A stretch of 33,397 bases of DNA from a virus. Made by a program: the position numbers and the translations under genes. The DNA is taken from positions 1 through 33,397 of IMG/VR virus record IMGVR_UViG_3300008216_002925. One strand, given 5' to 3'. Shown here piece after piece: positions 1 to 33,397 of the stretch; position 1 is the stretch's first letter; every line of letters begins with the position of its first letter. The notes beneath the pieces are model-generated. The model saw only the letters and a list, made by a program, of their open reading frames with translations. It was not told the DNA's origin and did not search any database.

Positions 1-165
1 AATCAAATAGATGGAGCAAGAGAACAACTTAAACGCCAACCTACATCGCTTCCAACCGTAGACTTGGGAGACTACAATTCTATTTACACATGGAGTAGTG
101 AGAACGCTATTTTAAAAAATTATAATCCACATTCGAAAATTGATTTCGGTCCTATAGCAGTATGA
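1..165 (+). CDS. thyA: Thymidylate synthase, C-terminal fragment (gene starts before the window)
   Basis: The frame is open from base 1 to a TGA at 163-165 and encodes 54 residues. The fragment carries the C-terminal signature of ThyA-type thymidylate synthase: an AREQLKRQP segment (family form QLxREPRPLP) followed by LPTV, and a tail reading KNYNPHSKI...PIAV, close to the usual YDPHPxIKxPVAV ending. In the family, the terminal Ala-Val closes over the active site. The enzyme makes dTMP from dUMP using methylene-tetrahydrofolate. The catalytic cysteine and most of the protein lie outside the window. The dCMP deaminase, RNR and dNMP kinase further along belong to the same dTTP pathway, which supports the call. 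The GAGG for the next gene overlaps this stop codon. Confidence 0.9.
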   Translation, partial: NQIDGAREQLKRQPTSLPTVDLGDYNSIYTWSSENAILKNYNPHSKIDFGPIAV

Positions 166-174
166 GGTATGATC

Positions 175-633
175 ATGGCTAATTTACCCCTTCCTAGTGG
201 TTATGACGTATATTGGGAAAAGTGGATAGACGCTTTCGAGCAAGAAGATAGTCAACTTGAAGAAGAAATTCAAGAAATGCAAGAACTATTAGCGAATGAA
301 GAAGGTATAGATGAAGACTTAGAAATTGTAGACCATTCTGTATCCCACATTAGGAGTATCGTTACTCCCTTTGGCATACTTCCTTTAACAGAACAAACTA
401 AGGCGAGTAGTCATTTTAAACTTTGGGTAGGACATTCTAATTTTAAACTTACAGAAGATTTTTACAAGGTGATTGGACAACAACCCGGTATAGAAGCGTT
501 AGATATTTTAACGCCATACCGTTTTAGAATAGCAGTAGGAAAAATGTTTGTCGATAGAGATGTGATGAAGGACGTAAGGGATACAATGGTTACTCATGTA
601 ACGGACGAAAACGAAAATGACGAGCAGGAATAA
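175..633 (+). CDS. Unknown protein between thyA and the ClpP-like gene
   Basis: This gene encodes 152 residues and I do not recognise its family. The N-terminal third is strongly acidic, with Glu-rich stretches (EEEIQEMQELL) likely to be helical. The middle and C-terminal parts look like a compact alpha/beta domain containing TPFGILPL, FKLWVGH and ILTPYRFRIAVG. The tail is acidic. An ATG six bases upstream at 169 is in frame, but GAGG at 164-167 sits one base from it and seven bases from the ATG at 175, so 175 is the better start. The gene overlaps the ClpP-like gene by 17 bases, so the two are probably translated together. Confidence 0.7.
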   Translation: MANLPLPSGYDVYWEKWIDAFEQEDSQLEEEIQEMQELLANEEGIDEDLEIVDHSVSHIRSIVTPFGILPLTEQTKASSHFKLWVGHSNFKLTEDFYKVIGQQPGIEALDILTPYRFRIAVGKMFVDRDVMKDVRDTMVTHVTDENENDEQE

Positions 634-1297
634 TAGGACTTTACATTCAAGTGTCTCGGAGGCGCATGATAACGATCTGATTGTGTCTACACGGGAGATA
701 TTTTTGCATGGATATATGGATGAAGAGGAAGATAGTGGGATAGATGGCAGACTTTCTAATAGGTTCTTAAAAAATCTTCGTATATTAGAAAGTATGAATG
801 CTAATCCTATTATAATACACCAGCATAGTACGGGTGGAGAATGGGAAAGTGGGATGATGATATACGATGCCATACAGCAAAGTGCGGCATCATTTATTTT
901 TGTATGTCACGGCATGGCAGCTTCAATGGGCAGTCTAATTCCGCAGGCTGCATATAAAAAGGGCATACGTTTAACGATGCCTAATTGTTATTGGCTAATT
1001 CATGAAGGAGAACAAGAAATTTCAGGTACGGTAAAGCAAGTTCAATCATATTATGAACTTTCCAGAGTAAGTAAATCTCACATGTATGATATATATACTA
1101 CGGTCTGTGTAGGAAGTGGGGATCATTTTAAGGGTATGAGTAAGTCTAAAACTAGAAATTATATTAGACGAAAACTAGAATCCAAAGAAGACTGGTGGTT
1201 GACCGCTCAAGATGCCGTAAAATACGGCTTTGTAGACGGTATGGTGGGATCTACAAAGTATAAATCAATCATGGATGTTAAAAAGGGTTTGGTGTAA
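617..1297 (+). CDS. ClpP-like serine peptidase
   Basis: This gene encodes 226 residues, similar in length to bacterial ClpP. The full catalytic triad can be placed: Ser103 in GMAASMGS (family GxAASMGA), His129 in WLIHEGE, and Asp192 in KEDWWLTAQDAVKYGFVDG, which matches the family's Asp-x-x-hydrophobic then AVEYGLVD ending. An extra acidic N-terminal segment of roughly 25 residues precedes the fold. Phage ClpP-like peptidases often act as capsid maturation proteases, but no portal, capsid or scaffold gene is visible here. A role in degrading host or phage proteins is equally possible. No Clp ATPase is encoded in the window. The ATG overlaps the upstream gene, and no strong ribosome site precedes it. 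Confidence 0.88.
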   Translation: MTSRNNRTLHSSVSEAHDNDLIVSTREIFLHGYMDEEEDSGIDGRLSNRFLKNLRILESMNANPIIIHQHSTGGEWESGMMIYDAIQQSAASFIFVCHGMAASMGSLIPQAAYKKGIRLTMPNCYWLIHEGEQEISGTVKQVQSYYELSRVSKSHMYDIYTTVCVGSGDHFKGMSKSKTRNYIRRKLESKEDWWLTAQDAVKYGFVDGMVGSTKYKSIMDVKKGLV

Positions 1298-1305
1298 TTC
1301 TATTA

Positions 1306-1337
1306 TAGGGTAGGATTAAATTTCTAGGATACTAGGG
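1306..1337 (+). promoter_or_regulatory. TAGGA-rich upstream block of the first paralogue
   Basis: The 72-base gap between the ClpP-like gene and the first paralogue holds four TAGG words, at 1306, 1311, 1325 and 1333. TTAAATT lies at 1316-1322 and TAGGATA at 1325-1331. The same arrangement recurs before the second paralogue: TTAAATT nine bases before a TAGGA, and a TAGGATA starting exactly 45 bases before the start codon. I infer a promoter or leader element, possibly for the phage sigma factor. No consensus sigma70 promoter is present. Confidence 0.4.
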
Positions 1338-1369
1338 TTTTATATAGTTAATTATATGGGGATCATATC

Positions 1370-1975
1370 ATGGCTTTTATTACAGATCTTACAGCTGCCG
1401 TCCCAACAACCGGTGTCTATATAGATGGCTTACCTAGCGGGGTCGATAACCGTCAAGGAAGTATTCGTGGTGGAGGAACCATTGCGGATAGTACAAACTT
1501 TGCTACTACAACCTTTGGTGAGGGCAACCCTATTACCACTATTGTGTCTGGAATAAACAATACAACTGCTATAACAGCGGGGGCATGGAATTCTGGCGTA
1601 CAAGTAATGAGTTTGGATCAAACTATTGCAGGCGCAACTAGTACCGCTTTACAAGGAGGATCGTCTAATAGTGCTAACGATGCATTTACACCTTTACAAC
1701 AGGGTTTGGGTTATTCACGTCAAGTAAACAATGCTATTCGAGCTGGATACTATAATATGTATAACGGTACTTTTCTTAGCACTGTTGAAAAATATGTTGT
1801 TAACGATTTCTACAAAGTGTATAGTATATCGCAAGGTGCAGTAGAGCACAAATATAAGGTATCCGGTACTGATATTGCCGCTAATCCAACACAAAATATT
1901 CCGGGTCGTATCACTATTCGAGACGGCAGTGCTAATCCAGTTCAAACCGGTTATCAGCCTCGCAATAACTGGTAA
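1370..1975 (+). CDS. Paralogue 1 of a tandem pair, possible virion protein
   Basis: This gene encodes 201 residues rich in Ala, Thr, Gly, Asn and Ser, with one Trp near the middle and Trp as the last residue. It has no signal peptide, membrane segment or enzyme motif. It is clearly paralogous to the next gene: in the first 61 residues I count 38 identities, including RGGGTIAD, TFGEGNP and TIVSG, and the C-terminal 37 residues share SGTDIAAN, IPGRIT and NPVQ. The centres differ. GGGGA at 1358-1361 is the ribosome site. Isolation from the packed operons, a distinct upstream region and a downstream terminator suggest strong, separate expression. A structural or decoration protein is my inference; no family was recognised. 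Confidence 0.75.
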   Translation: MAFITDLTAAVPTTGVYIDGLPSGVDNRQGSIRGGGTIADSTNFATTTFGEGNPITTIVSGINNTTAITAGAWNSGVQVMSLDQTIAGATSTALQGGSSNSANDAFTPLQQGLGYSRQVNNAIRAGYYNMYNGTFLSTVEKYVVNDFYKVYSISQGAVEHKYKVSGTDIAANPTQNIPGRITIRDGSANPVQTGYQPRNNW

Positions 1976-2008
1976 TTAATTTAAATATTTGGTGTAAAAT
2001 ATATTGGA

Positions 2009-2040
2009 TAGGAATTTAAATTGTTAGGAACTATAGGATA
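2009..2040 (+). promoter_or_regulatory. TAGGA-rich upstream block of the second paralogue
   Basis: This block lies in the 103-base gap between the paralogues. TAGGA occurs at 2009, 2025 and 2034, TTAAATT at 2016-2022, and TAGGATA at 2034-2040, which begins 45 bases before the ATG at 2079. The match in composition and layout to 1306-1337 is seen directly; the promoter role is inferred. It could instead be a duplicated leader carried along with the gene. Confidence 0.4.
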
Positions 2041-2078
2041 AAAACTTTTCTATCATTGTATAGAAAGAAGGTTTAATT

Positions 2079-2678
2079 ATGGCTTTTATTACTAATATTA
2101 CAACCCTCCCTATTATTACTGGATCATATACCGATGGCTCTCCAAGTTACATCGACAATCGTCACGGCAACGTTCGTGGGGGAGGAACCATTGCTGACAC
2201 AACTGACTGGTCAGCGTCTACTTTTGGAGAAGGCAATCCTGTTATCACTATCGTATCTGGCGTTGGTGGTGTTGTATCTGCAAATCCGGCAGTGTCAATT
2301 AATGCTGGGACACAAGTTATTAGTGTTGCTCAAACTACGATTGCAGGCATAGCAAATACAACCTTGCAAGGCGGTCAGTCTGATAGTGCAAACGTAGCCT
2401 ATACTCCGTTACAAATAGACGTGCTTAAAACTTATTTTTATAAGACAGCTGTGGTTGCTGGTAACTGGAATATATTTAATGGAACATTTAGTTCTATTAC
2501 TAATACTCAGTCAGGTGTATATGATATTGCTGGAGGCGTAGATACTTCTGCAACTATTCGATCATCGGGTACTGATATTGCTGCAAATACGACACAAGAT
2601 ATTCCGGGTAGAATTACTTATCGCGATGGTAATCCTAATCCAGTTCAAAGTGGATATGGAGCAAGATACCTCTGGTAA
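2079..2678 (+). CDS. Paralogue 2 of a tandem pair, possible virion protein
   Basis: This gene encodes 199 residues and is homologous to the preceding gene along its N-terminal ~60 and C-terminal ~40 residues. The centre is divergent: this copy has a GVGGVVSANPAVS insertion and loses other segments. The composition is again rich in Thr, Ala, Gly and Asn, and like its partner it ends in Trp. AAGAAGG at 2065-2071 gives a good ribosome site seven bases before the ATG. A strong intrinsic terminator follows 24 bases after the stop. The divergent centre between conserved ends could mean that the ends assemble (for example as oligomer or virion contacts) while the middle is surface-exposed. That is inference. 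Confidence 0.75.
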   Translation: MAFITNITTLPIITGSYTDGSPSYIDNRHGNVRGGGTIADTTDWSASTFGEGNPVITIVSGVGGVVSANPAVSINAGTQVISVAQTTIAGIANTTLQGGQSDSANVAYTPLQIDVLKTYFYKTAVVAGNWNIFNGTFSSITNTQSGVYDIAGGVDTSATIRSSGTDIAANTTQDIPGRITYRDGNPNPVQSGYGARYLW

Positions 2679-2702
2679 ACTCGGTTACCAACCATTAAAA
2701 CG

Positions 2703-2735
2703 AAGGGATCTTGGAAGGCCGAGATCCTTTTTTTT
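2703..2735 (+). terminator. Rho-independent terminator after the paralogue pair
   Basis: A nine-pair stem, GGATCTTGG at 2706-2714 with CCGAGATCC at 2719-2727, includes one G-T wobble and has an AAGG loop. It is extended by AAG/TTT pairs at the base and followed directly by eight T residues (2728-2735). This is the only strong hairpin-plus-T-run I found in the window. Confidence 0.92.
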
Positions 2736-2766
2736 CTCAGATCTTTAACATTATAACGAGAGAGCC

Positions 2767-3099
2767 ATGAAAGATAATAGTTTTACAAGAGACTTAATAT
2801 TTTTTTTGGGACTATGTATAGTAAGTATGGCAGGATTCTGGCTGATGATAGGTGGCAAATACATTAATCGTGAAGAAGCCCTTCTTCTGATTAAACAACA
2901 AACAGTTTCTATTGAAACAAAATTAGATATGTATCATAGTGCCTTGGCAGTTCAAGATAATAGAATATCGAAACAAGAAGAAAAATTACAAAGAGTGTTA
3001 GAACAAAATACGGAAGCTATTAATCAATTAAAAATCCAAATCGCTACACTTTCTCAATCGATAAAAGCTATTAACACGAGCTGGCATAGTCATGACTAA
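2767..3099 (+). CDS. Small membrane-anchored coiled-coil protein
   Basis: This gene encodes 110 residues. One hydrophobic segment spans about residues 9-30 (LIFFLGLCIVSMAGFWLMIG). It is followed by a long, polar, Gln/Glu/Lys-rich helix with a heptad-like pattern (about residues 36-103) that should form a coiled coil. The shape, a short N-terminal anchor and a long helical outer or inner domain, resembles phage inner-membrane spanin or lysis accessory subunits, but no diagnostic motif is present. It is the first gene after the terminator and overlaps the next gene, a cell-wall-peptidase-like protein, by eight bases. That neighbour makes an envelope role plausible. Confidence 0.65.
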   Translation: MKDNSFTRDLIFFLGLCIVSMAGFWLMIGGKYINREEALLLIKQQTVSIETKLDMYHSALAVQDNRISKQEEKLQRVLEQNTEAINQLKIQIATLSQSIKAINTSWHSHD

Positions 3100-3679
3100 C
3101 ATACCGTATTCACAAGCCAAATCCCTTATTAAAGAAGGAGATGTGCTATTATTCCAAGGTAAAGGAATGCTCTCATGGCTAATAAAAAGATATGGATCTG
3201 GTGTTCATAGTCATGTTGGTATTGCGCATTGGGACGGCAAACATTTACAGTGCGTAGAGTTTAGAGAATTTAAAGGAGGTCGTTCTATTTCGCTTAAAAG
3301 TCAGGTGGACGAAAACTTAGCAGATATTGACGTTTTTCGTGCAGCTAAAACCATTGAATATGACGATATCAAATATGAACTTACGGAAGTAGTAACATCG
3401 AAAATCAGTAGCATACTAATATTATTGACAGGACTTCCATATGGATGGAAAAATATATGGAAATTGGTCAAACATTATACTCCACTTTTGCGATTAGCAC
3501 CACAAAATATGAAAGACGATGACCCAACGAAAGTTTTTGTTTGTAGTACTGCCGTTGCATATGCATATCGAATGGCTTACGTTGATCCTGTGCCGTATTT
3601 AGCAGATACTGCGGTTGCACCTGCCGATCTTGCCCGCTCAGCACTTTTTAAATATCAATTTACAATAGAAAAGGATTGA
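3092..3679 (+). CDS. Permuted NlpC/P60 (YiiX/LRAT-like) cysteine hydrolase
   Basis: This gene encodes 195 residues. The N-terminal part reads KEGDVLLFQGKG and then GSGVHSHVGIAHWDG, the GD-x-hydrophobic...SHVGI signature of circularly permuted NlpC/P60 enzymes, with His41 as the likely catalytic histidine. The nucleophile would be Cys151 in VFVCSTAVAYAY, placed C-terminal to the histidine as expected for the permuted group. Members cleave amide or thioester bonds in peptidoglycan or lipids. No signal peptide is visible. It lies between a membrane coiled-coil gene and a small zinc protein, and could act in lysis or in virion entry. The fold call is firm, the substrate is not known. Confidence 0.75.
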   Translation: MTNIPYSQAKSLIKEGDVLLFQGKGMLSWLIKRYGSGVHSHVGIAHWDGKHLQCVEFREFKGGRSISLKSQVDENLADIDVFRAAKTIEYDDIKYELTEVVTSKISSILILLTGLPYGWKNIWKLVKHYTPLLRLAPQNMKDDDPTKVFVCSTAVAYAYRMAYVDPVPYLADTAVAPADLARSALFKYQFTIEKD

Positions 3680-3683
3680 TAAA

Positions 3684-3932
3684 ATGACTAAGGATTCCAA
3701 AACAGAAGAAAAAAAACCATTTTTATACAGATCAATATTCGATCCGTTGATAGCCCGGTTGTATAATAATACTAGATGTTCTCAGTGCAACGGCAAGGGA
3801 TATGTTATATCTGAAATTCCACCCGAAGGTCTTAAATATTTTCTCAAGGGAATATCCAATAGGCAAGTATATACATACTGTAGGTGCGTTGATAATAATG
3901 TTAAAAAAGCAACGTCAAAAAGAACTAGATGA
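3684..3932 (+). CDS. Small zinc-binding protein
   Basis: This gene encodes 82 residues. A CSQCNGKGY motif at residues 32-40 (CxxCxGxGY, as in DnaJ-type zinc knuckles) and a CRC pair near residues 66-68 could bind one metal. Basic tails flank the central part. AAGGA at 3670-3674 lies nine bases before the start. I do not recognise the family. The stretch 3933-3969 after it holds no gene beyond the ribosome site of the next one. Confidence 0.6.
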   Translation: MTKDSKTEEKKPFLYRSIFDPLIARLYNNTRCSQCNGKGYVISEIPPEGLKYFLKGISNRQVYTYCRCVDNNVKKATSKRTR

Positions 3933-3969
3933 AAATATTCTGCCATTTAAAAAGCAATAGGAAATAAAG

Positions 3970-4608
3970 GTGAAGGATAAATTTATTAGGAAATATATGA
4001 GATTGGCAAGGGAAATGGCCAATGACCAGAACCCATGTTTATCTAGACAGGTAGGGGTTGTCATAGTCGATCCTACTACTAATGGCATAGTAGGCGCAGG
4101 ATATAACGGTCCCCCACAGAAGACACCCCACTGTAACGAAATAGAATTTTTTAAAAATTTCTTCTGGCCTCAACTTTCAAATAGCGAACGAATGCATATA
4201 TTGGAAATCTATGCCGATTCTAAACATCTTAAAAACCAACTTAGCTTTATTCAAAATATTCAACCTAAAAAAGATAATGGAGACGTTTATAAATTTCTTG
4301 CAGGATGCAATGAATGTCCACGTAAAATATTAGGATACGCCGCAGGCGAAAGATCAGAGCTGTGCTCTTGTCAACACGCAGAAAGAAATGCTTTAAATAA
4401 ATTACCAATTCCCGCTCAAGGATTAATTATGTTTTGTTGGTGTGGAGTTCCTTGTATTCAATGTAGCGGATCAATTATTAATGCTGGAATCAAAGAAGTA
4501 CACTGTTTAAAAGAAAATGATTATCAATCATCGGCTAGATGGTTGTTTAAACATGCTGACACTAAATTGTATGAATATGATATATCAACCTTGGAAATGC
4601 AACAATAA
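3970..4608 (+). CDS. dCMP deaminase family protein
   Basis: The gene encodes 212 residues with a zinc-dependent deaminase signature: CQHAERN with His136 and Glu138, and VPCIQC with Cys162 and Cys165 as zinc ligands. The family also shows SRQVGVVIVD and the NGPPQKTPHC loop, both present. CNECPRK at about 113-119 is also typical of dCMP deaminases. About 50 additional residues lie between the NGPP loop and CNECP, longer than in small dCMP deaminases. The product would be dUMP for ThyA. The start is GTG at 3970, with AGGA at 3959-3962 seven bases upstream. The in-frame ATG at 3997 is an alternative but would trim the conserved first helix. Confidence 0.88.
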   Translation: MKDKFIRKYMRLAREMANDQNPCLSRQVGVVIVDPTTNGIVGAGYNGPPQKTPHCNEIEFFKNFFWPQLSNSERMHILEIYADSKHLKNQLSFIQNIQPKKDNGDVYKFLAGCNECPRKILGYAAGERSELCSCQHAERNALNKLPIPAQGLIMFCWCGVPCIQCSGSIINAGIKEVHCLKENDYQSSARWLFKHADTKLYEYDISTLEMQQ

Positions 4609-4619
4609 AGGGAATGGTT

Positions 4620-7118
4620 ATGACGGAAAGGTTTACGAATAGCTTTAGCTATGAAACATGGGAACAAAAATATAAATTTAAAAATGACTTGTGTATCGAA
4701 GATACTTGGCATAGGGTTTCTAAAGATTTGGCTTCGATTGAAGAAAATAAAGAAGAATGGGCAAATAAATTTTATAAAGTCCTTGAAGACTTTAAATTTG
4801 TACCCGGTGGTAGAATTACATCTAATGCAGGTACTGGATTAAAAGGTACTACGTACATTAATTGTTTTGTAGATGGATTTGAAGGTAAGGATCTAGATTC
4901 TATCGAAGGTATTTATACTACCCTATTGAGACAGGCTCAAATCTTAAAAAGCGAGGGTGGTTACGGTTTTTGTGTGGATACGCTTCGACCTTGTGGCTCT
5001 CATATTGGCGGTATTAGCAATCAATCTCCGGGTGCTGTAAAATTCTTAGAGTTATGGGACAAGTCTTCAGAAATCATTACCGCTGGTTCTGGAAAAAAGG
5101 CACGCAAAGATCAAAAACATTTTATACGTAAGGGTGCGCAAATGGTTACTATGAGTTGCTGGCATCCTGATGTTATAGAATTTATTGAAGCTAAAAAAAC
5201 TCCCGGTAGACTTTCTAAGTTTAATATGTCTGTTCTATGCACTGATGAGTTTATGGGCGCAATAAAACTAGACATGCCTTGGAAACTTGTATTTCCCAAT
5301 TATGAAAAATATCCTAATGAATATAAAACGAATTGGAATGGAGATCTTAAATCTTGGATTTCTTTAATAGATGACGAAGAATCTATTATGGTTTATCGTG
5401 AATTCGAATCTGCAAGAGATCTATGGAATTTGATTATGGAAAATACCTATAATCGTAACGAACCCGGAGTACTTTTTGTAGACCACATGAACCAAATGAA
5501 CAACTTACATTATTGTGAGTGGATCAACGCTACCAATCCATGTGGAGAACAAGTATTACCCATTGGAGGAGTATGTCTACTGGGCTCTATTAACCTAGTA
5601 CATTTTATTGATCCTGAAAATAAAACATGGAAATATAAAGAACTAAAAGAAACTATTCATACAGCTATTCGTTTTATGGACAATGTAAACGATAAAACCC
5701 ACGTACCATTAAAAAATCAAAAAGAAAATTTGAAAGAGAAGAGACGTATAGGATTAGGCATTTTAGGATATGGGTCTGCTCTGCTCATGGCGCGTATAAA
5801 ATATGGAAGTAGTAAAGCATTAGAGCTTACAGAAAATTTAATGAAGTTTTTTACTAACGAAGCATATAAAGCCTCTGCTTTATTGGCAAAAGAGAAGGGT
5901 ACATTCCCGTTGTACGACAAGGATCACTATCTTAAAGGTGAGTTTATAAAAAGACTAGACCGTAGCACCACCAATTTAATAAAAGAACATGGGATGCGTA
6001 ATTCTCATGTCACATCCATACAGCCAACGGGAAATAGTTCGTGTTTTGCAAATTTGGTTAGTGGAGGATTAGAGCCATTGTTTATGCATGGGTATATTCG
6101 CACCTCAATCCAACCAGCCGCACCTGAAGGGTTGCCTGTTCCCAAAAATATAGACTGGAAAAATAAAACCTTTGATCTAGAAAGCGTTGAAGACAACGAA
6201 GTAAATTGGAATTGGGTTAAGGAGGGGGATGAAGATTTATTAGCAACTAAGTTTGAAGATAAAACGTGGAAGTTTGATAGAACTAGAGGATTATTAAAAG
6301 AAGAATGGGTTGAAGATTATGGTGTTTCACATCTCAAGAATATAAAAAAATGGAATGCAGAAGCTGGATGGGCAGCTTGTACTATGGACCTTGATGTTCA
6401 AGCACACGTTAATACCATGTCTCTGTTTGCTCATTGGGTAGATTCGGCTATCTCTAAAACTATCAACTTACCTAACGACTATCCTTATGACGATTTTAAA
6501 AATGTATATAAGCAAGCATGGGAAAAAGGTATTAAAGGATTCACAACCTATAGAGCTGGAACAATGACCAATGTACTATCAAAGTCTTCTTCTTTAAATA
6601 AAATACAAAAAACTAATTCTCCAGCAAGACCTAGAGAGCTTCCATGTAATGTGCATCATATAACAGTTAAGGGAGAACAGTACTTTGTTATTGTCGGTAT
6701 ATATAATGATGAGCCATATGAAGTGTTTGCTGGAAAAAATGGATTTATTAATAAAAAAGTAAAAACAGGAGTTGTAATCAAATTAGGTAGACCTAAAGGA
6801 GTATATAAGGCCATTTTAGATGATGGTTTAGAAATGTGTCCTATTAATGCTACTTGTAGCGCAGAAGAAGATGCCTTAACTAGAATGACTTCTACTTCAA
6901 TTAGGCATGGCGCAAACATACATATGGTTGTACAACAGCTTGAAAAGGTTAGAGGAGAAATGACGTGCTTAGCAAAAAGTATGGCTAGGGCGCTTAAAAA
7001 GTATATCCCCAATGGTGCCAAAGAAGAGGGTGCTTGCCCAGAGTGTAGTAGTGGGGGATTAATTCGTCAAGAGGGTTGTGTTACTTGTACTCAGTGTGGG
7101 TGGTCGAAATGCGTTTGA
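4620..7118 (+). CDS. nrdJ: Class II (adenosylcobalamin-dependent) ribonucleotide reductase
   Basis: This gene encodes 832 residues from the ATG at 4620, six bases after AAGGGA; the ATG at 4614 has no room for that site. Radical-enzyme residues are present: NPCGEQ with Asn306, Cys308 and Glu310, and the redox pair Cys82 (INCFV) and Cys319 (VCLLGSINL). QPTGNSS and GGLEPLF match the phosphate-binding and substrate loops. About residues 660-780 form a TSCPD-type domain (RPRELPC...), and the protein ends in a zinc-ribbon tail (CPEC, EGC, CTQCGWSKC). This layout is characteristic of class II NrdJ, which needs vitamin B12 rather than a separate radical subunit. It follows dCMP deaminase directly. 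Confidence 0.93.
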   Translation: MTERFTNSFSYETWEQKYKFKNDLCIEDTWHRVSKDLASIEENKEEWANKFYKVLEDFKFVPGGRITSNAGTGLKGTTYINCFVDGFEGKDLDSIEGIYTTLLRQAQILKSEGGYGFCVDTLRPCGSHIGGISNQSPGAVKFLELWDKSSEIITAGSGKKARKDQKHFIRKGAQMVTMSCWHPDVIEFIEAKKTPGRLSKFNMSVLCTDEFMGAIKLDMPWKLVFPNYEKYPNEYKTNWNGDLKSWISLIDDEESIMVYREFESARDLWNLIMENTYNRNEPGVLFVDHMNQMNNLHYCEWINATNPCGEQVLPIGGVCLLGSINLVHFIDPENKTWKYKELKETIHTAIRFMDNVNDKTHVPLKNQKENLKEKRRIGLGILGYGSALLMARIKYGSSKALELTENLMKFFTNEAYKASALLAKEKGTFPLYDKDHYLKGEFIKRLDRSTTNLIKEHGMRNSHVTSIQPTGNSSCFANLVSGGLEPLFMHGYIRTSIQPAAPEGLPVPKNIDWKNKTFDLESVEDNEVNWNWVKEGDEDLLATKFEDKTWKFDRTRGLLKEEWVEDYGVSHLKNIKKWNAEAGWAACTMDLDVQAHVNTMSLFAHWVDSAISKTINLPNDYPYDDFKNVYKQAWEKGIKGFTTYRAGTMTNVLSKSSSLNKIQKTNSPARPRELPCNVHHITVKGEQYFVIVGIYNDEPYEVFAGKNGFINKKVKTGVVIKLGRPKGVYKAILDDGLEMCPINATCSAEEDALTRMTSTSIRHGANIHMVVQQLEKVRGEMTCLAKSMARALKKYIPNGAKEEGACPECSSGGLIRQEGCVTCTQCGWSKCV

Positions 7119-7471
7119 TACCACTATGGCTAACACCACAAAGAATCGTACATATTTGTAGTATAATTATTGTATTAGTTGCAGCAATAGATACATACTG
7201 GTTAAGTAAAAACCGTTCTTTTATGATATCTGTAGAACAAAATCCCATCGGTCAATATTTAATACATTTAGACGATGGCGATGTTTCTATATTTATTTTG
7301 TGTAAAATGATCGGAACCTATACAGTTATCTGTATGCTATATACTATATTACACTACAGTCCAAAACATGCTATCGGTATAGCGACAATGTTGGCTTTAG
7401 CGCAGCTTACTTTATTATATTATTTATATTGGTGGGGATCTTCAATCGAAATAAATTTACTAGGAGTCTAA
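7109..7471 (+). CDS. Small multi-pass membrane protein overlapping the RNR end
   Basis: This gene encodes 120 residues from the ATG at 7109, inside the RNR stop region (overlap of 10 bases). An earlier start at 7076 would extend into the RNR zinc ribbon and is less likely. Three hydrophobic stretches are clear: IVHICSIIIVLVAAIDTYWL (about 13-32), a segment containing FILCKMIGTYTVICMLYTIL (about 63-83) and one containing IGIATMLALAQLTLLYYLYW (about 92-112). The pattern resembles small DUF5658-like membrane proteins, a weak comparison. Function is unknown. Translational coupling to RNR is likely because there is no separate strong ribosome site. Confidence 0.65.
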   Translation: MRLIPLWLTPQRIVHICSIIIVLVAAIDTYWLSKNRSFMISVEQNPIGQYLIHLDDGDVSIFILCKMIGTYTVICMLYTILHYSPKHAIGIATMLALAQLTLLYYLYWWGSSIEINLLGV

Positions 7472-7477
7472 AATACG

Positions 7478-7506
7478 TTATCGAATGCCAAATTTGAAGG
7501 TATAAT
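7478..7506 (+). promoter_or_regulatory. Weak sigma70-like promoter candidate
   Basis: The 52-base gap before the FmdB-type gene contains a perfect TATAAT at 7501-7506. The hexamer 17 bases upstream (TTATCG, 7478-7483) matches only three of six -35 positions. The intergenic position makes it worth recording, but the match is poor. Confidence 0.22.
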
Positions 7507-7523
7507 ACTTATGGAGAATATCA

Positions 7524-7874
7524 ATGCCGGAATACACCTTTATCTGTGAAAAGTGTTCAGACAATACGTCTTTGGTCTGTACAATATCTGAATATTCGAA
7601 TAAATCAAAAACGATAAAGTGCGATTCTTGCGGAGGTGTTTTATATAGGGACTTTGCTGAAGACAATATTGACACGTTTGTATCTGTAGGCTTGTCTGAC
7701 TGTAAAACTATAGGTCAATATGCAGAAAAACAAAGTACTAAATATACCAAAGCACAGTTAGCAGATATGAAAGAAGGGTTTAAAACTAAGAAAACAGAAG
7801 GGGGAAGTCCGCTACCTCAAGGTATGAGTCGTATGGAAAAACCCGATCATGGAACACAGTGGACGAAAGATTAA
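7524..7874 (+). CDS. FmdB-type zinc ribbon protein
   Basis: This gene encodes 116 residues. It opens with MPEYTFICEKC and has CDSCGG about 25 residues later, giving the CxxC...CxxC zinc ribbon of FmdB-family putative regulators, whose proteins usually start MPxYxYxCxxC. The remaining 70 residues are hydrophilic, Lys/Gly-rich and probably unstructured. GGAG at 7513-7516 lies seven bases before the ATG. The family's biochemical role is unknown; nucleic-acid or protein binding is usually assumed. Confidence 0.75.
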   Translation: MPEYTFICEKCSDNTSLVCTISEYSNKSKTIKCDSCGGVLYRDFAEDNIDTFVSVGLSDCKTIGQYAEKQSTKYTKAQLADMKEGFKTKKTEGGSPLPQGMSRMEKPDHGTQWTKD

Positions 7875-7889
7875 CTAAGGAGATATGTT

Positions 7890-8318
7890 ATGGCTAAAAA
7901 AAAGATTGCAAAAAAGAAAACCGAAACGCATGTAATTAATAAAGAGAAGACTAAAAAAAAGGCTAAACGTACAGAGATTGTTTATACTATCACAGGAAAA
8001 CAAGAGTATCTTGAAAATGATCAATACCCATGCATTAAATTAGATGCTGAAAAGGCACAAGAATCTCCAGATGCTTTTGCAATAAAAATAACGATTGGTC
8101 AAAGAACTAAATATTATGCTAAACGAGGGAAATACGGTAGACTATATAATCCCATAGGTATGTTTAGCGAAGGAACGGCATCTAAAAGACTTGGACATGC
8201 AGGTAAATTTGAATGGAAATTTACAGAGGTGGGCAAAAGAGCGTTTGAATTTTACAGAGATTTTTTAAGAACTAAGAACATTGCGTATTTACACAACGCA
8301 GAAAGGGAACTGTTATGA
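7890..8318 (+). CDS. Unknown protein with lysine-rich N-terminus
   Basis: This gene encodes 142 residues. The first 27 residues are extremely basic (AKKKIAKKKTET..., TKKKAKR), like a nucleic-acid-binding tail. The rest looks like a compact domain with ITIGQRTKYYAKRGKYGRLYNP and an aromatic C-terminal helix. AAGGAG at 7877-7882 gives a strong ribosome site. It overlaps the next gene by ATGA. I do not recognise a family. A DNA-binding role in the adjacent recombination cluster is possible. Confidence 0.6.
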   Translation: MAKKKIAKKKTETHVINKEKTKKKAKRTEIVYTITGKQEYLENDQYPCIKLDAEKAQESPDAFAIKITIGQRTKYYAKRGKYGRLYNPIGMFSEGTASKRLGHAGKFEWKFTEVGKRAFEFYRDFLRTKNIAYLHNAERELL

Positions 8319-8623
8319 AAAAGGGTAAGCTTACCGTTATTGAGTCGGCATGTATAAAGGGTATGATTGCACAAGACATTTCTATTCAAGACATGTGTTT
8401 GCAATTAGACAGAAGTGATCATGTCGTTGGAAAAGAAGTAGAAACGCTTAAATCAGAGGCGGTTAGAGAGCAATTATATATCAATAAAACTGCTACTGGT
8501 AGCAAGGGTGTCTCTATTATGACAGAGGCGGCTTCAGTTCGTGGAGATGTTACAAAAGATAGAGTGACTACAATTCCTAAAAAAGATACCAGTTCTCCTT
8601 GGGTTCATAAAATACACAACTAA
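8315..8623 (+). CDS. Small unknown protein, possible helix-turn-helix
   Basis: This gene encodes 102 residues. Residues 5-45 (LTVIESACIKGMIAQDISIQ, then DMCLQLDRSDHVVGKEVETL) have the spacing of a helix-turn-helix of the kind found in small phage regulators: a helix, a short turn at DISIQDM, then a recognition-like helix. The C-terminal half is Lys/Thr/Ser-rich and looks disordered. It is coupled to both neighbours (ATGA upstream, TAATG downstream). The DNA-binding reading is weak. Confidence 0.5.
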   Translation: MKKGKLTVIESACIKGMIAQDISIQDMCLQLDRSDHVVGKEVETLKSEAVREQLYINKTATGSKGVSIMTEAASVRGDVTKDRVTTIPKKDTSSPWVHKIHN

Positions 8624-9087
8624 TGGCTAAAACTAGATCGGACACTAGTCGTTATCCATCCAGATATTCACCTAAGATTGATCAGGATGGTTTTGCATGG
8701 GTAACTGGAAGACAGTATATTGTAGAATTAATCTGTGAAAATCAGGCTATTAAGCAAAAAAAAGAGCTTCCAAGAGGATTTTATACCAAGTCATTAGATC
8801 TTCCTGAATGGAAACGACTTTATGATCAACAGATAACTAACCGTAGTCTTAATAAGTTAATACTGCAACATTCAGTAGATAAGATTATTGCTTTTTTAAA
8901 AGACCATCGCTATATCACAAGCTTAAGACCAAAGTGGGTACATAATAAATTAAACGAATATAAGTTTGTAGAAAAAACAACCAATTCCACCCAACAAAAC
9001 GTACCCTACAATTTTAATAAAAAAGAAAGCTTCGATAGTAACAATAGCAAACAATCTATTGTATCTAAGCTAGAGGATTTGGAATGA
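8623..9087 (+). CDS. Unknown protein upstream of the RecA-like gene
   Basis: This gene encodes 154 residues. Residues about 20-120 are mixed, mainly helical and basic, with GFAWVTGRQYIVELICENQA near the start. The last 35 residues are Asn/Ser/Thr-rich and polar, like a flexible tail ending in the acidic KLEDLE. It sits directly before and overlaps the RecA-like gene, which would suit a recombination mediator or loader, but no known motif supports that. The start overlaps the previous stop (TAATG). Confidence 0.55.
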   Translation: MAKTRSDTSRYPSRYSPKIDQDGFAWVTGRQYIVELICENQAIKQKKELPRGFYTKSLDLPEWKRLYDQQITNRSLNKLILQHSVDKIIAFLKDHRYITSLRPKWVHNKLNEYKFVEKTTNSTQQNVPYNFNKKESFDSNNSKQSIVSKLEDLE

Positions 9088-10058
9088 TAAAAGATATTAT
9101 TAAGGAATATGGAGATGTTCTTCATGACCCATCCTCAATAACAGATGAAATACTAGAGATTATTCCTGTTAGTCCTAAAATTGATATTGCATTGGGTGGT
9201 GGAGTTCCCGAAGGTTCTTTGTTTATTCTAACCGGACCTGAAAAAATAGGAAAAACAGTTACCGCTCTCACCTTTTGTGCCAATGCCCAGCAGCTTAAAC
9301 GTCCTGTTTATTATGGGAATATAGAAGGTCGTTTACGTAAACGAGATATAGAAGGAATCAAAGACTTACAAGCAGATCCTGAGTTATTAAAAATAATAGG
9401 CTCTACCCAAGGGAATATTTTATCCGCCGAAAAGTACTTAAGTATTTTTGATCAAATCATTCATACACAACCAGAAACAGTTTGTGTAGTCGATTCTTTT
9501 TCAGCACTATCAAGCGACGCAGAACTAAAGGGAGATTTAACTGATCAGCAAGTCATGACAGTTCAAAAAGTACTGTCTAAATTTTGTAGACGCATTTCTA
9601 ATGTATTACCAATTAATAAAGTTACTGTAGTAGGAATTACACACTTGATGGCTAACGTTGCATTTGGCAAAGGCAAAGCAAAGGTAGAAAAATCTGGGAC
9701 CGCCTTAAAGTATCAAGTAGATGTTAAATTACATGCTAGTCATATCAGTCCTATTGTACAGGGAGACACACAAATTGGACAAACAATACATTGGCAAGTA
9801 GTCACCTCTGCTATCGGACCTCCGGGACAAAAAGTAGATAGCCATATTAAATATGGTAGAGGAATCTGGAAAGAGATGGAATTGGCGGATTTGTTAATAG
9901 ATTTTGGCATCATTAAAAAAAGTGGAGCATGGATAACTTTGCCTAACGAGGAAAAAATACAGGGTCAAAACAATCTGGCTAAATATTTAGAAGATAATCC
10001 AGATCAATATAAGGAGTTTGAAAAAACCATTTTCTCTATGATTGGAATAGAAAGGTAA
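9084..10058 (+). CDS. RecA/UvsX-like recombinase ATPase
   Basis: This gene encodes 324 residues. The Walker A loop is GPEKIGKT at 51-58, the Walker B strand is TVCVVDS ending in Asp137 (FSAL follows), and a Gln/Asn-type sensor region sits near VVGITHLM (about 183-190). The core order and the opening SPKIDIALGGGVPEGSLFILTG match RecA/UvsX/RadA-type ATPases. Such proteins bind single-stranded DNA and catalyse strand exchange. The length is close to phage UvsX and shorter than bacterial RecA. No RadA-type zinc finger is present. Assigning it to UvsX rather than to a RecA-fold relative such as a DnaB-like loader needs a phylogeny. Confidence 0.85.
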   Translation: MIKDIIKEYGDVLHDPSSITDEILEIIPVSPKIDIALGGGVPEGSLFILTGPEKIGKTVTALTFCANAQQLKRPVYYGNIEGRLRKRDIEGIKDLQADPELLKIIGSTQGNILSAEKYLSIFDQIIHTQPETVCVVDSFSALSSDAELKGDLTDQQVMTVQKVLSKFCRRISNVLPINKVTVVGITHLMANVAFGKGKAKVEKSGTALKYQVDVKLHASHISPIVQGDTQIGQTIHWQVVTSAIGPPGQKVDSHIKYGRGIWKEMELADLLIDFGIIKKSGAWITLPNEEKIQGQNNLAKYLEDNPDQYKEFEKTIFSMIGIER

Positions 10059-10060
10059 GT

Positions 10061-10990
10061 ATGATGAAAAAAACATTATGGATGACGTTATTAATTTTGG
10101 CTAGTGTCTCTAGGGTATTTGCCGGTAATGCAGAACTCTATCAAAAGTTACAGGATGTTTCTGTGACAGTGAAGGCTGGAAATGCAGAAGGATCAGGGGT
10201 TATTATTACTAGAGACGTTCCTATTGGAACAGACAGGACGGAAAAAATTAATTTTGTTTGGACCGCTGCTCATGTAGTAGATAATTTAAGATCTGTAAGG
10301 ACTACAATTGAAGAAGGAATGCCGATAAAGATTGTTGAATTCAAAGATGCTCAAATCATTAAGGAATTAGTAGAAAAGGGTCGTCGTGTTGGTGAAATTA
10401 AGATGGATGCTAAAGTTCTAAAATATAGCCACTCTGATAGTGGAGAAGACCTTGCATTGTTACTAGTAAGAAAAAGAGACTTTGTTGATCAAAACATTCT
10501 TTTTTATGAAGGAGATGATCCTGTACCAGTAGGCACCGAACTCTATCATGTGGGCAGTCTTTTGGGTCAGGTAGGTTCTAATTCCATGACCCGTGGTATA
10601 ATGTCCAAGGTAGGAAGGGTGTTGTATTTAGGTACGGGTGATGGTGTTGTTTTTGATCAGACAAGTGCTCCAGCATTTCCGGGAAGTTCTGGTGGAGGAG
10701 TGTTTCTTACTGAATCGTCGGGAGAGCAAACAGGAAGGTATGTAGGAATGTTGGTGCGTGGTGCTGGCGAAACCTTTAATTTAATAGCACCGGTTAGACG
10801 TATGAGAAAATGGGCAAAAGAACAAAACATTTTATGGGCTATAGACGAAAACGTTCCCATGCCTTCGTATGAAGAAATTATCAAGATGCCAATAGAACAT
10901 AGGGCTTCAGAAGAGCCAACAAGTATTAGCGAAGATGCCAAGAGATTTCCAGTACTTCTGCCCAAGCCCAAACCTGAACCAAGCCAATGA
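10061..10990 (+). CDS. Trypsin-like (S1-family) serine protease with signal peptide
   Basis: This gene encodes 309 residues. A typical signal peptide covers residues 1-21 (MMKK, then a hydrophobic LWMTLLILASVS core, then VFA before the probable cut). The triad is complete: His71 in VWTAAHVV, Asp130 in GEDLALLL, and Ser210 in FPGSSGGGVF. After a linker the C-terminal ~70 residues are Pro/Glu/Lys-rich and probably disordered, ending in KPKPEPSQ. It therefore acts outside the cytoplasm, in the periplasm or exterior. No PDZ domain is visible, unlike DegP. Placed between a RecA-like gene and a nuclease-like gene, it is out of place functionally. It overlaps the next gene by ATGA. Confidence 0.9.
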   Translation: MMKKTLWMTLLILASVSRVFAGNAELYQKLQDVSVTVKAGNAEGSGVIITRDVPIGTDRTEKINFVWTAAHVVDNLRSVRTTIEEGMPIKIVEFKDAQIIKELVEKGRRVGEIKMDAKVLKYSHSDSGEDLALLLVRKRDFVDQNILFYEGDDPVPVGTELYHVGSLLGQVGSNSMTRGIMSKVGRVLYLGTGDGVVFDQTSAPAFPGSSGGGVFLTESSGEQTGRYVGMLVRGAGETFNLIAPVRRMRKWAKEQNILWAIDENVPMPSYEEIIKMPIEHRASEEPTSISEDAKRFPVLLPKPKPEPSQ

Positions 10991-11412
10991 ATATTATTGA
11001 CTTAGATGGTTATGCATATAAGTGGAAAATAGAACAACGCTTTATAAGAGCAAATGATGCAAGGCCAAGATCTAAATTACACCTTACAGCTAGGTCTTTA
11101 CTGAAAGAAATACATCCTACTTTACAAATTTGTGAGGAAGTTCCTGTACGGCTCAGAAAAAATAAAAAGGTGTTTGTTGATTTCTATATTAATACTGTAA
11201 AAACAGTCATAGAGGTTCATGGAGAACAGCACTATAAATTTAACACTCTTTATCATAGCTCGGCACAAGACTTCATTAATCAAAAACGTCGGGATAATGA
11301 TTTAAAAGAATGGTGTCAACTTAATAATCTCAATTATATTGAATTGCCATTTAACGAGGACAAACACAAATGGAAAAACAGGATCTTGCAAGGGAACGAT
11401 TGGCAAAGTTAG
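10987..11412 (+). CDS. PD-(D/E)XK-like (Vsr/DUF559-type) nuclease candidate
   Basis: This gene encodes 141 residues. The likely core is FVDFYI with Asp65, then VIEVHGEQHY with Glu76, His78, Glu80 and His82, a pattern close to Vsr/DUF559 and EDxHD nucleases where a strand Asp and an E-x-(D/H)G-x-x-H loop build the metal site. RRDNDLKEWC and LNYIELPF follow as the helix and last strand, as in those families. It could be a repair or recombination nuclease. It overlaps the next gene by 43 bases in another frame. The position of the first acidic residue is unclear: SKLHL replaces the SKLEH seen in the homologue at 30279. Confidence 0.65.
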   Translation: MNIIDLDGYAYKWKIEQRFIRANDARPRSKLHLTARSLLKEIHPTLQICEEVPVRLRKNKKVFVDFYINTVKTVIEVHGEQHYKFNTLYHSSAQDFINQKRRDNDLKEWCQLNNLNYIELPFNEDKHKWKNRILQGNDWQS

Positions 11413-11858
11413 ACAGTGTTTTAGATGAATATGAATCTACATTAGGACTTCCTCAATTTAATAATGAATTTCATGATGATTCAGCTAAGCAGTACTTACA
11501 GCTAACAAGGGGCCAAATTGAAAAACTTACACCTGAACAATGTGGTGAAGCAGCACTGTTGATATCATCCCTAGCATTTCACATACAAAGAAGCTACAAT
11601 AGGGAAGTGGCTCGTATCAATTGGGCCGATAGGATTTTAAAAAGCACCGTTGCTGGCAAAGAACAATCCTATAGAGGTTCATGGGAAAGTCAATTTAATC
11701 AAGCTGTAAAAGAGGATGGGTATACAACTAAGATAGCGGATATTAAAAGATATGCGCAACAACGAGCAGATCGTTTAACATACCTATCGTCTTCTATGAA
11801 AAATATGAGTGATGTTTTTCTTAACGTTCAAAGATCAAAAGGACTGAAAAATGGCTGA
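11370..11858 (+). CDS. Unknown, mainly alpha-helical protein
   Basis: This gene encodes 162 residues with a charged, Leu/Gln/Ala-rich helical composition and no motif I recognise. Segments such as AALLISSLAFHIQRSYNREVARI and YAQQRADRLTYLSSSMKNMSDV look like long amphipathic helices. The start at 11370 lies within the previous gene, with GAGG at 11356-11359 ten bases upstream. It overlaps the next gene by eight bases. A structural or adaptor role in the recombination/replication cluster is possible but unsupported. Confidence 0.6.
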   Translation: MEKQDLARERLAKLDSVLDEYESTLGLPQFNNEFHDDSAKQYLQLTRGQIEKLTPEQCGEAALLISSLAFHIQRSYNREVARINWADRILKSTVAGKEQSYRGSWESQFNQAVKEDGYTTKIADIKRYAQQRADRLTYLSSSMKNMSDVFLNVQRSKGLKNG

Positions 11859-12273
11859 TAAAAAAGAGCTAGCAGATTTACTCAGTGGTTTATCAGAGGA
11901 AGAACTTTTTAATCTAGCAAACATTATTAGTAAGGCCACTACAAAGAAACCTAGAAATAAAAAACGAGCAGTCAAAAAAACTGCTAAAAAGAAAGTTGTA
12001 AAGAAAAAAGAACAGTCTGATTTTATGCATAGTCTTCGACTTAATCCGCAAGAAAAAGCAGAATTAAAATCCGCAGAAAAGTTTGATAAGGAGAAGGGGC
12101 TTGACAAACCAAAAGAAGGTGGTATAATGTCAAAAGGCCCCTTGTTTCAAAAGGTATCAATCAAATGCATAGAGTGCTCAAAAGAGTTTCAAGTATCTCC
12201 AGCTCTAATTCCACCCGAAACAAATCGCTTTAGATGTAATTCGTGTTCATGTCGAGGTCGTCCGCAGCGATGA
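11851..12273 (+). CDS. Lysine-rich protein with C-terminal zinc ribbon
   Basis: This gene encodes 140 residues. Residues about 30-55 are extremely basic (KKPRNKKRAVKKTAKKKVVK), like a histone-type tail. The C-terminal 40 residues hold KCIECSKEF and RCNSCSCRGR, a CxxC...CxxC zinc ribbon. An acidic helical N-terminus precedes the basic region. A consensus sigma70 promoter lies inside the reading frame at 12101-12128. Nucleic-acid binding is the natural guess. The family is not recognised. Confidence 0.6.
   Translation: MADKKELADLLSGLSEEELFNLANIISKATTKKPRNKKRAVKKTAKKKVVKKKEQSDFMHSLRLNPQEKAELKSAEKFDKEKGLDKPKEGGIMSKGPLFQKVSIKCIECSKEFQVSPALIPPETNRFRCNSCSCRGRPQR
12101..12128 (+). promoter_or_regulatory. 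Perfect consensus sigma70 promoter inside a coding sequence
   Basis: TTGACA at 12101-12106 and TATAAT at 12123-12128 are separated by 16 bases, so all 12 consensus positions match with near-ideal spacing. It lies within the lysine-rich/zinc-ribbon gene and points at the 66-residue gene, helicase and primase downstream. Transcription would begin near 12135. The hexamers are seen directly; promoter activity is inferred. Confidence 0.6.
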
Positions 12274-12283
12274 AAGGAACGAT

Positions 12284-12484
12284 ATGTATTTACTTACTTA
12301 CGAGCATAAAGATGGTTATCCAATAAGACTGGTTTTCGACTCTGAGAAACAGGCCGAATATTGGGGGTTGGAATATTCTATAAAAAACAACAACTCAGAT
12401 TATACAATTACCAAACAACATAACGTCCCAATATCTTATTTCGGAGGTGTTTCAGACTGGGGATTGACACCTACTGGAATATAA
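12284..12484 (+). CDS. Small unknown protein before the helicase
   Basis: This gene encodes 66 residues, hydrophilic, with YLLTYEHKDGYPIRLVF at the start and a predicted small beta-rich fold (SYFGGVSDWGL). AAGGAA lies just upstream with suitable spacing. It is the first gene downstream of the internal consensus promoter. No family is recognised. Confidence 0.5.
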   Translation: MYLLTYEHKDGYPIRLVFDSEKQAEYWGLEYSIKNNNSDYTITKQHNVPISYFGGVSDWGLTPTGI

Positions 12485-12505
12485 TGAGTGTAAGGAAAAA
12501 CATAA

Positions 12506-13957
12506 ATGCTATTATCTGATGCTCCTGCGGAAAGAGCAGTATTAGCCGGTATTTGCCGTTATAACTCAGCAGCATACTATGATGTAGGTGATTTAGTAAA
12601 TACAGAAAGTTTTACTATTGAATCTAATTGTATGATTTATGCTTGTTTAAAACATATAATGGAGAAAGATCCTAACACAACTATAGACTTGCCAACCATT
12701 TTATCGTCTGCAAAAGAGATTGGTTTACATGATTTAGTATCTAATAAAGAAGAAGTTCAACACCTATCTGCTATTATGAAGTTTCCCGTATTACTAAACA
12801 ATGTACGGAAAATGGCTGCTAAAGTTAGGAAGCTTCAAATAGCGAGGATGATGTATGATCAATTAGAATCCACTAAAGATAAATATACTAATGTTAAAGG
12901 TGACGAACCGATATCACAGATATTGGGTATTGCTGAAGAATCGATTTTTGATTTTGCTTCATTATTAAATGACAATGATGAAGCTCCACAAAAAGTGTTT
13001 TCAGATATCGCAGACAGATTAGATAGTTTAGCTGAAAATCCTATAGATCAAGTGGGAATTCCGACAGGTTTTGATCGTTATGATTTTGCTATTGGAGGAG
13101 GATTAAGAAGAGGAACGGTAAATGTGATTGGAGCAAGACCTAAAGTCGGTAAAACTCTTTTTGCAGAAAATGCTGGAATTCACATAGCTCGTCATTTAAA
13201 CATTCCAGTATTAAATTTAGACACAGAAATGGTACGTAAAGACCACCAAGATCGTGGCATAGCCATGTTAACAGAGGTTGCTATTAGCGACATCGAAACT
13301 GGTAAGTTTGCTGCTAACAGTTATAAAAATCAAAAAATAAGGGATACCGCTAAAGATGTGAAAGACATTCCTTATTATCACACCTCTATTAGCGGCAAAC
13401 CGTTTGAAGATCAATTATCAATTATGAGACGGTGGCTTGCCAAAGAAGTAGGACTTAATCAAGAAGGAAAAGCCAAAGACTGTGTTATTGTTTATGACTA
13501 TTTAAAAATTATGGAATCATCTGATATTAAAGGAGATATGAAAGAATATCAATTATTAGGATTCTTGATGACTTCCTTACATAACTTTGCAATTAGATAT
13601 GAAGTTCCCATTTTAGCCTTTATACAATTGAATAGAGATGGTATTACTAAAGAATCTACAGATACTGCTAGTGGATCAGACAGAATTATTTGGCTATGTT
13701 CCAATTTTAGTATATATAAATCTAAGTCTGATGAAGAAATCGCTAAAGACGGTCCTGAGAATGGTAATAGGAAGCTTGTACCTTTAATTGCTAGACATGG
13801 AGAAGGCCTTCAAGATAAAGATTACATTAACGTTAACATGATTGGAAAATATGGGAAATTGATAGAGGGTAAAACAGCATTTGAATTAGAAGACGGCACA
13901 AACTTAATTAGTAACGACCCGATGGAAATTCAAAATGACGATGTCCCCTTCGCATAA
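12506..13957 (+). CDS. DnaB-type replicative helicase
   Basis: This gene encodes 483 residues, close to the usual DnaB length. The helical N-terminal domain (SDAPAERAVLAGICR) resembles the DnaB N-domain that contacts primase. The RecA-type C-terminal motor has Walker A GARPKVGKT at 209-217 (RPxxGKT, DnaB type) and Walker B CVIVYDYLKIM with Asp331. PTGFDRYDFAIGGGLRRG before Walker A is the usual H1-adjacent DnaB signature. It unwinds DNA 5'-3' ahead of the polymerase. AAGGA at 12492-12496 provides the ribosome site. It overlaps the primase gene by 23 bases. Confidence 0.92.
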   Translation: MLLSDAPAERAVLAGICRYNSAAYYDVGDLVNTESFTIESNCMIYACLKHIMEKDPNTTIDLPTILSSAKEIGLHDLVSNKEEVQHLSAIMKFPVLLNNVRKMAAKVRKLQIARMMYDQLESTKDKYTNVKGDEPISQILGIAEESIFDFASLLNDNDEAPQKVFSDIADRLDSLAENPIDQVGIPTGFDRYDFAIGGGLRRGTVNVIGARPKVGKTLFAENAGIHIARHLNIPVLNLDTEMVRKDHQDRGIAMLTEVAISDIETGKFAANSYKNQKIRDTAKDVKDIPYYHTSISGKPFEDQLSIMRRWLAKEVGLNQEGKAKDCVIVYDYLKIMESSDIKGDMKEYQLLGFLMTSLHNFAIRYEVPILAFIQLNRDGITKESTDTASGSDRIIWLCSNFSIYKSKSDEEIAKDGPENGNRKLVPLIARHGEGLQDKDYINVNMIGKYGKLIEGKTAFELEDGTNLISNDPMEIQNDDVPFA

Positions 13958-15086
13958 GTATAAAGACCAAGCAAAACTTAATGCCATCACAGAGCTGACT
14001 GTACAACACTTGGACAGACTTTATGATTATTTCAATACAGAAATAGAATATAAAAATGATATTTTAATCAAGTCGTCATGCTTTATTCATGGAGGAGATA
14101 ATCCTACCGCACTTAATTTGTACTATAATGGAGATATAAGAGTTCATTATAAGTGTCGAACACATCAATGTGAAGAGTTATTTGGGTCTTCGGCTATAAG
14201 TTTGATTAGAGGAGCCTTGTCTAAACAGAAGTATGGATGGAAGATTCGTGGAGATAAGGAAGCTTCTTTTAATGAAACAATTGAATTTATTTTAGATTTT
14301 ACTAAGAAAGAGTTTGAAAAATTAAAGGGCACACATAACAGTCTAGATGCAGATAAGCTCAGATTTTCTTCTTTGGTAAATAGTTTTGACACGCCAGATG
14401 AGACCGACAATGGAATAGATGATGAATTTTATAGAGCTAGTGTAGATATTCCCGCTCAATATTATTTACAAAGAGATTATTCAATAGAAATATTAGATAA
14501 ATATGGCGTTGGCACATGTAACAAACGAGGAAGATCTTTATATGAGCGTGCGGTTGTTCCTATTTATGGCGATTCTGGGAAAAGCATTTTAGGCTTTAGT
14601 GGTAGAAGTATATTTGAGCAGTGTACAAAATGCAAACACTATCACAACCCTAAAAAAGAATGTGGTTTTTTTCCAAAATGGAAGCACACTTCTGGCTTCA
14701 AAAAGGAAAATTGCTTGTATAATTATTGGAGTGCGAAGGGTAGAATATTAGAAACGGGAGTTGTCATTTTAGTAGAATCTCCCGGAAATGTATGGAGGTT
14801 AGAAGAAGCCGGTATTCACAATTCCGTAGCAATGTTTGGAGCGCATTTAAGTCAAAATCAAAAAAAGATTATCGATTCATCTGGAGCTTTTTCTATTATA
14901 TGTTTATTAGATAATGATGAAGCAGGCAAGAAGGGTGCAAAAAAAATTCATGAACAATGTTCTAAAATGTATCGTATATATTTTCCAGAATTTCAAGGTA
15001 ACGATATCGGAGACATCAGTGTAGATGTAGTTACTAATGATATCAAACCATTAATTTCTAAAATAGGAGAAACTTATTATGGCTGA
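13935..15086 (+). CDS. DnaG-type primase
   Basis: This gene encodes 383 residues. The N-terminal zinc domain has Cys49, His52, Cys74 and Cys79 (CxxH...CxxxxC), a CHC2-like ligand set. The catalytic core includes YLQRDYSIEILDKYGVG and VVPIYGDSGKSILGFSGRS, and a TOPRIM region with Glu281 (LVESPGN) and the DxD pair Asp326 and Asp328 (LLDNDEAG). An additional knuckle, CTKCKHYHNPKKEC at about 230-243, sits between them. It lacks the long C-terminal helicase-binding domain of bacterial DnaG, so it is shorter than DnaG. It makes RNA primers for the polymerase and follows its partner helicase with an overlap. Confidence 0.9.
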   Translation: MTMSPSHKYKDQAKLNAITELTVQHLDRLYDYFNTEIEYKNDILIKSSCFIHGGDNPTALNLYYNGDIRVHYKCRTHQCEELFGSSAISLIRGALSKQKYGWKIRGDKEASFNETIEFILDFTKKEFEKLKGTHNSLDADKLRFSSLVNSFDTPDETDNGIDDEFYRASVDIPAQYYLQRDYSIEILDKYGVGTCNKRGRSLYERAVVPIYGDSGKSILGFSGRSIFEQCTKCKHYHNPKKECGFFPKWKHTSGFKKENCLYNYWSAKGRILETGVVILVESPGNVWRLEEAGIHNSVAMFGAHLSQNQKKIIDSSGAFSIICLLDNDEAGKKGAKKIHEQCSKMYRIYFPEFQGNDIGDISVDVVTNDIKPLISKIGETYYG

Positions 15087-15339
15087 TAATGTCACATCAG
15101 AAACTCAAGAAGATCCAGAAACACAATTCAACCAATCATTTCCACAAATATTATTAGGTGCAGTAGAGGCTCACTTCGTGGCTAAACACTCACGAGCCGT
15201 TGCAAATCTTAATAACTATTTACAACATACTGTTGGGATAGGCGAACATCCAGACATAGTAGCCGAATGTGCGAAGCTTTTTGAGGATTTGTCAGCAGCT
15301 GAAGGTGCTTTAGAAAGTATTAGGAAAATTTTGTCATGA
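15079..15339 (+). CDS. Small unknown helical protein
   Basis: This gene encodes 86 residues, acidic and rich in Ala, with likely helices around LLGAVEAHFVAKHSRAVANL and IVAECAKLFEDLSAAEGALE. AGGAGA just upstream gives a strong ribosome site. It overlaps the primase by eight bases and the kinase by four. No family is recognised. The size and setting resemble small accessory phage proteins. Confidence 0.5.
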   Translation: MADNVTSETQEDPETQFNQSFPQILLGAVEAHFVAKHSRAVANLNNYLQHTVGIGEHPDIVAECAKLFEDLSAAEGALESIRKILS

Positions 15340-16103
15340 GTCATACCCAAATCATTGGATTTGCAGGACATAAACAATCTGGTAAAAACACTGCTTGTAA
15401 CTTTATTTTAGCAACTAAACTGGCTGAGTTGGGTGTCAGTAAGAGTACTCGACTAACCGATCTTGGCGAAATTGAAGTTACAGATATACTTGACGAGACT
15501 GTATCTGGACAAGAATGGATGCCATTTAAGCCTCCTCATGTAGATGTGGAAAGTTTATTTGATAATGAGCTAGGTAAGTTTGTTAAAATATATTCTTTTG
15601 CCCAAAAACTGAAACAGCTTTGTGTTGATGTTTTAGGGCTTGACAAAGACCTTGTGTTTGGTAATGATCAACAGAAAAATACTAAAACACATATTAAATG
15701 GGATAATATTAAATCGTCTACTAAAAATAAGGGATATATGACAGTTAGGGAGATTTTACAATATGTTGGAACTGATATGTTCAGAGGGTTAGATCCTACG
15801 ATTTGGGTTAATGCTTGTATAAACCAAATCAAAAAAGAACAACCAGAACTTGCACTTGTTTCTGATGTACGATTTGAGAACGAAGTTAAGGCCATTCAAA
15901 ACGAAGGCGGTTATGTTATTGGCCTAACTCGAAGTCCGTTTAAAGAGCCAAAGAAAGACCATGTAAGCGAAACTGCCCCTGCCCAGTGTTTAGATATTTG
16001 TGATATGGTTATAGATAATGCTAGCCTATCCATTCCCGAACAAAACGAACAAATATATTTAGCTATTAAACATTTAAATAATATTCCCGACATTATAGTC
16101 TAG
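15336..16103 (+). CDS. Deoxynucleoside monophosphate kinase
   Basis: This gene encodes 255 residues. The P-loop is GHKQSGKNT at about 11-19 in IIGFAGHKQSGKNTACNFIL, the same GxKxSGKxT type seen in phage dNMP kinases such as T4 gp1. FAQKLKQLC followed by FGNDQQKN resembles the family's substrate region, and SDVRFENEVKAIQ matches its conserved late motif. The enzyme phosphorylates dNMPs, including dTMP made by ThyA, to dNDPs. Together with the deaminase, RNR and ThyA it completes the dTTP route. ATGA overlap upstream. Confidence 0.85.
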   Translation: MSHTQIIGFAGHKQSGKNTACNFILATKLAELGVSKSTRLTDLGEIEVTDILDETVSGQEWMPFKPPHVDVESLFDNELGKFVKIYSFAQKLKQLCVDVLGLDKDLVFGNDQQKNTKTHIKWDNIKSSTKNKGYMTVREILQYVGTDMFRGLDPTIWVNACINQIKKEQPELALVSDVRFENEVKAIQNEGGYVIGLTRSPFKEPKKDHVSETAPAQCLDICDMVIDNASLSIPEQNEQIYLAIKHLNNIPDIIV

Positions 16104-16112
16104 GGGTAAAAC

Positions 16113-16523
16113 ATGCCAATTGAAGACACTTCTAAAACCATCATTGTTGATTGTGACGGTGTCATTGCAGATAAAAGTCATGGCGGACAATACCATTTAG
16201 CCGAACCTCTTACTCATGGCATAGAACAAGTTAATAAACTATACGACATGGGGTACGATATTACATTGTATACTGCTAGATATGGAGACAGAGAAAAGGG
16301 TAGCATACATTTACAATATGAACGAGGATATAGAGAATGGACCGATTGGTTAGAAAAGCACGATGTTAAATACACACATGCTTTTATGGGAAAGCCCGGT
16401 GGCATTATGTATATCGACGATAAAGCTGCGAGAGTTGAAGGTGATAACCAAGCTGGATGGGATCAGGTATGGAGAGAAGTGGATAATTTACAAGGACGCG
16501 ACCGCTATGGAAATAAGATATGA
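16113..16523 (+). CDS. HAD-like phosphatase, possible 5'-nucleotidase
   Basis: This gene encodes 136 residues. Motif I is IVDCDGVIAD with Asp13 and Asp15 (DxDGV), motif II LYTARYGDR lies in the Thr/Ser region, and motif IV is MYIDDKA near the C-terminus. The cap is very small, as in short HAD phosphatases. The substrate is unknown; with neighbours acting on nucleotides, a 5'(3')-nucleotidase is one option. GGGG lies shortly upstream of the ATG, and the stop overlaps the next start. Confidence 0.75.
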   Translation: MPIEDTSKTIIVDCDGVIADKSHGGQYHLAEPLTHGIEQVNKLYDMGYDITLYTARYGDREKGSIHLQYERGYREWTDWLEKHDVKYTHAFMGKPGGIMYIDDKAARVEGDNQAGWDQVWREVDNLQGRDRYGNKI

Positions 16524-17590
16524 TACCTATAGTATATTTTAGATCTTCATCGTTTAATTGTCACCGATTTTGTCCGATGCAATATTATCTAGAGTATACT
16601 TTGGGGTGGCGAGGACCGTCTAATAAAAAAGCCGATAAGGGCACCATAGTTCATAAGGTTTTGGAAATTTGTGCTGTCGCCAAAAAAGCCTTACAAGATG
16701 GTAAGAAAATCATTACCGACGAGCATATAGGTCGTGTTAGCACATGCAACTACAAGCCTGAATATCTAGATAAAATTACAGCAAGAGTTTATAAGTATTA
16801 TACAGCTCGAATCCTTCATCATCAGTGGACAGACAAAGACGCTAAAGATTGTCAAAAGTGGGTTTGGAAAGCTCTAGAGTATAACGATGGCATGTTCAAT
16901 CCTCGCAACAGAGACGTAATTGATGCTGAACCACATTTTGATTTTCCAATAAAAAAAGGCTGGGCAAATTATTCCTATCAGATGGGTGATGAAAAAATCG
17001 AAGGATGCCTGAGTTTAAAGGGTACAATAGACTTAGTAACTCGACTTGATAACGATACAATAGAAGTGATCGATTGGAAAACCGGAAGGAGATTAGATTG
17101 GGCTACGGGAAAAGAAAAAACACAAGCCAGTCTATTCAAAGATCCGCAGCTCAGAATTTATCATTATGCAGTCAAGCAGATGTATCCTGAAGTGTCCTCG
17201 TTTATTATTACAATATTTTTTATTAATGACGGAGGAGCATTTACATTAAATTTCCAAGACGAAGACTTAAAAGACACAGAAAGAATGCTTAAAAACAAGT
17301 TTGAATTTATTAAAGAAACAAATGATCCAAAAATTATTAGACATATAGACCCTTCACAATCATGGAAATGTACAAGGCTATGTCATCAAGGGATGAGTAC
17401 TTTTGAAGACACACATGTACGATCTATAGAAGAACATCGTCCTAGACAAAAAACTCCTTACGGACAACCCATGACTAAGTGTGAACAAACCAGATATATG
17501 ATTAAAAAATATGGTATTGATTGGGCTACGCATAACTTAGCACACCCTGATCATTCAATTGGAACCTATCAACCTCCGGGAGAAGTATAA
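16520..17590 (+). CDS. Cas4/RecB-family nuclease, possible iron-sulfur enzyme
   Basis: This gene encodes 356 residues. Core nuclease motifs of the RecB/Cas4 PD-(D/E)XK group are in order: GTIVH with His45, Asp171 within LSLKGTIDLV, VIDWKTG with Asp185 and Lys187, and PQLRIYHYA with Gln210. Cysteine pairs flank the core: Cys14 and Cys18 (CHRFC) near the N-terminus and Cys284 and Cys288 (CTRLC) after it. That split arrangement resembles the iron-sulfur-coordinating cysteines of AddB and Cas4, although in Cas4 the split is one plus three. It could process DNA ends for recombination or replication. Confidence 0.8.
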   Translation: MIPIVYFRSSSFNCHRFCPMQYYLEYTLGWRGPSNKKADKGTIVHKVLEICAVAKKALQDGKKIITDEHIGRVSTCNYKPEYLDKITARVYKYYTARILHHQWTDKDAKDCQKWVWKALEYNDGMFNPRNRDVIDAEPHFDFPIKKGWANYSYQMGDEKIEGCLSLKGTIDLVTRLDNDTIEVIDWKTGRRLDWATGKEKTQASLFKDPQLRIYHYAVKQMYPEVSSFIITIFFINDGGAFTLNFQDEDLKDTERMLKNKFEFIKETNDPKIIRHIDPSQSWKCTRLCHQGMSTFEDTHVRSIEEHRPRQKTPYGQPMTKCEQTRYMIKKYGIDWATHNLAHPDHSIGTYQPPGEV

Positions 17591-18082
17591 ATGATTGAAA
17601 TTAAAATTACTCCACAAATGAAAAAACGAGCGTGGACCAAAGCTAGGCAAATGGGTAAGCTTAGAAACTCTATTACTCGTGGCCAAGGAAACATAGCGGG
17701 ATTTTTGGGAGAAGAAGTGGCTAACGAATTAATTAAAGGACAAGTTAATAATACTTATGATTATGACATCTTATATAAGAATATTAAATATGATGTAAAA
17801 ACTAAAAGATGTACGTCTGCCCCTAAAGATCACTATGAATGTTCAATTGCGGCGTATAACACTAAACAAAAATGCGATAGATATGCATTCGTTCGCATAG
17901 AGTGGGTTAATGGCAAATGGGGAAGAGCATGGGTATTGGGATGGTTAGATCATAAAGAATATTTTAATAAAGCCGAAAAACTCAATCGAGGAGATATTGA
18001 TAGGTCTAATGGATATATGGTAAAAGCAGACTGTTATAATGTGCCGATTAATAAACTAAGAAATTTTAGGAGAAGGAAATGA
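17591..18082 (+). CDS. Possible PD-(D/E)XK nuclease
   Basis: This gene encodes 163 residues. GFLGEEVANELI gives an early helix with Glu41/Glu42, DYDILYKNIKYDVKTKR gives Asp59 and DVK with Asp68 and Lys70. This is the E...D...(D/E)xK order of PD-(D/E)XK nucleases, though I cannot name a family. The protein is basic and ends in FRRRK. It sits between the Cas4-like nuclease and the polymerase, so a resolvase or repair role is plausible. GGGAG at 17578-17582 is the ribosome site. Confidence 0.55.
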   Translation: MIEIKITPQMKKRAWTKARQMGKLRNSITRGQGNIAGFLGEEVANELIKGQVNNTYDYDILYKNIKYDVKTKRCTSAPKDHYECSIAAYNTKQKCDRYAFVRIEWVNGKWGRAWVLGWLDHKEYFNKAEKLNRGDIDRSNGYMVKADCYNVPINKLRNFRRRK

Positions 18083-19956
18083 CTTATGTTCCTTTGCATG
18101 TTCATTCTGAATATAGCTTGTTGAATGGACTTTCGCAAACACATCAGATTTCAAAAAGAATTTCTGATATCGAAAGCAATGTCTGCGCATTAACAGATCA
18201 TGGTAGTGTTTCTGGTGCGGTTGACTTTTCAAGAACTCTAACTAATGCTTCGCAAAAACCCATTCTGGGATGCGAATTTAATATTTGTTTTAATAATGCT
18301 AAAGAAAAAACTCAAGAAAATCGAGATTTAATTCACCAAGTTATTTTAGCAAAGAATTTGCAGGGCTGGAAAGATATTTTAGGTCTAGTATCCCAATCAA
18401 ACCACCCAGATCAATTCTACTATAAGCCACGCATTGATTTTGATCAGCTAAAAAAAGTCGCACAAAAAGGGAATTTAATATCTTTTAGCGGACATTTAGG
18501 TTCATATTTAGGTAGGCTTGCAGAAGAGAACGAACCAGACGATTTGATTTCCAAAGCTGCACTGAAAATGCAAGAAATATTTGGAAAAGATAATTTTTTT
18601 ATTGAAATACAGTTAATCGATTCTGATAACAATGAAACTTCAAAAATTACAGCTGCCAAATTACGTGAGATTTCTAAGCAAACTGGCATTCCATGTGTGG
18701 CAACTCCAGACGCACATTATCCTACTAGAGAGGCCGCAGAGGACCAACAAGTGCTTCTATGCACGTCTTTAAAAAAGACTATAGGACAAGTTCAACGGGA
18801 ATTAAAAGAGGGCAAATCTAAATCCTTACAGTCCTTTTTTTCTTCAAACAACTTCCATATTCCCTCCTATGAGGAGATGAAACAATACCATAATGATGAA
18901 GAGCTAGCCAATACAATTCTCATTGCCGATATGTGCGAACCCTATAATATTCTCGGACCTCCCAATCCACCCGAATTCAAATGTCCCTCTGGATATTCTC
19001 CCAAAGAATACTTGCGTTATCTTTGTAAAATGGGTTGGGCACAAAAAATGCAGCACGTTAACAAAGAGAACCCCAAATTTCCACAATACGGAGAACGGGT
19101 TAATGAAGAGTTAGAGATATTCGAAGGAGCAGGTCTATCTAGTTACTTTTTAATTGTACAAGATATCTTAAAATATTGTAAAGACTCTGGTTATTTAACG
19201 GGTCCGGGACGAGGCAGTGCGGCAGGATGTATGGTTTCTTATTTAATTGGTATTACTCAAATTGATCCAGTGAAATATGATTTGGTATTTGAAAGATTTT
19301 ATAATGCGGGAAGAAATACAGACGAACGAATTTCTATGCCCGATATCGATATCGATATTCCAAAACAAGCCCGAGAAAAAGTTATTGAATATATTAAACA
19401 AAGATACGGTACAAACAATGTTGCTCAAATAGTAACCTATCAAACATTACAAGGACGGTCTGCATTAAAAAGAGTCATGCAAGCTCGTGGTAATATATCT
19501 TTTACAGAACAAAACGAAATTACTAAACATATTATGGATGAGGCAAAGATTGCAGATGAACTTCAGGACATGAAAGAAGAGCTTGGAGAATCATCCCTAA
19601 TTTTATGGGCATTAAAAAATAGAAAAGAAAAACTAAAAGACTGGTGTGAAATAGGTGAGAATGGAAAATTAGAAGGTAAACTATCTAAGGTATTTGAACA
19701 GGCTATGCGTATGGAGGGAACCAAAATTATTCAGTCTAAACATGCAGCAGGTGTTGTAATTTCACCCTCTCCTATTTATGATACATGTCCGATGATTAGA
19801 TCTGCGGCTAAAGGAGATAAAAATCTATTGGCCGGATTTGAAGGACCAAGCTGTGAGGATGTTGGTCTGTTAAAATTAGACGTACTAGGAATTAGAATGT
19901 TAGATAAAATTATGGAAGTTCCGCGTATTATTTCACCCTTACTTCAACAGTCATAG
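18079..19956 (+). CDS. dnaE: DNA polymerase III alpha subunit, N-terminal part (PHP and palm)
   Basis: This gene encodes 625 residues. The N-terminus is a PHP domain (YVPLHVHSEYSLLNG; His7 and His9). The catalytic palm carries GPGRGSAAGCMVSYLIG, PDIDIDI with Asp422 and Asp424, and the third catalytic aspartate in LLKLDVLGI at Asp601. These match E. coli DnaE Asp401, Asp403 and Asp555. The frame ends 24 residues after that aspartate, where E. coli DnaE continues into the fingers. The rest is encoded at 20631-22280, with an exonuclease gene in between. A strong GGAGAAGGAA ribosome site precedes the start. There is no Hint/intein motif at the end, so protein splicing is unlikely. Confidence 0.92.
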   Translation: MTYVPLHVHSEYSLLNGLSQTHQISKRISDIESNVCALTDHGSVSGAVDFSRTLTNASQKPILGCEFNICFNNAKEKTQENRDLIHQVILAKNLQGWKDILGLVSQSNHPDQFYYKPRIDFDQLKKVAQKGNLISFSGHLGSYLGRLAEENEPDDLISKAALKMQEIFGKDNFFIEIQLIDSDNNETSKITAAKLREISKQTGIPCVATPDAHYPTREAAEDQQVLLCTSLKKTIGQVQRELKEGKSKSLQSFFSSNNFHIPSYEEMKQYHNDEELANTILIADMCEPYNILGPPNPPEFKCPSGYSPKEYLRYLCKMGWAQKMQHVNKENPKFPQYGERVNEELEIFEGAGLSSYFLIVQDILKYCKDSGYLTGPGRGSAAGCMVSYLIGITQIDPVKYDLVFERFYNAGRNTDERISMPDIDIDIPKQAREKVIEYIKQRYGTNNVAQIVTYQTLQGRSALKRVMQARGNISFTEQNEITKHIMDEAKIADELQDMKEELGESSLILWALKNRKEKLKDWCEIGENGKLEGKLSKVFEQAMRMEGTKIIQSKHAAGVVISPSPIYDTCPMIRSAAKGDKNLLAGFEGPSCEDVGLLKLDVLGIRMLDKIMEVPRIISPLLQQS

Positions 19957-19966
19957 AGGATTTCAA

Positions 19967-20641
19967 ATGAATAACCGTTGGATTATAGTTTTTGATTGGG
20001 AGACTGACAGTCCAGATCCCACCACTTGCAATCCCGTAGAATTAGCAGCAGTTCCGATAGACCCTAGAACTTTGGATATTAAAATAGACAAAGCTTTTAG
20101 TGCTGCTATTAAACCTCCGGGAATTACCAAAGAAGAATACTTTACTGATGAAAAACAGAAGACCATCGAATGGCACGCAAAACAAAGGGGTGTGACCAGC
20201 GAAGATATTATCAAGAGTTGGAAATCGGGTAAGAGCGAAAAAATTGTTTGGAAAAACTTTTGTGAATATTGTAAAAAGTTTAATATAGAAAAGTCTCATA
20301 ATAACTGGTATACTGAGCCTATTGCTGCTGGCTATAACATTATAGGCTTTGATCTTCCCATTTGTGAAAGACTAGTAAAAAAACATAAAACGAAAATGCC
20401 CTTTGCTAAAGTCACCAAAATAGATGTTATGGACCTTATGTTTTATTGGCTTGAAAATTTAGACGAACCTCAAAATATGAGATTAGATACTATGCGAGGT
20501 TGGTTTGGTATTAAAGCAGAGCAAGCACACGAAGCTTTATCTGATACTATAGATAGTGCAAAATTATTAACACAATTTATGAAATTTCATAGAAGACAAT
20601 CTAGTGTGGCTAAATTTAAGGGAGCGATGTGTGACAAGTGA
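19967..20641 (+). CDS. DEDDh 3'-5' exonuclease (DnaQ-like), lying between the DnaE halves
   Basis: This gene encodes 224 residues. DEDDh motifs: FDWETDS with Asp10 and Glu12, NIIGFDLP with Asp129, and AHEALSDTIDSA with His188 and Asp193 (HxxxxD). This is the proofreading-type exonuclease fold of DnaQ and the PolC exonuclease domain. The phage gene interrupts the polymerase coding region, starting 10 bases after the N-terminal part and overlapping the C-terminal part by 11 bases. It most likely proofreads for this polymerase. GAGG just upstream gives a ribosome site. Confidence 0.88.
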   Translation: MNNRWIIVFDWETDSPDPTTCNPVELAAVPIDPRTLDIKIDKAFSAAIKPPGITKEEYFTDEKQKTIEWHAKQRGVTSEDIIKSWKSGKSEKIVWKNFCEYCKKFNIEKSHNNWYTEPIAAGYNIIGFDLPICERLVKKHKTKMPFAKVTKIDVMDLMFYWLENLDEPQNMRLDTMRGWFGIKAEQAHEALSDTIDSAKLLTQFMKFHRRQSSVAKFKGAMCDK

Positions 20642-22280
20642 AGTCTTTGAATGTGGATGCAAATTTGAAGTGCGCAGTGGCGAGGTTGTCTATGACCCTA
20701 ACATTGAAACACTCCCATTGAACTGCGAAGCTACTTGGGATATGATTTGCGAAGGCAATACCAAAGGTGTGTTCCAATTGGAATCACAGTTGGGTAGAAG
20801 TATGTCCGAAAAAGTTAAGCCTCGCAATATTGAAGAACTATCAGATTTAATTGCTATTATTCGACCCGGTTGTATGGAAGCTATTGTAGATGGCAAAAGT
20901 CTTACACAACACTATATAGATCGTAAGCATGGCATAGATCCGATAGAGTATTTCCACGACGCACTCAAACCCATTCTTTCTAGTACCTATGGCATTTTAG
21001 TTTACCAAGAACAGGCTTTGCTGATAGCTAGGGATATTGGAGGATTTGATTTACAGGAAGCCGACATTCTTCGTAAAGCTATTGGAAAAAAGAACGTTTC
21101 TCTAATGACTAAGTTGAGAAAACAATTTATTGAAAAGGCCGAAGTGAAGGGGACGGTTGATAAACAACAGGCAAAAGAAATTTTTGGGTGGATTGAGAAG
21201 TCACAAAGATATTCTTTTAATAAGTCTCATTCAGTCAGCTATGCATACAATGCTTATCTTACAGCTTATACAAAACAACATTTCCCACACGAGTTTTTTA
21301 CCTCATATCTCAAACATTCTATCGGCAAGCCAGATGCATATTTGGAAATAGAAGAATTAGTAAACAATGCTCGTTTGATGAACATCGACGTTCAGCCTCC
21401 TAATATCAAACAAATGAATAAATATTTTACATTAATTGTTGATACATTCCCAACTTTTGGCATTACAGAAATTAAGGGCGTAGGTGGTTCGGTATACGAC
21501 AAAATGATATTGTGTTTAGAAAGAAATAAAATAGACTTACAAGCGTGTGATTGGGATACATTTCTTATTGGCTTTGGCTCTTGCATTAAAGCAGACTCAT
21601 TTGAAGCCCTAATATTAAGTGGTGCTCTAGATTGTTTTAAAATTAGTCGTAGTAAAATGAGCCATGAATTAAAAATGTTTAGAGAATTAAGCAAGCGAGA
21701 AATTCCTTGGATAGAAAAGTACAAACAAGACAGTCCAAATCAAAACTTTGCTGAGTGCATTCAAGCCATGCTAGATGAAAATAACTGGTCAGATCGTCAT
21801 CGACCAATATTTCGAAAAGATAGAGTTGAAATTGTAGAAAGCATCATTGATTCTTTAAAAAATCCCGGCTATGAATTAGTTGATTTATCGGGTTGGAAAG
21901 CTCGACAAGAAGAAAAATACTTAGGCGTATCATTAACCTGTGCCAGAGTAGACGAATATGATATCAGTGGAGCAAACTGCACCTGTAAGGAATACGTAGA
22001 TGGTTTTAATTCCAAAGGTACAATTAGGATAGCGGCTCAGGTGGACGACGTTAAAGAGTGGAAAATTAAACGGGGAAGTGCTAAGGGGCAAAAAATGGCT
22101 TTCGTGACCGTGAGTGATGGAACATGCAATCTTGATAGTGTAACAATTTTTTCTGAAGAATGGAATAAATATGCTAAACATATTAAGGAAGGAAGTATAC
22201 TATTACTGATAGGTAATAGAGATAAAAAAAGAGGAAGTTTTTTAATAAAATCGGTGTCTAAGATTAAAAATCTAGCTTAG
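20631..22280 (+). CDS. dnaE: DNA polymerase III alpha subunit, C-terminal part (fingers to OB fold)
   Basis: The start is GTG at 20631, six bases after AAGGGAG (20618-20624); an earlier GTG at 20604 lacks such a site. It encodes 549 residues. GNTKGVFQLESQLGRSM and IAIIRPGCME match the fingers motif FQLESRGM...RPGP of DnaE. YSFNKSHSVSYAYNAY matches the FNKSHSxAY element. A helix-hairpin-helix-like region (about 280-310) and a C-terminal OB fold (about 445-549) complete the usual DnaE order. The N-terminal 15 residues carry ECGCKFE, a cysteine pair not expected in DnaE. Joined with the N-terminal part the total is 1174 residues, close to E. coli DnaE (1160). Confidence 0.92.
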   Translation: MTSEVFECGCKFEVRSGEVVYDPNIETLPLNCEATWDMICEGNTKGVFQLESQLGRSMSEKVKPRNIEELSDLIAIIRPGCMEAIVDGKSLTQHYIDRKHGIDPIEYFHDALKPILSSTYGILVYQEQALLIARDIGGFDLQEADILRKAIGKKNVSLMTKLRKQFIEKAEVKGTVDKQQAKEIFGWIEKSQRYSFNKSHSVSYAYNAYLTAYTKQHFPHEFFTSYLKHSIGKPDAYLEIEELVNNARLMNIDVQPPNIKQMNKYFTLIVDTFPTFGITEIKGVGGSVYDKMILCLERNKIDLQACDWDTFLIGFGSCIKADSFEALILSGALDCFKISRSKMSHELKMFRELSKREIPWIEKYKQDSPNQNFAECIQAMLDENNWSDRHRPIFRKDRVEIVESIIDSLKNPGYELVDLSGWKARQEEKYLGVSLTCARVDEYDISGANCTCKEYVDGFNSKGTIRIAAQVDDVKEWKIKRGSAKGQKMAFVTVSDGTCNLDSVTIFSEEWNKYAKHIKEGSILLLIGNRDKKRGSFLIKSVSKIKNLA

Positions 22281-22309
22281 ATAAGATACTATATTAATAG
22301 GGGATTTAC

Positions 22310-22816
22310 ATGGATAATCTAATAGAAAATAACATGGGACTTATACTTACTATAGTTAATAGGTTTAATCCTAAAAATCAAAACGAAAAAGAAGAGTATA
22401 TTCAAGCTGGTCGTATAGGGCTCTGGAAAGCCCTGACTAAATTTTCAACAACTGGGGGTAGCAAGTTTTCTCCGTATGCATGGAACCCTATTAAATGGGA
22501 AATTATTAAAGAGATAAGATCCATTCAAACAAAATATCACATTGAATTCGCAGGATCTGGCAAAGACATTGAAGAATACCAGCTTAAATATTCTAATAAT
22601 GACAAAAATTTTTCTAAAAATGCTTATATTAATAATGATTCTGATTTTTGGGAAATCTTACCTTCAAGTCTTACCACCTTAGAAGAAACTACTATCTCAT
22701 TAAAATCGGAAGGATATAATTTTAAAGAGATATCTAATAAATTAAATCTTGATAGATCTAGAATTAAAAAGATCTTCGACAGCGCAGTAAATAAAATAAG
22801 AGAACATAATAAATGA
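22310..22816 (+). CDS. Phage sigma-70-family sigma factor
   Basis: This gene encodes 168 residues. Region 2 is recognisable: LIENNMGLILTIVNRFN, then EEYIQAGRIGLWKALTKF (family DLIQEGxIGLxxAxxKF), then KFSPYAWNPIKWEIIKEI (family FSTYAxxxIRxxI). The last 45 residues (TTISLKSEGYNFKEISNKLN and following) look like region 4 helix-turn-helix. Region 1 and region 3 are missing. This small form is typical of phage middle or late sigma factors such as T4 gp55. It would guide host RNA polymerase to phage promoters, possibly the TAGGA-rich blocks at 1306 and 2009. GGGGA lies upstream of the ATG. Confidence 0.85.
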   Translation: MDNLIENNMGLILTIVNRFNPKNQNEKEEYIQAGRIGLWKALTKFSTTGGSKFSPYAWNPIKWEIIKEIRSIQTKYHIEFAGSGKDIEEYQLKYSNNDKNFSKNAYINNDSDFWEILPSSLTTLEETTISLKSEGYNFKEISNKLNLDRSRIKKIFDSAVNKIREHNK

Positions 22817-24468
22817 ATAAGCGAAAACGTGTGTTATTAGTAAGTGAAGCCCATTATTTACACTCGGGCTTCGGCACTTACTCTAAAGAGTTGCTTGCTC
22901 GACTACATAAAACAAATAAGTATGAATTAGCAGAGTTTGCTTCTTATGGCAAGCCCAATGCTGTTAAGCCCCCATGGCTATATTATCCCAATACGCCAGA
23001 AGATGGGGATCAGCAACAATTAGAAATCTATAATAAAAATCCAGCGCATCAGTTTGGTACATGGAGATTTGATAAAGTCTGTATAGATTTTAAACCAGAT
23101 ATAGTATTGTGTTATCGCGATCCTTGGATGGACAACTGGATTCAAGACTCTCCTCTTAGGCCGTATTTCCATTGGGTATGGATGCCTACCGTAGACTCTG
23201 CTCCACAAAAACAAGAGTGGATTGATACTTTTACTAGATGTGACGCCGTTTTGGCCTACTCTGAATTTGGCGGCGAAACTTTGCAAAATCAGGGTAAAGA
23301 AAGAATTAATTATATTGGGTGTGCCTCTCCGGGAGTTGACCCATCTGTCTATAAGCCTATGAACAAAAAAGAACATAGAAAACAACTAAATGTCGATCCT
23401 GATATTTTCATCATAGGATCAGTCATGAGAAATCAAAGACGCAAGCTATTTTTTGAACTTATGAAAGGCTTTAGATTATTTTTAGATCAAGCGCCTACAG
23501 AAATAGCTCAGAAAACATTCTTATATTTACATACTAGTTATCCAGAAAAAATGGGATGGGACATAGCACAGGGGATTATGGAAAATCATTTGGGCGGCAA
23601 GGTATTAATGACATATGTTTGTAAGGTGTGTGGTAAATTTTTTCCTAATATGTTTCAAGATGCTTTATGTAAGTGTCAACACTGCGGAAGTAAATCGGCT
23701 ATATGTCCAACTGTTGGCATGGGTCTATCAATTCCAGACTTAGCTAAAATCTATAACCTCTTTGATTTATACGCACAGTACGCTATTTGTGAGGGGTTTG
23801 GAATGCCTCAAGTTGAAGCTGCCGCTTGTGGAATTCCTGTAACAGCAACAGACTATAGCGCTATGCATGATGTGCTTCACTTTACAAAAGGCTATCCGAT
23901 TCCCGTAAGAACTTTCTTTAGAGAACTCGAAACAGATGCGGAAAGAGCTTATCCAGATAATCAAAAATTTGCTGAGATCGTTATAGACTTTTTTCAACAA
24001 ACAGAACAATCACGTATGCATAAGTCAATGGAGGTTCGTAAAGCTACGGTCAATAAATATACGTGGGATAACGCAGCTCAGGTTTGGGAAAAGTATATAG
24101 ATTCTTATAAGGCTACAGGCTTACAAGGACAATGGGATACGCCCCCTAATCTATTAAACATTCCTAACGTAATTGATAACAATATCAAATCACACCAAGA
24201 TTTTGTATATTGGATTTTTCGTAATTTAAATATGCCAGAAAGAGCGTACCAATATGAAGGTAAGCAAATGCTTAGGAATCTTACATTTGGCGCACAAATG
24301 GGACAGGGGGTATTAGAACCAATTAATTCACAACAAATTTTTGATACCTTTAAGCAAAGAATGACCAACATAAATCAGACAGAGCTAGTTAGAAGTGGTA
24401 ATACTACTGTATCACCTGATCCCTTTATAGTAGCGGCACACCAAGTACTAAAGGAACAGCAAAAATGA
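22813..24468 (+). CDS. GT-B glycosyltransferase (GT4-like) with inserted zinc cluster
   Basis: This gene encodes 551 residues. The N-domain opens RVLLVSEAHYLHSGFGTYSKELL, and the C-domain has ICEGFGMPQVEAAACGIPVTATD with the EGFGMPQVE pair of glutamates of retaining GT4 enzymes. Between the domains, residues 270-298 hold six cysteines (CKVC, then CKCQHC and a further Cys), which look like an inserted zinc site, unusual for GT4. A ~110-residue C-terminal extension follows. It probably transfers a sugar from a nucleotide sugar; donor and acceptor are unknown. First gene of the glycan cassette, overlapping the sigma gene by ATGA. Confidence 0.8.
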   Translation: MNKRKRVLLVSEAHYLHSGFGTYSKELLARLHKTNKYELAEFASYGKPNAVKPPWLYYPNTPEDGDQQQLEIYNKNPAHQFGTWRFDKVCIDFKPDIVLCYRDPWMDNWIQDSPLRPYFHWVWMPTVDSAPQKQEWIDTFTRCDAVLAYSEFGGETLQNQGKERINYIGCASPGVDPSVYKPMNKKEHRKQLNVDPDIFIIGSVMRNQRRKLFFELMKGFRLFLDQAPTEIAQKTFLYLHTSYPEKMGWDIAQGIMENHLGGKVLMTYVCKVCGKFFPNMFQDALCKCQHCGSKSAICPTVGMGLSIPDLAKIYNLFDLYAQYAICEGFGMPQVEAAACGIPVTATDYSAMHDVLHFTKGYPIPVRTFFRELETDAERAYPDNQKFAEIVIDFFQQTEQSRMHKSMEVRKATVNKYTWDNAAQVWEKYIDSYKATGLQGQWDTPPNLLNIPNVIDNNIKSHQDFVYWIFRNLNMPERAYQYEGKQMLRNLTFGAQMGQGVLEPINSQQIFDTFKQRMTNINQTELVRSGNTTVSPDPFIVAAHQVLKEQQK

Positions 24469-25595
24469 ACATCTTGTTTATTGGCCCATACAAACAACAT
24501 GATGAATGGGGTAACAAAAGTCGTAGTATATTGCAAGCATTACAAAACACCAATCATAATATTACGTCAAGACCCATATTTTTATCTAACAATCCAAATT
24601 ATAATACATCTATTATGTCTTCAGAACTTACTGTATCAAATACATACGATGTTGTAATACAGTTTATACTACAACCATATACAACATATATAGGAAAAAT
24701 ACCAAGGAATATTGGTATATTCAATTATGAAACTGTTCCAGAGAACTTGCCCATAGACCTATTAAGTGCAGAAACTTTAATGGACGAAATATGGACAGAA
24801 AGTTCTTCTGTGAAAGGTGGTTTGGAGGCTCTGTTTAAGAAAAAAAATATTAATACGAAAGTTACACAGATACCTTTAACATTAAATGTAGACGAGTTAC
24901 CAAAAGAACCAGACGTATTAAAGAAAAATCCTCAATTAGAAAATCGCTTTATCTTTTATTGTATATGTGATTTATTAGATGATCAAGACGCATTTAAAGA
25001 AATATGTATGGCATATTTTAATACCTTTACACAACAAGACATGGTTGCTTTAGTGGCATTTTCTAATACATACATAGAAGATCAAAAGGTACGAGATCTT
25101 TTAACAGATGTCAGATCCTCAATTGGAAATTTAACGTCTATTCAAGACCAAGCTGTTATAAATATAACAATGCCACAACCGCCCACGGGAACTTGGACTT
25201 TGCAAGATAGGGTCAATATGCATAGTCAAGGAGATGCTATGATTTCTATATCTCATTCTGTTGCTGCTAAATCGACTGTATTAGAAGCAGCGATGTATCA
25301 AAAAACCCCTATTGTGAACAACCGGAATTCGGCATATGATTTACTAGGAGAAGAAAATTTGTGGGGGATAGAATCTTATAATGACATTTGTACCTATAAA
25401 GGTAGACCTTTAAATTTTAGGTTTACAGCAGGTGAGCTATGGAATACTACTAATATTAAATCTTTAGGGACGACCATGCAAAGTTGTTATATTAACAAAC
25501 TAGAGCGAGACAAAAAAAGGCTTGCTAATAGTCAATTACGTCAACAGTTTGCAAGTGTTGACTATGAAAAGATTTTAAATGAAGGAAGTATATGA
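24465..25595 (+). CDS. Glycosyltransferase-like protein
   Basis: This gene encodes 376 residues. The start MNILFIGPYKQHDEWGNKSR resembles a GT-B N-domain nucleotide-sugar strand. The C-terminal part has GDAMISISHSVAAKSTVLEA and then AMYQKTPIVNNRNSAYDLL, the position of the donor-binding E...(A/P)xGxP motif of GT4 enzymes, here reduced. NYETVPENLP recalls the N-terminal domain of GT4-type enzymes. The catalytic glutamate pattern is weaker than in its neighbour, so activity is uncertain. ATGA overlaps join it to both flanking genes. Confidence 0.65.
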   Translation: MNILFIGPYKQHDEWGNKSRSILQALQNTNHNITSRPIFLSNNPNYNTSIMSSELTVSNTYDVVIQFILQPYTTYIGKIPRNIGIFNYETVPENLPIDLLSAETLMDEIWTESSSVKGGLEALFKKKNINTKVTQIPLTLNVDELPKEPDVLKKNPQLENRFIFYCICDLLDDQDAFKEICMAYFNTFTQQDMVALVAFSNTYIEDQKVRDLLTDVRSSIGNLTSIQDQAVINITMPQPPTGTWTLQDRVNMHSQGDAMISISHSVAAKSTVLEAAMYQKTPIVNNRNSAYDLLGEENLWGIESYNDICTYKGRPLNFRFTAGELWNTTNIKSLGTTMQSCYINKLERDKKRLANSQLRQQFASVDYEKILNEGSI

Positions 25596-26560
25596 TATCT
25601 ATTAATAATATTGTCAGGTCAGTTGATAGAGCTTCTAATGATTCTGATATTAAACAACTCAATATTTTAACTCTTTGTAAAGGTAATGAAAAGTATATTA
25701 CATTATTATCACAATTACTTCACAACTTTTACCTACTTCCAGATCAACCTTGGAATATGATCGTAGAGAAAAGGCCTCCCAATCTTCAAACCTTATCCCT
25801 ATGCGTCGGACCACTTGATTACATTATATGCTTTGATCGTGCTGAACAATATGAAGAAGCTCAAAAAATAGCAAAAACGTGGCATGTTCCTATAATCTTG
25901 GTTGACATGTGTACGCATCATTTTATAAGACCACAAAATATTATAGAAGGTGTTAGCGTAAAAGATCAATCTCAATTATATAAAAAGCCAGCTTTACAAG
26001 TGGCCTGTACGCAAAACATACAAACTTCGTGGAATCATGGAGAACCCTCAATTACTATTCCGATAGGTATAGATACCGATAAATTTAAAAATACAACCAC
26101 AGACAATGATTATTTTATTGCTATTGATAACCATGTACCGACAGAAATAGGAAGTCTGATAGGTAGTAAACTTTTGACCTCTTATACAATGATTCCTACA
26201 GACCATAATGATTTAACAGATATAGCAGTTAATAAAGCTAGATATTTTATTAATACATATAAGACAGTAACAGTTAAAATGTTAGAAGCCATGTCTGCTG
26301 GAGCTGTTGTTATAACTGTCAAAAATCCCGATACAGAAAATTTTATCAAACACTTATCTACGGGAATTTTAATCGATAGTCTAGACGATCTACCTATCGT
26401 CATAAATACGGTAGAGAATAAAGATAAAGATTTTAAGTTACAAATTTGTAAAGCAGCTAGAGATAAAATTATAGCCGAACATTCTGTCAAAAACTTTCTC
26501 GATAAATGGACTCAGGCATTGACAATGCTTAAATCAGCGTTTTATACACCTCCAATTTAA
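25592..26560 (+). CDS. Glycosyltransferase-like protein
   Basis: This gene encodes 322 residues. The centre reads ITIPIGIDTDKF, a GT-B inter-domain signature (P-x-GID...F), and the C-domain contains VTVKMLEAMSAGAVVITVKN, close to the E-A-x-A-x-G-x-P-V motif but with a Val where Pro is usual. SLDDLPIVINTV and IIAEHSVKNFLDKW match the C-terminal helices of such enzymes. The donor sugar is unknown. It is coupled by ATGA to the previous gene, and an 11-base gap separates it from the next. Confidence 0.7.
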   Translation: MISINNIVRSVDRASNDSDIKQLNILTLCKGNEKYITLLSQLLHNFYLLPDQPWNMIVEKRPPNLQTLSLCVGPLDYIICFDRAEQYEEAQKIAKTWHVPIILVDMCTHHFIRPQNIIEGVSVKDQSQLYKKPALQVACTQNIQTSWNHGEPSITIPIGIDTDKFKNTTTDNDYFIAIDNHVPTEIGSLIGSKLLTSYTMIPTDHNDLTDIAVNKARYFINTYKTVTVKMLEAMSAGAVVITVKNPDTENFIKHLSTGILIDSLDDLPIVINTVENKDKDFKLQICKAARDKIIAEHSVKNFLDKWTQALTMLKSAFYTPPI

Positions 26561-26571
26561 AAGGTAATATA

Positions 26572-26970
26572 ATGAATATTAATTTAGTCAGGCATGAGAG
26601 TGCAGAACAGGCTATAGACCATGAAAATGTTCTCATTGAGAATATTAATAATATCCCTACAGCAAGTTGTCAAAGTTTAATAATGAACGATATTTTAAAT
26701 TATCTTACCAATGAACAATTCCAAATGTTAATACAAGAAAAAATGAGACACGAAGGTATAATTGCTCTTAGTTCTGTTGATGCTATAAAGCTAGCTGCTG
26801 CCTTTTATAGAAATGAAATTAATATCGAAACCTTTAGTTCGTTAGTCAAAGAAACTACAGCACAGCATACGTTGATCGAATTACAAAAGCTGTTTCAAGA
26901 TAATGGATATGTTATAGAATCGGCTGGAATCAACTCTTTATCCTTTTTTTTGAAAGTTAAAAGACCATGA
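26572..26970 (+). CDS. Methyltransferase-like fragment (C-terminal half of the fold)
   Basis: This gene encodes 132 residues. The sequence resembles the second half of a Rossmann SAM-dependent methyltransferase: NDILNYLTNEQFQMLIQEKM, then a strand-helix region GIIALSSVDAIKLAAAF, and a final SLSFFLKVKRP strand. The first half, with the GxGxG SAM loop, is absent. It may be a truncated derivative that has lost activity, or a partner that pairs with another protein. AAAAGG upstream gives a ribosome site. It lies inside the glycan cassette, where methylation of sugars would fit. The reading is tentative. Confidence 0.45.
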   Translation: MNINLVRHESAEQAIDHENVLIENINNIPTASCQSLIMNDILNYLTNEQFQMLIQEKMRHEGIIALSSVDAIKLAAAFYRNEINIETFSSLVKETTAQHTLIELQKLFQDNGYVIESAGINSLSFFLKVKRP

Positions 26971-27800
26971 CCGCCACAACCCCACCCAACGATCTCACCA
27001 GTATTGCTTCAACGATATGCTTAAACTGTACATTTGCAGACTATGAAAATAATATTCAGACAGGATGCAAAGCAAACCGTCTAGAATTATTTAAAAAAGC
27101 AAACCTTGAAATTAAAGATACGCAAATAGAAGATAAAACATGCTTTGTGCTCGAAGGAAAAGCCTGTGTATACTACAGGAATAAAGAATGGGGCAAAGAA
27201 TATTATAAAACTACAGATGCAAATCAGATATTAGAACAAGTAAAAAACGAATTAAAAATACCATATCATGTAGTATTGTTTTTTAGAAAGAGCGATAGCT
27301 TGCAAGATGTAGAAAAGAGATTGTCAGAACTAGAGAGTCAAGATATAAAACCGAAAATTGTTACATTGATAGACCGATCACATGGAACGGAAAATCAAAC
27401 TAGTAAATTAATGAAGCTTTTTTCACAATATAGCTTTGACCATTGGCGTGTTCAAACAATTCAAGCTACTGACCAATTAGATGATGACATTATCGATCTA
27501 GTTTATGACTCTACTAAAAAGAAACCATATATGTTTTATATGATTTTTGAGTGTAAACACACAATTCCAGATGTATTATCAAACGAGCTACATCGCTCAT
27601 TACACGATGAAATGCAGTCTTTTGTTATTTTATTACCCAACAACAACAACGTTGGTAAAACTGTTCTGAAAATTGCCCATGAAAAATATGCGGGCAACTC
27701 TTTTGGCATACCATTAGAAGATAAAATAGTACACTACGATGATTCCCCTCATTTAATCAAAAAGGTTGAACAGATATGTCCGAGTCTCCACCAGTTGTAA
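26967..27800 (+). CDS. Unknown protein with N-terminal cysteine cluster
   Basis: This gene encodes 277 residues. Five cysteines are clustered early (residues 18, 21, 34, 59 and 67: CLNC, GC, CFV, AC), a pattern that could bind zinc or an iron-sulfur cluster. The following region (about 90-260) resembles a reduced GT-A glycosyltransferase fold (PYHVVLFFRKSD, KIVTLIDRS), but no DxD metal motif is visible. I cannot name a family. Position in the cassette argues for a carbohydrate role. It overlaps the preceding gene by ATGA and the next by 25 bases. Confidence 0.55.
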   Translation: MTATTPPNDLTSIASTICLNCTFADYENNIQTGCKANRLELFKKANLEIKDTQIEDKTCFVLEGKACVYYRNKEWGKEYYKTTDANQILEQVKNELKIPYHVVLFFRKSDSLQDVEKRLSELESQDIKPKIVTLIDRSHGTENQTSKLMKLFSQYSFDHWRVQTIQATDQLDDDIIDLVYDSTKKKPYMFYMIFECKHTIPDVLSNELHRSLHDEMQSFVILLPNNNNVGKTVLKIAHEKYAGNSFGIPLEDKIVHYDDSPHLIKKVEQICPSLHQL

Positions 27801-28282
27801 TTGCGATTAGCTCACAAACAAACATAATTAAACCGCAAACATATACTAATCTTTCAACTATATATAATCCATCTGAATTATTATCTGCAAAATCCGAATC
27901 TGATTTTTATAACAGCGTTATAACAACATCAAGTCAGGATTCCAACAGCATTTATGGTTTTTTATCTGCGAATACAAACTTAAGTTATGAGGATAGTATT
28001 ATACGTATTGTAGATTTTTTTCAACACAAAGAACATATTAATATCATCATCTGCGATATGATGAGTAAACACAGCGGTTTCAGTTCATATGAACATATCC
28101 ATCCGGGTTTTATACACAAAAATATTCCCTTTTTTATTCGTGGTTCTATACTGAAAAGACTTAAATTTTCAGATGAAAACAACATGCTTCAACAAGCACT
28201 AACACAACTAACACAAATGGATCAAATTGTTTTTCATATAGCAGAACCACTAATAACTAGACTACACGAAGGTTCTGCATGA
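27776..28282 (+). CDS. Unknown cassette protein
   Basis: This gene encodes 168 residues. It may be a short relative of GT-A-like folds (YEDSIIRIVDFF, NIIICDMMSKHSG), with a hydrophobic strand before an acidic pair, but the usual domains are too short. No motif settles it. The start lies within the previous gene, with AAAGG at 27761-27765 ten bases upstream. It overlaps the nucleotidyltransferase gene by ATGA. Confidence 0.5.
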   Translation: MSESPPVVIAISSQTNIIKPQTYTNLSTIYNPSELLSAKSESDFYNSVITTSSQDSNSIYGFLSANTNLSYEDSIIRIVDFFQHKEHINIIICDMMSKHSGFSSYEHIHPGFIHKNIPFFIRGSILKRLKFSDENNMLQQALTQLTQMDQIVFHIAEPLITRLHEGSA

Positions 28283-28962
28283 AGGATACAGAAAGGCTAA
28301 ATATAATAATTCCAGCGGCTGGAATGGGTCATAGAATGAAATCGTATGGCCCCAAAGCATTGATCAAAATAGGTAGCTCGACAGTTATTAACAATCAGAT
28401 TAGCATACTAAAAACATATTTTCCTGATTGCTATATAACCCTAGTGTGCGGATTTAAAGCAAGTACCCTAATGGACGAAACTCCTAATTATATTTTAAAA
28501 GTGGAAAATGAAAACTATCAAAATACAAACGTAGCACGTAGTATCGGAATGGGCTTACGAGTATTAAGCAATAGTTCTAAGGTAATTATAATTTATGGTG
28601 ATTTAGTTTTTAACGCAGAAACAATAAAAAGTATATCATTAGACAAGTCTAGTATTGTTATTACCAATCAAACCATGGGAGAAGATGAGGTTGGGTGTGT
28701 TATAGATGATCAAGAACTTCGCAATTTAATGTACGATTTACCTATTAAATGGGGTCAGATATCCATATTTGTTGGTAAGGAACTTAATTTATTAAAGAGA
28801 ATATGTTGGAATGAGAAAAATAAGACCAAGTTTGGTTTTGAAGTCATTAATGAAATTATCCAACAAGGAGGAAAGTTTCAATGTATACAAAATGATAGTA
28901 TTAAAATTATTGATATAGACAATTCAAAAGACATTCAAAAAGCTAAAGAAATTTTATTATGA
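28279..28962 (+). CDS. Sugar-phosphate-type nucleotidyltransferase (NTP_transferase fold)
   Basis: This gene encodes 227 residues. The N-terminal signature IIPAAGMGHRMKSYGPKAL contains the G-x-G-x-R...PK loop of nucleotidyltransferases (Gly15, Gly17, Arg19, Lys26), and IIIYGDLVF carries the metal-binding Asp108. Length and pattern suit LicC-like or NDP-sugar pyrophosphorylase-like enzymes, which make activated sugars or choline. In this setting it would supply a donor for the glycosyltransferases. ATGA overlaps on both sides. Confidence 0.8.
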   Translation: MKDTERLNIIIPAAGMGHRMKSYGPKALIKIGSSTVINNQISILKTYFPDCYITLVCGFKASTLMDETPNYILKVENENYQNTNVARSIGMGLRVLSNSSKVIIIYGDLVFNAETIKSISLDKSSIVITNQTMGEDEVGCVIDDQELRNLMYDLPIKWGQISIFVGKELNLLKRICWNEKNKTKFGFEVINEIIQQGGKFQCIQNDSIKIIDIDNSKDIQKAKEILL

Positions 28963-29831
28963 ACATTATTATTTCACAAATTCCCATACCTATCTTTCGC
29001 AATACTATTCAATGTTTAGAAAGTATTAAGAACGATACCAATATCCAAGCGCTATTTTGGAATCATCAACATAAACCAACGCTTGATATGTTTGATGAAA
29101 TTCAACCAGATATAGTATTTGTGCATGAATCTCAAATTGATCAGGCCTTCCTTATAGCTTGTCAACAATTCAAGTTTAAATACGTCTTATTGTCTGAAAA
29201 TCCACTACCGCAACAGCTTGTTAAGATACCTGATGCTATTTTAACGCACCCATCGTTTAGAGATAAATTTATATCAAATAAAAATATTATTAGTTTACAA
29301 CCTATGGCCAGCGTTACTGAAATACACAATGCGAAATACGATGAAGATTTAGCATGTGATATCCTAATTCATACTACCGGTTTAAATATGGTTCCTGAAA
29401 TTGATAATATATTATTATTTTTAAGCAATGTATATAATATCAAAATTATTGGTAATACCCCCGTATCATTGCCTCAATATCTAGGGCAAGTAAATATGAT
29501 AGAACGTGCTAATTTCATCGCATCATGTAGAGTGATGATAGATTTAAACCAATACGATTTCTGGGACGCATCATACTTGCATGTTCCATCTATATCCTTA
29601 TATCCCACGGAACCCTATATTATATCTTTTAACAATATTGCTACACTTAAAGATAGTATTAACTCTCTCTTAGGTAATGACCTAGTACACGATAGATATG
29701 TTCAAGAATGTTATGATCAAACCATAGATAGTCATACGTGTTATCATGCAGCCGCACAAATATTTCAAACTATTAACGAACAAGACATAGCAAATCGTCT
29801 ACTCAAATATATAAGGGAGATAGTGATATGA
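28959..29831 (+). CDS. Possible glycosyltransferase-like protein
   Basis: This gene encodes 290 residues. The N-terminal part MNIIISQIPIPIFRNTIQCL and the stretch IVFVHESQIDQAFLIACQQF fit the first Rossmann domain of GT-B enzymes. The C-terminal segment IASCRVMIDLNQYDFWDASY is placed where GT-B enzymes bind donors, but the glutamate motif is missing. It may be a divergent transferase or a non-catalytic member. ATGA overlaps on both sides. Confidence 0.5.
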   Translation: MNIIISQIPIPIFRNTIQCLESIKNDTNIQALFWNHQHKPTLDMFDEIQPDIVFVHESQIDQAFLIACQQFKFKYVLLSENPLPQQLVKIPDAILTHPSFRDKFISNKNIISLQPMASVTEIHNAKYDEDLACDILIHTTGLNMVPEIDNILLFLSNVYNIKIIGNTPVSLPQYLGQVNMIERANFIASCRVMIDLNQYDFWDASYLHVPSISLYPTEPYIISFNNIATLKDSINSLLGNDLVHDRYVQECYDQTIDSHTCYHAAAQIFQTINEQDIANRLLKYIREIVI

Positions 29832-30289
29832 TTGGAATACTTAAGACAGAGATTAAAAATATTGATAGAGACTATTTTGCTATAGACAATTTAAATAAAC
29901 TAACCTATACTACCACAAATAACGCCCTATTTTGTAACGATGTTCATCCAAACTTTCCTTTATACGTCAATACCACTATGTTACAAAGAATTTCAGCCCA
30001 TTCTTTTAGTGGTATACTAATTACGGATGAACTAAATCTTGCTCAAGACCTATTACATATCACTTATGCTAAAAAAAAATTCTTGTATCTCTATAACCTA
30101 GACTGGATGTATATACAACATCCGCATTTTACCTTTTTCAAAACTATCTTACTGAATGACAACATAGAATTAATAGCACGTACTCAACGACAATTTAGTA
30201 TGATTCAGAATTTATTTAAGACACCTAAATACATCATGCCCGAATGGGATTATAAAACCCTCATAAAGATTGATCAAAATGAACAATGA
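29828..30289 (+). CDS. Small unknown protein at the end of the glycan cassette
   Basis: This gene encodes 153 residues, with alternating hydrophobic strands and helices (LDWMYIQHPHFTFFKTILL, ELIARTQRQFSMIQNLFKTP) similar in feel to a short GT-B domain fragment. It lacks any known motif. It overlaps the preceding gene by ATGA and the nuclease gene by 11 bases. Its role cannot be stated. Confidence 0.5.
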   Translation: MIGILKTEIKNIDRDYFAIDNLNKLTYTTTNNALFCNDVHPNFPLYVNTTMLQRISAHSFSGILITDELNLAQDLLHITYAKKKFLYLYNLDWMYIQHPHFTFFKTILLNDNIELIARTQRQFSMIQNLFKTPKYIMPEWDYKTLIKIDQNEQ

Positions 30290-31043
30290 AGAACGAAAAA
30301 TATTGAAATTATATCAAGATAAGCAGTGGAGTACTTATCAAATAGCTGAAAAGCTAAACACCTATCCTAATAAAGTTAGAAGAATCCTAACAAAAAACGG
30401 AATTAAGTTAAGAAATTCTAAAAATGCACAAACAAATGCATTAAAAAAAGGAAGGGCTGTGCATCCTACTGCGGGCAATTCCATGTCAGAAAAAACAAAA
30501 CAAAAAATTAGTGAAACCCAAGGGAAAGTATGGGATTCTTTAAATAAAAAAGAAAAACAATACAGATCAGATATTGGAAAGGCTGCGTGGGAGAAAAAAA
30601 GTGACGAGGAAAAGGCTAACTTTATTGCTCAAGCACAAGAAGCAATCAGAAAAAGTAGTAGGCTAGGATCGAAATTAGAACATTTTCTATTAGCAGAACT
30701 CGGAAAACAAAATTTGAGGGTAGAATTTCATAAGGAACATTGGTTGCAAAATCAAAATCTTCAAGTAGATATTTATCTTCCTGAATATAGAACTGTAATT
30801 GAAGTAGATGGACCTTCTCATTTCAAACCTGTATGGGGAGAAGAAAATCTTGCGAAAAATATAAAAGCAGATCAACAGAAAACAGGATTGGTGTTGAATA
30901 GTGGCCTAGTGATGATCAGGATTAAACAGGATCAGTCTCTAACGCAAAGATTTATGAGGCATACTTTAGAAAAACTACTTAATCTTTTAGTGAAAATCAA
31001 ACAGGACTATCCCGAAGAAAATGAAAGGTATTTTGAAATATGA
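30279..31043 (+). CDS. EDxHD-type (Vsr-like) nuclease with N-terminal HTH, possible homing endonuclease
   Basis: The start is the ATG at 30279; the TTG at 30270 is not needed. It encodes 254 residues. A helix-turn-helix (WSTYQIAEKLNTYPNKVRRIL) is followed by a basic repeat-like linker (MSEKTKQKISETQGK, then WEKKSDEEK) like NUMOD3 DNA-binding modules. The C-terminal nuclease core has Glu134 in SKLEHFLLAEL, Asp164 in VDIYLPEY, and VIEVDGPSHF with Glu175, Asp177 and His181. This E-D-ExD-H order is the EDxHD fold of free-standing phage homing endonucleases related to I-Bth0305I. Such genes spread into related phages lacking them. It overlaps the neighbouring genes in an operon-like way. Confidence 0.72.
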   Translation: MNNEERKILKLYQDKQWSTYQIAEKLNTYPNKVRRILTKNGIKLRNSKNAQTNALKKGRAVHPTAGNSMSEKTKQKISETQGKVWDSLNKKEKQYRSDIGKAAWEKKSDEEKANFIAQAQEAIRKSSRLGSKLEHFLLAELGKQNLRVEFHKEHWLQNQNLQVDIYLPEYRTVIEVDGPSHFKPVWGEENLAKNIKADQQKTGLVLNSGLVMIRIKQDQSLTQRFMRHTLEKLLNLLVKIKQDYPEENERYFEI

Positions 31044-31786
31044 CTACAAAAACCGAATTCGAAGAAATGGTAGAACAAGTGGTAGAAGAAACCGTAGAAA
31101 ACTATCCAGATGAGAATGAAAAACGACCACATGAATATGATGCGGAATGGTCTGAATATCTTCTGGATCACTTATCAGATAATGAATTAATCAATGGCGC
31201 TCCTACTGTAGATGGTCTACGCAGAGTGTGTGAAAAATGTTTTGGAGAAATTGTTGAATCCAACAGTCAAATTGTAGAAACTCCAAGCTCTCATAATAAC
31301 CAAAGATGTACGATTAAACATACTCTAGGTATAGAAAAATATCGAGGCGGACGAATCATTAAAGTGGATGGATGTGTTGATGTACTTTACCATAAAACTC
31401 CATATCCCTTTAAAGATCATTTGATCGCTACAGCAGACACAAGGGCCGAGGGTAAGGCTCTCAGACGTGCTTTAAAGATTCGAGTAGTCACAGCCGAAGA
31501 GCTTCAAAATGAAGATGAGAACGAAGCACTGGCCTCTGACGAGCTAATAAACGATCAACAAGTTATGGCGATTAATCAACTGTGTAAAAGATTAGATATT
31601 TCTGTTCAAGCATTGGTAAGTGGAGAATATAATAAAACAAATAAAATTAATCAAATAAGAAATTTAGAGGCTAGATTGTTAATTAGTAAATTATCGGAGT
31701 TTCAAAGGGCTCCAAAAGATATTCCTAAAACGTATATTGGATATGATGAAGGTTGGAAAACTAATTTCTATGGGAGTTCCAAATGA
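31040..31786 (+). CDS. Unknown protein, possible Rad52/Erf-like annealing protein
   Basis: This gene encodes 248 residues with a strongly acidic N-terminus (about residues 1-55), a central beta-rich part (RCTIKHTLGIEKYRGGRIIKVDGCVDVLY) and the stretch LIATADTRAEGKALRRALKI, which resembles the helix that in Rad52/Erf single-strand annealing proteins packs on the sheet. Residues after 165 form a second helical region (NDQQVMAINQLCKRLDI). No experimental anchor exists and the resemblance is faint. A DNA-annealing or SSB-type role is a hypothesis that would suit the phage recombination set. Confidence 0.4.
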   Translation: MTTKTEFEEMVEQVVEETVENYPDENEKRPHEYDAEWSEYLLDHLSDNELINGAPTVDGLRRVCEKCFGEIVESNSQIVETPSSHNNQRCTIKHTLGIEKYRGGRIIKVDGCVDVLYHKTPYPFKDHLIATADTRAEGKALRRALKIRVVTAEELQNEDENEALASDELINDQQVMAINQLCKRLDISVQALVSGEYNKTNKINQIRNLEARLLISKLSEFQRAPKDIPKTYIGYDEGWKTNFYGSSK

Positions 31787-32163
31787 AAGCTAAAATTAAA
31801 GCAACAGATAGTTTGTGGTTTGACGTAGAAGCAGAACAAGAAGATGAGCTTTTTAAACAAATCGCACGAGTACAAGAAATATTTCAACACAAAGCTTGTG
31901 GCAATTGTGAATCTACAAATATTAAGTTTGTGTGCAGACATGACAGTTCGGATAATGATTGGTTGGAAGTTACCTGTCAAGACTGTCGTGCTAAGTTAAT
32001 CTTTGGTCGCACCAAAAAGGGCGGCTTGATATTTCCTAAGATCAGGTGGGATCAATTGTCTGAAAAGCAACAAGAACAAAGGGTTAACGAGAAAGCTTAT
32101 GCTGAAAAACACAGAGGCTATTTACCAAGTAAGGGATGGTTTATTTATAAACCCAAAACTTAA
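31783..32163 (+). CDS. Zinc ribbon protein
   Basis: This gene encodes 126 residues. The central region holds CGNC at about 39-42, VCR shortly after, and CQDC near 66-69, a CxxC...CxxC zinc ribbon. N- and C-terminal parts are charged. It is coupled by ATGA to the annealing candidate and is followed closely by DnaJ. Zinc ribbons like this often bind nucleic acid or proteins; no further assignment is possible. Confidence 0.6.
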   Translation: MKAKIKATDSLWFDVEAEQEDELFKQIARVQEIFQHKACGNCESTNIKFVCRHDSSDNDWLEVTCQDCRAKLIFGRTKKGGLIFPKIRWDQLSEKQQEQRVNEKAYAEKHRGYLPSKGWFIYKPKT

Positions 32164-32172
32164 ATTGATGAT

Positions 32173-32784
32173 ATGAACCCTTATAAAGTTCTTGGAATTG
32201 CCGAAAATGCCAATAAAGAAGTAATTAATGAGGCTTATCGTAAGTTAGCTCTCAAATATCATCCTGATCGTGGAGGTAATACTGAGAAATTTAAAGAAGC
32301 TACAGAGGCCTATTCGATTCTTTCTGATGAACAAAAAAGACATCAATATCACAACCCACAACCAAACGTTGCCTTCGAAACTGTATTTGGACAAGGCTTA
32401 AATCCGTTTGCAAATTTCTTTACCCCACGTACCGCACAACCAAGGAAGGTTCAACCAAACACGCTAGATAAAGATATTCAATTCAACTTACATATTAACT
32501 TAGAACAGGTCAAAAAAGGTGCTTATAGCACCATTTCTTATAAAAAAAATACAATCTGCACAGACTGTAACGGACAGGGTGGTGATGGTAAGATAGGTTG
32601 TTCTAATTGTGGAGGATCAGGAAGGAAAATGTTTAGGCCCAACCCGTCTGTGATACAGCAGATCACCTGCTCGGCCTGTCACGGCAATGGCGTATTGTTT
32701 AATAAACCCTGTCAAACCTGTCAAACCAACGGTTTTGTACAACATATAGAGCAAATAACAATTAAAATTGAAGAGGCAAAATAA
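32173..32784 (+). CDS. Shortened DnaJ-type co-chaperone
   Basis: This gene encodes 203 residues. The J domain is complete (YKVLGIAENANKEVINEAYR, then HPD at 30-32). A short Gly/Phe-like linker (FGQGLNPFANFF) follows. The zinc-finger region has all four CxxCxGxG-type repeats (CTDCNGQG, CSNCGGSG, CSACHGNG and CQTCQTNG). The protein stops soon after, so it lacks most of the C-terminal substrate-binding and dimer domain of bacterial DnaJ (about 370 residues). The downstream frames do not continue that domain, so this is a natural short form. It would stimulate host DnaK, or the actin/Hsp70-like ATPase encoded nearby. Confidence 0.9.
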   Translation: MNPYKVLGIAENANKEVINEAYRKLALKYHPDRGGNTEKFKEATEAYSILSDEQKRHQYHNPQPNVAFETVFGQGLNPFANFFTPRTAQPRKVQPNTLDKDIQFNLHINLEQVKKGAYSTISYKKNTICTDCNGQGGDGKIGCSNCGGSGRKMFRPNPSVIQQITCSACHGNGVLFNKPCQTCQTNGFVQHIEQITIKIEEAK

Positions 32785-32830
32785 CCGAACTTACATCCAA
32801 TTTGGGGTAAATATTGTTGGAGGTAAGACT

Positions 32831-33106
32831 ATGATTACAAAAGCCAGTGAAATATTTATAAATAGCTTGGCATATTCCTTTTGGCCCTTTCTATTTATTC
32901 TTATAGTTATATATTTATTAAATAAGTTCTTTAATCATGGATATACTAAAAGTATAGAAAAACAAAATAGGGTCTTAGGAAAGAGTAAAAACTTAACCCT
33001 TCCAGACATGCCAGAAGAATCCATTTCTTTTAAAGCTCCTAAAATAGAAACCTCTTTTGGAGAGCAAAGAATAGGGCAAATCTACAGTGCGAAACCGAAG
33101 GATTAG
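32831..33106 (+). CDS. Small single-pass membrane protein
   Basis: The start is the ATG at 32831, preceded by GGAGGTAAG; a TTG at 32768 would give an N-terminal extension overlapping DnaJ with no ribosome site. It encodes 91 residues. One transmembrane segment covers about residues 15-35 (SFWPFLFILIVIYLLNKFF). The rest is polar. The stop lies inside the open stretch that leads to the ATPase gene, so the two genes are near-contiguous and could be regulated together. The 46 bases between DnaJ and this gene hold only the ribosome site. Confidence 0.65.
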   Translation: MITKASEIFINSLAYSFWPFLFILIVIYLLNKFFNHGYTKSIEKQNRVLGKSKNLTLPDMPEESISFKAPKIETSFGEQRIGQIYSAKPKD

Positions 33107-33239
33107 AAAGGTTACTGGACTTCAAGAAACATATATTGATTTAGAACACGTATCAGGTTTTGCCCCTCCACAATTACCAGTCGAACAATCGAAGAGCAAT
33201 TTCGATTCATATCAACCAAAAGTATATGAGGTATTTACT

Positions 33240-33397
33240 ATGAGCGATAGTACAGAAGCCCCTAATAAACGTGCCGTAGGCGTAGACATTGGAACTGGCT
33301 TTATTTCCTGTGCCGAAAGAGTGGGAGAGGATGTTGAGTTTCGTAAGGTCAGGGACGCTTTCTTTAAATTAAACCCTTCTAAGTTTTTAGAAGGCGC
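33240..33397 (+). CDS. Actin/Hsp70-superfamily ATPase, N-terminal fragment (runs off the window end)
   Basis: The ATG at 33240 is preceded by GAGG at 33228-33231. The first 53 codons read to the window end. Residues 13-23 are AVGVDIGTGFI, the phosphate-1 loop (GxDxGTGxx) of the actin/Hsp70/FtsA/ParM superfamily. The following RDAFFKLNP fits the MreB/FtsA/ParM side more than DnaK. The frame is also open upstream to a GTG at 33087, so a longer N-terminus is possible. In phages such proteins can form filaments. Its position beside DnaJ and a membrane protein is notable. The family within the superfamily cannot be fixed from 53 residues. Confidence 0.7.
   Translation, partial: MSDSTEAPNKRAVGVDIGTGFISCAERVGEDVEFRKVRDAFFKLNPSKFLEG

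Follow-up and report, generated by a model that had tools for sequence, protein, structure and literature searches.

A phage cassette in which a small membrane protein gene overlaps a volactin-type actin gene with two conserved in-frame start codons

At the end of a viral DNA record, a gene for a small membrane protein overlaps the beginning of a gene for an actin-like ATPase that carries two conserved in-frame start codons, and both start codons are present in all 17 distinct members of this cassette that we compared. The stretch of DNA analysed here (hereafter ‘the window’) spans 33,397 bases of a virus record, IMG/VR IMGVR_UViG_3300008216_002925, and its end truncates the actin gene. The first start codon, GTG 33087, resides within the membrane protein gene and is followed by a 51-codon extension, whereas the second, ATG 33240, begins the actin core. 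We consider it probable that the cassette as a whole encodes a membrane partner and a dual-start volactin-type actin, such that the tail of the partner tethers a filament in which the longer isoform is a minority component. The features on which this explanation draws are listed in Table 1.

Table 1. Features of the cassette and its upstream neighbour in the window.
Feature	Position	Strand	Basis or description
DnaJ-like gene upstream of the cassette	32173..32784	+	J domain and CXXCXGXG zinc fingers; short protein
Small membrane protein gene, 91 aa	32831..33106	+	Alignment of 17 members; hydropathy
Conserved tail PKIETSFGxxRIG of the membrane protein	33038..33076	+	P, IETSFG and RIG invariant in 17/17
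Upstream TAG closing the ATPase frame	33072..33074	+	Sequence reading; junction comparison
Weak Shine-Dalgarno-like AGGG for the long start	33073..33076	+	10 nt spacing; duplex -3.5 kcal/mol
GTG, predicted start of the long isoform, within the membrane protein gene	33087..33089	+	Sequence reading and conservation
51-codon N-terminal extension	33087..33239	+	Basic head (RRIRKVTGLQETYI), variable linker, then SYQPKVYEVF
GAGG, putative internal Shine-Dalgarno sequence, -12 to -9 of ATG 33240	33228..33231	+	
ATG, predicted start codon for the short isoform; the volactin-type actin core begins here and runs off the window	33240..33397	+	

The overlapping junction and the cassettes that share it

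The ATPase frame in the window is open from 33075, directly 3ʹ of an in-frame TAG, and GTG 33087 is in frame with both ATG 33240 and the ATPase that follows. Because this GTG is the sole ATG, GTG or TTG codon between the TAG and ATG 33240, a longer form of the ATPase could not be produced without frameshifting. The membrane protein gene terminates at its own TAG (33104-33106) and overlaps the ATPase gene by 20 nt in a +1 relation. Its start, ATG 32831, was picked by alignment, and TTG 32768 is also in frame. Reading of the frames thus confirms a preliminary description of this DNA, in which the ATPase frame was said to be open back to GTG 33087 and to overlap the end of the membrane protein gene in a +1 relation.

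A protein search of IMG/VR revealed 11 loci with the junction, and alignment searches found further loci. A DNA pattern for IETSFGxxRIG matched 19 contigs, none of which was new, and one further scan likewise gave no additional cassette contig; it yielded four distant loci (L160-L162 and L164) that stand outside our counts. A pattern scan of genome contigs returned 62 stretches, none of them confirmed, and blastn against phage records gave no match. The resulting collection comprises 20 cassette records including the window, of which 17 are distinct members; L006 and L007, whose junction is the same as that of L005, and L031, which is identical to L030, were excluded. The members are related, and therefore counts across the 17 are not independent, whereas the Shine-Dalgarno tests described below treat members as independent. 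In a quick tree, from which the truncated window gene was left out, a branch with SH-aLRT 94 separates the 16 complete cassette members from the rest; their neighbours in the tree are L046 and L047, both of which are short. The deeper joins of this tree are unsure because of long branches.

The cassette occurs in several different neighbourhoods. A tape-measure gene family is found a few genes away in L004 and L008-L012 (PHROG match tested on L008). Sugar-epimerase and HNH genes (tested on L030) reside beside the cassette in L030, L035 and L040, and in L003 and L005 it is accompanied by a DUF1501 gene (tested on L005). The neighbours of L041 gave no match to those of other members. The DnaJ-like gene accompanies the cassette in four of the 17 members (the window, L002, L014 and L024) and is not a fixed part of it; these loci carry a saccharopine-dehydrogenase-like gene downstream where sequence extends (Pfam tested on L002).

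Elsewhere in the window, a gene for large-subunit ribonucleotide reductase (834 aa) is found at 4614-7118, and DNA polymerase III alpha occupies two genes within 18079-22280, one encoding PHP plus the N-terminal half (18079-19956) and the other the C-terminal half (20604-22280); an RNase_T-type exonuclease gene (19967-20641) intervenes. The region 22813-26560 includes two glycosyltransferase-like genes (22813-24468 and 25592-26560) that flank a gene without a Pfam match.

The volactin-type actin and its two start codons

Full-length relatives of the window gene identify the ATPase as a volactin-type actin (Pfam PF25216). Relative to a curated cut-off of 35 bits, the proteins of L002, L011, L030, L040 and L041 score 250, 264, 272, 260 and 258 bits, respectively, and the match for L002, the nearest relative, has an E value of 5e-74. 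The window’s own 52-residue fragment scores 20 bits, which is below the cut-off, over profile positions 2-38. A Foldseek search with a structure model of L002 gave Mbl, MreB and MamK as best matches, and its hits included PDB 2wus, whose title names the MreB-RodZ complex; phmmer against PDB found no match at an E value of 0.01. An Hsp70 identity, as the DnaJ neighbour might imply, was rejected, since the L002 and L011 actins match Volactin and no Hsp70 family up to an E value of 0.1. In addition, the DnaJ family was found beside only four of the 17 members, although upstream sequence is short for some of the 17.

The codon for the long start lies inside the end of the membrane protein gene in every distinct member (overlaps of 11-23 nt) and is ATG in 15 and GTG in the remaining two, which are the window and L002. 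An in-frame stop is located 3-5 codons 5ʹ of this codon in 16 members and 12 codons away in L010. Downstream of it, 47-82 codons run without a stop in all 17, and the extension as a separate small gene is ruled out because no member has a stop between extension and actin. The extension exhibits dN/dS values of 0.09-0.50 in eight of ten pairs, dS being saturated in the other two; core dS was finite in seven of these eight pairs, and in those the core yields 0.01-0.10 and is thus more constrained.

Most extensions open with a head centred on SGYRQ or TGLQE, continue through a variable linker and end in a stretch that can be recognised ahead of the internal methionine. In L030, L035 and L040, the extension is instead a very different, zinc-ribbon-like CxxC...CPxC segment, for which Pfam returned no family (L030 and L040 searched). 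Their TGFSF can be aligned over SGYQQSF, and therefore a common origin with the usual extension is possible. Residues 1-46 of the L002 model have pLDDT values under 50, the core being confident, and a zinc-ribbon member gave a poor model (mean pLDDT 63.7). The 51-residue extension is probably flexible.

Because the start codon and the unbroken frame recur in all 17 members and the peptide is under selection, these comparisons support a longer N-terminus for the ATPase, in which the upstream codons would be real protein. The earlier judgement that the 51 upstream codons look coding is borne out by the same arrangement in 16 other distinct cassettes and by the dN/dS of the extension. Comparison of the junction in related phages had been proposed as a check, and initiation only at 33240 together with a lack of upstream conservation had been named as what would speak against the longer frame; the upstream codons proved to be conserved in all 17 distinct cassettes.

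There are also indications that the internal ATG is used, and therefore the choice between the long and short starts is probably not an either/or one. A methionine is present at the position of ATG 33240 in every member, including the zinc-ribbon-like L030, L035 and L040, amid variable surrounding residues, and it falls in one alignment column in 15 of the 16 complete members (L041 is four columns off). The sequence GAGG is found 6-14 nt 5ʹ of this ATG in 13 of 17 members (counted by eye from lists; absent in L004, L009, L011 and L012), compared with 23 of 760 background internal methionines. The mean anti-Shine-Dalgarno energy at the internal start is -6.0, versus -1.8 for the 760 internal methionines; in 116 long open reading frames (ORFs), the first start codon averages -4.0. 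At the long start the mean is -6.1, such that ribosome-binding sequence exceeds background at both starts on average, with L003, L040 and the window being singly weak there. For the window, the internal value (-6.9) is stronger than that of the long start (-3.5), which 22% of background internal methionines equal or better.

Codon choice offers a further indication. The glutamate codon within or beside GAGG is GAG in 14 of 14 cases, a count made by eye. It includes L008, whose glutamate lies at -9 instead of -12, but neither L011 and L012, which lack a glutamate there, nor L041 (GAG GAG). By comparison, GAG accounts for 142 of 395 core glutamate codons, and the 11 invariant core glutamate columns of 13 complete members (a control that also omits the truncated window gene) carry 2 to 8 GAG codons each, with a maximum of 8/13. 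Uniform GAG at a synonymous site suggests that the nucleotides, and not the residue, are what is constrained. From this sequence evidence, ATG 33240 looks like a working start as well.

A simpler possibility is that GTG 33087 gives rise to a single long product through an ordinary gene overlap, with Met 33240 serving as an internal structural residue. The start codon and open frame shared by all 17 members suit this possibility equally, and such overlaps are common in these loci, where 48 of 198 other ORFs have a +1 ATG within their last 20 nt. Moreover, EVFTMA (residues 51-56) is a predicted strand in the L002 model (pLDDT about 77-86), where the glutamate and methionine could be kept for structure. 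However, this would leave the synonymous use of GAG unexplained, and it must also accommodate GAGG preceding the ATG in very different peptide contexts and a methionine retained within a variable stretch. We therefore judge a single long product to be unlikely, while regarding it as the main alternative to the use of both starts.

The preliminary description had offered two accounts of the upstream frame, and where the longer N-terminus stands, the other, a programmed +1 frameshift that joins the membrane anchor to the ATPase, does not. Such an event would be permitted by the +1 relation and by an overlap that starts at 33075 and contains no stop before the one that ends the membrane frame (33104-33106). 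However, the ATPase has an independent start codon in all 17 members, mostly with a Shine-Dalgarno-like sequence, and the last sense codons of the membrane protein gene vary (GAT, AAT, GCT, ACT, GAG, ACC, TCA, AAA and ACA). Inspection of the 17 overlaps by eye found no shared slippery site, and no member has the two genes in one frame. The fusion was rejected on these grounds and is very improbable.

That the short ATPase alone is made, with the upstream frame open by chance or composition, would agree with the weak Shine-Dalgarno sequence at the window GTG and with the short distant relatives, but is scarcely credible given 47-82 open codons in 17/17 members, conserved peptide motifs and purifying selection, and a chance open frame is ruled out by this conservation.

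Counts for non-cassette loci are drawn from the best 80 of 258 viral relatives, and phage records L026 and L027 were added to the tree, to the list of tail ORFs and to the motif and hydropathy counts of these loci. Among the 58 non-cassette loci in which the motif GxDxGT was located, the frame is open for no more than 33 codons before the motif in 57 and for 62 codons in L088. Three such short proteins were tested, and each still covers the Pfam Volactin model. In distant phage relatives, the open frame thus accommodates only slightly more than the short form.

The membrane protein and its tail

The membrane proteins of all 17 members contain one hydrophobic stretch, with a 19-residue mean hydropathy of 1.48 to 2.92 (lowest in L024 and L025). 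In the window protein, the span peaks at 2.12 (residues 12-30) and has a net charge of +2 on its C-terminal side. A net positive stretch follows the span in 16 of 17 members, which suggests that the tail is cytosolic. Pfam searches of the membrane protein gave no significant match, RodZ-like or other. The RIG codons of the conserved tail double as the TAG of the ATPase frame and the AGGG sequence.

Loosely similar tails are present beyond the cassette. A loose tail motif, devised after seeing the tails ([KRM][ILV], up to four residues, then FG[KDENI]), was sought in all plus-strand ORFs of 60 aa or more from the collected loci. It matched 45 of 753 distinct ORFs, each of them positioned 5ʹ of a volactin gene and no more than about 1.2 kb from it. 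The non-cassette loci number 63, many of them near-copies; five have too little upstream sequence, and among the remaining 58 a small gene with the tail motif is found in 47 and is absent in 11. Most of these tails read W.[IV]P[DE]F followed by K[ILV].FGK. The loose motif falls in a listed ORF in 20 of 32 non-cassette loci, and because the hydropathy mean is at most 1.01 in all 20, these tail proteins look soluble. The likeness between cassette and non-cassette tails is short and loose, and homology between them stays putative. Nevertheless, the pattern suggests that the tail could be a filament-binding or docking peptide common to phage volactin operons, which has become membrane-tethered in this clade.

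A small gene with the W.[IV]P[DE]F...K[ILV].FGK tail is present upstream of volactin in L051 (3410-3640), and similar genes occur elsewhere; the L051 gene has no Pfam match, and the L051 and L027 versions have no PHROG match. In L048, L090, L091 and L100, some 0.6-1.2 kb of other sequence intervenes between the small partner gene and the volactin frame. The gene preceding volactin in L089 resembles, by eye, part of a mobile endonuclease.

A proposed tethered filament and its relation to known systems

At the sequence level, both start codons, the extension and the tail are conserved, and from this conservation we infer how the cassette might be translated and might function. In the proposed arrangement, a small membrane protein gene is followed by a volactin-type actin gene that overlaps it by 11-23 nt and offers two in-frame starts. 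Ribosomes initiating at GTG 33087, in the 3ʹ end of the membrane protein gene, would produce a long isoform with the 51-residue extension, whereas those initiating at ATG 33240 would produce the short core, which is near the sole form possible in distant phage relatives. The short form is expected to assemble into ATP-dependent filaments, and the cytosolic tail PKIETSFGxxRIG of the partner would bind the actin and thereby tether it to the membrane. The long isoform would be present as a minority subunit, and its extension would supply an additional contact, such as one with the membrane partner or at the end of a filament.

We put forward a broader history more tentatively. The cassette may be a mobile unit encoding a membrane-tethered volactin, in which a tail that acts as a general docking signal of phage volactins became membrane-anchored in this clade, and in which the gain of an overlapping start created a long isoform for capping or anchoring.

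MreB and RodZ exemplify how an actin-like filament protein can be bound by a membrane partner with a single span. The partner described here has about 90 aa, a short tail and no RodZ-like Pfam match, and its binding is predicted. AlpC of prophage CGP3 has been described as a phage actin-like protein and thus as a mobile-element actin. AlpC and plasmid ParM (with ParR) each operate with a small partner protein, and both actins belong to a subfamily different from volactin. These systems share with the cassette an actin on a mobile element, whereas the partner in this clade is membrane-anchored. Nested in-frame starts are established in bacterial and phage genes such as those for IF2, lambda S, McrB and ClpB. 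The cassette would likewise derive two isoforms from one gene by using two ribosome-binding sites, in this case for an actin-type filament protein. Titles and abstract openings from searches of an open-licence library yielded no report of an actin-type filament gene with nested starts, and none of phage volactin or its isoforms. What is new here is the evidence for ATG 33240 as a second start.

The family takes its name from volactin (VolA) of Haloferax volcanii, and full-length relatives of the window gene score in this Pfam family, PF25216. According to passages of PMC10869688, VolA forms dynamic filaments that are bound to the membrane by their tips, and control of its polymerisation by as yet unnamed binding factors is suggested; these passages name no anchor between filament tip and membrane. 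VolA is a cellular archaeal protein, whereas the gene described here is carried by a phage, encodes an extended N-terminus, probably has a second in-frame start and overlaps the gene of a membrane-protein partner.

For annotators, the arrangement means that the first start of the actin gene sits inside the neighbouring gene. For the biology of these phages, the cassette would represent a filament system with two isoforms, each of which could be probed through its own start codon. In addition, the presence of volactin with a small membrane protein bearing an invariant tail in all 20 records may offer a concrete model for the volactin membrane anchor.
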